This document shows, piece by piece, positions 1 through 64,000 of a DNA stretch of 64,000 nt (positions within the stretch are counted from its first letter, which is position 1; every line of letters starts with the position of its first letter). Below the pieces are notes generated by a model. The model was not told where the DNA came from. It ran no database searches and was given only the letters and a program-made list of their open reading frames with translations. Source of the DNA: Laccaria trichodermophora. Its lineage: Eukaryota > Basidiomycota > Agaricomycetes > Agaricales > Hydnangiaceae. The stretch spans positions 4,402,001 to 4,466,000 of the forward strand of contig JACTVC010000001.1 in NCBI GenBank assembly GCA_018417955.1. Reading direction: 5' to 3'. A program made the position numbers and the translations under genes.

Positions 1-1560
1 AGTATGACGAGGATAGTGGGAATCAAAAGGCGGTTCAAGAATGGGAAAGCTCTTCGTAATCGTTGATAAGGGTAGCCATTCTGTCAAAGAAATGGTGTTG
101 TTCGTATCATCATCGAGAAACCAATTCGAGAGACTTACCATGCACACAAAGCTTTGTGAATGGCCGTCCTTAATTCCATGTACAAACCGACAGGGTAGGA
201 GGGGCTAGTCGAATCCTTCATCGATCACCAGCCGAGGTGAAGGTAGCACCTACAGGCAATGGAAGTTGAATACGGGAAGATCAAAGAAGCGAGGGTGTCA
301 TACTTACCCCAGTCGAAAGGACACAGGGCGCAAAAACTTCGCTACCAACAGGGACATCCCATCGCTCTTAATCGCCACCCCGAATCTCCTGAAACCGTTT
401 CCCTCTTTGCTATCCTCCATGCAAGCAAGAACGGGGTAAGGCACGTGCGGCAGGATTCTGCGCACTCAAAGTTGCCCACCAAGTGCTTTGTTTCGAGGTA
501 TTACGAATCTTGTGCAGCAGCAGCCCAAAGTTTGCCACAGGTAGGAGAAGGGGAAGAAAAGGTCGGAGAAAGGGGTGAGCCATTGCCTGTCTTGTGGGAT
601 AGAATCGAGGAGGGCACGACGAATGAGAACGGGGTGGACTTTGTAAGTCTGTATGCCGGTGTAAGCAACGTGTTTTGGAAAAAAGAGAGGGGAGAAAAGA
701 AGTACGTACTTGTACTTCATGAGAGGCTATAACGATCCCTACACATCCTAGTCGAAGAACCCATTCCATCGCGACGTTCCCTTGAAATACACTATGCTTC
801 CTTGGTTTCACGGATGGACCACAACGAGGGGGAGGGCACGCTTGCTACACGTAGGTGACGCGGCGGCTGGAGATGGACGTTGAGCGCGAGCTTGATTGCG
901 GAATAACTGCAAGGAGGTCCAGTTGCGTGGGCCACAAGATTGCACACCTGAATGGAAGATGTAGCGCAAACGACGTTATAGGGCGAGTCCTTTGCAAAAA
1001 GCACGTTAAGAGGAAGGTAGAGCAATTAATAAAGTCGTCTCGGACTTTGGCCGCCGACGCAGTAAGCTAGAGTGAAGACAGGTTCAGACCCCAGAAGAAG
1101 GGGAAATAAAGCACGAACTCACCCTGGTATGATCTCCAGTTCCATATCACTCGGCCCAGCGACGTATTCACACTGACGTGCGTCCTCGCTGGGCACGAAG
1201 AACACTGCAACCATGAGATGGATACGTCATGGCATCCTTCATAGACGAATGTGACCCAGGCGTGACATTTCGACTGAACGTTATTGATATTTACTCGTCC
1301 CTCGTCCCAGAGCAAGTGAGTACGAAGTGGAGCCTTTTTCCGATTTCGTGTGTAAAGCTCACTGACGTGAGCAGGTGCGGTTGAACGTTGAACGTTGAAC
1401 TTTGAAGCAAATGTATGCCCTGGCAAACGTCAAAACAACGGAACCTTTCAGACAACCCAACACATAAGAGTGCCGTGCCAGAGCTTGAATGGACGACAGC
1501 AACGAAGGATGACTTCGCCTGCTGGCTCTCTTTCTATTGTATGTCTCGGAGAACATCAGA
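1..1560 (+). repeat. F1 repeat, copy 1 (partial, truncated at the window edge)
   Basis: This stretch aligns by eye, in the same order, to 16020-17446 and, inverted, to about 59650-61180. Shared landmarks are a CGTTGATAAGGG block (near 61 and 16080), an exon-like block at about 1141-1208 and a GAGCAGGTG block near 1371. Read on the minus strand the exon-like block gives FFVPSEDARQCEYVA and is followed by GTGAGTTCG, a plausible splice donor. The same peptide and donor recur in the other copies, so the repeat probably derives from a spliced gene read on the minus strand. I do not recognise the family. The short plus-strand frames here (for example 259-732) have no conserved support and I do not call them genes. 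Confidence 0.75.
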
Positions 1561-1827
1561 TCACGACTATCCCACTGATCAACCACCCTCCTAGAGGAAG
1601 ATCACACCGTCCTCCCCACTCTGAAGTGCGTTCTTTCCGGACAGTTCAACAGGCGTCGATCCAGATTCCATCTAGAACAACGGCTCAGACGACAACAATG
1701 ACCAAGGGATACGGCAGCATTGTTCCTCATTACCCCCCCCCCCCCCCCATCCGTCTCCCGCATCGCAACTAGCTTCGTCCAAAGGATGGGTACATTCGAA
1801 GGGGGCATCGCACCGTGATCACCTACT
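1561..1827. other. No gene seen; 16-base poly-C tract
   Basis: Unique sequence between the F1 repeat and the next gene. It holds an uninterrupted run of 16 C at 1733-1748. Nothing else is supported; it could include the promoter of the gene that follows. Confidence 0.5.
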
Positions 1828-4106
1828 ATGCCAAGCGACGTGGAGCCAGAAGCTGAAGCGGAGAGGGAACGCGACCGTAGTCGCACAGAAGCTGAAGCTG
1901 TACTTACACGGGAGACTCAGCTTGGGATCCTCGTTGAAGACCGTGTGCTGTCTATGATGGAGAGCACAAAGTCGCTCCCTCCACCATCCTCCAGGTGTCT
2001 CACTATGCCCAACACACCCCCATCGAATTCTCAGAAAGATTCGGGTGGCGTTATTGGTGGTGGTCTGCTGCGAAGAACGCCTACCAAAGACCCTCCGACG
2101 TCTGCGCAGCAACTCATATTGGACGCAAAGGCGAGGGATAAGGGCGACAAGAAGAACGCCGAAGGCAAGGCGAAAGAGTAGCCTGCGAACGCCCAAGGCA
2201 AATTAACCGATCCAGCATTCGTCAACCTCAACATTAAAACAACACCATCCGACGCGTCCGCGTGCCTTCTTCCTCCCCGTCCTCGCCTACCCTTTTTCGA
2301 ACGAATCTCTCGAATATGCCACCTAATCTGACACCCTCTCCCATGCGTACAACCGATACGTTGTCTTCCTCCCCTTCTCGCGAGGCTCCACCCTTGTATG
2401 CCCAGCTCACATCCCAAGGGACGCTAGAGGTACCAGGTACACTTCTCATGATAGCCAAACGCTTCGAGAAGCTTGAGAAATGGACTGTCGGACACGTTAG
2501 GGCTTTGGAAGATCGGATGAACGCTGTTGAGAGTCGATAAGGAAGCAGAGAAAGGGAAGGAGAAGGAGAAGGAATCCGATTCCGAGTTGCTAAGACACGC
2601 GGGTTCGATTGAGAAATATGAAAGGTGAGATTCATCGCCTTCGAGACGAATGTCGTCGAGCTCCAAGGCCGACTAGGCGAGCGAGGTCAGGAGATGGCAA
2701 AAATTGCAACGGCCCCCAATAACCTTTCTGCGGGACCTAGAACGCAGTCCGCCGCTGTATCGGTAGCACCACAAACCACTTCCTCCATCATCACGCACTC
2801 GCAAGCGACTTCTTCCATTGCCACGCACTTCACAGGGTCTCCGTCAGCACCCAGCATGCCCATCCACCATCCCAGGTCATCCAGCACCACTGTGAGAGAA
2901 TCTACGAGTCCTCCCATAGCTTCGAAGAGGAGAGAGTCGGGCACGAGGTTGCCGTACCCTGCGGGAGATTATTCTTCTCCGCCAGATACGTTTTCCCCGA
3001 GTAACTCTCCACCATCGTCAATTAATTCTGCTATGAGGCCGTTGTCTACGGCCATTGCGGGGTTACCCCTCCATTCATCCTCAGGACTGGGTACACTGCC
3101 AGGTACTTCATATTCCACCACCTCAATGGCTTCACTGGGTTCGGGTACGGGTAGGCCGCCATCCCCCCCTACTCAACCCAAGTTCGCTCCTGCCTCTGCT
3201 TCTGCCAATCGAACGGCCAGCCCAACGCCCGCACCAGCAAAAGGACGAGGAACACAACAAGGATTGCCACCGCCCCCAAAATCGGCTGCTGGGAAAAGAC
3301 AGACGAGTGTAAGCCCCACGCCTAGGAAACGGTACACCGTTGCGCTTGGAGGGCCGATAACCGCGCCGCCTGATGAAGATGAATTTTCTTCGAACGCTGC
3401 TTCTTTGTTCTATGCCACCGCCGCCAATACCAATGCGAATATCAATACCAATACCCATTCGGATCCCCCTTCTACTGCTCCTTTACTGAAAAGGGTAGGC
3501 ACGCCGCGGTCGTACTCCCGTGTGATTGGGGGGTCTTTTTCCGTTTCTCCCGTAGGGGACGATGACGACGACAAGAAGAAGGAGGAGGAAGGCGCAGGTG
3601 AATTCGGAGAAGGCGAAGAAACGATCGGCAAATCTTCCGGCATCAAGCTCAAGAACGCGAATGGGAGTCTGTCTTCCACCACCTCAAACTCGATATCACC
3701 TGGTGGACCTGGGGGTGGCGATTACAAATCCACCGCCACAACCTCCCCATCACCGTCCACGAGGAGGATCAGGGCACAGAGTGCATATGGGTACGCCAGC
3801 TTCCTCCCTCAGACTCCATTACAGACTCCTACCATGGGGACTACCGCGCCGCTAAAGCCGAAGTTGAGGTCCCGGTCTACGGAGCGGCTTCCCTCTGGTA
3901 CCAGCTCCATTGGGACGGGAGACGGAATGATAAGCGGTGGTCTTGGTGGAGGGGGGACCAAGTTCGTGGACCCGCTGTTGTTGAGGAGGCACCAGCAAAG
4001 TCAAGAGGGGTTACAGGTGAAAATCCCGATGCCGAAGCCGGTGGGGAAGATTCCAATTGGGCAGTTGGTTGCGTTTTTTGATGGGGAGAAGGGGGGGAGG
4101 ACATAG
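1828..4106 (+). pseudogene. Ser/Pro-rich coiled-coil protein gene with multiple frame breaks
   Basis: The protein continues across three frames with no room for introns. Block 1 (1828-2181) is acidic then basic (RRTPTKDPP, then a Lys-rich stretch) and ends at an in-frame TAG, after which the same frame reads on to about 2255. A shift leads to block 2 (2262-2540), which holds a helical stretch around LMIAKRFEKLEKW. Two more single-base shifts near 2535-2660 join a charged Lys/Glu coiled coil (KEKEKESDSELL), then EIHRLRDE, then VVELQGRLGE. The last block (2625-4106) is long, Ser/Pro/Thr-rich and low-complexity, with a conserved-looking tail (KIPMPKPVGKIPIGQLVAFF). I do not know its function; the helices suggest a scaffold or cytoskeletal protein, but that is inference. 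The breaks mean either a decaying gene or an error-rich assembly. The 493-residue 3' frame may mislead gene callers into annotating only the tail. Confidence 0.6.
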
Positions 4107-4158
4107 ACTGGCAGTTGGTTGCGTTTTCTGATGGGGAGAAGGGGGAGGGACATAGGCT
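4060..4158 (+). repeat. Tandem duplication of the gene's 3' end (50-bp unit)
   Basis: The 50 bases 4060-4109, which encode the last codons and the stop, are repeated at 4110-4158 with small changes (GGCAGTTGGTTGCGTTTT starts both units). The second unit lies after the TAG stop and is not translated in frame. Confidence 0.85.
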
Positions 4159-4160
4159 GG

Positions 4161-4602
4161 CTGGGCGGGAGAAGGTTTTTTTTTGTATGGATCTGGAATG
4201 ACTGATATGCTATGTACCTCTGACTTGCTTTACTTATACCCTCCCAATGATATGAGAGTACTGATGCTTGGTTCTTATGTTACTTTATTTTTTTTCTACT
4301 TTATGGATGATGTGTTGTATTTCAATCCAGTGATACACACCATTCAAGATTCAAGCCAAAAAAAAAGAAAAACAAAGATTTGGGCTGTCTCCCTTGGAGT
4401 TGGTGGTTGAACATATTGGTACTATGCACTTTCTCTGACTGGCTTTACTTATATATAGCCCTCCAATATTATAACAGTGCTGATGCTTGGGTTTAATGTT
4501 AGGATTTTTCACTCACTAGAAAACAAAACAGTATAGTAAAACATTACACTCTTCTGCAAGCTGCATCCAATTATTTCCAATATCAGATTTCAAAATGTAA
4601 TA
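4161..4602. other. AT-rich spacer with a degenerate direct repeat
   Basis: No gene. Two related blocks, about 4204-4282 and 4424-4502, share CTCTGACT.GCTTTACTTAT and CTGATGCTTGG words about 220 bp apart, an old direct duplication. Poly-T and poly-A tracts occur at 4287 and 4359. Confidence 0.5.
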
Positions 4603-4817
4603 CAAGGGGGGTCCAGGATTTTTGATAACCATATGGGGTTGAGTTATTTTCTAAGGCCTTGATGGCTGGACTAACAATTGAGACAGTGACAAATATGTAG
4701 GGCTACATATGTGTAATCATAGGCACTCAAAACTTTGGAATAGCCTGGAATCCTTGTTTTCATGAAATATTTGCTCTCAATTTCTATGTAAGGTGATGGA
4801 ATTGTATATTCATCATA

Positions 4818-5030
4818 TTGTGTCAAACAAACTTATCATAAAAAAAGCAATCAGTTCCAAAATAAGCATGAACCATATAATTGTCTCATAGATTCTAATT
4901 GTTATTTAGAATAATTTTTTGCTTTGGCCCAGGAAATAACAATTAGGATCTATGAGAGAATTATATGGTTCATGCTTATTTTGGAACAGATTGCTTATTT
5001 TATTATAAGTTTGTTTGACAGAATATGATA
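4818..5030. repeat. Foldback hairpin with about 95-bp arms
   Basis: The arms 4818-4911 and 4936-5030 are near-perfect reverse complements (shared core TTCCAAAATAAGCATGAACC) with a loop of about 25 bp. It lies inside the left arm of a larger inverted repeat, so it was probably a separate insertion. A transcript could fold into a long hairpin and feed small-RNA production, which is inference. Confidence 0.85.
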
Positions 5031-6203
5031 GGGACTGTCATGGATCGGCAAAAACCAGGTATTATCCATGGCCGTTGATACCTGTTATCCACAGATCAGA
5101 CCCATGGATATATATAGAAATCCGTGGACATCTGTGATCCATATGCTATATTTGGATGACCTTGGCAGGAGCAGCTCCAATGCACCACTGCCCTTTGTAA
5201 GCCTGTGGAACTCATCAATCTCACTCCCTCTTAAAATAAAAACACCCTTTGATAAAATTGAACAAGAATTCATTGAAATATAATTATTTCTTCAGCTTTT
5301 CCTTTGTATTTTACTCTGATTTTATTATTCCACACTATATATGCATTCATAGAATGGACTATGTTACATTTTTTTGACTTGAATGCTATACAGACATTAA
5401 GTTGGTCTTGAATAAATTAACAACATCTTTAACAGGCCAGAAAGAGAATGTGTATATGGCAGATCAGTGATAAACACATACCATACCCATCTGTGAGCAT
5501 CAAAAATTCTTACAGTGGTTGGGGTACTTATATGTATTTCATACAAAATGTGATGCAAATATATAAAGTGCTTATACTTTATGAACCTTCCAAATCATGT
5601 ATAACACTTGGGTAAGTAGTATGACTACACTAGCATTTATAATGGTATTTGATGCTCATCCTGCATCCAATCATTAACAGTATGCATAAAGAGCAATAAA
5701 AAAAATGTGAAATTAATTTGATAGTGGAAATGAAACTAAAAATTCTTTCTCCAAAAGAATTTGGGATGTTTTCAAACATCTGGGAATGGAAGGAGTCTGA
5801 CAAAGCATGAATTTTGCTGATGACAGCTAGATAATATAATTTAGGATGACTATATTTAATTTGTCACTACTTTTAAGACTCACTTTATGTCTGAATCATG
5901 ATGTTTGCTCTTCATGCGGATGCTGGTAATATTTTCATGGACTGAGGCTTGATCATATCATTTTCCACTGTTATTAAATAATGAGCTTCTACTAATATTC
6001 ACATAGGATATTTATTAGAATAAAAATCTCCCAAACGAGAGCTTTCCAACACATATTTTTTCATGGAAAATGGTGAAGAACTCGTGAAGATAGATGGAGG
6101 GCTGCTCTGAGCCACTATACCCACAGATATATCTGTACTGTGGCTTATCCAATCCACAGATCAGATATGACTATTACCCAGGTGTATCCATGGACAGTCC
6201 CTA

Positions 6204-6700
6204 TGGAGCTCTTCACCTAGTCACCACCTCTTGGTGACAACTGCCAAATTGGCCAGAGGCTGAAAAAAAAAATTGTGCGCTTGTGCACCCAAAGTTTTTG
6301 CTCCACCATAACTGCAGAGGAACACCTCTGAGCTACATAAACTGGTGGTTTTTGGCGGGGGTTGGTCAAAGGGCCACCAAGATTTGATTCAATTTTGGAT
6401 CTACCCATGTGGTTTTTAAATTTCCGGGGCTCCCTTGATCCCAGAACAAGTTGTGAGGGCATTTATCAGTGAAAACTTCTACTAAAATGTATCATAAATG
6501 CTGATATAATTGAGTACTGCCAAATTGAGGAGCTCCAATGTTCATATCTCAGCCAGTTTTGCAGATATTTACAAATGGTCTAGAGGAAATCTTCCTCTTG
6601 TGGAAAGGAGTCGATTGTCAAGACCGATAAGAAAAATAAGGTTTTTTGCATGAGAAGTTCCGCTTGTCACCAACAGGTGGTGACTAGGTGAAGAGCTCCA
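6204..6700. mobile_element. MITE with 37-bp inverted ends and TA target duplication
   Basis: The ends start TGGAGCTCTTCACCTAGTC at 6204 and mirror at 6664-6700, matching over 37 bp with one mismatch. TA flanks each side (6202-6203 and 6701-6702), as for Tc1/mariner elements. The element is 497 bp with no coding capacity. It is inserted in the right arm of the larger inverted repeat; removing it restores AGTCCC-TA-GAATATG, the counterpart of the left arm. Confidence 0.85.
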
Positions 6701-6825
6701 TAGAATATGATGAATGTACAAATCCATCACCATACATAGAAATTGAGAGCAAATATTTCATGAAAACAAGGATTCTAGGCTATTCCAAAGCTTTGAGTGC
6801 CTATGATTACATGCTGTCTCAAGTG

Positions 6826-9800
6826 TAACTAACTATGTGTGGGAATATACTTCCAAATATAGAAATATTATGTCATAATGTCCTGATCTGGCATTCCCTC
6901 AGAACATCAAACATCTCACTGCCTTCGTTTGTTTCAGGGATTGTTCCCTTGAAGCTTCCAGAGAACTGTGCAAGTGAATGCCAGCAAGCTCGATTGTGTC
7001 TGGAAGTATGTCAATGCTTAGGCATGCACATCCCTGTCAACAACACAGCGGTTTTCAGACACAAGATTTTGACATGATGGAGTCTGAGGGGTGGGCAATA
7101 TTGGTGACTGGGTTTGTGCCTTTTGAGGTAGTTTGCGAATCCAATTGACCACTGTCTTGCAATAAGGACATATCACTTGACATCTTATTAGTTGTGTCAT
7201 ATATTTTGGTGCACAATCTTATCTTTCCATTTAACATACTGGTCCTTTGATCTCTGGATCAAAAAGCTTGACGATTTGGATGGATTCAGACTGTTTCCAG
7301 GCCAATTGGAGTGAAAAATATAGGAGGTCAAATTTTTTTTGACAGCCTGTTGGCAGGACTAACTAACCATCCCTATATGGCATTTTCAAATCCTGGACCC
7401 CCCTTGATGTAATACCATTGCAAAAACTTTGATTAAGTCACAAAACTTTATTCCAATGTTTGTTTACACAAAATGTACTAAATATGTATGCTTGTACCTT
7501 GACATTAGTTATAATGATTAAGCATCCAAGATATCTTTCCATTTCATCCTGATCCTCCATGAAATCTTCACTATTCCATGTCCTGCATAATAACCTGTTC
7601 TTTAATACCCTGGGTGCATCTAACTAGTACCTACATCTGCTCCATTCTCTATGAGCAATTTTGCAATTGCCTCATAGCCTTCATATGATGCTGCCTGGAG
7701 TGCGCTTCCATAGCTGTCTCCCTGTGCATTTACATCTGCCCCATTCTTTATCAGCAGCTTTGCAATTGCTTCATGGCTTCCATATGATGCTGCCAGGAGT
7801 GCATTTCCAAAGTATCCTCCATGTGCATTGACATCTGCTCTCTTGTCTATGAGCAGCTTTGCAATTGCCTCATAGCCTTCACATGATGCTGCCTGGAGTG
7901 CATTTCCAAAGTATCCTCCATGTGCATTGACATCTGCTCCCTTGTCTATGAGCAGCTTTGCAATTGCCTCATGGCCTTCACATGATGCTGCCTGGAGTGC
8001 ATTTCCATAGTGTCCTCCCTGTGCATTTACATCTGCTTCCTTCTCTATGAGAAACTTTGCAATTGCCTCATGGCCTCCATATGATGCTGCCTGGAGTGCA
8101 TTTCCATAGTATCCTCCCTGTGCATGTACATCTGCTCCCTTGTATATGAGCAGCTTTGCAATTGCCTCATGTCCACGAAATGATGCTGCCTGGAGTGCAT
8201 TTCCATAGTGTCCTCCCTGTGCATTTATATCTGCTTCCTTCTCTATGAGAAACTCTGCAATTGCCTCATGTCCACCAAATGATGCTGCCTGGAGTGCATT
8301 TCCAAACCATCCTCCCTGTGCGTTGACATCTGCTCCCTTGTCTATGAGCAGCTTTGCAATTGCTTCATGGCCTCCAAATGATGCTGCCAGGAGTGCATTT
8401 CCAAAGTATCCTCCATGTGCATTGACATCTGCTCTCTTGTCTATGAGCAGCTTTGCAATTGCCTCATGGCCTTCACATGATGCTGCCTGGAGTGCATTTC
8501 CATAGTGTCCTCCCTGTGCATTTACATCTGCTTCTTTCTCTATGAGAAACTCTGCAATTGCCTCATGTCCACGAAATGATGCTGCCTGGAGTGCATTTCC
8601 ATAGTGTCCTCCCTGTGCATTTACATCTGCTCCCTTGTCTATGAGCAGCTTTGCAATTGCCTCATGTCCACGAAATGATGCTGCCTGGAGTGCATTTCCA
8701 TAGTGTCCTCCCTGTGCATTTACATCTGCTTCCTTCTCTATGAGAAACTCTGCAATTGCCTCATTTCCACCAAATGATGCTGCCTGGAGTGCGCTTCCAT
8801 AGCTGTCTCCCTGTGCATTTACATCTGCCCCATTCTTTATCAGCAGCTTTGCAATTGCTTCATGGCCTCCATATGATGCTGCCAGGAGTGCATTTCCAAA
8901 GTATCCTCCATGTGCATTGACATCTGCTCCCTTGTCTATGAGCAGCTTTGCAATTGCCTCATGTCCACCAAATGATGCTGCCTGGAGTGCATTTCCAAAG
9001 TGTCCTCCTTGTGCATATACATCTGCTCCCTTCTCTATGAGCAACTTTGCAATTGCCTCATGGCCTCCATATGATGCTGCCTGGAGTGCATTTCCATAGT
9101 ATCCTCCCTGTGCATGTACATCTGCTCCCTTGTATATGAGCAGCTTTGCAATTGCTTCATGGCCTTTATATGATGCTGCCTGGAGTGCATTTCCACAGTG
9201 TCCTCCCTGTGCATTTACATCTGCTCCCTTGTCTATGAGCAGCTTTGCAATTGCCTCATGGCCTTCCCATGATGCTGCCTGGAGTGCATTTCCATAGTAT
9301 CCTCCCTGTGCATTTACATCTGCTCTCTTGTCTATGAGCAGCTTTGCAATTGCCTCATGGCCTTTATGTGATGCTGCCTGCAGTGCATTTCCATACAATC
9401 CTCCCTGTGCATTTATATCTGTCGTCATTTCTGACAAAACATATGATGCTTCAGCTAGTCCAGCCTGTGATGCATAATATAGTGGTTTAGCAATCTCATC
9501 CCTATGTCTTTGTAGATCTATATCATATGTATCTATATCATAAATTCGAACCCAGTTCACAAAAGCATTATCTTCATCTGTCAGAAGCTTCATAATCAAT
9601 GCAAATATTGAAGATGACTGGCAACCAGAATGTGCATGTGTGATCCAGTGTTCTGCAGCATATTTTGCAAGAGGGGAAGATAGATCCAGATTGATATCAA
9701 GTGGCTCAGATGTATTGAATTGCAGAAGATAGGCCAGACAGATTTGAGATATGACAGAGTGTGAGAGCTCCTCACTGAAACTGAAGTATCTGACTTGCTT

Positions 9801-12172
9801 CACAGGATGGCTTTGAATATACTGGGATATTAGATATTCTTTGACAGAAAAGTGAGAAAGCTTGATGAAGCCTATCTAATAGTCAGTGCCCATTTAAATC
9901 TGTTATTCCTCTAAACCAAACCTTCTGATTTCATAACAAAACTAGAACATATTTTCAAGACATCATTAATATCTTGAAGTTCATTATCAGAGTTGTACTC
10001 TGGTCCATTCTCAGCAGAAAGATCAACAGCAGCAGTTGCAGCCAACTCTTTCAGTCTTAGTGGACGAACAGCAAAAGACAGCCACTGTAGAAAGGTTTTG
10101 GCATAACCATGATCTTTTTCATTGATGCCCAGCAAGATTCGATCATATGTTTTCTCCAAACCCTGGGGTAGATCAGCTAGCTGCTTTCTTAGATCAGTCC
10201 TGGTCCGACACTTTTTGAGCTCATTTAGCTGTAATGCAGCCCAACGAAACCTAAGATTTTTTGAATAATCATTCTGTTATTGAAATGTTGGTGATAAACA
10301 TACATTCCATCTGCTTGTTCCATTAACTTTGTCTTTATTTGCTCTTGAGAATCTGAATTCCATTTTTGCAAGTCAGAGTCATTCTGAAGCTGATAGTCCA
10401 GATAGGCTACAAGATCATGATTCTCAGATTCCTTAACCAAGTCAAGATAATGAGAAGACTTGAACTTGTCCTCAATCTCCTGTTCTGGGCGGCTGGTAAC
10501 TATCAAGTGAAGCCCAAGATTTTTATTTTTCTCCAGAATAAAAGTCTGAATCCAGTTAAGAAGCTTTTCTCTTTCAGTACATTCATCAAGAGCATCCAGA
10601 ATGATGAATGTTGACCTAAAGCCATCAAGAATTATGTGAAGAGTATTCTGCAGATCACCCAGAGTTGGCTCTTGATGGCCATTGCCACAGCCAGCATACA
10701 GATTCACTAAGACCTTAGGCACTCCACCCTCACATTTCAGAGAGAACTGCCAGATGAGTGATCGCAGAAGTTTACCATGCAGCTGGAAATCCTTCTGTGA
10801 GTCTCTTCCATCAAAAAAGAAATATGCAGTAGCAGAATTGAATCTCTCAAGAATATTGTGAATTATTGCTGAGCTGTGAAGAGAAATTTTAATTTAATTT
10901 CATAAAAATGTTGAAATAATCAACCTTAAAATGGTTTTCCCAGAGCCAGCTGGATAGACTGTCAATAATGTATAAATTTACCAATTTTGACAGAAAAATT
11001 ACATTTTCCTTTGATCCAGAGAAAGCCAGGCTGTTTGAGCCACCCATGAAATGTATTTCCCTTGAGAAACCATTCACAGGTGTCTGGCTGACTCTCCAAA
11101 ATTGCAAGTGCAGCATTGTAGTTAATGGACTCCTTGGGTGGAGAAAGCCACTTATAAATCTTCTCCACTGTAACAGAAAAATGAAGTCAACTACACATTC
11201 ACAACAAGAACCTGCAATAATACCTAGTTGGTCATCCCTAATTGTCTCAAGTGTGATTTGAATATTTGGGTCCACACCTACCAATCACAAACAACATTAA
11301 GATGAACATGATGTTTTTCTTACTACTTACCTTGATTGATGATACCTATTAAAATATAAGTGAAGGCAATAACATCTAATGGTCCAAATGCAACAAACCA
11401 TAGTTAGGGCCTGTATTCAAATTTTGAGCTGGGGCTGAAATGTTGTTTATAATGTTAGCCTGAAAGTTTGTTGAGGACTCTGCATGGTCTGTCTAACTTG
11501 AGCAAGCCTGAACTATATTCATAAGAGCACTGACTGGTAGGCATCAGTTCTGCATTCAAATCAGAATTAATAGATAGAGTAACAGGCAGGTCAGGACTTG
11601 GAAAATCTAAACAGTGTTATCAGAAATAGAATATAGAGATTTGAAGCAAGCATGAACCTGTCAAGATAGGAGAATGGTGTTGAAAGGAATCAGCAGCTCC
11701 TTGCATGGGACCTTCAATCTGATCAACTGTGTGATAAGAATTAATGAAAGTTAGTATGAACATTATGGCAAAGAGATTGAGGGGTGTCTCACAGGCACCA
11801 GTCATTTCAAGAATGGGGGCAATTGATGGAGTAGTAGGCAGGTAAGAACTCAGGATATCTATATCAGTGTTACCAATGATGAATGATAGAGGTTTGGGGT
11901 TAATGCAGACCAGTGGAGATAGGTAAAACTTGTTGCAAGCACTTGAGCCCTCCATCTGCAGAGACATCAACCTGATCACCTGGAAATTTGAATTGATGAG
12001 CAATCAATGCTCACTTCAATGCAGGAAGATTAGAATGTATCTTACTGCTGCCTGCCATGGCCATGTCTGCTGCACTGATGGTTGAAGATGGAGTTATCAA
12101 GCTAGATGGGGTGGTGCTGGGGCTGACGGATTCATGTTAATATTTATCTAGTAGCCCAAGATCATGAACTCT
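6826..12172. repeat. Segmental duplication unit, copy A (partner 39896-45597)
   Basis: From GTAACTAACTATGTGTGGG near 6826 to TTAATATTTATCTAGTAGC near 12140 the sequence runs in parallel with 39896-45597 in the same orientation. It covers the right end of the hAT element and a complete NLR gene with its introns. Copy B differs by point changes, a different number of ankyrin repeats and an 828-bp insertion. Beyond the right ends the flanks differ (a 12178 repeat here, AAGGGGGCACC there). Confidence 0.9.
7620..12064 (-). CDS. NACHT-ankyrin NLR-type protein, copy A (apparently intact)
   Basis: Fungal NLRs are cytosolic STAND NTPases that sense non-self and trigger defence or incompatibility. Exons I can join, in gene order: 11278-11224, 11167-11003 (IYKWLSPP), 10958-10925 (a 34-nt exon encoding Walker A, PAGSGKT), 10873-10304 (NACHT core with Walker B FIILDALDE), 10250-9922 (FRWAALQL to SEG), and 9871-7620 (KLSHFSVKEYL winged-helix end, helical linker, then 18 ankyrin repeats to the stop). 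The introns between them are 44-56 nt with GT..AG, and all joints keep frame. Exons upstream of 11278, with a candidate start MAMAGSS at 12064, are tentative. The repeats are almost identical 33-residue units (GNALQAAS, HEAIAKLLIDKGADVNA); changes cluster in the two residues after AAS and the two before GNAL. No stop breaks the joined frame. I cannot assign the N-terminal effector domain. Confidence 0.85.
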
Positions 12173-12177
12173 CACCT

Positions 12178-12422
12178 CAGACCGCCATAGCGTTTATTAC
12201 GTGGGTGGTCAGCAATCATGTCTCCATCAGGCAATTCCTCGAGCTTGCGTTTCAAACGATTTTCGCGGGGGTCAATGGGATCAGACATGGTGGTTCAGGA
12301 GAGAGAATCGATGCTGTGCGGCGTCAATGGGTAACGGACCTTTTCGCAGAGTCAGCTGACAACGTTCCTGATAGACCACTTGCCTCCCAGAGTGGTTCGG
12401 CGTCACGTCAGGCCATAAGGAT
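12178..12422 (+). repeat. Interspersed repeat R2, copy 1 (partner 53707-53967)
   Basis: The block GTTTATTACGTGGGTGGTCAG through CAGAGTCAGCTGACA and TGGTTCGGC is repeated at 53707-53967 in the same orientation with scattered transitions. It gives no convincing protein. In both places it abuts a large insertion or duplication boundary: the NLR duplication here, the transposase-exonuclease element there. Confidence 0.85.
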
Positions 12423-13559
12423 GGCGGTCAACTGTGTCAGAGAAGCAAAACGACGAACACTTCTCAAGACTGAGGGAAATTGAAACTCCAAGGGACGAAC
12501 GAAAGGAAGATGCGTGGTCACGGTCGTGCTTGTTTTGCGTGTGGCTGTGAAAGACGACTACTTTTCTTTCATTACCTTGCAACCCACATATGGGCCCTCC
12601 TACTTGTTGTTGTCAAGTCGATGTTGTGTTTGCTCGGCCAGCTTTACGTCGCGAAGTACCCGGATTCAACCCGCCGCGAACCCCCCTCGTCGAATGGAAT
12701 TTCATGACGAGTCGTCCAATGTTTCCTCTCTAGGTTCAGCTACTGCCGACATCGCCTGGAGACCCGACCTCCTGCTGTGATCAATATGAAACCCGATAAC
12801 CGCCTTCGTCAACTTGTACTGATCCACAGAGAGCGGGGAGCTGTTGAGATGCAAAGCATGCGCTGAAGGTGTTCGAGTGCATCGGCTCTGAGTGAGTTCC
12901 TCCTTCCGTTAGATTTACTCCCCTTTCTACCTTAGCTCGTTTTCCTCTTCTGTGCCGCAACCATACCCCTCTTCTTCCGTCTGCCCACGTCTGTCTAATA
13001 GGCTGACAATTCTGTGACAGTTCCGGTCCTCTTAATTTCGTTCACGAGCGCCATGCGTACGAGACCGCAAACCACAGATCTCTACTGGTACGACTTGAGT
13101 ACGTTAATTGAAACCTTGAAATTGGAAAGTTTACTGGATGTTTATGCTATCAACAGGATTGCAATCGACTTCCTTGGCTTCAATTCCAACTTTAGACTAC
13201 CACCCGGCAACCCGTTCGAAGCCACTCTGCATATCACGGAGAAGACTCCCTTAGCCCAAGTTGATTGTCAGTTTTTCTTCTTTCAAGTTGGCAACGTCTG
13301 CACTAAACGGCCTTTCCATCACACAGACGTGGCTGGCGTTCTTAACGATGCCCACCTCGACGACGGTAATGCCTCTCGAAAAGGTCCATGCTAGGTCACC
13401 ACCGCCACTCGATGTTAGGCGTAAGCTTCAGTTGGAGGGCTGGAGAGTCAGTCGGGATAAGCATATCTCCCTTGGTAAGTTATTGTCTTCGCGTTACTGA
13501 TTCAATCGTGCCCTTATCCCTTCCTCACCCTGTACATCTTATATCCCTCGCATAAGTTC
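12423..13559. other. No supported gene
   Basis: There are short frames on both strands (for example 13014-13394 +) with no recognisable domain. A pyrimidine-rich tract at about 12900-13000 resembles a fungal promoter or a polypyrimidine stretch before an acceptor. The stretch could be the 5' part of the F1 repeat, but I see no partner copy inside the window. Confidence 0.4.
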
Positions 13560-16500
13560 GATCTTTTGCTTCGCTAACTGCCCCCCTTCGTTACTCAGGT
13601 CCTGCTTTCGTAACATCAACGCAAGCCCCACTTTTCGATAGTCCTACCGTCTTTCCTAGGTCACCATGGCCCGCAACTTGCATTCCTTCGTGCATCGACT
13701 CACGAAGGAAATTTCGCCATCGTCTAGTCCTTTCAACAGACTCTCCTCCACACCGAGCTCAGTAGTCGAACATAGACTCCTTGCCAGTGGCCGCAGGCAG
13801 ACATCTCACACATCGATCGTGTTGTCGGTTGCGCCCAGCTATGTGGCTTTCGGTCATTCTCCTCGGCCAAAGCTCGCACAGTGCTCAGCTTTTCGGTATC
13901 TTCATTGCCGACGCTCTATTCGTCGGTGACGTACATGATATATGTACCAGCCTATGACCCCAACCTCTGCCCGTAAGACAGGAGCTCGTTGTCTCCGGAC
14001 TCAGTGCTCACATCCTCCGTCGTGCGTATCTATCCGCAACTCGTCGCCGCCACGGGCTGCCGCAACGTCGTGACTCATACGGATCGTTCATCGAGGTCTT
14101 GTAAGTCCGGATTAGATGCAAACGACGACGATGGTCACTGATACCTACCTTCTTTCCCAAAGGTTTCTCAGCCAATAACGAACTACTGAGGGCAAAGGCC
14201 TACGGTGAGAAACGCCAAACTCATTAGGTTCCTCGTCTCTTCTCGCGTGGACACCGACTTACTGTATGGATGACGGGGGGCGTGGCTTTTGCACATAGGT
14301 CAGTAATACTTCAGTGCTTCGCATGTGTCGGGTTAGTACTCACATAAATCGTGCATAGGTTTGCTTGGGGCGCGTGTCTATGCTCTGCCTTTGCTAAAGG
14401 GGAAGGAGAGTGAGGGTGAAATGTGTAAAGTCTAGATCTTGGTAACACTATCCAATGTTGGCCTCAAGTGTCAGTCTCTGTTTAGCCGATCGGAAGAAGC
14501 TTCAACATCAGCAGAGTAGGAATTGTAACTGTACAGCCCAGGTTGACTCTGTAGCTTTACCTATTTGTGTTGGGATACTACCCATGTCAATCATAATGTT
14601 GTTATCTTCCAAAATATGGACGGCCACTCGTTAATCTCTACTTTCACAAATTTCACAATGGTTTATGATGACGATGGCTGGTATTGAGGAAACTGGTACA
14701 TCCTACTTGTCAATTTGCGCAGGAGCTTAGGCTTTTGTAATGTAAGAACCACGCGACGACTACCTTTCTTTTGCCTGCGGAATTCACGGCAAAGGACGCA
14801 AACATGACAGTTCTGGCGTTGATGATGCCAAGAGTGGGGAATGCGGGATGGCAGCGGCAGGCACAAGTGAAGAACTGGTTTACGGTCATACAGCGCTAAC
14901 TTGACTAGTAAAAGTGATGGAAGAGGTGTATATGCGACCTACGTCCGTGTCATGGAGCAGAGGGCGCATGGGGTGGGTAGAGGTAGGTGTTACTAGGAGA
15001 TCTTGAAGCACGGAGAGAAGGTTGTGAGGGTTAAGTGTGCGAGAAGCCGCTCCGCTACGATTCCTCCTCAGAGAACCAGCCACAAGTGGAATGGTAAGTC
15101 CACTTTTGAGAGGGGCTCCAACTCGCTCATATGAACGTGCATTGTCCTCTACAGAAAGTCTCATGACCCCCTGTCAACGCATCAACAAGGCATGATCGTC
15201 TGCGAGGACCATAGACGACGGCCTAAAGCCCTCCGAGTTGGCAGTCACGTTGACTTGCAAGCGAGGAGATTCCTCGATTGTGGGGTCTACGCTCGTATAG
15301 GAAGAGTAAAGTTATCGGCCATGTGTCCCTATGCAGCAGCTGTCCATCACGATTTTCCAAATCCACCGATGTGCATAGATCAAGCGGCGTACTCTAAGGT
15401 TCTCAGAAGAGCGAGTCGTTGATATGAATTCATTTGAGAAAGAAAAGCGTTGAACGTTGACCTTTTAGCTAGGTTTGTGAGTCGGTGATTAGATATGCGG
15501 ACGTCGACTTCGCTTGGCCCGCCGACGCATGAAGCTGGAATGGATGCAAGGTTAGACCCCAGAAGAAGCGAAGAGAAATCACGAACTCACCCTGATATGA
15601 TCTCCAGTCGCATATCGCTGGGAGCGACGTATTCACACTGACGTGCGTCCTCACTGGGCACGAAGAACACTGCAATGATAGATCGGCCCTCTGGAGTTAT
15701 GACAGTGGGGCGTAAACTCACTGATAACCAAACGTCATGGTATCATTGCCATCGACGAAATCCCCCAAACGGTCCAATCGGTCAGTCATGCTCGGCTTTT
15801 CCTTTGATATTCTTCAGGTCATTAACTTCCGTTTCATCCGTCGACTTCATCAGAGGGCTTTGCAGATGCAACAATAACAGATGAGCGCTGAGCTTTGGGC
15901 GAAGCCGAGGGTCGAAAGACTCTCATTTCTTCAACGCGTGACCGTCGTTTGATTGGACTGGAACCAAAAAGACGGACCAGAGGAGGGTGAAGAGTCCCGT
16001 TGCGAGCGTGAATGGCCGAGCAAAATGGGTTTCACAAGGGGTCAAAGGGCGTTTCAGGAATCCGGAGAATCTTCATGATCGTTGATAAGGGCAGTCATTC
16101 TGTCAAGGGGATGTTGTCGTTCGTATCATCGAGGACCAATTTTGAGAGACTTACCATGCAAGTAGGAACCCCACAGCAGAAGGTTTTGTTAATGGCCATC
16201 TACAAATTGAAAGGGCAAGAGCGGCTAGTCGAATCCTCCATCGATCACCAACGGAGGTGAAGGTAGCGGCTAGATGGAATGGAAGTTAAACACTAGAAGA
16301 TGAAAGAAGCGAGGGGTCATACTTATCACAGTCGAAAGGACACAGTGGCGGCTCTCCAAAAAGTTCACCATCGACAGGAACAACCCATCGCTCTTGATCG
16401 CCACGCCGAATTTCCCGAAGCCGTTTCCCTCTCTGCTACGCTCCATTCAAGCAAGAGCGTGGTAAGGACTCTGGACTGGCCTGGGCTTGGGCGCTCAGAG

Positions 16501-17446
16501 TTGCTCACCAAGTGCATTCTTTCGAGGCTTGAGTGGATTTTGCGGATCTTGCGCAGCAGCCCAGAGTTGGCAACGGGTAGGAGAAGGGGAAGAGAAAGGG
16601 GTAAGCCCTTGTCTGTCTTATAGGATAGGACTGAGGAGGACATGACGGGGTGAACTTTGTTGGTCTGTATGGCGGTGTCAGCAAAGTCTTGTAAAAAAGA
16701 GAGGGGAGAAAAGAAGCGTACTTATAGAACGATCCGTACACATCCTAGTCGAAGAACCCACTTCCTCCCATTCCATCGCGACGTTCCTTGAAATACACTG
16801 TGTCTCCTCGGTCTCATGGATGGACCACAACGAGGAAGAGGGCACGATGACGATAGACAGGGGAAGTACAAAACGTACACGTAGGCAACGCGGCGGCTGG
16901 AGATGGACATTGCGTATCGTATCAAAGGTCAAAGATCTTGAGCGGCATGCCATTGGCGAGTCGAGATGATGCGATAACACTTCCGAGCCTCTTGCACATC
17001 TACATGGAAGATGGAGCGCAATGGGCGTTATAGGGCGAGTCCTCTGCAACAAGCACAGTAAGGGAAGGAAGAGCAATTGATACAGTCGTCAACTTCGCTT
17101 GGCCTGCCGACGCGGTAAGCTGAAGTGGAAACAGACTTAGACCCCAGAAGAAGAGAAGAGAAAGCGCGGACTCACCCTCAGATGTTCAAGTTCCCCAGTC
17201 GCATGTCACTCGGAACGACGTGTTCAGACTGGTGCGCGTCCTCACTGGGCACGAAGAACACTGCAAAGATAGATCAGCCCTCTGGAGTTACGACTATGAG
17301 ATGGAATGATTACCCAACGTCATGGTGTCCTTGAAGAGAATGTGACCCACGTTCCGTTCTCTTGACATTTCCTTGTCCTGAGTCGTTCGAGTGCGTGAGT
17401 ACGAAGTCGAGCATTTTTCGCGCATAAAGCTTACTTATGTGCACGA
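13560..17446 (+). repeat. F1 repeat, copy 2 (about 3.9 kb; inverted partner 59640-63900)
   Basis: Landmarks shared with the inverted copy are a block encoding LHSFVHRLTKEI (13675), ATCGTGCATAGGTTTG (about 14348), the segment at 14886-15180, TTGCAAGCGAGGAG (15256) and the two exon-like blocks at 15604-15673 and 17200-17262. The second half also matches copy 1. The blocks give FFVPSEDARQCEYVA and FFVPSEDAHQSEHVV on the minus strand, each after a TTGCAG-type acceptor and before a GTGAGT-type donor. So a spliced gene, itself internally duplicated, seems to have been carried in the repeat. No full-length frame survives and I cannot name the protein. Confidence 0.75.
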
Positions 17447-17881
17447 ATTTAAGCGATCCCACCCGCTTTGAGACATGCTGTGCTGTTGCGATCGTTCTCA
17501 GGGTGGCTCGTCGTAATGGCGGGTTCCAAGGGTAAGGAGGCATTTCGTAGGCCTCTGCGCCAACTCAAAACTCCGCTCGGAAAACGCTCAGCTCCGCTGA
17601 GCCTTTTCCCCTCGAGCCCCGCTCGTCAATCATGGTCGCGACATCGATCCCTGACTCAGTGCCAAAGTTTGGCAGATGCTGGGTTAGGAGAAGTAATCGG
17701 TGTCGCTTCCCTCTCCTGTGCTGGCTCTCTCTCTCTCAGACCACGTCTATCCAGCACAGGTAAGCGCCCCGCGCTCTCTCCCTCTATGCGCCGCATACTC
17801 ATCCAAATGAACAGTGATCCTCGCATCTAGGCTCCGCCTATCGTTTTCTACAAACACACTCTAATCACTCTTCATTTGGTG

Positions 17882-18932
17882 CAAGGGGGTGGCGGAACGT
17901 GAATCCCGAACACTGGCTGGGAGGGGGGGGGTCTGGCTGAAGGCCGAAAAAGAAATAGTGACTCTGTCACAATTTGAGCCCAAGCATCAGCGTCTGTTCT
18001 TTTTGTGCCCGAGCGTACCAGTATGTAATACTTCGTCTTATAATACACTCTGGCAACACCGCCCCAACTCCGGCCTAGCATCTACAACATATACCCTCAA
18101 CATACTGTACTATTTCGTTCAATTCGGCAGTAACGCGTCACGCGGCCTTTAAAATCGCCGAAATGTAACGCTTGTAACGGGCAAATTTTTCCCGTGCCGA
18201 AACCGTTTTGTGGTAACAGTCTCAAGATAGCAAAATTTTGCGGCCTGCGGCGCTGTACTGCCGAAAAATTTTCCTTGTCACGGCCAAATTTTGCAAGTGC
18301 CGAAATCAAAATTTCGGCTGGGCGGTAACGCGTCACGGGCCCTGCCGAATTGAACGAAATAGTACAGTACTCCTACTCATTAACTATCAATGATGACGGA
18401 TCAATCATCCATCCCCGCACGCCGCTTTTGAGCTGGCGCCTGGTATGAGGTTTCCAGGGAGCGAGGGAACCTTACAGACATTTTAGTACTCACCAAACAT
18501 GTGTTCAGGCCGAATTCGTGGCTCCAAACAAACTTAAAGAACGAAGTTCACTTAAGAGTCTTGTTAACGAAAGCGGAGACAAAGCTGCTTTGTACGCCAT
18601 GGCTGAGCTCAACGGAATTTCCTCTGAATGAGTTTTATAGTTCACGATTTTGCATGTAAATATGCTGGTGACAGTTTGTTAAATTCTGCTTTCGCTCACA
18701 TATGTTCCTCCATGCAAAAATTTACATACAGAGCATATTAAACTTTGATTTGAAAGTTTGTGAGTTGTGAGTTTATAGATAGGTAGGTTGAGGCAAAAAG
18801 AAATTTCAATAAAACATAGGAACTCGGAAAACATACCTTTTATAGTAGGAGGTGGAGGGGGGGAGGTCAGCCAAATCCCTGAAAAAAAAATAGGGAGTGT
18901 TGGTACATTTTCCACGTTCCGCCACCCCCTTG
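17882..18932. mobile_element. hAT MITE inserted in the A1 repeat (8-bp TSD)
   Basis: The ends CAAGGGGGTGGCGGAACGTG (17882-17901) and its exact reverse complement (18913-18932) are flanked by ATTTGGTG at 17874-17881 and 18933-18940. A2 carries the uninterrupted site with a single ATTTGGTG, which gives the empty site within the same element. The insertion is 1051 bp, without a transposase, and happened after the retrotransposon landed. Confidence 0.95.
18105..18367. mobile_element. Tc1/mariner-type MITE nested in the hAT MITE
   Basis: The 26-bp perfect inverted ends start CTGTACTATTTCGTTCAAT (18105-18130, mirrored at 18342-18367) and are flanked by TA (18103-18104, 18368-18369). Length is 263 bp. 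GTAACGCGTCACG occurs just inside both ends in direct orientation, a possible internal duplication. It could have inserted before or after the host MITE moved here. Confidence 0.9.
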
Positions 18933-19181
18933 ATTTGGTGAGGCCTTTTCTTCATATTGAGCTTTGTGCACATTCTTACATCCTTCTGGTTCAGACTTCG
19001 TCTGCTAGACTCGGATTGTAAGAAGCTTCGTAAGACCCTGCCCAGCTCAATACTCACGTATTGTGCCTCCTGCAGAATCTCTTCAGATTTTCTCTGGCCT
19101 TCTGCTCGCTTCCCTCGCCATCCAACCTCCTTTCTTTCAGTCACACCTCGCTATCCGACCTCACCCGACATCTCCTTTTCA

Positions 19182-20528
19182 ATGACCGATGTTGGTGCTG
19201 AAGCAACTCGGCAACGTGCTCAAGCCCTTGAGGCTATCGTTTCCGACGTCGTGGAAGGACGGTTGCCCCTCTCGGATTTCGCAAAACGTCTCCAAGACGC
19301 AGGCGCATCTCCAGCCGAGGGCGAAGACTATCTGCAACAACTTACCCAACGACTGGAGCAGCAAAAGAAGGACAGAGAGGCTGACGAACAGCCGGACACT
19401 CAGTCTGGAGAACAAGCAGCCCGAGAATCGACTCCTGAAGGCCTTGACGAGGCTCAGGCGGTTGAGTTTCGCGCTCGACGCGATGCGCTCCTGGAAGAGG
19501 TTCGCGCCCGAGAAGCCGCTGATCGTCGCACAGCGGTCGACACCGCTGCGTGGGCCGTCCTCAACGCTAAGCTCTCTCGACTGGCGAGTTCACAGGTCCC
19601 CAGTGACTCTATGACCCTTCTCTCAGCTGATGATCTCGCAAAACTACTCGGAGTTGAACGTTCAACCCCCCAGTCGTTGCCTGCTACTGTTCTTGCTCTT
19701 GCTCCGCATCTGGCTGAGCTCTCGACCTCTGCAATCTCCGACCCCCACATCGAGGAAACCTGGAAATTGCGGCAGGCAATTGGAACAGACAAGACCATCG
19801 ATTCCCTTGTCAATCTTATGCAGGTACAGCCGCTTGCTGATCCCGTTCCCCGTTCTATCTGGCGCTTGGTCATTCAGGACCACTTCGTCGACTTCGAGAA
19901 ACTCTTTGCCTCGATGGACAAAGGGTACGACCATAACGATGAGCCTCGAGACTTTGGCGGGGGCTACGCACTCATCAAAAAGGACCAAGCTTCAGCTAAG
20001 CGCCCCCTTCGATCCGAATCCGAATGGCTTCGTGTCTTCGGAGCTTGGAGCTCTGCCGTCGTACTTGTCTATCGTCACCGCTCCTCAGAGCTTCAAAGCT
20101 ACCAGCGCATGGTCACTGACCTATTTCGTGCAGTACCTCATGACCCGTCGATTGCCATCGCTTTCGACGTCGAAGCTCGCGATCGCTATGCGAAAAGTCC
20201 TTTCCGCATGGACGACCGGACTCAACTTAATGTGCCGCTTTTGGCACGCATGTTCCAAAGTACTGGCCCGTCTTCCAAGAAGCGCAGTAATACATCACCT
20301 TCGACAAGCTCTCCCTCAAAGCGTTCGACAATTCCTTGCCGAAATTGGAACATGGGCATTTGCGACGCCCCTTGCCCAAATGGGCGCAGGCATGGGATTT
20401 GCAGCGAGTGTGAAGGCCCACACCGAGCAAAAGATGAGCCCGTCTGCAATACTCTCCTCCAAGCTCGACAAAGAAAAGGAGCTAGCGGAGGCTACTCAGA
20501 GAGCAGCAAAGGCAAGGGAAGGGCCTAG
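19182..20528 (+). CDS. Ngaro-like ORF1: Gag-like protein with Cys-rich knuckle
   Basis: I choose the ATG at 19182 (MTDVGAEATRQ) because the upstream in-frame ATG at 18957 lies in the A1 repeat. The product is 448 aa: a charged coiled-coil N-terminus, a central alpha-helical part (AWSSAVVLVYRHR), a Ser/Lys-rich linker, and a C-terminal Cys/His cluster with C-x8-C-x3-C spacing (CRNWNMGICDAPC) followed by HGICSEC and H. Such clusters bind nucleic acid in retroelement Gag proteins, so packaging of the element RNA is the likely role. The 3' part overlaps ORF2 in another frame. Confidence 0.8.
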   Translation: MTDVGAEATRQRAQALEAIVSDVVEGRLPLSDFAKRLQDAGASPAEGEDYLQQLTQRLEQQKKDREADEQPDTQSGEQAARESTPEGLDEAQAVEFRARRDALLEEVRAREAADRRTAVDTAAWAVLNAKLSRLASSQVPSDSMTLLSADDLAKLLGVERSTPQSLPATVLALAPHLAELSTSAISDPHIEETWKLRQAIGTDKTIDSLVNLMQVQPLADPVPRSIWRLVIQDHFVDFEKLFASMDKGYDHNDEPRDFGGGYALIKKDQASAKRPLRSESEWLRVFGAWSSAVVLVYRHRSSELQSYQRMVTDLFRAVPHDPSIAIAFDVEARDRYAKSPFRMDDRTQLNVPLLARMFQSTGPSSKKRSNTSPSTSSPSKRSTIPCRNWNMGICDAPCPNGRRHGICSECEGPHRAKDEPVCNTLLQARQRKGASGGYSESSKGKGRA

Positions 20529-22380
20529 GACTATCAACTCAGGGTTGAAACGAAAGCTTGATACCCCACTCATAGATGTACCTCGCTTCCAACGTCGTTA
20601 TGTATGGTCTAACTCAACCAATAAACACCTCTCCCCTGCTGCCCTTTACACTGAATCTGCACCTCCTCTCCCTTCACCTCCTGCTCACCTTTTGCAAGAC
20701 CAAAAGATTCAAGCATCCCTCCTCGCTATGCGGGATCACATTAAAGTTGACACGCCTTTCAACGTCGATAAACTCGAGTCTATGCTCACTGACCATCCAA
20801 ACCAACCTTTTGTCAAATCAGTCATGACAGGCCTTCGGGATGGATTCTGGCCTCTCGACGACGGAGAATGGAAAGTTGAACTCGAAGAAGTCATCGACAA
20901 CTATTCTACCGACGAAGGCGATCTTGACGCCATCCGCAACTTTCGAGACAAAGAAAGGTCTGCTGGTCGTTGGTCTGACGAGCTCTCAGACTCCAAACTC
21001 TTGCCAGGGATGAAAATGTCCCCTATGTTCGTCGTTTGGCAGAATGGTAAAGCTCGGGTTGTCACAGACCACTCAGGCTCTGGAATAAATGATGGTATTC
21101 CAAGATCTGAGGCCAAAGTTCGCTATGATGACATGCACCCCTTTGGCCAGTCTCTCCGTGATGCCCACACTGATAACCCAGGTCGCCGCATCATAACTTT
21201 CAAGTCAGATGTAGCGTCTGCTTTTCTCAACCTGCCGGCACACCCTCTATGGCAACTCCGTCAAGTTGTTGTAGTTGAGGGCAAGCTCTACATTGTGCGT
21301 CGTCTGGTCTTTGGGAACCGCGCATCTCCCCGCTGCTGGTGCGCTGTCTCCGGGCTTTTGTGCTGGTTAGCTATTCGAAAGCTGGGCATCTTCAGCCTTC
21401 ACGTCTACATGGACGACTTCTTTGGCTGGGACTTTGAAGACAACTTAATCATGTATCATGGGATGCTCCGTCCACGTCAACAAGTTCAACTTCTCTTATT
21501 TTGGGAAGCGATCCAGTGCCCTTTTGAGGATAAGAAACAAGAACATGGGAGTGTCTTGAAAATCATTGGCTTCTGGGTTGATGCCAACCAAGGCTCCCTC
21601 TCTCTTCCTCCCAGCTCCCTCATTGACATCGTTGAGAAAATCAATGTCTTCTTGTCCACACCCAATCGCAAACCCATCCTTCGTGAATGGCAACGGCTCG
21701 CTGGCCACCTCAACTGGCTTCTAAACGTTCTACCATGGGCTCGTCCCGCGCTTTCAGCCCTCTACCACAAGACTAGTGGAAAATCTCGTCCTCTCAGTGC
21801 TGTACACCTCAATGCCGAAGTTATCTCTGACCTTTCTTGGCTCATCAGCATCATCCCAAAGGCAGTTGGTGTCCGCTTCTTGGATGATGGTATCTGGGAT
21901 GACACTGCTGCAGATCTGGAGCTCTGGACTGATGCTAGCCTGACAATTGGCATGTCCTTTGTATACGGAAATCAAGGCTTCATGTATGGGATGAAGGAAT
22001 GCCCCCCTGATCGCAAGGTCGACATCTTCTTCCTGGAACTGGTGGCTATCATGTCAGCCATCCACCACGTTGCCTCTTTTGCCTCACCCCCTCGCCGTCT
22101 TCTTATTCACACTGACAGTTTAGACTCAGTGGCCATCTTCAACAGCTTACGCGTCTCTGAGGCATTGCACAATGGTCCACTCATGGCAATAGCTGGCATC
22201 ATCATCGAATCTGGCATTGATCTTCGTGTTCGACACATCCCTGGAAAGCAAAATGTCCGAGCCGACCTCCTCTCACGTCTTTTGCTTGATGAGTATCAAG
22301 CAAAATTCCCTTTTGACCGCGTCCGCCTATTCTCCCCACCACGGGACCTCCTGCCGGTGCGATGGAGGGGGTGCTTTTGA
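19630..22380 (+). CDS. Ngaro-like ORF2: reverse transcriptase and RNase H
   Basis: The open frame spans 916 codons, but its first third lies antiparallel in sense to nothing known and overlaps ORF1, so the real start is probably near the ORF1 end (about 20430-20730) or is reached by frameshifting. The RT core has TFKSDVASAFLNLP (first catalytic Asp), RLVFGNRASPR and the YMDD box at 21406-21417. RNase H follows with ELWTDAS, FFLELVAIM, IHTDSLDS and HIPGKQNVRADLLSR, which keep the catalytic acidic residues and the late His/Asp. It copies the element RNA into DNA. The stop overlaps the start of ORF3 by 19 nt. Confidence 0.92.
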   Translation: MISQNYSELNVQPPSRCLLLFLLLLRIWLSSRPLQSPTPTSRKPGNCGRQLEQTRPSIPLSILCRYSRLLIPFPVLSGAWSFRTTSSTSRNSLPRWTKGTTITMSLETLAGATHSSKRTKLQLSAPFDPNPNGFVSSELGALPSYLSIVTAPQSFKATSAWSLTYFVQYLMTRRLPSLSTSKLAIAMRKVLSAWTTGLNLMCRFWHACSKVLARLPRSAVIHHLRQALPQSVRQFLAEIGTWAFATPLAQMGAGMGFAASVKAHTEQKMSPSAILSSKLDKEKELAEATQRAAKAREGPRTINSGLKRKLDTPLIDVPRFQRRYVWSNSTNKHLSPAALYTESAPPLPSPPAHLLQDQKIQASLLAMRDHIKVDTPFNVDKLESMLTDHPNQPFVKSVMTGLRDGFWPLDDGEWKVELEEVIDNYSTDEGDLDAIRNFRDKERSAGRWSDELSDSKLLPGMKMSPMFVVWQNGKARVVTDHSGSGINDGIPRSEAKVRYDDMHPFGQSLRDAHTDNPGRRIITFKSDVASAFLNLPAHPLWQLRQVVVVEGKLYIVRRLVFGNRASPRCWCAVSGLLCWLAIRKLGIFSLHVYMDDFFGWDFEDNLIMYHGMLRPRQQVQLLLFWEAIQCPFEDKKQEHGSVLKIIGFWVDANQGSLSLPPSSLIDIVEKINVFLSTPNRKPILREWQRLAGHLNWLLNVLPWARPALSALYHKTSGKSRPLSAVHLNAEVISDLSWLISIIPKAVGVRFLDDGIWDDTAADLELWTDASLTIGMSFVYGNQGFMYGMKECPPDRKVDIFFLELVAIMSAIHHVASFASPPRRLLIHTDSLDSVAIFNSLRVSEALHNGPLMAIAGIIIESGIDLRVRHIPGKQNVRADLLSRLLLDEYQAKFPFDRVRLFSPPRDLLPVRWRGCF

Positions 22381-23372
22381 GCGCCCTGGGCGGGTCTCGG
22401 CCATTACGCCGGACTCGCCCACCAATGAAGCTACGTGATCTTGACAATCGTATGCTTCATTTGCAGGTTAACGCTATTGAGAAATCAACAGTTAAAGGCT
22501 ATGCAACAGGTGCTCGCGACTACATTGCTTTCTGCATGTCCCATCACCTCTCCATTGAACCCACCCCCGAAACCTTGGCTCGTTACATCGCCTACACCTC
22601 CCAATACATCGCCTCTGGGCCAAAATATCTCTCAGGTGTCAGACATTTTCTATCTGACTTATATCCTGACTTTGACAAGAATCGTGCCCACCCACTCGTC
22701 ACAACTACTATTCGAGGTTCCAAGAAAATCCGCGCAGACCCTATTCATCGTAAGTTGCCTCTTCGTCCAGCACATTTACAAACTTTTCTACATATTGCTC
22801 GTGGCTCTGGATCCTACGATGACCTCCTCTTCGCAACAATACTTTCTTGCCTATTCTACGCTTGCCACCGTTCAGGCGAACTCGTCCAGAAAAATTCAAA
22901 AGACCTCTTCGATTGGAGGAAAATCATCAAACGCTCCTCACTCACGTTTTCTCAAGGGCGAGCTCAGTATCACCTCCCTTATCACAAGGGGGATCCTTTT
23001 TACCGTGGCACTGACATCTTGTTCTCACAACAGGAAGTTGCCGACCCTGTGGCACTTCTCAAAGAATATGTCGATCGACGTGACTCTGTTCACCAGGCCC
23101 GCCTCGCTCTCTTCTTACGAGAGGATGGCTCCCACCCCACTCGCTCGTGGTTCGACGCTCGCTTCTTTGCCGTGCTCAGTCGGGAATTCGGTGGGCACTC
23201 AGCACGTGCAGGTGGCGCCACATTTTATGCCAGCCTTGGCCTATCTGAGGACGTCATTCAAGCTATCGGTCGCTGGTCCTCTCAAGCATGGAAGATCTAC
23301 ATAAGGGACAACCCCACCGTTCGTGCTGAACAACAACTTGCCGCCATTGGACTCCGTCTAAGGCGCTGCTAA
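22362..23372 (+). CDS. Ngaro-like ORF3: tyrosine recombinase
   Basis: A 336-residue recombinase that would integrate the circular DNA copy and replaces the DDE integrase of LTR elements. There is an N-terminal SAM-like core-binding part (KSTVKGYATGARDYIAFC) and a C-terminal catalytic domain. All five expected catalytic positions are visible: Arg170 in YACHRSGEL, His279 and Arg282 in GGHSARAGG, Trp305 in IGRW and the nucleophile Tyr313 in KIYIR. Length and spacing fit DIRS/Ngaro recombinases. The frame is intact. Confidence 0.93.
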   Translation: MEGVLLSALGGSRPLRRTRPPMKLRDLDNRMLHLQVNAIEKSTVKGYATGARDYIAFCMSHHLSIEPTPETLARYIAYTSQYIASGPKYLSGVRHFLSDLYPDFDKNRAHPLVTTTIRGSKKIRADPIHRKLPLRPAHLQTFLHIARGSGSYDDLLFATILSCLFYACHRSGELVQKNSKDLFDWRKIIKRSSLTFSQGRAQYHLPYHKGDPFYRGTDILFSQQEVADPVALLKEYVDRRDSVHQARLALFLREDGSHPTRSWFDARFFAVLSREFGGHSARAGGATFYASLGLSEDVIQAIGRWSSQAWKIYIRDNPTVRAEQQLAAIGLRLRRC

Positions 23373-23446
23373 CAATTTTTTCTACACTACTCGCTTCCAT
23401 CATTTCTCACCACCACCACCCCACAACAACATCAACACCACTTCAT

Positions 23447-23550
23447 TAGCTTACACTCCCCAGCCTAAAAAATTTTGGGGCTCGCCTTCGGCGACCCTTT
23501 GTTGCTGCTATCACCACCTCGTGATTCTCTCCACCTTTGAACAGCGCAGC
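23447..23550 (+). repeat. B1 split direct repeat
   Basis: These 104 bp (TAGCTTACACTCCCCAGCC to CAGCGCAGC) are repeated as B2 at 24190-24293 with about two changes. B1 is joined to A2 by the 5-bp AGAGG, which marks the circle junction of the element. Confidence 0.9.
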
Positions 23551-23555
23551 AGAGG

Positions 23556-24088
23556 TCGTCGTAATGGCGGGTTCCAAGGGTAAGGAGGCATTTCGTAGGC
23601 CTCTGCGCCAACTCAAAACTCCGCTCGGAAAACGCTCAGCTCCGCTGAGCCTTTTCCCCTCGAGCCCCGCTCGTCAATCATGGTCGCGACATCGATCCCT
23701 GACTCAGTGCCAAAGTTTGGCAGATGCTGGGTTAGGAGAAGTAATCGGTGTCGCTTCCCTCTCCTGTGCTGGCTCTCTCTCTCTCAGACCACATCTATCC
23801 AGCACAGGTAAGCGCCCCGCGCTCTCTCCCTCTATGCGCCGCATACTCATCCAAATGAACAGTGATCCTCGCATCTAGGCTCCGCCTATCGTTTTCTACA
23901 AACGCACTCTAATCACTCTTCATTTGGTGAGGCCTTTTCTTCATATTGAGCTTTGTGCACATTCTTACATCCTTCTGGTTCAGACTTCGTCTGCTAGACT
24001 CGGATTGTAAGAAGCTTCGTAAGACCCTGCCCAGCTCAATACTCACGTATTGTGCCTCCTGCAGAATCTCTTCAGATTTTCTCTGGCC
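23556..24088 (+). repeat. A2 split direct repeat
   Basis: These 533 bp are identical to A1 except at two sites (G/A in GACCACGTC, A/G in CAAACACAC). A2 lacks the hAT MITE and shows the empty insertion site ATTTGGTG. Confidence 0.93.
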
Positions 24089-24189
24089 CTCCCTCCACTC
24101 CCTCTTCTTTCTTTTTATCTCTCTTTTTTTTCTCATAAAGGACTTTATTCTAATGTAATTGTATCCACATTTGTACGCGTAGTGTAGTG

Positions 24190-24293
24190 TAGCTTACACT
24201 CCCCAGCCCAAAAAATTTTGGGGCTCGCCTTCGGCGACCCTTTGTTGCTGCTATCACCACCTTGTGATTCTCTCCACCTTTGAACAGCGCAGC
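24190..24293 (+). repeat. B2 split direct repeat (right end of the element)
   Basis: Second copy of B1; the similarity stops after CAGCGCAGC at 24293, which defines the element's right boundary. The flank CTAGGGTCTCGG is new sequence. Confidence 0.88.
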
Positions 24294-25639
24294 CTAGGGT
24301 CTCGGAGGGTTGCGCCCGGACATCTCGGTGACCCTTGATGGCATAATCTATCTTATCAAATACATAGTATCTAATCCACCACGCTTGTCTTCCATTTGAG
24401 GCACAAAACTGCAAGAACGCGTCCCCTTGTTCTTTCTCCCTTCTCGCCCTCATCTGCTCTCACCTGCCGCCCTCTCCGCCGTCGATGTGGGCGTCGCTCT
24501 GCCCCCGTTTCTCGCTTTTTTGGCCCAACTAGTCTGGCTGCTGGCTCGGATCGCCCTCCTGTCGCGGTCCTCCTCCCGGGAAGGCGCCTCTTCAGCGTCA
24601 ACATCTGAGTCCTCGTCAATGCGCGCCCTTTTGGTTTCACGGCCGTCTCCGTCGTTTGCTGGAACCCCTCATCCTTGCCCTGGACTGACACCCCCTGCCT
24701 CTCATGTAAGGTCTTTTGCTGGAACTGCTCAACCTTGCCCTGGCCCTGGAGTGACACTCCCTGCCTTTCATGTAAGGTCTTCTACTTCACTTTCTTCCCT
24801 ATGTATCTCGCTCACAAAGGGTTTCAGATACAGCCCAGAGCAACATTTTTGCCCGCCCTCCGACAATGCGTGCAGTTTTTTTCAGACACGCGCACTCGGC
24901 GACTGGTTGGAGGCCTCACGTTGTCCCCCTTTGGTGTTTACGAGAACGGCGAAGAATGTGGTCGCGAGGGGGCATTTCCGGCTGAAGGCGATGAATTCGT
25001 TTGACCAAGGTTTCCAATCCTTCGTGAGTTCAGTCCAATTTTTTGTGAGTTTCCTTCACGTCAACTGCTATCTATCTCGTCTTTTTCAGGCCTGGTCTAG
25101 CATCCTCGTCTCCATTGGTACCTCAAGCACGTAGTAGATCATTATTAGATACATAACATTTGACAGCTCCTCGTAACTAATAGCAGATACGGTTTTAAGC
25201 TGACTCAATGGATTGAGAGCACGTTCGCTTGCCCCCATCAGCAAAACCTGGGTGAGCTAGGCAGCACGTGGCAGGGCTGTGTAGTGCCATAGCACCATAG
25301 AAAGGGGTATCACCTTTACAGTCACCTGCGCGTTCTATGCAGCTCTACATAGAAACGCACAGCCACTACACAGCACTCCCTAGAATCTCAGAGCAGATCT
25401 GCAGCCATTCATAGAAACACATAGCCACTTCATAGTGCTCCCTAGAATTACGGAGCAGATCTGCAGCCCTCAGTAGCAACCCCGGGGTCTGCAGATTCCT
25501 AGAGGGGGGGCATACATTCTGCTCATTTCAATACCATATTGCATGATTTTTACACAGAACTTGTGTTACGAAAAATAAGTTTATTGTCTGCACTACTACA
25601 TTATACAAGATATCCTAATATTCTACATAGTAATGACTG
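24294..25639. other. No firm gene; short tandem repeats
   Basis: The minus strand next to the retroelement reads open (24453 down to 24294, KIDYAIKGHRDVRAQPSETLG) and could be an exon cut by the insertion, but I have no family match. A 66-bp unit is duplicated at about 24654-24782 (TTTGCTGGAAC..CATGTAAGGTCTT). At about 25338-25470 there is a 65-70-bp direct repeat (CATAGAAAC.CA.AGCCACT..CAGATCTGCAGCC). Plus-strand frames at 24396-25134 run through these repeats and are not convincing. Confidence 0.4.
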
Positions 25640-26390
25640 CAGACCATCCATCTTTCATCAACAGAGGGAGGATGCCATTCGCCAACAAGGAAGGGAAGAC
25701 GGTTGTTTGTCGAGGGACGGAGCCATTCTTCAAAGGAGGGAGGACGCCATTCGTCGACAAGGGAGGGAGGACACCGTTCGTCGACAACAGAGGGAAGATG
25801 CGTTTGTCGACAAGTGAGGGAAGACGCCATTTTTCAAGGCAGGGGGAACACCATTTATCAACGAGAGAGGGAGGACGCCGTTCATCAACGAGGGAGGACA
25901 CCATTCGTCGAGGGAGAAACGCCGTCCGTCAAGGGAGGGAGGATGCCGTTCGTCGACAAGTGAGGGAGCAGTTCATCGAGGGAGGACACTGTTCATCGGG
26001 GGAGCCGTTTGTCGAGGGAGGGGGGCGGTTTGTCAAGAGGGAGCCTTTCGTCAAGGGAGGGAGCTGTTTGCCGAGAGAGGGAGCCATTCGTCGAGGGAGG
26101 AGTTGTTTGTCGACAAGGGAGCTGTTCGTCAATGAGGGAGGGATCTTTTCTTTAAGGGAGGAAGCCATTCTTCACAGGAGCAAGCTGTTCTTCAAGGGAG
26201 GCAGGGAGCCATTCTTCAAGGGGGGGAGGAAGCCATTCTTCAAGAGAGGGAGGATGCCGTTCTTCAAGGGAGGGAGGACGCCGTTCATGGACGAGGGAGG
26301 ACACTGTTCATCAAGGGGCGCAGTTCGTCAACAAGGGAGGGAGGATGCTGTAACTCAACGAGGGAGGACGCCGTTTGTCAAGGAGAAGTT
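25640..26390. repeat. Purine-rich minisatellite (about 22-30-bp units)
   Basis: Degenerate tandem units built on GAGGGAGGACGCCATTCGTC fill about 750 bp. The plus strand stays open for 273 codons (25633-26454), but the frame only reflects unit length and Gly/Arg/Phe-rich repetition. I do not regard it as a gene. Confidence 0.85.
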
Positions 26391-27622
26391 GAACATTGTG
26401 GTGGGAAGGAAGAACAATGAATTTCCGTGTTGGGAAATTCAAAGTTCAACATAATCACATGATGTCGGAGTTTCAACGGACTTGAACAAATTGTCTTGCA
26501 ACTTGAAGTTGTTTGTCGCCTGTCACTGTCTTTCACAGAAAGCATGGCATTCGAGGTGGGCATACACAATTGTAGATGGTACCATGTAATCAGGCAAATA
26601 TAAAGTTCATATTGGAAAATTATTGAACAATTTCCGAGCCTTCCAAGAAATTTGCAGTTGTTACCAGAAATTTCCTGGCTATTTCCATGATTTCCCGAAA
26701 TTTCCTGTTTTTTGGTAGTAGTACTAGTAGTAACAATTGAAGTTGTCTAAGTTCAAAAATGTGAGTTGAGCGCGGCACGTGACTTCCCGCAACAGTACCG
26801 ACTTCCATCAATTCACACTTACACTTTCTAGGATAGCTCATAGCTATAACTTCATGAGTATTGCACCGTTTAGCCTCTATATAGGCTTATTTTAATTGCT
26901 TCATTCACGCGAATGCAATCCAATTTACGGCGTAGAAAAATTTGGAGTACCTCACAAACTGTAGCATAAACTATTTGGCCTGTATTAGACATCTGAAATA
27001 TATATTATCATCATGAGTTCTGCTCCGTTTCATGCGATTTTGGGCTTGTTAGAAACGCACAAATTAGAGCTTTAAAACGGGTCTGAGATCCCCTAATATT
27101 TCGACGTTTAAGGCGACCTCCGATAACATTTACCGTTTTTAGACAGATTCTTCACCAGTAATTGGTCCAAAGCCATTTGAGTTTTGAACGAAATACTACG
27201 TAAATAGACGCGTTGGAATCGGCTTGAACACCACTTTCCAACGCAAAAAAATTACAAAAGACGAATATGTTTTGCAAAAGATACTTCATATTCTTTCTTG
27301 TTGCAATCTTTGTAGGTCAATCAATCTCTGGACAGTGTTGTACTTTCTTCTTATTCCAGGCGTATTTTGGTCATAAATTATTCATATACAATAGGGAATG
27401 TGTTTTCTACTGAAATCTAGTATACTTGTAGTTTGACTCCCTATAAGGGCTGGGTAGAAAGTGGAGGCCCCTCTATAGCACCCTATAGTAATGGCACAAG
27501 TCTCTGTAGTGCTGTATAGCACAAGCTTACGCCCACACAGTGCTGTGGAGCACTGTGGAGCGCTAGGGCATCTAGCCAAACTTGGCGTGTAACTATGGGA
27601 AACTATGATATTAGCGGAAGCA
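26391..27622. other. AT-rich stretch without a supported gene
   Basis: No long frame or domain on either strand. There is a run of GAAATTT/AAATTTCC words at 26630-26720 and a GC-balanced block at 27440-27560 rich in GTGCTGTAGAGC-type palindromic words, which resembles the block at 25270-25330. It may be decayed repeat sequence. Confidence 0.4.
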
Positions 27623-30137
27623 CTATGCCTGTCTACGTGGGAAAATCAGGTTTTGCTGATGCCTGCGCCGTTTCCTCAAGCCTTCATCTTGCTGGCGTAG
27701 CGTGATTGCTTTTGCGAGTGGAACTAAGCCACGCTTGTGTTCTGGATAGGCTGAACAAAACTGTTCCTTGTCCCGCTTGTATCTAATCATGCATGGCTTA
27801 GTGCAAAACAGAAAACATTGAATGAAACACAAACCTGCTGATGAACTCCAGCGCAACTATCTCTCTCTGGTGGTACTTTGTGCTTTGACCGGATTCCTTC
27901 AGCCATTTCGGGTCCCAATCTTTGAGAGGTATGTCCAGTCCCCGACTCTCATCAGTATTTTCCCAGTCTTTGACTGCACGCTTCCAGGCCCGTTCACCGT
28001 ATCCACGCCCAATCTCAGGAACGATGTGCCTAGGTCCGGAAAGAATGTTACTGTGGTTATCGTTTTGCTTGAGTCGTGTTGCCGACGGCTGATTCAAATT
28101 GTTATAACCTCTAGAACTTGATAGTCCAATTGGCAGGACTGTCGTGCCAGCTTGCTGCTGGATCGGAGCACCGCCAGCTTGGCATGGGCCGACCAAAAAG
28201 GGTGTCAAAGAGCCTGGATGTATGGCAGGTGCATAGCCCTGTTCTGGCCCAATGGTCATGGGGAACGATGGGCCCAAATACGGGGATGTCGTTCCTGACT
28301 GGGCGGCTTGAAAAGGTGGTGGAAGTGCGGGGTGAGCAGCAACGTTTGTGCTTCCTCTGTAAGCTAATGTCCACTCAAGCCGCTGTACATGGTCAGCAAT
28401 GCGTTTCGTGTCCTCGGCTTGCCTCAAGAATAATTCGCGGCACTCGAATACCGAAATGGGTGCCATCTCCGTGTCCTCTCCCATGTGAGATTGGCCCCCA
28501 AACGTATTGATCGGATTCAGTGCGTCACTGTGGTCCTCTTCGTACGTATAGAGCTCATCAAGCAGGTACCTTATCAACGTGTCACGCTAGTCCATCAGAA
28601 TAATCAGCAGGAGGATTGCGGGGTTCAATCATCGCTTACATGTTCACCTTGGGCCCAACCCCCCCACCATCAGATCCGGGCCAAAGTCCAACGCTGACCA
28701 AGTGGCGCAAATTGAAACCAGTACTGAGCACCACCCCAACGAAAGCAGTGAGTAGTGAAGTGTTTTGCACCACTGATCCCTGCCGCTGCTGCCATCTGAT
28801 TGATTTTTTTCTGGATCACAGGCCCGGTTATAGGTCGCTCAGGATGAACCAAAACTCCGTTCACGCCCAACGTGGGGAAGATGTAATCCTCTGGTTGAAG
28901 CTTGCGTTTCAAGAGGTGTGTTTCGTAAAATTCCTTCCACCTTAACATATGCGTGTACATATCGATCGCGGGAGTCTTCAGCTGCGGGTGTATATTGTAC
29001 GTATGACCTGCATGGTCAAGAGGTTACTATTTTAAAGCAAAGTGCACGCTTGCGATATCGGGGACTCGCCATTCAGTCCGTGTTCACCCTTTTTCATCTT
29101 CCTCTGCCAGTTCTTCCGATTTTTAAGACTGACTTTGATAAACTTTCCAGATGCTGGTGACCTGCCTGGTTGCGGATCTGGGGAGAAGTTGAAATGCTTG
29201 GCTTGAAGCCGCACAGTTTCGCAATTTCTGGGATAAGTATGTAAGTCGCTTGCAATTCACCATCCCAATGACAAATGTATATCACTGACTGTGTCCATAA
29301 AGTAAACCCAGTCGTTGTGAAAGCATTGAACAACAACAACGCAGCTTTCAAACCAAGCGCCTTTGGCTCCGCGTCGTCAGGACATTGCTGCTGCATGTAA
29401 GCAAGCAGCTTGTTCATATCCTCCATTGTCATTGCTTGTGTGTGGGTTCGATCGGCCTTGCCATCCTTGTTCTTGCATGCATCGTGCATGTCTTCAACAG
29501 CGGCGCTCCGAACTGGGTTGCCAACGTATCGCTTGTTGACCTCATCAAAATGCCAGCGGCCACGATAGGTGTCGCTATCCCTGTCTCAAAGGGTAAGTTC
29601 AATGTGCAATGTAAGTAAATAACATAGAACTTACATTGTGTCATAGTGCCGAATAAATGCAGCATGGATGGCATGTGCTGTGGAGATACCAAGGTCCTCC
29701 GTAAAACACTTGTACGCCATGAACATGGCAATCGCGACAGGCGTGCATTTCACAGGGGGTCCCGTAAATGCAGTCGGAAACTCAGGATCCATCGTTACAT
29801 CTGGGTCCCCCTCCCCAATTTCCGTGATATCCTCCTTGTCTTCCTCATCGTCCTCGTCAACGCTCAACTTCTCACCCTCCTCTGCCTGCCACCGTTCCTC
29901 TACACGCTCTTGCTCCTCCTGTGCAAAGGTGGCTAGCCACTCCATCCCTCGACGAACATGTCCGTCATAACCATTGGTCGTGCTCTCGGCCTTGCCGTGC
30001 TTTTTCTTTGCATTGGTTGCTGTCTTTTGGATCGACGCATAGGTTTGTTTTGGTGATACTACCTTTTTGGTAGACTTCTTGGAAGGTTTGCTTTGGTTTT
30101 TAGAGTGAGGAGACATGGCACAAAAGGATGACTTCAC
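27623..30137 (-). pseudogene. Crypton-type tyrosine recombinase with Gcr1-like DNA-binding domain, inactivated
   Basis: Cryptons are DNA transposons that move with a tyrosine recombinase; fungal ones carry a GCR1_C domain. Candidate start is MSPHSKNQ at 30116. Exons in order: Lys-rich N-terminus and HYDTM; after an intron, DTYRGRWHFDEVNKRYVGNPV at 29572-29490 and on to AFTTTGFTLWT; then LQAKHFNF to GEHGLNG; then PEDYIFPTLGVNG and the box THCFRWGGAQY (28960-28670); then DTLIRYLLDEL; last, GERAWKRAVKDW and, after a 52-nt intron (27783-27834), RDKEQFCSAYPEHKRG and RKRR, the GCR1_C region. Two lesions: a TGA at 28670-28672 where the family has Arg (ARI-stop-WWGGW), just before the nucleophile region, and Gln at the expected first catalytic Arg (WTQNCE). 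Both fit C-to-T change on one or other strand. Confidence 0.82.
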
Positions 30138-30258
30138 GGTGTACTAGGCTGCTGCTATATATTGTGGCTCGATCGACGGTGAAACACATGCGGGGATCTC
30201 GCTTAGAGATCTGTTTATTGCAGGCGAATAGCACGAAAGGACAATAATAGTGAATAAA

Positions 30259-32308
30259 CTAGTCTTCGTCGCCAGTAAGATCAATATCTACGTGAGCTGG
30301 GGGAGAGTATGGTTCATTGTCCGAGTCATCTCCCTCAATGATCTTGAGCACCTCCCCCTCTTCCCTTCCTGAATCATCCCCAGTAAGATCAATGACCTGT
30401 TGAGAATGCTCAAAGGCCATTCTACCCCCCTCATCCGAAATGTTGCCCTCATCTGAGGAGTCATCAATCTCAATGACATCATTCCAATCCGAACAACCAC
30501 CGCTAATCTCGACGCCATCCGAAGTGGCTTTCAGGTGCTTCTGTGAATCACCACCAAAAAGAATCTATAATGCCATGTCAAAGGTAAGGTCTAATATTTG
30601 ATAAAGAAGAGAATCACTCACGGGGACATATAGCTCATGTTTGTCAAGCCGTGGTTTTCCGGAAGCTCGATGGTATTCCTCCACAAGCCCAGCAGCTGCA
30701 GAACGGAGAATGGGTCCAGGTACCCAAGCATTTCCAGATTCATGAGTTCCAGCGCCGCGAGTTGTACCAGTGGCTGTGAGTGCAACGGGCGTGACAGAGG
30801 GCAGCCAGACTGAGATATCGTAAGAAGCAAATGCCGTGGGTGAGTTGATTTTGATGCCCGTTTTATGGATGTGTCAAATCGAGTTGACACCCAAGCCAGT
30901 GTTTACCGTTGTTGGCGGCTTGCAATGTGCCTAGGAATTCAAAGGATAAGCGTTCTCATGAAGCTCAGACAGAAGAAATTTACCATTGCCAGCTCTCGCA
31001 CACATTGCCCATTCCATACTTTGGTAGAAAACCTATCGAGGATGTTATCCCAACCAAACAGCTGCTGGCACAGCACAGCTAATGCAGCCGTATCCGGAAG
31101 CTTTGAAACCCATGTTGAAGTATTGGGCTTGAAAGCTGGGTCGTTCTCTGATGTGATAGGGTTAGCGTACAATCGAAGGACAGTTGGATCAGGAAATTTT
31201 TCAGGGATACTAGCTGCCAATGATGGGTAGCGAGCCCCTAGGATGTTGTCAGGATTGAGAGAAAGCGCATCTTTCAGATCTTCACGCCAGTTAATTAGAA
31301 AAGCCTCCAGCTCGTGTTCAGGGAGGCTAAGCGTTGCATTGTAAAGGGAGTGAGCCAGGTTGGTAGTGGATAACGGCAATGCTTTTGTCATGCCGCAGCC
31401 CTTTAACCCTGCCTTTCGTTGATATGAGAAACATGCACTGGTGGGTAGATGTTAGGCTTACAGGATTGTAATCACCTCCTAGCATAGTCGCAAGGAAGAG
31501 GAGACTTGCAGGATTCAAAATTTTCGGGCCACCAGCCTCCGCAATGTAGATCTCAACACAGTCGCGATCAGACGGATCTTGCGGACTGCAAACAAGGGTC
31601 GTGAGGGATTAACTATCGCGAGAAAACCATGAGCATACCTTCTGATCACATGGGTCCCTCCAAAGAGGAATATATCGCTGTCGCTTGTCATCACCACGTC
31701 AACAGCTCCTATCCTATCAAGATATGCCATCTCTGCCTCAGCTTCAGCTGGAGCCTATGGTGCCATGAGAAACAAAATTAAAATGCAAAGTTTGAATAAA
31801 TCATACGTCGTGACAATAGAAACCGAAATTTTGAATGATTTTTTTGAAGTCTTGGGCAAGGTAATGCTCAGCTGCACCGACGGCAGTATTGCGCTTCTCA
31901 GATGGGCGCTTTGCACCATCGAATACAAAAACAATGATCACCGGAAGATATGCAAGGCCAGCAATGCGATCGAGCAGCAGACGAAGCTCTGCGTTCTTGC
32001 CCAGCGAGGCCCGCGCTGCCCCCTTCCTTCGTACGCTTTCTATTGCTCCTTGCGCTTCATACATCCATGGGCTATTTCGCGACAATTAGTCTAATGAACT
32101 ATAGAGCTTGGGAACCTTACCTAGCGTCAACGGCAATGATGAGGGCACCAGTTGTATGCTGCCGTGTCTCCCAGCCCTCGCGGACCACGAACTCTGTAAG
32201 AGACCGCTTCCGTGAAATTGCAGCAAGAACCTGAAAAAAAATCATCAATAAGACAGACAGGGAGTATTTGATGTAGCAAACAACCTTCCAAAGACCTGGA
32301 ATACCCAT
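30259..32308 (-). CDS. XPG/FEN1-family structure-specific nuclease (GEN1/Yen1-like)
   Basis: Family members cut flaps, bubbles or Holliday junctions in the nucleus with a two-metal centre. The start MGIPGLWK at 32308 is the typical XPG N-terminus, whose free second residue enters the active site. Acidic residues are present: AVDAS, FVFDGAKRP, PAEAEAEM, TSDSDIFLF and GGDYNPAGLKGCG, the last leading into the helix-hairpin-helix. About eight short introns join in frame over the nuclease core (for example GTT..CAG after GLWK). The C-terminal half is variable, and one joint near 30850-30940 is uncertain. The tail is acidic, with VIDLTGDD and VDIDLTGDED, which match SUMO-interacting motifs; Yen1 is known to use such motifs. 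The stop is at 30259, only about 120 bp from the Crypton start on the same strand. Such nucleases are multi-copy in many mushrooms, so this may be a transposon passenger. Confidence 0.82.
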
Positions 32309-32494
32309 GTTGTTGTCGATATATTGCATAGACAAGCCTCCAGCTTACGATGATGTATGATGTCTTGCCTAGTTCTAAAAATATACCAGTGGGCCTCAAG
32401 ATTGCAAGGCTCGCTAAAAACAAGACCAAAGAAAAAGACTGTAGCTAGTGTGAAGGTATCTACAAACATTGCCAACCTCCAAAATGAAAGCTAC

Positions 32495-33124
32495 ATGATT
32501 GTGGTGACAAGCAAAATGGAATTGACAAGCACCAGGGAGCCAGGCATGTGTGAAACCACTAGACAATCAGCGACGAAGTCAATGTATTGGCGCATTGGGT
32601 TTGTGTTCATTCCGACAAGCTTGACTCGTAGTGCATCTAGAAATACAAAGTTGACAGAAGCCACTTCGCAGGGAAGGAAAATGAGCTTACCAGAATTTTG
32701 CAGCCTCCATAACGATGTGCTTAACGACCTCGGGGTGGGGATGACACTTCAAGTGGCTGAAGAGGAGGCAGGTGAAGTTGGTGTGCAAACACAGCTGATA
32801 AGCGTGTTCAAGGTAAGTCCGGTCATGAGCCCTCGCTTCTTCATTCAGAGGAGGAGCTGGCGAAGACATCCTTGACAGCCACAAACGCCACCAGACGCTC
32901 AGCGAATGTGACTTGATCCAAGATCCACCTAAGAGCCCACTTCGCCTTGCGCTTGACGCAAGGAATTGTCTCAGTGGCGTCAAAGGGGTTCTCGCCAAGT
33001 GAGGACATGGGGGGTGAAGTGTCATTTGTTGTCGTTCATGTGGTTGTTCCAGTCATGGCGCTCCTCTGCAAGCCATCTCAGCTGTCCAGAAAGATGCCTC
33101 GGCTTTCTCGTACATTGCCAAATC
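32495..33124 (-). pseudogene. Ribonucleotide reductase small subunit (R2) fragment, decayed
   Basis: R2 supplies the diiron-tyrosyl radical for dNTP synthesis. Across frames on the minus strand the signature pieces appear in the right order: MYEKAEASFWTAEM (33122-33080), DWNNHMNDN, then [19 protein letters not shown] and [11 protein letters not shown], then KKRGLMTGLTL, then HTNFTCLLFSHLK, and after a 54-nt intron DALRVKLVGMN and QYIDFVADCL. The middle of the protein between HFTPHVL and the ATET block is deleted, the FFSGSFASIFW stretch is lost, and there are frameshifts and a stop. A retained GTAAGC..CTAG intron shows a DNA-level copy, not a processed retrocopy. It starts just upstream of the XPG nuclease on the same strand. 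Confidence 0.82.
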
Positions 33125-33128
33125 TAAG

Positions 33129-33390
33129 GATGGGCCTCAGTATCAACATGACATGACTACGAGATGGACATGTGGCTTACCTCACGTTACTGCATGGGAA
33201 ACAACACGAATCGGCAGTTTGACTCCTTAAGCAGCAGGCCAACATTTGCCTAATCGGACGATGGGCCTCAGTATCAATGCGACAGATGGAGGTATGACTT
33301 ACGATTGTTGCACTGAATGGAAAAATCAGCGCATTGACTCCTTGAGCAGAGGCGCGTCACCTTAGCACGCTTGTGAGACAATGACACTTC
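33129..33390. repeat. Degenerate 131-bp tandem duplication
   Basis: GATGGGCCTCAGTATCAA occurs at 33129 and 33260, and TTGACTCCTTRAGCAG follows in both units, so two diverged 131-bp copies lie side by side at the upstream edge of the R2 fragment. Confidence 0.75.
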
Positions 33391-35232
33391 AGAAGTATAA
33401 AAACACGTACTGCTAGCTGTCGCTCTCAATTTAGTGATTGTCGTGAGCTCTTTGAGGAGAAGTCGGGAGTTGGTCAGGAGTTTCGGTGGGTGTTGTGCGA
33501 GGCCCAGCCTGCGTTAGCGATAAACAATCAACAAACTTTGAAACTCCGCCTCAATTTCAGCACCATCTCCGCTCAGGTCCTTTCACGCAACTCGATTACT
33601 TGAGTTCCAGCTTGCAGATATGGATAGAAAATGCTTTAAAAAGCATATAATTTATTGTAATCGTTCTTTCAGCTGTAGTTTCTTATTCCGACAAAAGAAA
33701 TTGCCCTCCAGTGAGTCCTTTATAGGTCTGAATATCCCGAGGTCAAGTTAAGCTGAAGAAAGCTTAAATTCGGCTTAAATTTTCGGGAATTTAAGCTGAA
33801 TTTAATAGATCATCAACGGATCATCAATTCCGCTCCGTCGCATCCTTATTTCCGGTGGCAACCAAGGGCAACCACCAGTATGAATAGCATCACGACATCT
33901 AAACACAACAAATTTCATCCCGGAAATCTCTACCCTCTTACACTCCTCAGCTAAACATATACAGTGCTTGTATTTGACAATCCACACAATTTATACACAT
34001 TGCCCAAGCCAAATTTTTACTTTAAATGGACCCCAAGCTTTCGTCAACATATCCGAGTCATTGCTTGCCAGACCAGTACAACTTGAATTGACTAGATATT
34101 GAACATTACATAAAGAAAAATAAAGAATCATAGCTGAACAGCTATTTAAAAAAATCTGCCACTGCGAAGATAGACTCACAGCTGGTGAGTTTTTTTTGAA
34201 GCTCGAGCACTAAGCCCAACCCAAGTTTCAGTGTAGGCGTGACACTGTCTAGGCCCTAAAAACCCTGACGGCGACTTCCAGGGCAGCTCATGCATCAATG
34301 TGTCTCCCTGCACCACTAGGCTTGCCCATCATAGCTGAGAAGCAGAATGGTCAGCACACATAAAAACACAAAGAAAAAAAAACAAGAGACCAGGACTGAG
34401 TAGATGGGGGATTTGCTTGATGAGGGTCTCAGCAGTGAGTATTCGACGTCGATTTGTCTGGCACAATCTATGGATGCAGAGTGACATGTGGGCGGGGAAT
34501 GTTGAACATTGCGGAGGCCTGAGCCTGTCACGGTCAGTAAACAAAAACACTAACGTTGACGATTCCAGAGAAACCATTGTCCTTCTGAGGATCGTAGTTC
34601 TTGAGACCGATCTGTGATTCAACGGTACAAAGTTGCGCTTCTTTTCGCCATTGCGTCAGTGACCAATATCGAGCGCTGCACGCTTGACACTGAGCGTTGG
34701 CTAGAACTGCAGCACAATATCAGTGGTTACTCGTCATCGGGTATATTGAGCTCACCTCATGCTTTTTCTGTACTTATTGGTCAGGAGTGATGCAAGAGTT
34801 AGGTGCGTTCCAAGAAAAAACATCACCCTGGCAACTTCGCGCCAACCCTTGAATCTATAATGCTTGGCCGCTAAGCTGCAAGCCGAGCAGACTGAGAACA
34901 TCATAAGTTAGATTTCTTTTATTTTCCATGGTTCGTATAATTACCGTGCAATGAGATTATGAGGGAGCCCATGGGTGGATACAAAAGCATGGACGGAGGA
35001 GACATGAAGTGCAAACATTGCATCGTAGATCTCGGTGCTAAGTATATCTCGGCGCTATCAATAACAAACTTAGCGGCCATCAATACCTTTGCCCCAAGGT
35101 GTATTTGCCTTACGCTCGCCTGCCTTGCATATCTCACTGAATCGGATCGCCTCAAGATCCTCACCGATTCTCTGGGTTCTCAAATTTAACAGAATTTAAC
35201 GTGTCTCTTGAATTCGGGTGAATAACCTGACT
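33391..35232. other. No supported gene; promoter-like TATA block
   Basis: GTATAAAAACACG at about 33396-33410, followed by a pyrimidine-rich stretch, looks like a core promoter or the U3/R part of an LTR, but I could not find a second copy in the window. AT-rich sequence with AAGCTTAAATT inverted words lies at 33750-33805. Short frames on both strands at 34316-34622 and 34919-35189 show no domain. Confidence 0.35.
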
Positions 35233-35234
35233 TA

Positions 35235-36827
35235 CACTAACTGGGCAAAAAGATTGTCCCACGCTTTTTTGAACATGATTTGGCTTATATCACGACAACC
35301 GCAAAACGCGCTAACGAGATCTCAGAGACAGCATGAAGGTAATATGGCAGTGGAGGTTCATGCAAAAATGTGGGGGTGGAACGTGAAAATACAAGTTACA
35401 GGAATGGTATAAATATGGCAAGTCCTAAAGTAGGCATGTAACGAAAAGCCGAAATCGGAGAATATCCATTCACAGCAACCAAAATATGAACTTTTATACT
35501 CCATAATCTAGTACCTAGTGTTCCCCCCATTAGCAAGGTAAACTGCAGAAACTCTCTGAGGCAAAGAATCATACAACTTTCTAATAAATAAAAGATCAAT
35601 CTTATACCACTCCTCCTGCAAAGCAACCCACAAATCATCTTCTAAACAAGGTAGGGGGTTGTGTGCTCGTACTTGCTGATCAAGATGATCCCAGAGATTC
35701 TCTATGATGTTAATATCTGGGCTATTTGGCAGCCATGGCAACAAATCAACATGATTCTTGCAAAACCAGGCCTGAACAAGCTTCGAGGTATGCTTTGGGT
35801 CATTGTCCTGCTGAAAATAGCAGTCATGATAATCCAGGCCAAGGTCTTGGTAGGTACCCAGGAGGTCGTCCTGCAATATCTCACAGTACAACTCCTTGTT
35901 GAGGTTGCCTTCAATCCATACAATCCATCCAACCCCATAGGGTGTAATCATCGCCCATACCACAACCTTCCCACCACCGTGCTTAACCTTCTTCTTTGTA
36001 AACCGCAGGTCCAAGTGCTCTCCTGGCTTCCTCCAACACCATTCCATCCCATCAGAGCCAAAAGGGTGGAATATGGACTTGTCCGAGAAGTCCACAGCCT
36101 CCCAGTTATTGACTGTCCATTCCAGCCATTCCTCAGCCCAACTCTTTTGCACGTGTAGGTTCTTGTGGGAGATATATGGCACTGTGTGTTGAATATGAGG
36201 TTCGAGACCTTCTCATCAAAGTGCCTGCTTAATTGTGTCCATGGAAACCTCTGCAAAGTACTCGTCCTGCAGGTCTGATGCATCGTGGGTGGTCTGGTTT
36301 GACAGGTGTCAGCAGGCAATTCGCATGTCACAGGGAGTGAGCTTGTGAGGGTGCCCCGTTGAATGTCCAACTTCTCTTTTCCCACATATTTCTTCACAAT
36401 GCACCTGATTTGTCAGTCAGAAAGGTCATGACAACCAATCAAAGCAGCACAGATTTCATCATTAGAGTACCCAGCTGCTCTCATGGTACAGATCTTTTCT
36501 CGTTTTGTTGGGGTCGTATTAGGAGCCATGGCAAGGTTGTAAACATAAGCAGATTGCCCCGGAGGTGCGGTTTGCAGTTGCAATGAAGAGAACCAGAAAG
36601 TTGTTTGACACGACGTGTTTGAATATCCCACGGTCACAGCACAAATAATTTTACTGGCCACGAATATGCTGCTTTTTTTGTTCAAATGCTCTGATATTTT
36701 TCTAGTGTATAGAATGGATGTAGTAGTTTACTGTAGTCATTGAAGTTTTTCAAAAAGTTCATTTCGTGGATATACAAACCAGTTTTCATCAAAAAAGTTT
36801 TTGGACAATCTTTTTGCCTAGTTAGTG
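35235..36827 (-). mobile_element. Full-length Tc1/mariner element with TA target duplication
   Basis: The left end CACTAACTGGGCAAAAAGAT (from 35235) and the mirrored right end finishing at 36827 are similar inverted repeats over roughly 60 bp. TA flanks both sides (35233-35234 and 36828-36829). The single gene inside is a dead transposase on the minus strand. On its right the element sits directly against a fragment of the F1 repeat. Confidence 0.88.
35508..36535 (-). pseudogene. Tc1-type DD34E transposase, inactivated by stops and a frameshift
   Basis: The start is probably MAPNTTPTKREKI near 36530. An N-terminal helix-turn-helix (REKICTMRAAGYSNDEI) is followed by a second DNA-binding half that reads GHPHKLTPCDMRIAC and DLQDEYFAEVSMDTIKQAL after a shift. 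The catalytic domain (36182-35508) is open: FSDKSIF, FGSDG, VKHGGGKVVVWAMI, QQDNDPKHTS and PDINIIENLW, with 34 residues between the second Asp and the Glu. Breaks: TGA at 36413-36415, 36309-36311, 36216-36218 and 36213-36215, and an indel near 36360-36400. All four TGA sit where the family commonly has Arg (for example LSD-stop-QIR), so each fits CGA to TGA. Confidence 0.88.
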
Positions 36828-37025
36828 TACATGAGCAGGTGTGGTTGATCTTTGAAGCAAATCCAGGCAAAGGTCAAAACATAACAGAACCTTTCAGACA
36901 ACACAACATAACGACATCAACTCACAGATGCCAATATCTCACCACTGGTCCCACATGGAGGCCTTTCCAACTGACTGAATGATAGTCCCACTCTCACCTC
37001 CCAGCACCAGTACCGTGGAGCTTGA
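36828..37025 (+). repeat. F1 repeat fragment next to the Tc1 element
   Basis: TGAGCAGGTGTGG..CTTTGAAGCAAAT to CCAGCACCAGTACCGTGGAGC is the reverse complement of about 59710-59920 and resembles 1370-1470. Several C-to-T differences (GTGCGG to GTGTGG) mark it as an old, decayed piece. Confidence 0.8.
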
Positions 37026-37450
37026 AGCCCAGTGAAACTTGGACATGTGGTGGTCTGCAGATTTCTGTGCTGAGCTGCAATTCAGAAATCTGCATACCAT
37101 CCCCATTTTTTGCACACCTGCAGATTTTCTTCTGCGGATCGTCGTTCATTCTGCAAGACTTTTCATTTGAGATTCTCATTGATTACAGAATTACCTGTGG
37201 ATTTCTGCCTCTATCTGCTCTCTTCTGGGTCTTTCTGTGGTTTTCTGAGGGTAAACATTCTATTGCTGATATGGTAACAAATACATAATTTTATACTACT
37301 GGACCATTTTTCTGCATTGTTCTGCGAATTTCTGCATTTGGTACCTGTCATCCCCAGGGCCCAGTTCATTATCATTTCATCTAAGCTTGTTTGAGCTAAA
37401 GGGACAGTAAGTATATGGGATGTTGCAGTGGAGACAAACACACCTATGAG
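37026..37450. other. No gene; CTGCAGATTTCTG-type repeated words
   Basis: CTGCAGATTT, CTGCGGAT and CTGCGAATTTCTG recur in both orientations between 37060 and 37340, suggesting a small decayed foldback element. No coding signal. Confidence 0.35.
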
Positions 37451-39046
37451 TTACTTGGCGCTTGTTGCCTTCGACGTTGCCTTCTTTTCCTTGTGAAGTG
37501 CTTCATATCGCTGTTGAAAGTTCTTGAGCAAAGTTGAAGAAATAAAGAAGGTAAATCTTACTTTGAGAGTGTTGGCATCAAGATTATCATAGATCTCCTT
37601 GAATTCAGCATTTGTAACTGGATTATTAGGATGATTCTTCTCATAGTCAAGTGCGTAGAGGTTACTAAAGGACTCAAATGTTAGCATCATACAACAAAAA
37701 CATACAAGATCAACGTACTGAGTGGTTAGAGATGTCTGTGATGGCACCATGAATCTTCCTTTCTTGGGCTTCGTAGGCTGTCCTGCAGTGGGAGCGGACG
37801 CTGTGGTTGGCGGCATGTGCACTTTGAATGGTGGCTTTGGTACCTTGAGGCCAGCACTGTGAGTTCAGTGAACAAAAATAAGTTATATGCACTATATGTA
37901 TAGTTTCGGTGTACAGAGAATTGAACTTTGGGTTGAAGGGTCATGAGAAGCGAACCAAGAGATTAAAAACATGCTCACCCTGCTTCAACGTATAACTGTT
38001 CCTTCCTGCGCAGCCTCTTCTCCCAAAGATTGAGAGGAAAGCCCCCTGGTTGTGCTGGGGATTGCGGTCTGTGGAAAAGTGGCATTAGATTGTAAGAGCA
38101 TATAAAGTGAGCTCACCTGAGGAGGCACACTGCACAGCAATGATTGGGTTGATAATTGATGGCATAAGTGGCATGGAGAGGATTGGAGTTGTAGTCGCTG
38201 AGAGACTTGTGGTTGTTGTTTCTGGGAGATTTGTGGCTGTTGATTCTGAGAGATTTGCAGCTGTAGCTTCTGAGAGACTTGCTGTAGTGGTTTCCAAAAG
38301 ACTTGCTGTTGTACCAAGGTTAGTAGATGTGGGAGCGTCTTCAGGTATGATTGAGGAGGAAGTTGGTATTGACATGACATGATTTCCCATGGACTCTAGA
38401 CATGATGTGGCAGTGAGAGGCTCCTGTGTGATGTTTGAGGAAGAAGAAGAAGGCTCGATTGGGGTAGGCATGCATGGTGGAGTTGGAGAAATATTAGAGG
38501 TCGAGGAAAGCACAGGATCCATATGGGATGGTCGAGAGGCGAGGGAAGGCTTGGCCACAATGGTGATCACCTGGCCAGTTGGGGAGGGGTCATCACTTTC
38601 AATTTCAATGACTTCTGGTGCAGGCGGCTTGTTGATGTGTCTCTTTTTGGACTTTGGTGTGGGAGCACTGTTCTGGTCTATGACACGTTTGCCGACTGAG
38701 GGTTTTGCACCTAGAATGAAAGAAATAGTCATCATGACATAAAAACGGAAAGGATAAACTCATGAGTCAATGTTCCAGGTTTGTGGTAGTAACAACTCCA
38801 GTTGGGGTATCAAATTTTTGCGAACTCCTGTGTTTTCCAGTCCCCTTCGCACCAAGAAAACTCTGGAAAGCATGTGCACAATGTGGCATTGATGTAGAGA
38901 AAAGCTTTTTCCATACACTTTGTCCACATGAATGGGTCAATCCACCAATAGTAAAGCTCATTGAATACAACCTTAGCAACCTCTGTCATCTCATCACGAT
39001 GTGCCTTCGAGATTGCCAACCCTGATTCATCACAAAGAAAATACAA
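37451..39046 (-). pseudogene. Uncharacterised multi-exon gene, probably decayed
   Basis: Three blocks on one strand. The first (39046-38810) begins YFLCDESGLAISKAHRDEMTEVA and ends EFSWCEGDWKTQEFAKI at a TGA (38810-38812); the frame reads on as YPNWSCYYHKPGTLTHE, so the TGA fits a former CGA. The second (about 38715-38085) has a basic PKSKKRHINKP (possible nuclear signal), the acidic hydrophobic motif EVIEIESDD and a Ser/Thr-rich tract of near-repeats (ATAANLSESTATNLPETTT). The third (37822-37451) has PKKGRFMVPSQTS, a probable intron, NLYALDYEKNHPNNP and a Lys-rich end. I do not recognise a domain. A nuclear, chromatin-linked role is only a guess from composition. Confidence 0.55.
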
Positions 39047-39109
39047 CTTATCTAGCTGGCCATACAGGAAGAGAGGGGGTGGGTGTACTGACCTGATCAG
39101 ATTGGACAG

Positions 39110-39815
39110 TGATGACGCATGCCATTGTCACTGTTCAGACGATGTGGCACATCTGCCATGTCATCTTCACATCCTCGGCGCTTGTCAATGGCCACAGGTG
39201 GTCTGCGATGATGTTGCCTGTTGTCATGTGTCATTGATGTGTTGTTGTTGTTGATGTGGGCAGTTGTGGTTTGTCAAGGTGGTGAGGGATGGTGGATGGG
39301 CATCAGATGGTGGTGGTGGTGGGGAAGGAAGGAACAATGTGGTGATGTTTCAGCCTCAGCATGTCACAGATATGATGCCATGTGCCTTGGTGTGGTATAT
39401 ATTTACCTTTAGTTTAGCATATAAGAAAGCCTGTATGGCTCAGTTGGCTTTAGCATTGCTGTTATTGATGGTTTTGAGGGTTCAATTCTCATAGATGAAT
39501 TTTTTTTTTTTTACTTAGATATACTATAAATACTGTGTTCATATGTATTCTAATGGTATATTGGTCTTCCATGGAATCCATATGGAATGCTCCATGGAAT
39601 TCAATGTGGAAATGCCTGCATTCCATATGGAATCCAATGGAATCCATAGGGAATGGTGTTGGAGTCCATATGGAATTAATCTTTCCATGACCATTCCATC
39701 ATCATTCCATATGGAATCCATGATGTCTATGGAATAAGAAACTGGCTGGGTCCTCAGCCAACATTGATTCCATGGATTCCATACAGAATAACCTGGGGAA
39801 GGTAAAGACCTTGGA
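39110..39815 (+). mobile_element. Repeat element with tRNA-like head and CCATATGG-rich tail, copy 1
   Basis: Aligns with 52860-53640. A pol III-like head has an A-box-like TGGCTCAGTTGG at 39436-39447, a B-box-like GGTTCAATTCT at 39479-39489 and a long T run after it. The tail (39560-39790) is packed with CCATGGAATCC and CCATATGGAAT, and the element ends at GGGGAAGGTAAAG. The part 5' of the head is GTGG-rich, a decayed form of the minisatellite in the other copy. It is not a functional tRNA: the acceptor stem does not pair. Confidence 0.65.
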
Positions 39816-40685
39816 ATAGGCCTGAGTGTAACAACTTGGGTTCAGCTCAAGCACAACCAAATTAAATGTCAAAAAATTTGTGCTGCAAAGCACTGTAGGT
39901 GCTGTCTCAGATATAACTAACTATGTGTGGGAATATACTTCCAAATATAGAAATATTATATCATAATGTCCAGATCTGGCATTCCCTCAGAACATCAAAC
40001 ATCTCACCACCTTTGTTTGTTTTGGGGACTGTTCCCTTGAAGATTCCAGAGAACTGTGCAAGTGGACACCAGCAAGCTCAATTGTGTCTGGAAGGCTGTC
40101 AATGCACATCCATGCACAACCCAGTCAGCAATGTGGCAGCTTTCAGACATGAGATTTTGACATGATGGAGTCTGAGGGGTGGGCAATATTGGTGACTGGG
40201 TTTGTGCCTTTCGAAGTAGTTTGTGAATCCAATCAACCACTGTCTTGCAATAAGGACATATCACTTGACATCTTATTGGTTGTGTCATATAGTTTGGTGC
40301 ACATTGTTATCTTTCCATTTAACACACTGGTCCTTTGATCTCTGGATCAAAAAGCTTGACAATTTGGACTGATTTGGACCATTTACAGGCCTTTGGAGTG
40401 AAAAATATAGGAAGTCAATTTTTTTGTGATGGCCTGTCATGACTAACTAACCATAGCTATATGGCATTTTCAAATCCTGGACCACCCTTGATGTAATACC
40501 ATTGCAAAAACTTTGATTAAGTCACAAAACTTCATTCCAACATTTGTTGACACAAAATGTACTAAATATGTATGCTTGTACCTTGACATTAGTTATAATG
40601 ATCAAGCATTCAAGATATCTTTTCATTTCATCCTGATGCTCCATAACATCTTCACTATTCCATATCCTACATAATAACCTGTTCT

Positions 40686-43600
40686 TTAATACCCTGGGTG
40701 CATCTGACTAGTACTTACATCTGCTCCCTTCTCTATAAGCAGCTTTGCAATTGCTTCATGGCCCCCACATGATGCTGCCTGGAGTGCATTTCCATAGTGT
40801 CCTCCTTGTGCATTTACATCTGCTCCCTTGTCTATGAGCAGCTTTGCAATTGCCTCATGGCCTTCACATGATGCTGCCTGGAGTGCATTTCCATAGTATC
40901 CTCCCTGTGCATTTACATCTGCTTCCTTCTCTATGAGAAGCTCTGCAATTGCCTCATGTCCACCAAATGATGCTGCCTGGAGTGCATTTCCAAAATGTCT
41001 TCTCTGTGCATTTACGTCTGCTCCTTTGTATATGAGCAGCTTTGCATTTGCCTCATGGCCTTCCCGTGATGCTGCCTGGAGGGCATTTTCAAGGCATCCT
41101 CCCTTTGCATTTACATCTGCTCCCTTGTCTATGAGCAACTTTGCAATTGCCTCATGGCCTTGATATGATGCTGCCTGAAGTGCATTTCCATTTTCTCCTC
41201 CCTGGGCATTTACATCTGCTCCCTTGTCTATGAGCAGCTTTGCAACTGCCTTATGGCCTCCATATGATGCTGCCTGGAGTGCATTTCCATAGTCTCCTCC
41301 CCCCTGTGCATTTACATCTGCTCCCTTATCTATGAGCAGCTTTGCAATGGCCTCATGGCCTTCCCATGATGCTGCCTGGAGTGCATTTCTATAGTCTCCT
41401 CTCACCTGTGCATTTACATCTGCTCCCTTGTCTATGAGCAGCTTTGCAATGGCCTCATGGTCTTTATATGATGCTGCCTGGACATTAGCAAATTGGGAAA
41501 AAGTATATGTAGCTATATATGGCCATATATTCAACACAATTGTCACAATTCAATGTATTGTATGTTGTTTTGACATAGCCATATAACCTAACAAACATTG
41601 CCAACCTTCACAAGGATTGTGAAATCTGCTGACCATTATATGGCCATATATGACCATATAATGTTTCAGGCTGGCAACGAGAAAAAAGATTTGAATCTAC
41701 TAGCTATCATAGATACTCAGTTGCCGTGGTTGTAGGGTTTAACTTTTTGATTGAAGGTCTTCAGAGTGGCTAAGTACAAGCTTGCTTATGGTAAGTTACA
41801 TACATATAAATAATTTTTTCGTGTTCTGCTGGGTTCGATCTCAACGTCTCAGGGTCTTATCTCAAATTTATTCATGCTCACTCAATCTCAGGTCAGTTCC
41901 ATTAGGCAATGTTAGTTCACATAGGCAATCAACCGGAAGCCGTCATACCCTGCCACTGGATGTGGACAGAAGAAGAAAAAAATTGTTCTGTAGCAAGTTC
42001 AGCGTTGTAGGTGGTTTGGAAATTGCCATCTCTGCAAGTATGACAGAGATGATCAGACAGCAGACTTTGGAGATGGCAAGATTTGTCAATTCTGGTCTAT
42101 GTAGGCTTTCAGGCTGTCTAAAATCACAACATAAGTTCTATCAGTCAAGCAAATATACAAGGGAATATAATCCAATATAATGCATATATGTGATTGCCAA
42201 GTGTATACCAGGCTTTTGAATTCTATGTATGGTCATGTATGGCCATGTAATCGCCACCACGTGCTGTGAAAATCACAGGGGGAAACCAGGATTTCCATGA
42301 TTTGCTGATGGAGTGCATTTTCATAGTCTCCTCCCCCCTGTGCACTTACATCTGCTCCCTTGTCTATGAGCAGCTTTGCAATTGCCTCATGGCCTTCACA
42401 TGATGCTGCCTGGAGTGCATTTCCATCATATCCTCCCTGTGCATTTCCATCTGCTCCCTTGTCTATGAGCAGCTTTGCAATTGCCTCATGTCCACCAAAT
42501 GATGCTGTCTGGAGTGCATTTCCAAAATGATCTCTCTGTGCATTTACATCTGCTCCCTTGTTAATGAGCAGCTTTGCAATTGCCTCATGGCCTCTATATG
42601 ATGCTGCCTGGAGTGCATTTCCCAAGTCTCCTCCTTGTGCATTTACATCTCCTCCCTTGTCTATGAGCAGCGTTGTAATTGCCTCATGGCCCCCACATGA
42701 TGCTGCCTGAAGTGCATTTCCATACTTTCCTCCCTGTGCATTTACATTTGCTCCCTTGTCTATGAGCATCTTTGCAATTGCCTCATGGCCTCCATATAAT
42801 GCTGCCTGGAGTGCATTTCCATAGTATCCTCCCTGTGCATTTATATCTGTTGTCATTTCTGACAAAACATATGATGCTTCAGTTAGTCCAGCCCGTGATG
42901 CATAATATAGTGGTTTAGCAATCTCATCCCCATTCATCCTGATGAGCTGATCAATATCATGAATTTTAACCCAGTTTACAAAAGCATTATTTTCATCTGT
43001 CAGAAGCTTCATCATTAATACAAATATTGGAGATGACTGAGATTGACTCTGGCAACTAGAATGTGCATGTATAATCCAGTATTTTGCAGCATATTCTGCA
43101 AGAGGAGAAGATACATCCAGATTGATATTAAGTGGCTCACATGTATTGAATTGCAGAAGATAGGCCAGACAGATTTGAGATATGACAGAGTGTGATAGCT
43201 CCTCACTGAAACTGAAGTATCTGACTTGTTTCACATGATGGCTTTGAATATACTGGGATATCAGATATTCCTTGACAGAAAAGTGGGAAAGCTTGATGCC
43301 GCCTATCTAATGGTCAGTGACCATTTCAATCTGTTATTCTTCTAAACACACCTTCTGATTTCATAATAAAACTAGAACATATTTTCAAGACATCTTCCAC
43401 ATCTTGAAGTTCATTATCAGATATGTACTCTGGTCCATTCTCAGCAGAAAAATCAATAGAAGCAGTTGCAGCCAACTCTTCCAGTCTCAGTGGACGAGCA
43501 GCAAATGACAGCCACTGTAGAAAGGTTTTAGCATAGCAATGAGCTTTTTCATTGATTCCCAGCAAGATTCTGTCATAGGTTTTATCTAAACCCTGGGGTA

Positions 43601-45479
43601 GATCACCTAGCTGCTTCTTGAGATCAGCCTTGGTCCAGCACTTTTTCAGCTCATTTAACTGTAATGCAACCCAACGAAACCTAAAATTGTATTTAATACT
43701 CATTCTGTTATTCAAATGTTGATAATAAATATACATTCCATCTGCTTGTTCCATTAACTTCAACTTGATTTCCTCTTGAGTGTCAGAATTCCATTTTTGC
43801 AAGTCAGAGCCATTCTGAAGCTGATAGTCAAGATAGGCTACAAGATCATGATTCTCAGTTTCCTCAACCAAGTCAAGATAACGAGAAGACTTGAACTTGT
43901 CCTCAATCTCCTGTTCTGGGTGGCTAGTAACTAACAAGTGGAGCCCAAGTTTTTTATCTTTCTGAAGACTAAAAGTTTGAATCCAGTTAAGAAGCTTTTC
44001 TCTTTCAGTACATTCATCAAGAGCATCCAAGATGATGAATGTTGAACTAAAGCCATCAAGAATTGCTCCAAGAGTATTCTGCAGATCACCCAGAGTTGGC
44101 TCTTTATGGCCATTGCCACAGTGAGCATACAGATTCACTAAGACCTTAGGCACTCCACCCTCATATTTCAGAGAGAACTGCCAGATGAGTGATTGCAGTA
44201 ATTTATCATGCAGCTGGAAATCCTTCTGTGAGTCTCTGCCATCAAAAAAGAAATATGCAATAGCAGAATTGAATCTTTGTAAAATATTGTGAATTATTGC
44301 TGAGCTGTGACAAGAAAAATCAATCTGATTTCTTAAAAATGTTGAAATAATCAACCTTAAGATTGTTTTCCCAGAGCCAGCTGGATAGACTGTCAATAAT
44401 GTATACATTTACCAATTTTGATAGAAAACTTACATTTTCTTTTGATCCAAAGAAAGTCAGGCTGTTTGAGCCACCCATAAAATGTATTTCCCTTGAGAAA
44501 CCATTGACAGGTGTCTGGCTGACTCTCCAGAATTGCAAGTGCAGCATTGTAGTTAATGGACTCCTTGGGTGGAGAAAGCCACTTATAAATCTTCTCCACT
44601 GTAACAGAAAAATGAAGTCAACAACACATTCAGAACAAGAACCTGCAATAATACCCAGTTGGTCATCCCTAATTGTCTCAAGTATATTTGGGTCCACACC
44701 TACCAATCACAAACAACATTAAGATGAACATGAAGTTTTTCTTATTACCTACCTTGATTGATGGTACCTATTACAATATAAGTGAAGGCAATAATATCTC
44801 ATGGTCCAAATGCAACAAACCATAGTTAGGGCCTGTATTCACATTTTGAGCTGGGGCTGAAATATTGTTTATAATGTTAGCTTGAAAGTTTGTTGAGGAC
44901 TCTGCATGGTCAGTCTAACTTTAGCAAGCCTGAACTATATTTACAAGAGTACTGACTGGCAGGCATCAGTTCTGCATTCAAATCAGAATGAATAGATAGA
45001 GTGATAGGCAGGTCAGAACTTGGAAAATCTAAATGGTGTTATCAGAAATAGAATATAGAGATTTGAAGCAAGCATGAACCTGTCAAGATCGGAGAAGGGT
45101 GTTGCAAGGAATCAACAGCTCCTTGCATGGGACCTTCAATCTGATCAACTGTGAGATAAGAATTAATGAAGGTTAGTATGAACTTTATGGCAAAGAGATC
45201 ATGGGTATCTCACAGGCAACAGTCATTTCAGGAACAGGGGTGATTGATGGAGTGATAGGCAGGTAAGAGCTCACGATATCTATATCAGTGTTACCAATGA
45301 TGAATGATAGAGGTTTGGGGTTAATGCAGACCAGTGGAGATAGGTAAAACTTGTTGCAAGCACTCAAGCCCTCCACCTGCAGAGACATCAACCTGATTAC
45401 CTGGAAATTTGAATTGATGAGCAATCAATGCTCACTTCGACACAGGTAGATTATAATGTATCTTACTGCTGACTGCCAT
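40686..45479 (-). pseudogene. NACHT-ankyrin NLR-type protein, copy B, ankyrin domain interrupted
   Basis: Paralogue of the NLR at 7620-12064 with the same exon plan, including the 34-nt Walker A exon (PAGSGKT near 44370) and a candidate start MAMAVSS at 45479. The NACHT part (44408-43326) is open, with FIILDALDE and ADGM..FRWVALQL flanking an in-frame intron. The winged-helix end joins to 43234-42311, which has five full ankyrin repeats and part of a sixth. An 828-bp insertion (41483-42310) then splits the array; the remaining repeats (41482-40686) resume in frame with the array and end in the same MHPGY-type tail. Unless the insertion is spliced out, the product stops inside it. It therefore looks like a disrupted sensor; a truncated NACHT protein with about five repeats could still be made. 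Confidence 0.8.
41483..42310. mobile_element. Unclassified 828-bp insertion with imperfect inverted ends
   Basis: It interrupts an ankyrin unit between CTGCCTGGA and GAGTGCATTT. The ends CATTAGCAAAT and (reversed) CATCAGCAAAT match over about 11 bp and loosely further in; GA or GGA at the borders may be a 2-3-bp target duplication. The interior is rich in TATATGGCCATATA palindromes. The 132-codon plus frame inside (41782-42180) has no recognisable domain. The family is unknown to me. Confidence 0.65.
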
Positions 45480-45597
45480 GGCTATGCCCACTGCACAGAT
45501 GGTTGAAGATGGAGTTATCGAGAGAGGCAGGGCGGAGCTGGGGCCGACGGATTCACATTAATATTTATCTAGTAGCGCAAGATCGTGACCTCTAACC

Positions 45598-45929
45598 AAG
45601 GGGGCACCAGGATTTAAAAAAAAAGACCCGGGGTCAAATTTTTTTTTCCCTGGACTTTGAGGGGACTAACTAACTACGTAATCAGGCACCGGTCTAAATA
45701 TAGTAATATGACATCATCTTCTGAGGCACTTTCCTCCTCGTCCTTGCGCAGACTCAGTACAGGACGTGCAAACCCAAGATCGAGGTGCCTGCTTCAAAGA
45801 TACACATTGTAGATGGTACTGAACATCAAGGTAAGTAAAGCCAAATATTGTATGAAGAAACCACATACCCATTGAGTCTCGCAACCTTTCTTTTTACATA
45901 AAAGCGCACCTTCAGATGACGGTTTTATG
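45598..45929. other. Spacer with a hAT-end-like motif
   Basis: CAAGGGGGCACCAGGATTT at about 45603 resembles the hAT end at 4603 and is followed by poly-A and poly-T runs and GGACTAACTAAC. No partner end or target duplication was found, so it may be a decayed fragment. The stretch to 45929 has no gene. Confidence 0.4.
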
Positions 45930-48900
45930 ACTAGCCCACAAAGGCATTCATTGAGCGCATCAGTTTCCGCCTGTCATGGAACTCTTTTTCGTTTTGATCT
46001 TCCCAAAGCTGGGTTCTCCTTGATGTTAAGTGGAACCGATTCCACAGTGTCAGACATACCAGATACCAGGTCAGATTCTTTCTGGTGTGGTTCCTCACTC
46101 TGCGTTTATTATACCTCAGTAAGTCCCACAGTTTACAGTTACAGTTTGATAAAACTCACGCTGTTGTTCAACCTTGTCGTATCCATTGACATCGCCTCAC
46201 ACGCCACGCCATCGGAATTTTCCATCAGCATGTTGGCGCCTCTCTCGTCAACGGCGGTATCAATCCTTTCATCTTGTTCTTCATCTGTCTTCTCACTTAT
46301 TCCCTCGGTTTCAGTGACTTGGTTGTGGTGTTGCAAACTATCAACATCGCTATCACAGTCTTCCTCTCCATCCGAGCTTGATGCAGAGCACGACGGTTCG
46401 TGTGTGGGGAATGTCGAGATGTCCTCGCTTTGAAGGAGTACCAGTAAGTTGCTTTTTTATTCGGAAAGACAAAATAAACTTACCTTGATGGAATCTGAGT
46501 GCGATGGTTCTCTGATATTTGCAAAGTGAGTTTCTTAGCTCGTTTTATGGTCACCTTGGTTCGCTTTCCCCAGATCTTCTTCATTTCGGACATTTCAAAA
46601 TTTGAAAGGGTCCAAATGTGTTCGTATTTTGCAAAAGGTGTGTTTGGGTGTTTCTCCTGGAAGTGCGCTTTCATAAAATACTGCCAGATGGTAGGATCCG
46701 ATTTCGAACACAATTCGCAATGGATTGGGACGTTAGAGCAGGGCGACGATGGGGTTGATACAGCCGCAATACCATAAGAAAAGTTGAGTGTCATTAGGCA
46801 ACCTCGTGAAGCCTTTTGGTCGATTTTGATGTTCCCATTCACCCCCTTCCCTTTAGTCAAGAAGAATTGACAAAGCGGCGCAGGGCGAAGGCACAAACCA
46901 CACAGAGGGATCGATTGGAGGACTGTGGGGTCATAAAGAATATGTGCACCTCTGTGCTCGAGAACTCTTTGACCTTGAGAAAGGTCAAGAATTATTGTCG
47001 GTGAGCACCGCAGGCAATCAGATGTGCCCTGCTCGCCAATCTCACCCAAGTCTAGACTCGTCTCACAGATGAAGCAAGCGCTACCTGTTCAAAAACCGTT
47101 GTTAAATGTTTTCCATATGCAGCACACATACTGAACAAACCAGAGCCATCATGATATGGGTACTCCTTGGTAGGTGCAATCTTGGGTACATTTTTAAGAT
47201 TTGCAGTGCTCAATCGTTGGAAGAGACTTGCAGTTAACACCACAAGTTCGGCACTTTGAAATAGATAGAATGGAAAGTTCATGTGCGTTTTTGAAATGGA
47301 AGGGTTTATTGCCTGGACTAGTCGCCCAGGTACAGTAAATGAACGCTCATCAGTCGTGCAAGTCCGCCAATCATTCTGTTGATTGGGGTCATCGTCTGTC
47401 GTGGACGTGCGCAAGCCTGAAATTTGGTATGAGACAGAGACTGTGTCCTCGACAAGCATGTCAAAACTGACAAAGTCGACAGACTGCCCATCAATGCGCA
47501 AGGCGTTCACTTCCCCTATGCAAAGCCAGAATTTTTTTTCACAGCGGAGAAGCGTGGCAATGGGATCCAAAACAAGGAGGACTTCTGAATTGTCCGAAAT
47601 TGAAGTCATCTCTTCAATTTTTTTGCTGCTCTCAAATCTTGGAATGTCTTGGACTCATCGCAAACGGTCTGTCAACCTGGCATGCCTATGAGACTTGCTG
47701 TATCTCGATAGCGCCTGTGCTTTAGATATTAGGGTGCCACCAATGAGAACTTTACTCTCGATTATGCATTGTGAACTTGTTTGTTCAACTATCGGGTTAA
47801 CGCCAATTGTATCAATGTCTCCTAATGCGTCCTCGACTTCGACACGCATGTTGGTAGGGTTAACGACTTCGAGACTTTGGATGGGGGGGTTGATTGTTTC
47901 TGCAGAAGATGGAAAGTCAATACTTTCATCAATGTCATCATCTCCAAGAGGGGCGTCAAAAAGCAGGGTACCAAAGGGAGCTAGGATATTGATGCCATCT
48001 GTGTTGTTTAGTCCTCGGAGAACGGATGAGAGGGCTTCACATTCTTGCTCAACAATGTATCGGCCACGATTCCAAGATGTCTGCAGCGAGACATCTCGGA
48101 CATAAACATTGCCCTTCCAAGAGGCAGGCTTGATATGATCAGTGCTATCAGGTATTTCCTTTGATTCACGTGAAAGCACTGACAATTTAAGTTGTCGAGG
48201 GGCATGGTCCCAATGAGGGTACTTTGCAAGAATATTTGAAACCTCGGTTGTACCAGCAAGACGGGAGACGAGCTGGAGGATGTCTAAATTTGCATTGCTC
48301 CCAACCATAGTCCGAAGAATTCCAAACAGTTCTTCAAGCTGGTCGGTCCCCAATAAAATGATCCAGAATTCACCATTCAGATCATCAACTTTGGCTTTCG
48401 CAATGCAAAAATAGACATTTTTGATCATAAGCATGAGATCAATGTAGAGATTAGTCGGAAGGAAGTCCTTTCTAGCCAAGTGATAAAGACAGAGTGCAAG
48501 ATGAACTGTTGCACTTAGGTGTTCAATCTGTTCAGAGAGGGAGAGGTCGACACAAAGATAGGGAAAGACCATGTGGAATAAAAGTTTTCCAAGCATCCAC
48601 AGCGCCTCTCGAGTTGCCAAAAAACCAGGAGTGTGGTTTCCAGTTGGCGTACGAGGTAAATTCCATATATCCTTCAACATGTCGAAAGCCATTTTCACGT
48701 CTTGCTTATCCTCAGGGTTGAAGAGCGAGTGAATATGGTCAGCAGATAAGCCAGCTGACTTAAAATGGTTCTTGATGACATCCGGAGTAATTCGCGTTCC
48801 TAGGATAACAACCCCACGCTGCCAGAGTAGTAAATTGCGAAACCTCTTGAAGACATGTTTCCAGTCTTTGTCACACATAAGGTCATCATCGCCGACATGG

Positions 48901-51182
48901 AAGTCCATGAATTTCAGAGGATGTAGGAAGCAATAAATCGGTGATGAAGAACCTAATTGCTGTTTGAACGTGAGTTTGATAAAGGCAGCTCCACATCGGC
49001 TTTCACCATCAGACGCAATAGAGACAATTCGAAGTTTTGTCTTGTCTTTTTATTTGTTAATTCCATCTAATGTCGTTTGGAGGAGTTTAGCATGTTCCTC
49101 GCCATTTTCACATTTGCAGTCACCAGATACGAGGACAGGCCGACCAGGATATATACAATGATCTTTGCACAAGATGCCCAAAGCACCTATTGTCACCTAA
49201 AATAGATTCATTAGATAAGCTGTCAAATGGAAGCAAAACAGAAGCAACGCGGAAGCAAATTTCTCACCTCCCCTGCATAATGAATGTCACCATCGTCAAG
49301 TGCTTGAAAGAGCTTGACCAAATCTCCCTTGTTCACGAACTCCAACGATACTCTATGTGCATGCTCTCGGCACACTCCCAGGAAATAGTTAGTTTGTGGG
49401 TCCCATCATGGTCTTTTCTCCGTTGCAATCTCATCAATCATCAGAGCGGCATGAATGATGGAACCTATCCTTTGGTGCATTACTTCAAGTATACCCTGGA
49501 GGATCGCATTCACGTTGCTGTGAACTTCATCCACTGTTGGCCATGCGTGGGAGGGGACAATTGGGGGGACAGTTGAACGAGTTCTGAGGTATGAGACACT
49601 TTGTGCCCCGTTAGCGCGATGGTTGATTTCAGCAACACAATTCTGGCAAGCTTCCAGAGGAGGAGTGCCTTCATGTCCTCTTCCTCTGTAAAGCTTTTTG
49701 GCTTGTACACTCCATCTGCAACTGCCAGGCACGAAGCCAGAAGTCCACGTGCGCCCTTTTTTTGGTGAAGACCAAGACTTATGACATGATCAACACGATC
49801 AACACTCCCACTTGCTATGGCCATCAGCAACCTCTTCTGGTCCGATAACGCCGTCGCTTTTGAGAGAAGCTTTCTCGCTTGGTTCAAACCACATAGCCGG
49901 TGAAACTCGACCAGCTGGTTCTTCTTTCGAAGCAGTTCCTGAAGTCCACTGAAACCGTAATATGCAAACGGTGAGTTTTCATGAAGACCCTCATCCATCC
50001 GCCTAATAATTCCCTCGAGGGTTCCATTCCTTATCAACTGCTGACATGGTTGACAAAGCTGATGGTCGCCTTTGGAAAACCCAGTACAACTTCGAGCAGA
50101 TAGCGTCATTACACTGTTTCTGACAGTGTAGTCCCATGGGAGTACACGCTCGGCATGAAGGGCGAATGGATATGCAGTATGTGGAGATACTCCAGGTGGG
50201 AAGTCAAGTTTGAACCCCTTACAGGTCATCGTTAATTGTTGCTTGCACAGTTGGCCAGGAAAAATTTCCTCTTCAAAGGAATCAACGTCAATGACGGTGC
50301 GCTGTGCATTTTTGGTGCTAGTTGCAGCCGATCCCCAATGGAGCGCTGTTGATATGTCCATTCCATCGGATGGGGTGATATCAATTGATGAAGGTTCGGA
50401 AGATATCATAGGCCCTGTGGTGGTATCGCTATGGGTCAATGACCTACCACCACAGACAGGGATGAGTACCAAACCCAAGAAAAAGTTGAAGCGTATCTGA
50501 CTCACAGTTTTTCAAGTTCTCCTAACAGGTGCGACAGCTTTCCCTCAAATAAAGCTTCGCTCACCCTGCACTTCACAATAAAGTATTCCACAAATTTTGC
50601 AAGGCCATCTAGGCCCTTCTGACCTTGACGTATCACCCCACCCATGCTCTGATCCACTCCCCAACCCAACACTGCCTTCAGCAGCCCGTTCAACTTCACC
50701 TCCCAGAGTTCCTCAGCATCTAGGCCCAGGTCATCGAAATTCTTGGGGTCACCTTCGAAAATTGCAAGGGGATCATCAGCCAACGCTTCAGGAACACTCT
50801 CTGGTAGGTTATTGATCAGAGACTGGAATTTCATGATGAGTTTGCTGACTGGCTGTCTGGAGAGCAGCATTTTATGAATGTCGGGGTGGGAAGAGGTTGA
50901 ACTTGCCCCACTCGTTGGTTGGTGGTTACTGATTATGGTTGTAGGCATGGCTTTTGAAGGCACAGGGGCCGCTTTCGGTCATTTAAAAAAGGTGAGTATC
51001 AAAGAATTCTTCTTCTTGTCGTCCTTATCACATTTCGCTTTCGTTTCATGGCAGATTTTCGAACCCATATGTCGTATTGTGAGATTTGAGATCCCAACAC
51101 TGCTGCAGTGGACACGTACTTTGCACTCTGGACATACGGCGCATCCATCGGCCTCGAGAACCATCTCTGATGTTGGCACCAT
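45930..51182 (-). pseudogene. Large multi-copy fungal protein with N-terminal Cys cluster and C-terminal zinc fingers, inactivated
   Basis: One gene runs across many blocks on the minus strand. The 5' exon (51182 on) has CAVCPECKVRVH and ILTFFK, then a TGA (50979-50981) and PKAAPVPSKA in the same frame. Next come a conserved helical block (50963-50502), SFEEEIFPGQLCKQQLT with CQPCQQL (50440-49640), and LRTRSTVPPIVPS to EKRP, TGA (49406-49408), WDPQTNYFLGVCREH. After an intron: VTIGALGILCKDH, a TAA (49050-49052), KLRIVSIASDGES and MDFHVGDDDL with ILLGTDQLEELFGILR (48908-47655), TGA (47655-47657), then VQDIPRFESSKK to 47052. The 3' part has CFICETS, CGLCLRPAPLC and CELCSKS..H..H fingers (47090-46480) and an acidic tail to about 45930. 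I have seen this family as a repeated unnamed mushroom protein. The EELFGILR block recalls transposase C-termini, but the function is unproven. Confidence 0.72.
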
Positions 51183-51525
51183 AGTACTTCCCTGTCAAGA
51201 TGATCAGTAAGTAACCTGATTGACAGATGCTCGAGTACTTACCTGAGATTGCGCTACAGGTTCTACTGGTTCCATTTTCATGTCGATAATCTTTGGATAA
51301 TCTGAAAAATAATTTTGTGATTTGTGATGGGATAATTAGTAGCATAAGCATGATTATGTACAGCCAAAACTGCTATTATTTGGACTCTACAACGCTAGTT
51401 AGCATAGCTGGGAGTCCGGCTGGGTCACAGTAAGTTGATATGACGTTCTACGACGTTCTGGGAACTAAGTTGTCGAAGCTTCCATTTTTTTTTTGGACTG
51501 CAGTTCGCTGTACTTTACCCTCCCC
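51183..51525. other. No gene; upstream region of the decayed gene
   Basis: The minus strand continues briefly open to 51351 with possible splice sites, which may be 5' leader of the gene below. No motif of note. Confidence 0.35.
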
Positions 51526-51880
51526 AGCTTAATCCATATGGAATCCATGGAAGGGGGGTGGATTCCAGGAATTCCAGATGGATTCCATGGAATGGCTGAT
51601 GGACTCCATACTTTCTGGAGATGGATTCCATGGAATGGCTGATGGACTCCATACTTTCTGGAGATGGATTCCATGGAATGGCTGATGGACTCCATGCTTT
51701 CTGGAGATGGATTCCATGGAATGGCTGATGGACTCCATGCTTTCTGGAGATGGATTCCATGGAATGGCTGATGGACTCCATGCTTTCTGGAGATGGAATC
51801 CATGAAATGGCTGATGGACTCCATGCTTCTTTCAGATGGAATCCATACTTTTTCCATACAGAATTCAGATGGAATAAGTC
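51526..51880 (-). repeat. 43-bp minisatellite in an inverted CCATATGG element fragment
   Basis: About six copies of a 43-bp unit (GATGGATTCCATGGAATGGC then TGATGGACTCCATGCTTTCTGGA). The left border CTTTACCCTCCCCAGCTTAATCC is the reverse complement of the GGGGAAGGTAAAG end of the tRNA-headed elements, so this is a third, inverted relative whose tail has amplified. Confidence 0.88.
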
Positions 51881-52259
51881 CCAATTCTACAATTATTATC
51901 ATAGAATCACAAGTCCAGACTTAATCTGTAAAGTTCCAACTTCAACACTAATAAATGAAGAAAAAACTAAGATGTATTGAATAAGACTACATAACTTTAT
52001 TTTACTACATATAATATCAAAGGGAGGGGGAGGGAGAGGTATAGATATATAGTGATCAAGGGAGGGGGAAGTGATGGAGGGGAGTGGGAGTTGTGGAGAG
52101 AGGGAGTTGTGGAGAATGAGGAGGGAGGGGAGGGGTGGAGAGTGATGGAGGTGGGGAGTTATGGAGGGGGAAGGAAAGGTGGAGAGTGGAGGAGCAATGG
52201 GGGAGGGTGTGATGTGGAATAATGATGGAGGGAGGGGGGAGGGGCTTACCTGGGCTCGT
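51881..52259. other. Spacer, then G-rich purine tract
   Basis: 51881-52020 is AT-rich with nothing seen. 52021-52240 is GGAGGGGGA-type low-complexity sequence with many G runs on one strand, so quadruplex formation is possible. The Pro/Ser-rich minus frame through it is compositional only. Confidence 0.6.
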
Positions 52260-52860
52260 CACTGTGTTCGTGGATGGGCGGCGGACATTTTCGGTGGGCG
52301 GGGGACGTTGTTTCGTGTGCGGTACACGTTCTTCGTGGGCGATGGACGTTTTCGGTGGGCGGCGGACGTTGTTTGGTGGGTGGTGTCCATTTTTCGTGGG
52401 CGGCGGACGTTTTTCGTGGGCGGCGGATGCTTTTTGTGGGCGGTGGACGTTGTTCGTGGGCAGCGGACGTTGTTCGTGGGCAGCGGACGTTGTTCGTGGG
52501 CGGCAGACGTTGTTTCGTGGGTGTCGGACGTTGTTTTGTGGGCGTCGGATGTTGTTTCGTGGGTGGTGGATGTTTTCGGTGGGCGGGGGACGTTTTTGGT
52601 GGGCAGGGGACGTTTTCGGTGGGTGGGGGACGTCGTTTCGTGGGCAGGGGAGGTTGTCGTCGTGGGCGGTGTCCTGTTTCGTGGGCGGTGGGCGGTGGAC
52701 GTCGTTTTCGTGGGCGGGGGATGTCGTTTGTGGGCGGTGGGCGTTGTTCGTGGGCGGTGGACGTCGTTTGGGGTCGCTGGACGTCCGTGGGCCGTCGTTT
52801 TCGTGGGCGTTGGTCTTCGTTGGTGGGCGTTCGTGGTGGTGGGCGGTCGTTGACGTTGGT
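52260..52860. repeat. GC-rich minisatellite (about 20-23-bp units)
   Basis: Tandem units of GTTGTTCGTGGGCGGCGGAC with small variants fill about 600 bp. Both strands stay open for more than 190 codons in several frames only because unit lengths and composition avoid stops. It lies at the 5' side of the tRNA-headed element and appears to be part of it. Confidence 0.88.
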
Positions 52861-53640
52861 GTGATGTGGTGGTGGTTTCTCGTGGCCGAGCGGACACAGC
52901 GAACGACGACTGATGTCGTCGTTCGCCGTCTAGTTGCCACGTCGCGACGTGGCACCTGTGGTTTTGTGTCAAAAAGGAGAGGGTGGGGTGGTTGTTCCCA
53001 CTCACCTGGGCTGGGCCCTCGTCACGCGTCGTCAGCGTCAGCGTCGTCGTCGTCGTCGTTGTCGACGTCGCGGGCGGTCGTGGTTTGGAATGGTGGTGGT
53101 GGTGGTGGTAGTGGGAAGGAATGGAACGACGTGTCAACGCTTCAGCCACAGCTGTCACGTTTGACGCGGCACGTGCCCGAAAGCGGTATATAGAGACCTT
53201 TCGTTTCTAATATAATAATGCCTTCATGGCTCAGTTGGCTTGAGCACTGCTTATATTCATGAGGTTGAGAGTTCAATTCCTTGACATGTCATTTTTTTAT
53301 TTACTTAAATATAGTAAGGACACTGTATTCTAATGGTATAATAGTCATTAATTCCTTCCATGGAATCCATATGGACTGCTCCATGGAATACATGTGGATA
53401 TACCTGCATTCCATATGGAATCCAATGGAATCCATATGGAATGGTGTTGGAGTCCATATGGAATTAATCATTCCATGACCATTCCAGCATCATTCCATAT
53501 GGAATCCATGATGTCCATGGAATCAGAAACTGGCTGTGTCCTCAGCCAACATTGATTCCATGGATTCCATATGGAATTCTCCATGGATTCCATGGATTCC
53601 ACATGGATTCCATATGGATTATACCGGGGAAGGTAAAGAC
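52861..53640 (+). mobile_element. Repeat element with tRNA-like head and CCATATGG-rich tail, copy 2
   Basis: The head GCCTTCATGGCTCAGTTGG starts at 53220, with an A-box-like motif at 53227-53238, a B-box-like AGTTCAATTCC at 53270-53280 and a T run at 53291-53297. A GGTATATAGAG box lies about 30 bp upstream. The tail (53350-53620) consists of CCATGGAATCC and CCATATGGAATCC words, which are largely palindromic, and it ends CCGGGGAAGGTAAAG. This copy keeps more CpG than 39110-39815. The layout recalls a tRNA-derived SINE, but with several hundred bp upstream of the head. Confidence 0.68.
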
Positions 53641-53706
53641 CTCGCAGTTCGGACTAACTAACCGGGTACCGGTCCGGCATTCTATTGCCGGTGCCTCCTT
53701 GCCTCT

Positions 53707-53967
53707 AACCTCAAACCACCATAGTGTTTATTACGTGGGTGGTCAGCGATCGTGCCTTCATCAGGCAATTCCTCGAGCTTGCGTTTCAAACGATTTTCGT
53801 GGGGATCAATGGGATCAGTCATGGTGGTTCAGAAGAGAGAATCAATGCTGTGCGGCGTCAATCTTCAAAATGGGTAATGGACCGTTTCACAGAGTCAGCT
53901 GACATTCCTGATTGAGGTCACTCCCACTTGCCTCCCACAGTGGTTCGGCATCAAGTCAGGCGGCCTG
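53707..53967 (+). repeat. Interspersed repeat R2, copy 2
   Basis: Direct copy of 12178-12422. The similarity stops near CAAGTCAGGCGG at 53964, just before the transposase-exonuclease element, so that element may have inserted at or near its end. Confidence 0.85.
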
Positions 53968-54117
53968 GGTATCATAGTTGTGGGAATAAAAAAAGAAAAA
54001 GAGAAAAATTCCCAAAAAGGAAAGGAGAAAAGAGAGAAAAAAGGAATTTCTTAGATTTATTAGTACTATGACACTTTCCAAGGTAAAAACAATTTATTGA
54101 ACACTACAAATTAAGAA

Positions 54118-57100
54118 CTACATAGATTTGTTGGCATCCTGAGTATTCAACATTTCACAGGGAAGAGAAGGGTGTCTGCTGTCTTTCCCTTTACATTCCT
54201 TCAACTTGCATGAAGCACAGGCATTTTGGCACAGATCTTTTCTGACCCTTCCTTTACACCCTTCAATCTCACATTTCCAGCATCTCTTTGAAGCTCGTTT
54301 TGTAACAGTGTCCTGCTTAGACTTCTTGTCTTTCTTCTTGCTGTTTGATGTCCCTGTTCCACTATGCAATATACTTGGTCCTGCAACTGAACTATCTTCA
54401 AGTGGGAAGTGGATATCAAAAAGCAGCTCAGGGTCTTGATCACTGGAATGCAGGCTAATCAGTTGTTTTCCTGACATTGGTTGCTGGGTAACTGGCAAAG
54501 TCATTGCATGATATGTTTGTGAAGCTATATTCCTTTCAGGGTTGTGAATCTGAGCCTCAATTCCTTTGCGCTGAGAACTGGTCTGGGACTGTGTGGCAAG
54601 ATGTGCAATATTTGTCTGCCAGACAGTATAATATGCTGTCAGATGTTCTTCAAGCTAGAAGTATAATTTCTGAGAAATATTTTGACATTAAATTAAGAAA
54701 TATTCTCACCTTGTAAAATATAGTTTTGCCATCAGCATAATCACGATTCCAAATTTGAACACCAGTCCTCCAGTCAGGTTCCTGTTTATTCCGATTGAAA
54801 TATGGATTTGTTTGGATCAAGTTAGAGAATAACTGCTTTTCAGGAACAGTATGAATGGCAACAACTGCAAACTGTGTTTGTTGTCGCTGAGCAAGAAATT
54901 GATGCAGTGTCTTTGAGGTGACTCCAGAAATATAGGGCTGCATCAAGGCTTTAGTGCAGAGTGTAGGAGGAATTGGCAAAATTCCTGAGACTTCTGATGT
55001 ATCCACATAGAGTGAGCCATTAGTCCAACCTTGAATTCTGTAGGAAAGTGGAACATGAATTCTGGTTTTTTCAATCATTGTTTGAAGTTCATCATAAAGC
55101 CAAATGTCATCATGTCCAACAAATCTATGTCCAGTTCGGTTTTTGGTTCCAACATGGAGATTATGATGGAGTTGAAAATCAGCTAGTCTGTTGACAGCAT
55201 TACGAGCTGAAATGATAGAATCTGGGAAACAAGCCCAAATAGAATGATGAACACCTCCTTCAGTAAAGTTTGTGCCTCTGATACACCGCCATATTGGTAA
55301 TCCATTCTCCTTTCTATCAAGGCCAACCTGATAGTAAAGTGGGATACCAGGAGGATCTGAAAGATATCCAGCTTGAATTGTTTTCAAAATATTCCAAGCA
55401 CTCTTCCAGGCAACTGGTGAAAATAAAGGTTGTCCAGTCATAGAGTCTTTTAGTGGCCCATATACTTTGAAGATATTTTCAACTAAATCATAAAGCTGTT
55501 CAGGAGGTGGTATATACTGTCGAACAAGTTTCCACAATGACTTGGGCTGGAACTTCAATTTCTCATTCCATGATGATCCTTCAGATTTCAACCAAGCCTC
55601 TACTAATGCATGATCTTCTGCATTGAGTAAGAAATTTGCATCACGCATTGCTCTTGCAAATTGTAGATGCAGTCCATGACTTTTTGGAATTGATATTCTA
55701 TCAAAGATGTGCCATGGATCCAGAAGAACTCTGCTGCAAATAGGTCTAGCACTTGATGCTGGATTTTCTTGTAAGTTAGTCAATACTTTATTGCAAATTT
55801 GAGTACTGGTAGAATCTTTTTCTGCATCCTGAGCTGCATTTTCTGGGGGAGCATCATGGTCAACTTCAAGATCAGCATCAGCAGTCCAGGAATTGTCAGT
55901 GAGACTTGGATTCTCAGCATCCAGTTGTATATCACATGTTGGTGTGTCTAAAGCAACAGTTTCTTGGGTTGCTTCATCACTCTCAATTTCTTGAATGACT
56001 GAAACATGTACTTGTTTTCTTTTACAAACAAGTGTAAAAGGTGGTGGTCCAAAGTCTTTGAGTGCCTGATTTTTGTGACTCTCAATGATTGCCCCTAGGA
56101 CAGAAACCTTTTGAACTTCAATTGCAACTATTTTGTCAGATGTGTGGAGGGCAATGTTATCAATGACTGCATTCTCTTCAGAGTTTAGAGAAGACCAGGT
56201 GCCATATGCAATTATTTTTTGCCCATCCTCCTGGTAAATTATTACAGGTAGCCCTGGAGCTGCATTTTGAGGTACATTTCCATATTTTTCAAGCTCAACA
56301 AGCTTTTCATAGATGCATTTTGAAGCATGTGCATCCTGGGCAATATACATGATCTGCTCCTGGGAAAGATTGGCATTCTCCCATTCCATGCTCACTCGAA
56401 TGGCATCATCCTTGTTTAGCTTGAAGCCTAAAACTAGGGCTGATAGCTCTGTTAAGCTTACTCTTGCATTTGGAGCTACATGACACCTTTTGGCAAGGGG
56501 GGCAAGTTCAATAGCCCCTGGGAATGAATCTTTAATCTTTGCCACTGTCTGAAGCTGCTTCAAATCATTTTTAATCCCCCTGCCCACTTTCAAAATGTGC
56601 TCATCAGCAAGTATATTCTTGATTGCAACAGGAAGCTTTCCAGCATTTGTATATTGGGATATCTGAAGGACAAAAATCTGGTTTTCAAATGAAATAGCAA
56701 CCACTGCTGTCTTTCCCTGTTTTGAGTTACCAGGAGTTCTGTCAACATTCCACTCTGTATCGAATCCAATGATCACTGTACCATTTTCACCAATTTCTGA
56801 TAGCTTTTCATGAATGCATGCTAGTGCAGTTTGAAACTGTGAAGCATTGGACTTGATATGGATGGATACACCCTCTGGAATGGAGTAGAGGGGATAATTC
56901 ACATATTTATCCACAGGCTGAACTTCTTTTAGTAGAGATGGAAAGCATTTCTCCAAGAATGCTTTATCAGCAATATTGTCTGTATAGAATATTTCAACTT
57001 CTCCAAGTCCATAGAGCTTCAATGATTCTCTCATATTGACTAGTGCAATTTCAAATTGAGCATGAGCTTTTGTAGCAACTAGTGCAATTATTCGTATTTC

Positions 57101-59065
57101 ACCCATTTCATTGGTTACAGTAAGCAAGCCAATAAACACAGCAACACCATTAATTTTAACAATATGCTTTGTGATCTTGTGAGAATGATCAATTGCACAG
57201 ATTCTTGCAGACAACATGGATGAATATTGATATATTCTTGGAAGATGAGCTTCAATGAATGAATCATAGAGGTCACGAAACCAAGTGGAGCATGGAACAT
57301 ATCCTGAATATCCTTGAGGATCAGCAAATTCAGAGAATGGTTGAAATGAATGATTTTTCCAACAACTTTGACTCTGGCCTTCAAATATCATGTGTAGATA
57401 CTGAAGATGAATTTGATCAAAGCGACGCATATGCAAAATAGTGAGAATACTTGAGAATTGATTTGCTCCTAGTCCTTTTTGGAATAAAGAACATTGTAAG
57501 GCAAGAATAGGAGACAATAAAGCACTTCGCTTGGTGAGAACTACAGGAAATTCTGCTGCAAGTGCTTTTGGCAAAGCTGCTAAAATTCTTGGGTCCCAGC
57601 TCATAAATGTGACTGTTTTCTTTCCAGTGATGGGGTTTGCACAAGTTGGGCACTTGTATCGAGCACCAATCATCCAAAAGCATTTATCAAGACCAACACC
57701 TCGCCGAGGTATCTTGTGGAGTCCATGACGATTTAACCAAGAGAGCTTGCAAATGGGGCATTTAATTTTGGTTAACAACTCTGGGTCCCAATAGAACAGC
57801 TCAAAATCATACAGTGCTTCAGGTTCAAGGGACTTTGCCTTTGTCATTATGAACCACCCTGCCTTTTTAGGAACCCAAAAGGTTTCATAAACCTCATAGA
57901 ATGTGGCCCTATTATTTCTGTCCTTTTTTTCAATGATAGCTAATTTTTCTTCCAGAGCCTTTTTGAACCATGGGGGAAATGATTGCGATTTCTGAGGTTG
58001 TTCTTCTGCCCCACCTTCATTGAAGTCAAGATCTGATTCATCAGCCTCTACTCCTACAAATCCATAACTTTCTACTCCAATGCCATCATCTTCATTGCTA
58101 TCTTCAAAAATGGCAGTTTCATCAGAGTCAGGAATAATGGCACAGGTTGGGATATTTTCCAAACCAGGTAGAGCTGAATTATCTCTAATATTGTCCCCAT
58201 TCTTTTGAGAAAGCCATTGTGCAACTGATGTATACTTTGGGCCACAAGGTGCATCTTTATCCCATAGACGAGGGAGCTTAAAGGAACTATTCTGGTCATT
58301 GGGAGAAGGAGCATCTGGTGTGAGTGCTCGCTTTTGTTTGCCCTTTGACTTTGCAGATAGCTCAACAAGTTTTGGTCGTCCTCGTGGCTGCTTTGGCTCA
58401 TTTAAAAAACGTGCACCACTCGCTTCATCCATATCCACATCAATGAATTGGAATGAAGGGACAGCTGAAGTATCAGAATGCTGTGTATCAGCATTAAAAG
58501 AGCTTCCCCCAGTATAAGAACCATCAAGGTCAATGATCATAGGGCCAGAATTATGTGATAAAGAACTTAAAGAGCTCTCAAGGTTCCCAGGATTACTAAA
58601 TGGGTACATCTTAGACCCAGAGCTTTCCAGATTACTAAATGTATAAGACCCAGAGCTCTCAAGATGATTAGACACATCTGTTTGGCCAGGCTGATCACTG
58701 GCAGAATCCAGAGTTATATGTGCATGAGGCTCCAACCCAGATAAGCTTTCCAGATTATTATATATATAAGACCCAGAGCTCTCAAGACTATCAGACACAT
58801 TTTTTTGGCCAAGGTAGTCACCAGCAGAATGCAAAGTTGGATGTGCATGAGGGTCCAACTCAGGGGAGAAACTCATTGGAAGATCACTGGTATGGTTAGG
58901 TGGCTCATAAAAGGGAAGTAAAGGAAGTGTGGAGGATTGGTTATCTAGGCTACAACAAATCCAACATACATCAATACTAGAGCATGAGTTGAATTGCCAA
59001 TTCTTACCCAGAATTTTCTGATTGAAAATCAGACATGACAACATCTCCCATTTGTGAGGAAACAT
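54118..59065 (-). CDS. DDE-type transposase with Cys-rich N-terminus and embedded WRN-type 3'-5' exonuclease
   Basis: Two exons, 59065-54710 and 54654-54118, with a 55-nt GTGAG..CTAG intron, about 1630 aa. Regions: acidic Ser-rich start with LESSGSY-type near-repeats and GPMIIDLDG (to about 200); an AT-hook-like PRGRPK (about 230); a CPIC..CPTC zinc-binding region typical of fungal DUF6729 (about 400-500); an RNase H-like core with Asp626 in AIDHSHK and Asp696 in FYTDN; then a DEDDy exonuclease with Asp769/Glu771 (GFDTEW), Asp834 (KNDLKQL), Tyr907 and Asp911 (YIAQD). After an acidic linker comes CIRGTNFTEGGVHHSIW with Glu1269, like the T-N-x-x-E of MULE/IS256 transposases, then FVGHDDIW. The 3' exon ends in a Cys cluster (CWKCEIEGC..CASCKLKEC). 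The frame upstream reads on from 59311 except for a TGA at 59117, so the true start is uncertain; MSFSPELD at about 58875 is an alternative. The transposase reading is inference; the exonuclease is clear. Confidence 0.8.
54655..54709 (-). other. 55-nt intron in the transposase-exonuclease gene
   Basis: Donor AAG|GTGAGAATA at 54709 and acceptor CTTCTAG|CTTGAAG at 54655. Splicing joins KTIFYK to LEEHLTAYY in frame and adds the C-terminal Cys-rich exon of about 178 codons. Confidence 0.85.
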
Positions 59066-59116
59066 TGTCTGAAGCAGATCTGAAGGGGGATATTTAAAGA
59101 GAACAGTTTTTTCATC

Positions 59117-59311
59117 TCATTCCAGTACATACTGAGCTGGAGCACTGGTTGGAACTCCATCTAAAATGAGCAATTCTTCCTGTGTCAGATTACAAAAGAA
59201 TTCATCATCAAATTCATTGGGGATAGCATCAAATTCTAGACTCAAAATATGTGAATAAAGAAGAATTGGTGACAGAACAACTGACCATCTGGGACTTGGT
59301 CCATAGCACAA
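59117..59311 (-). other. Upstream in-frame extension of the transposase-exonuclease gene
   Basis: This block (FDDEFFCNLTQEELLILDG to AQYVLE) is in the same frame as the main coding region. It is separated by one TGA (59117-59119), beyond which DEKTVLFKYPPSDLLQ leads straight into MFPHKWEM. It looks like a genuine 5' part cut by one CGA-to-TGA change, or an exon spliced differently. A GTCAG..TCTAG intron may lie near 59230-59290. Confidence 0.5.
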
Positions 59312-59560
59312 TCAAGATCAAAGCAGATCAGTGGGATCTAGGAGGATCTATCACAGAATATGTCAAGAAATGGATATTATTCAGTGCACAATCAATATAT
59401 CTTACATATTTTGATGAGTAGCACAAGAAATGATACAGTAGACGAGGATGTGGGAAGAGAAGATATCAAAAAAGTCGAAAATGTGAAGTACAAGACAAAG
59501 AAGAGAGGTGTGGGAACTTGTTACCAGAATTGGTGGCAGTTTCTGTTTATGGATTTTTTT

Positions 59561-59613
59561 GATAGCAGCTGCTATCAATTTCCAAATACGGAATTTTGAT
59601 AGCAGCTGCTATG
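59561..59613. repeat. Two copies of the palindrome GATAGCAGCTGCTATC
   Basis: A perfect 16-bp palindrome at 59561-59576 and a near copy at 59598-59613, 37 bp apart, lie upstream of the transposase-exonuclease gene, right at the border with the F1 repeat. Repeated palindromes at element edges often bind transposase. I found no clear matching end on the other side. Confidence 0.75.
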
Positions 59614-59639
59614 GCCCACAGGTATGAGAACTCTGCGTA

Positions 59640-62600
59640 TGTGCGTCCTGGTCGTCGCCGTTTGAGCCGTGTCGGAGAGCCAGCAGACGAAGTCATCCTT
59701 CGTTGTTGTCGGCCATTCAAGCTCCACGGTACTGGTGCTGGGAGGTGAGAGTGGAACTATCATTCGTTCACTTGGAAAGGCCTCCATATGTGGGACCAAT
59801 GGTGAGATATTGGCATCTGTGAGTCGATGTCGTTACCTTGTGTTGTCTGAAAGGTTCCGTTATGTTTTTACCTTTGCCTAGATTTGCTTCAAAGTTCAAC
59901 CGCACCTGCTCATGTCAGTAAGCTTTATGCGCGAATAATGCTCCAATTCGTACTCACGCGCTCGAACGAAGGACAAGGAAATGTCAAGAGCGTTCAGTCG
60001 AACGGAACGTGGGTCACACCTGGGTCACAGTCATCTTCAAGGACACCATGACGTTGGGTAATCATTCCATCTCATAGTCGTAACTCCAGAGGGCTGATCT
60101 ATCTTTGCAGAGTTCTTCGTGCCCAGTGAGGACGCGCACCAATGTGAACACGTCATTCCGAGTGCCATGCGAATGGGGAACTTGAACATCTGAGGGTGAG
60201 TTCGCGCTTTCTCTTATCTTCTTCTGGGGTCTAAATCTGTTTCCACTCTAGCTTACCGCGTCGGCGGGCCAAGCGAAGTTGACGACTTTATCAATTGCTC
60301 TTTGTTGCAGAGGACTCGCCTTATAACGCCGATTGCACTTAATCTTCCATTCAGATGTGCAAGAGGCTCGGAAGTGTTATCGCATCATCTCGACTCGCCA
60401 ATGGCATGCCGCTCAAGATCTTTGACCTTTGATACGATCCGCAACGTCCATCTCTAGCCGCCGCGTCGCCTACGTGTACCAAGTAAAACAACAAACGTTC
60501 TGAATTTCCCCCATGTATCGTCATCGTGCCCTCTTCCTCGTTGTGGTCGTATTTCAAGGAACGTCGCGTTGGAAGGGGAGGAAGTGGGTTCTTCGATTAG
60601 GATGTGCACGGATCGTTCTCTAAGTATGCTTCTTTCTCCCTTCTCTTTTTTCCAAAACACGTCGCTGACACTGCATACAGTCCAACAAAGTCCACCCCGT
60701 TCTCAATCGTCATGCTCTCCTGGATTCTATTCCACAAGACAAATAAGGGCTCACCCCTTTCTCCGACCTTCTCCTACCCGTGGCCAACTCTGGGCTGCTG
60801 CTTAAGATTCGTAAAATCCACACAATACCTCAAAAGAAAGTGCTTGGTGGTCAACTCCGAGCGCATGGCCGAGCGGAGTATAGGTCAGCGCAGAATCCTG
60901 CCGTATGCGCTTACCCCGCTCTTGATTGGATGGAGGATAGCAGAGAGGGAAACGGTTTTGGGAGATTGGGGGGTGGCGATCAAGAGCGATGGGTTATCCC
61001 TGTTAGTAGCGCTCTTTTTGGAGAGCCGCCAGTCACCGCTCTGTCTCGTCCTTTCGACTGGGGTAAGCATTCGCTTCCCTCTTTCTTCAATCTTCCAGTA
61101 ATCAACTTCCATTCTCTATAGCCGCTACGTTCACCTCCGTTGGTGATCGGCTAGCCGCTCTTGCACTTTCAGTTTGTGCGTGGAATTGAAGATGGCTTCT
61201 ATCTGCGTGGTAAGTCTCTCGAATTGTTCCTCGATGATACGAACAACACCATCTCTTTGACAGAATGACTTCCCTCATCAACGGTCATCGGATTTCTGAA
61301 ACGCCTTTCGACCCCCACTATCCTCGTGATTCTAGTGCCTGCTAAACTCGTTTTGCCAGGCCATGCACGCTTTCAACGGGTTTCTTTGGCACCCTCCTGT
61401 GGTCCGTCTTTTTGTTTCTCCCTTTCTATCTTTACTCATGCATGTATCTTAGACTCTTAGCCGGTCACAATTGAGTCTCATCGTTTGTAGGGCATGGAAG
61501 ATGGTTCAACTTGGGTTAGCGTTTATTCGGAAGGTCGTAAAACAACGTACTTAATGACCTCAAGAATAGCATAGGAAACGCCGAGCATGACTGACCGATT
61601 GGACAACTTGAGGGCTTTCGGACGTTGGGTTATCGGTGAGTTTACACCCCACAGTCATAACTCCAGAGGGCTAATCTATCATTGCAGCGTTCTTCGGGCC
61701 CAGTGAGGACGCACCTCAGTGTGAATACGTCGCCAGTGATATGCGACTGGAGATCATGTCAGGGTAAGTTTCGTGATTTCTCTTCGCTTCTTCTGGGGTC
61801 TAAACTTATTTCCACTCTAGCTTTCTGCATCGGCGGGCCAAGCGAAGTCGACGTCCGCGTATTCAATCACCGACTCACGGTACTAGCTAAAGTCTCAACG
61901 TTCGACGCTTGTCTTCCTCATGAAGGATGACCGCAACGAATTCATATGAACGACTCGCTTTCAGAGTGCGCCGCTGGATCTATGCACATCGGTGGATTTG
62001 GAAAATCCCGACGGAGCTATTGCATAGGCTCCCTCCCTCCCGGACTCAAAAGGCGACGACACATGCCCTAAAACTTAACTCTTCCTATACGAGCGTAGAC
62101 CCCACAATCGAGGGATCCGCTCGCTTGCAAGTCAACGCGACCGCCAACTCAGAGGGCTTTGGGCCGTCGTCTATGGTTACCTCGCAGGCCATCATGCATT
62201 GTCTTCGGATCATGATCAGCATAGGAGACTTTCTGCAGAGGGCAGTGCGCCGTTCGTTATAGACCCTCTTAAGTGGATCTGCTAGCCCACTTCCGCTCCC
62301 GTTCCTCCTCTGCAACGAACGCAGCCGCTTCTCACACACTTAATCATCGCAACATTCGCTCCGTGCTTCGTGACACCTACTTCTACCCCCTGCTCCATAA
62401 CACGGACGTAGGTCGTATATACACCACTTCCAATCACCTCTAGTCAAGCATGCTAGCGCTGTAGATCGTAAACCCAGTTCTTCACCTGCACCTCTCGCGG
62501 TATCCCGCATTCTCGACTCTTGGCATCTTCAACGCCAGAACTGTCACGTTTGCGTCCTTTGCCGTGAATTCCTCAGGCAAAGGAAGGTAGTCGCGTGATT

Positions 62601-63900
62601 CTTACACCATTTGCCGAATGTACCAAGTTTTTACTTAATAGCAGTCCTCGTCATCAGAATCGTTGTGAAACTTGTCAAAGTTAACAAGTGGCCGTTCATG
62701 TTTTTGACATGGGTAGTATCCCAACACGAATTGGTCAAGGTACAGAGTCAACCTGGGCAGTAGTGCTACGATTCGCATTGGAAGTAATGTAATCAAATGT
62801 CCTGACTTTGCCGACTTGCTATCAGCTGAACAGTAACGCTTGAAGCCAACATCAAACTGTAACCGTGATCTAGACTTTACAGATGTCACGCTCACGCTCC
62901 TTCCCCTGAGCGAAGGCAAAGCATACATACACGCCCCAAACAAACCTATGCACGATTGTTGTGAGTACCAATCCAACACATGCGAAGCGCTCACATATCA
63001 CTGACTTATGTGCAATGGCCACACCCCCCATCCTCCATAGAAGTCCGTGTCCACACGAGAGGAGACGTAGAGCCTTTAATGAAGTTGGTCTTTCTCCCCC
63101 CACACCTAGATAACCATCGTACGCCACGTGTGACACAAGCCTATAAGAGCCCAATCAGCGATGGGTACATCATCCCTATGTGTGACCTATGGCGACGACA
63201 TCGTGCGGATGGACACTCACGACGGTGAATTCACGCTGTCTGAATGCTGAGTCCAGAGATAACGAAATCTTGCAGATTGGGACCATTGGGTGATGCATAT
63301 ACCATGTATGTAACGACAAATAGAGCGTCGGGGTTGAGGTCATTGGGAAGCTCTGAAGACTGCGCAAGCTTTGGGAAATGAGAATGACCGAAAGCCATCA
63401 ATGAAAAACTTCGAAAACAAGTAAATCTAGAAGCGAATCCACTGATATATAATGTAAACGCACTGACGTTGAGGAAATAGCCCAATATCCCCGAGCCTGC
63501 TCAAATGCAGCACTCTATCGAGCTGGAAGATTGCGAGCGCGGATTGTCTTCATCCATCTCATCGACGCGTCGCCAAGATCACGCGCACGTGCATCAACCC
63601 GATCGATCAGTTGGCTATGAGGCTCGATGTATGTGAGAGGTCCACCTGCAGCCACTGGCAAAGAGTTGATGTTGGATCAACGAGCAGGCGAGTTCGTTAT
63701 AAGAATTGAACGATGGCAATATTTCTTTCGTGAGTCGATGGACGAAGGAATGCAAGTGGCCGGGTGCGGGAATGGTGGACATAAGAAAGGCGGTAGGGAT
63801 CATCGAGGTGGTGCTTGCGTTGGTGTTATGAAACCAGGACCTGAGTAACGAAAGGGGGCAGTTAGCGAAGCAAAACATTGAATATATGCGAGGAATAAGG
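59640..63900 (-). repeat. F1 repeat, copy 3 (inverted relative to copies 1 and 2)
   Basis: Reverse complement of 13560-17446 in the same internal order, diverged by many substitutions and small indels. On the plus strand, which is sense for the presumed gene, the exon-like blocks read FFVPSEDAHQCEHVI (60111 on) and FFGPSEDAPQCEYVA (61683 on), each preceded by a TTGCAG acceptor and followed by GGTGAGTTCG or GGTAAGTTTC. The preceding exon ends FKDTMTLG at about 60055. No full gene can be assembled. Together with copy 2 it makes an inverted pair around about 42 kb. Confidence 0.75.
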
Positions 63901-64000
63901 AATACAGAAGTCGAGGAAGGGAGAAAGGTACGAATGAATAAGTAACGCAGGGGAATAACTTACCAAAGGGGATACGGTCATCCCCACTCTGCAGCTCTCC

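Follow-up and report, generated by a model that had tools for sequence, protein, structure and literature searches.

The window, a 64,000-nt stretch of Laccaria trichodermophora contig JACTVC010000001.1, carries on its minus strand (54118-59116, including the last exon) a gene for a Dada-type DDE transposase with a WRN-like 3'-5' exonuclease inside it (Table 1), the assignment to Dada being based on the published description of that group. Residue numbers follow the window protein (P0001); those in an earlier note on this DNA were 16 lower. That note had called the reading frame almost intact. The apparent frame change at the last 178 residues arises because a 55-nt GT-AG intron precedes them. 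The spliced FYK-LEEHL junction resembles YKL.E.L of homologues, and frame damage was rejected as the source of the break. By inspection, the poorly conserved N-terminal ~370 residues probably contain introns as well.

Table 1. Features of the transposon and its gene (window coordinates).
Feature	Position	Strand	Basis or remark
8-bp target duplication AGTCAGGC, 3' side	53954..53961	.	Partner adjoins the 5' end of copy B, beyond the window
Whole transposon, copy A (5,676 bp)	53962..59637	- (gene strand)	Shared starts, derivatives, copy B
3' terminal inverted repeat GGCCTGGGTATCATAGTTGTGGGA	53962..53985	.	15/24 identities with 5' end
Last exon, 178 codons + stop	54118..54654	-	Open frames and splice site
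Cysteine-rich cluster, C-terminal	54157..54282	-	Similar clusters close several homologues
Main open frame, 1488 codons (start codon not required)	54650..59116	-	Open-frame listing
GT-AG intron, 55 nt	54655..54709	-	Joins FYK to LEEHL
Catalytic E1285 in TNFTE	55259..55261	-	Alignments
Helical part after DxxH, residues ~1149-1247, with W1236	55373..55669	-	Model; insertion position as described in PMC7780238
DPWH (DxxH motif; DxWH, 1132-1135), D1132 and H1135	55709..55720	-	Alignments
Beta-rich segment behind the exonuclease, same insertion, residues ~956-1037	56003..56248	-	Alignment, model
DEDDy 3'-5' exonuclease, residues 776-939	56297..56788	-	Pfam, PDB matches, alignment
Catalytic D712, after core strand 4	56978..56980	-	Alignments, model
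Catalytic D642, closing core strand 1	57188..57190	-	Alignments, model
DUF6729 domain, residues 410-616	57266..57886	-	Pfam PF20499, E 4.2e-13
5' terminal inverted repeat, minus strand CGCAGAGTTCTCATACCTGTGGGC	59614..59637	.	End comparison
8-bp target duplication TATGTGCG, 5' side	59638..59645	.	Partner is the 3' flank of copy B, outside the window

The DUF6729 domain contains zinc-finger-like cysteines (C452, C455, C488, and C491), the first three of which are at least 90% conserved. The complete WRN-type exonuclease proposed in the earlier note is confirmed by a Pfam DNA_pol_A_exo1 match (E 1.7e-13), by a phmmer match to the WRN exonuclease in the PDB (3.7e-12), and by the presence of all DEDDy residues, in the motifs GFDTEW (D785/E787), NDLKQL (D850), and YIAQD (Y923/D927). 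The transposase core has D642 and D712 spaced 70 residues apart and E1285 as the third acidic residue. Conservation was read from a 37-row alignment (the window's piece and 36 relatives, basidiomycete ones among them and one diatom-type), counting the rows with a letter at each position. The core residues are invariant where readable (D642 33/33, D712 36/36, E1285 34/34) and the exonuclease residues nearly so (D785 36/36, E787 34/36, D850 36/36, Y923 35/37, D927 37/37). Among ten diatom-type proteins each exonuclease residue is kept in all ten, except for D850 (9/10). W1236 is kept in 34/36 rows, but in only 1/7 diatom-type proteins as aligned, and we therefore do not rely on it as the hAT/MULE tryptophan.

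The earlier note had also suggested looking for element borders and target duplications, and both were found, with the mobile element extending over 53962-59637 instead of the 54118-59311 first given. Of the outcomes that the note named as refuting its reading, poor conservation and a lack of borders are thus contradicted. The 53962 border is the exact start of identity between copy A, in the window, and a second copy (B), and the matching base also begins 21 other genomic places. The 5' end was set by short derivatives and by the interrupted end of copy B; alternative ends at 59575 or 59612 were ruled out because the derivatives point to 59637. The 24-bp terminal inverted repeats are imperfect, and their 15/24 identities were reached by 0.02% of 20,000 random window pairs; an inverted-repeat scan of the window did not pick them up. 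Other families in the genome have matching ends, GGCTGG or GGCTCTGG. Target duplications are 8 bp long in nine of ten copies read (one with a 1-nt end shift), and the tenth has none; the 11 duplications compared are all different. Copies A and B account for two further 8-bp pairs, reciprocal between the copies. Uninterrupted repeat copies (L052-L054), which support the AGTCAGGC duplication, read AAGTCAGGC followed by CACAAGGATGG, and L055 is the same except for one changed base on each side. The ends of L035, L039, L040, L042, L043, L044, and L046 are not fixed to the base and these loci stand outside the duplication count, as does the L065/L066 derivative, which was read by eye and has a non-matching right end.

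Copy B begins 1.7 kb past the end of the window and is 100% identical to copy A over 5,614 bp, which bears out the suspected recency of the element. We count 15 loci in the genome, together with at least 12 short derivatives having both ends. Copies A and B have swapped flanks, probably through an inversion; a plain inverted duplication or an assembly palindrome was rejected, because the flanks beyond the element are unrelated and the target duplications are reciprocal. The element is a DNA transposon, probably of the cut-and-paste kind, that has moved recently. Some homologues carry the annotation of a Werner-like or 3'-5' exonuclease protein, as would suit a host gene or domesticated protein, but the copies bear inverted repeats, 8-bp duplications, and derivatives; on these borders host-gene identity was rejected, and we regard its probability as negligible.

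The alignment upholds the proposed position of the exonuclease between the second Asp (D2) and the Glu. The further proposal, that the insertion point is the one used in hAT, P, MULE, and IS256 transposases, is not upheld. In a profile alignment with exonuclease-less animal relatives the exonuclease falls between D2 and the DxxH strand, and in the structure model the helical part is retained after DxWH. For ISCth4, an IS256 family member, the helical insertion is described as starting at the C/DxxH motif (PMC7780238). Since the helical part stays after DxWH and the exonuclease lies before it, the exonuclease is, as judged from alignment and model, a separate insertion, bounded by the helix that follows D2 and by the strand running up to DxWH. 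An exonuclease-less animal relative was modelled because whole-model PDB searches with the window protein were dominated by exonuclease matches; for P0044, the modelled stretch 558-576, which includes E561, has a pLDDT of less than 50.

These relatives belong to a set of DUF6729 (PF20499) proteins from animals and other sources (P0040-P0159), which share the core and zinc domain with the window protein (hhalign E 1e-25, 3.3e-19) but differ in having the Pfam exonuclease domain in 0 of the 120 listed and a gap in its place in 29/29 aligned rows. Their CCCC, D, and D spacing equals that of Dada-U6_DR to within 2-3 residues, and they thus look like animal Dada. When the profile of the animal alignment was searched against PDB sequences, the sole match was a weak one to Ran GTPase-activating protein 1 (E 0.28). 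By structure, the top match of the exonuclease-less relative, among the matches listed, was ISCth4 (PDB 6XGX, 6XG8), a bacterial copy-out/paste-in element (PMC7780238) that has the RNase H core and helical insertion in common with the family, but is without an exonuclease and only 11% identical. Chains of hAT, P-element, Transib, and RAG1 were absent among the best 50 PDB matches, an absence that excludes nothing.

That nearest solved fold, together with 8-bp duplications within the MULE range of 8-11 (PMC6446971) and a weak PF10551 match in 3/26 proteins (best E 0.048), could indicate a MULE (Mutator) transposase that has merely acquired an extra domain. We consider this very improbable: neither the 26 exonuclease-bearing nor the 29 animal proteins gave a MULE match above the Pfam cut-off, and hhalign found no similarity to two MULE proteins encoded by this genome, a comparison of low power with so few sequences. 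KDZ (Zisupton, Kyakuja, Dileera), hAT, and P-element were not among the 11 Pfam families matched by the 26 proteins at E <= 0.1, although a distant kinship may exist.

The architecture and its conservation, the ends of the element, its 8-bp duplications, and its recent movement are directly observed; to these we add a proposed role for the nuclease. Our favored reading, to which we give a probability of about 0.6, is a Dada-type DDE transposon in which the WRN-like exonuclease, inserted together with the beta-rich segment after the D2 helix, trims 3' ends. Dimers would hold the ends reading GGC...TGTGG, cutting and joining with an 8-bp stagger would fall to the DDE/DxWH site, and the adjacent exonuclease would trim 3' ends of transposon, flanking, or target DNA during excision or gap repair. 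A trimming step was also proposed by Kojima & Jurka 2013 (PMC3706591).

Some copies contradict the trimming step in part. The L034 family (L034, L035, L036, and L043; 96.7-99.7% identical) has lost two exonuclease residues in all four copies (E787 to D, D927 to G), with DDE and DxWH intact wherever readable. These copies occupy different sites, and L034 and L036 are each flanked by their own intact 8-bp duplication; as the lesions are shared and the insertion sites differ, the family moved after the loss of these residues. Because a recently mobilised family has lost active-site residues, exonuclease catalysis may be dispensable. Substitutions also occur in L037/L038 (D927 to E) and in P0006 and P0007 (E787K and Y923C). 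It is consequently possible, if unlikely, that the domain is retained chiefly as a DNA-binding or spacing module whose chemistry transposition can do without and which is occasionally lost; the altered exonucleases of the L034 family and P0006/P0007 would fit this. Against it stand the near-invariance of E787, D785, D850, and D927 among relatives, the retention of these residues in diatom-type proteins, an exonuclease dN/dS of 0.093 for L039/L042, and the prospect that the L034 family was mobilised in trans. The other five pairs count against the trimming reading, with exonuclease dN/dS values of 0.449 (L034/L043), 0.456 (L037/L038, mapped partly through an intron), and, over 50 codons, 0.456 (L037/L046) and 0.246 (L038/L046); for L041/L045 the ratio is undefined owing to zero synonymous change.

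A role on host DNA is a third candidate. In hAT, MULE, and other C/DxxH systems the flanking ends left by the transposase need processing, and 3' ends are what WRN-type enzymes work on. The exonuclease might resect the donor break or flanking ends, or remove target flaps, and so steer repair instead of finishing transposon ends, although we judge this improbable.

Several known systems resemble the window protein in part. The exonuclease of WRN is its own domain within a helicase. Its structure (PDB 2E6L) resembles the inserted domain in fold and DEDDy residues. KolobokD and KolobokE are likewise described as C/DxxH-superfamily DDE transposons encoding an exonuclease, but of other families (DEDDh or lambda-type, the latter downstream of the transposase domain) and with TTAA 4-bp duplications (PMC9587614); such duplications were not found at copies of the window's family, which have 8 bp instead.

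The closest counterpart is Dada itself. The earlier note knew of no published mechanism, but Kojima & Jurka 2013 had already placed a DEDDy exonuclease in exactly this position, D2 on one side and DxxH on the other, for the Dada transposons of Laccaria bicolor and Ectocarpus, with processing of 3' ends as its suggested role (PMC3706591). A literature search on DUF6729 returned no paper. The exonuclease-in-transposase architecture is thus real and mostly known already, and, being in print since 2013, is no discovery here; the window element is a variant. According to that description, Dada-1_LB, Dada-2_LB (5,652 bp by table coordinates), and Dada-1_ES have in common with the window element the DDE and DxxH residues, an N-terminal CCCC zinc finger, introns, and the DEDDy placement. 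P0005, a Laccaria protein whose gene model is shorter, matches the window's piece at 82% identity over the aligned part. A C-terminal CCHC zinc finger was found by pattern in 6/9 animal proteins tried and in 1/6 exonuclease-bearing ones (P0011, in CCCC form), the window protein having its cysteine-rich cluster instead. Dada elements with clear ends are described as lying inside small RNA genes, where they make duplications of 6-7 bp and lack terminal inverted repeats (PMC3706591), whereas the window element has inverted repeats and its family 8-bp duplications, with no RNA gene found at its sites (no tRNA in 8 restored insertion sites; no Rfam match in 9 loci, a search that may miss a split gene). 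This suggests that a tie to small RNA genes is not universal among Dada-type transposases. Whether, in a basidiomycete Dada branch, inverted repeats and 8-bp duplications replace small-RNA-gene targeting and subterminal repeats, with the exonuclease optional, we put at even odds. If so, the branch would be a natural experiment on the role of the exonuclease, with the domain kept under constraint in some lineages and its active site gone from at least one family of recent mobility. The architecture was in print in 2013; what can be seen here is where the element ends, that it has jumped recently, and that the exonuclease of some copies has decayed. A single genome offers ends known to the base, a pair of identical copies, short derivatives that keep both ends, and relatives whose exonuclease has decayed, and these Laccaria copies provide both substrates and a natural contrast for asking whether a nuclease inside the DDE core changes excision or joining.

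The gene lies on the minus strand as a 1488-codon frame (protein P0001, whose residue numbers are used here), in which Pfam recognized DUF6729 followed by a DNA_pol_A_exo1 exonuclease of the WRN-like DEDDy type. A search of 5.8 billion proteins returned 38 relatives; those with names are from basidiomycetes, including Laccaria, Psilocybe, Lyophyllum, Mycena, Agaricus, and Tulasnella. In a 26-row alignment, D642 (D1), D712 (D2), D785, D850, D927, D1132 and H1135 (DxWH), and E1285 (E) are invariant. In a 37-row alignment, counting rows with a letter at each position, the exonuclease residues are kept in 36/36 (D785), 34/36 (E787), 36/36 (D850), 35/37 (Y923), and 37/37 (D927), the exceptions being relatives P0006 and P0007 (E787K, Y923C). 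The domain match and this conservation bear out the earlier note, which had claimed a complete exonuclease together with the DDE residues.

Same-family proteins from animals and other sources gave 773 matches, and all of the 120 listed carry PF20499 and none an exonuclease domain. In a profile alignment, exonuclease-less proteins match exonuclease-bearing ones in the front part up to column 416 and in the rear part from column 420. Because these relatives align across the junction, the exonuclease and its neighboring segment make up an insertion of ~390 residues between D2 and DxWH, consistent with the earlier placement between Asp2 and Glu. When 29 exonuclease-less rows are aligned with exonuclease-bearing proteins, the core residues are retained in 26 rows for D1, 25 for D2, 29 for the DxxH aspartate, and 25 of 27 for E; a larger, 59-row set gives 52, 53, 59, and 54 of 57, respectively. 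With relative P0039 as query, 10 proteins including itself were retrieved, the named one from Skeletonema menzelii (P0161). These are labeled diatom type; profile comparison locates the exonuclease at the same place in the seven profiled, and its residues are each kept in 10/10, save D850 (9/10). After the exonuclease, the insertion also contains a conserved beta-rich segment, over which no Pfam family was matched in P0001.

The window gene lies in a mobile element. In this 59-Mb genome, where the window occupies G000:C1:4402001-4466000, copy B is inverted; 5,614 bp of it are 100% identical to the window copy (copy A), and the flanks of the two are unrelated. Of 49 candidates in a six-frame search, 31 were scored, yielding 36 matches that we grouped into 15 loci; element DNA gave 72 (33 of 33 candidates scored), with 21 places besides A and B starting at the element's exact first base and, by our grouping, at least 12 having both end regions within 2 kb. 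The 5' end was set at 59637 from junctions of derivatives. Near its 5' end, copy A contains 37 bp missing from copy B; this addition is flanked by a direct repeat and resembles the product of slippage or of recombination inside the end. Short palindromes based on TGGAATCCATATGGAATCCA are densely packed beside the element and recur elsewhere in the window. At another locus (L046), direct and inverted 0.7-kb repeats cluster upstream of a degraded transposase copy.

Coordinates of the element, its protein domains, and neighboring features
Feature	Window	Genome (G000)	P0001 residues
Copy A	53962-59637
DUF6729			410-616
DNA_pol_A_exo1 exonuclease			776-939
Beta-rich segment	56003-56248		about 956-1037
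Extra 37 bp in copy A	59576-59612
Palindromes adjoining element	53356-53620
Second palindrome copy	39567-39789
Stretch between A and B	59638 to past its end	C1:4461638-4467042
0.6-kb repeat (L032)		C1 about 4467070-4467680
Copy B		C1:4467691-4473304
0.7-kb repeats (L046 495-2070)		C12:934495-936070

Target duplications were read in six larger copies (L034, L036, L037, L038, L041, and L045) and four derivatives, all ten having both ends defined. Nine of the ten have exact 8-bp repeats (GTAAACTC, CGTATTTC, CATATTTT, CAAATTTG, GGGATTCG, CTCTATCG, GTAAACTG, CTGGTGCG, and ACGGACGG, the last counted with the element end shifted by one base); the tenth, C6, which adjoins another element, has no 8-bp duplication. 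The suggestion in the earlier note that the element may be recent is supported by the identical copy B, and the borders and duplications favor its reading as a transposon. Neither A nor B is flanked by its own duplication: the A 3' flank AGTCAGGC matches the B 5' flank, and the A 5' flank TATGTGCG matches the B 3' flank. The uninterrupted site AAGTCAGGC|CACAAGGATGG occurs in repeat copies L052-L054 and, altered by one base on each side, in L055. The simplest reading would be two insertions, then inversion between the copies; since their duplications are exchanged, the intervening stretch appears to have been inverted via A/B recombination. The 0.6-kb repeat splitting the copy B 5' end (L032) is probably another mobile repeat, because one end of this repeat (AGCTGCC...) starts at other genomic positions, where the flanks differ.

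For lineages in which the exonuclease is intact, our best guess at its role is the trimming of 3' ends; a strict requirement for it is not supported, given the decayed exonuclease of the mobile L034 family (L034, L035, L036, and L043). In all four copies E787 is replaced by D and D927 by G, while L034 and L036 are inserted at separate sites, each flanked by an 8-bp duplication of its own; these shared lesions and separate sites indicate that the family moved after exonuclease loss, alone or with a relative's help. L037/L038 carry D927E. Of six copy pairs, L039/L042 shows constraint on the exonuclease matching that on the core (dN/dS 0.093 vs 0.109-0.126, with dS near saturation); in the other five, some mapped through introns, the exonuclease dN/dS is 0.25-0.46 or undefined.

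The earlier note knew of no published mechanism; its central point is, however, already in print (Kojima and Jurka, 2013; PMC3706591). That paper places a DEDDy exonuclease between D2 and DxxH in the Dada transposons of Laccaria bicolor and Ectocarpus and proposes that it processes 3' ends. The cysteine and aspartate spacing of Dada-U6_DR (5, 35, 3, 135, 68) (PMC3706591) fits the DUF6729 set here (commonest spacings 5; 33 or 32; 3; 138 or 135; 68), whereas its D2-E spacing is 176 vs mostly 187-193. The departures from published Dada lie in ends and targets: Dada elements with clear ends have 6-7-bp duplications, lack terminal inverted repeats, and are located in small RNA genes (PMC3706591). 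ARAGORN found no tRNA at eight restored insertion sites, Rfam gave no matches in nine loci (87 kb), where a split gene could escape detection, and no two of 11 target duplications are alike. A limited literature search found no report of a fungal Dada with ends like those of this element. Since the published end and target features of Dada were looked for here and not found, we class this element as a variant on the Dada transposase rather than a canonical Dada element. KolobokD and KolobokE (PMC9587614) are other transposons that bear an exonuclease.
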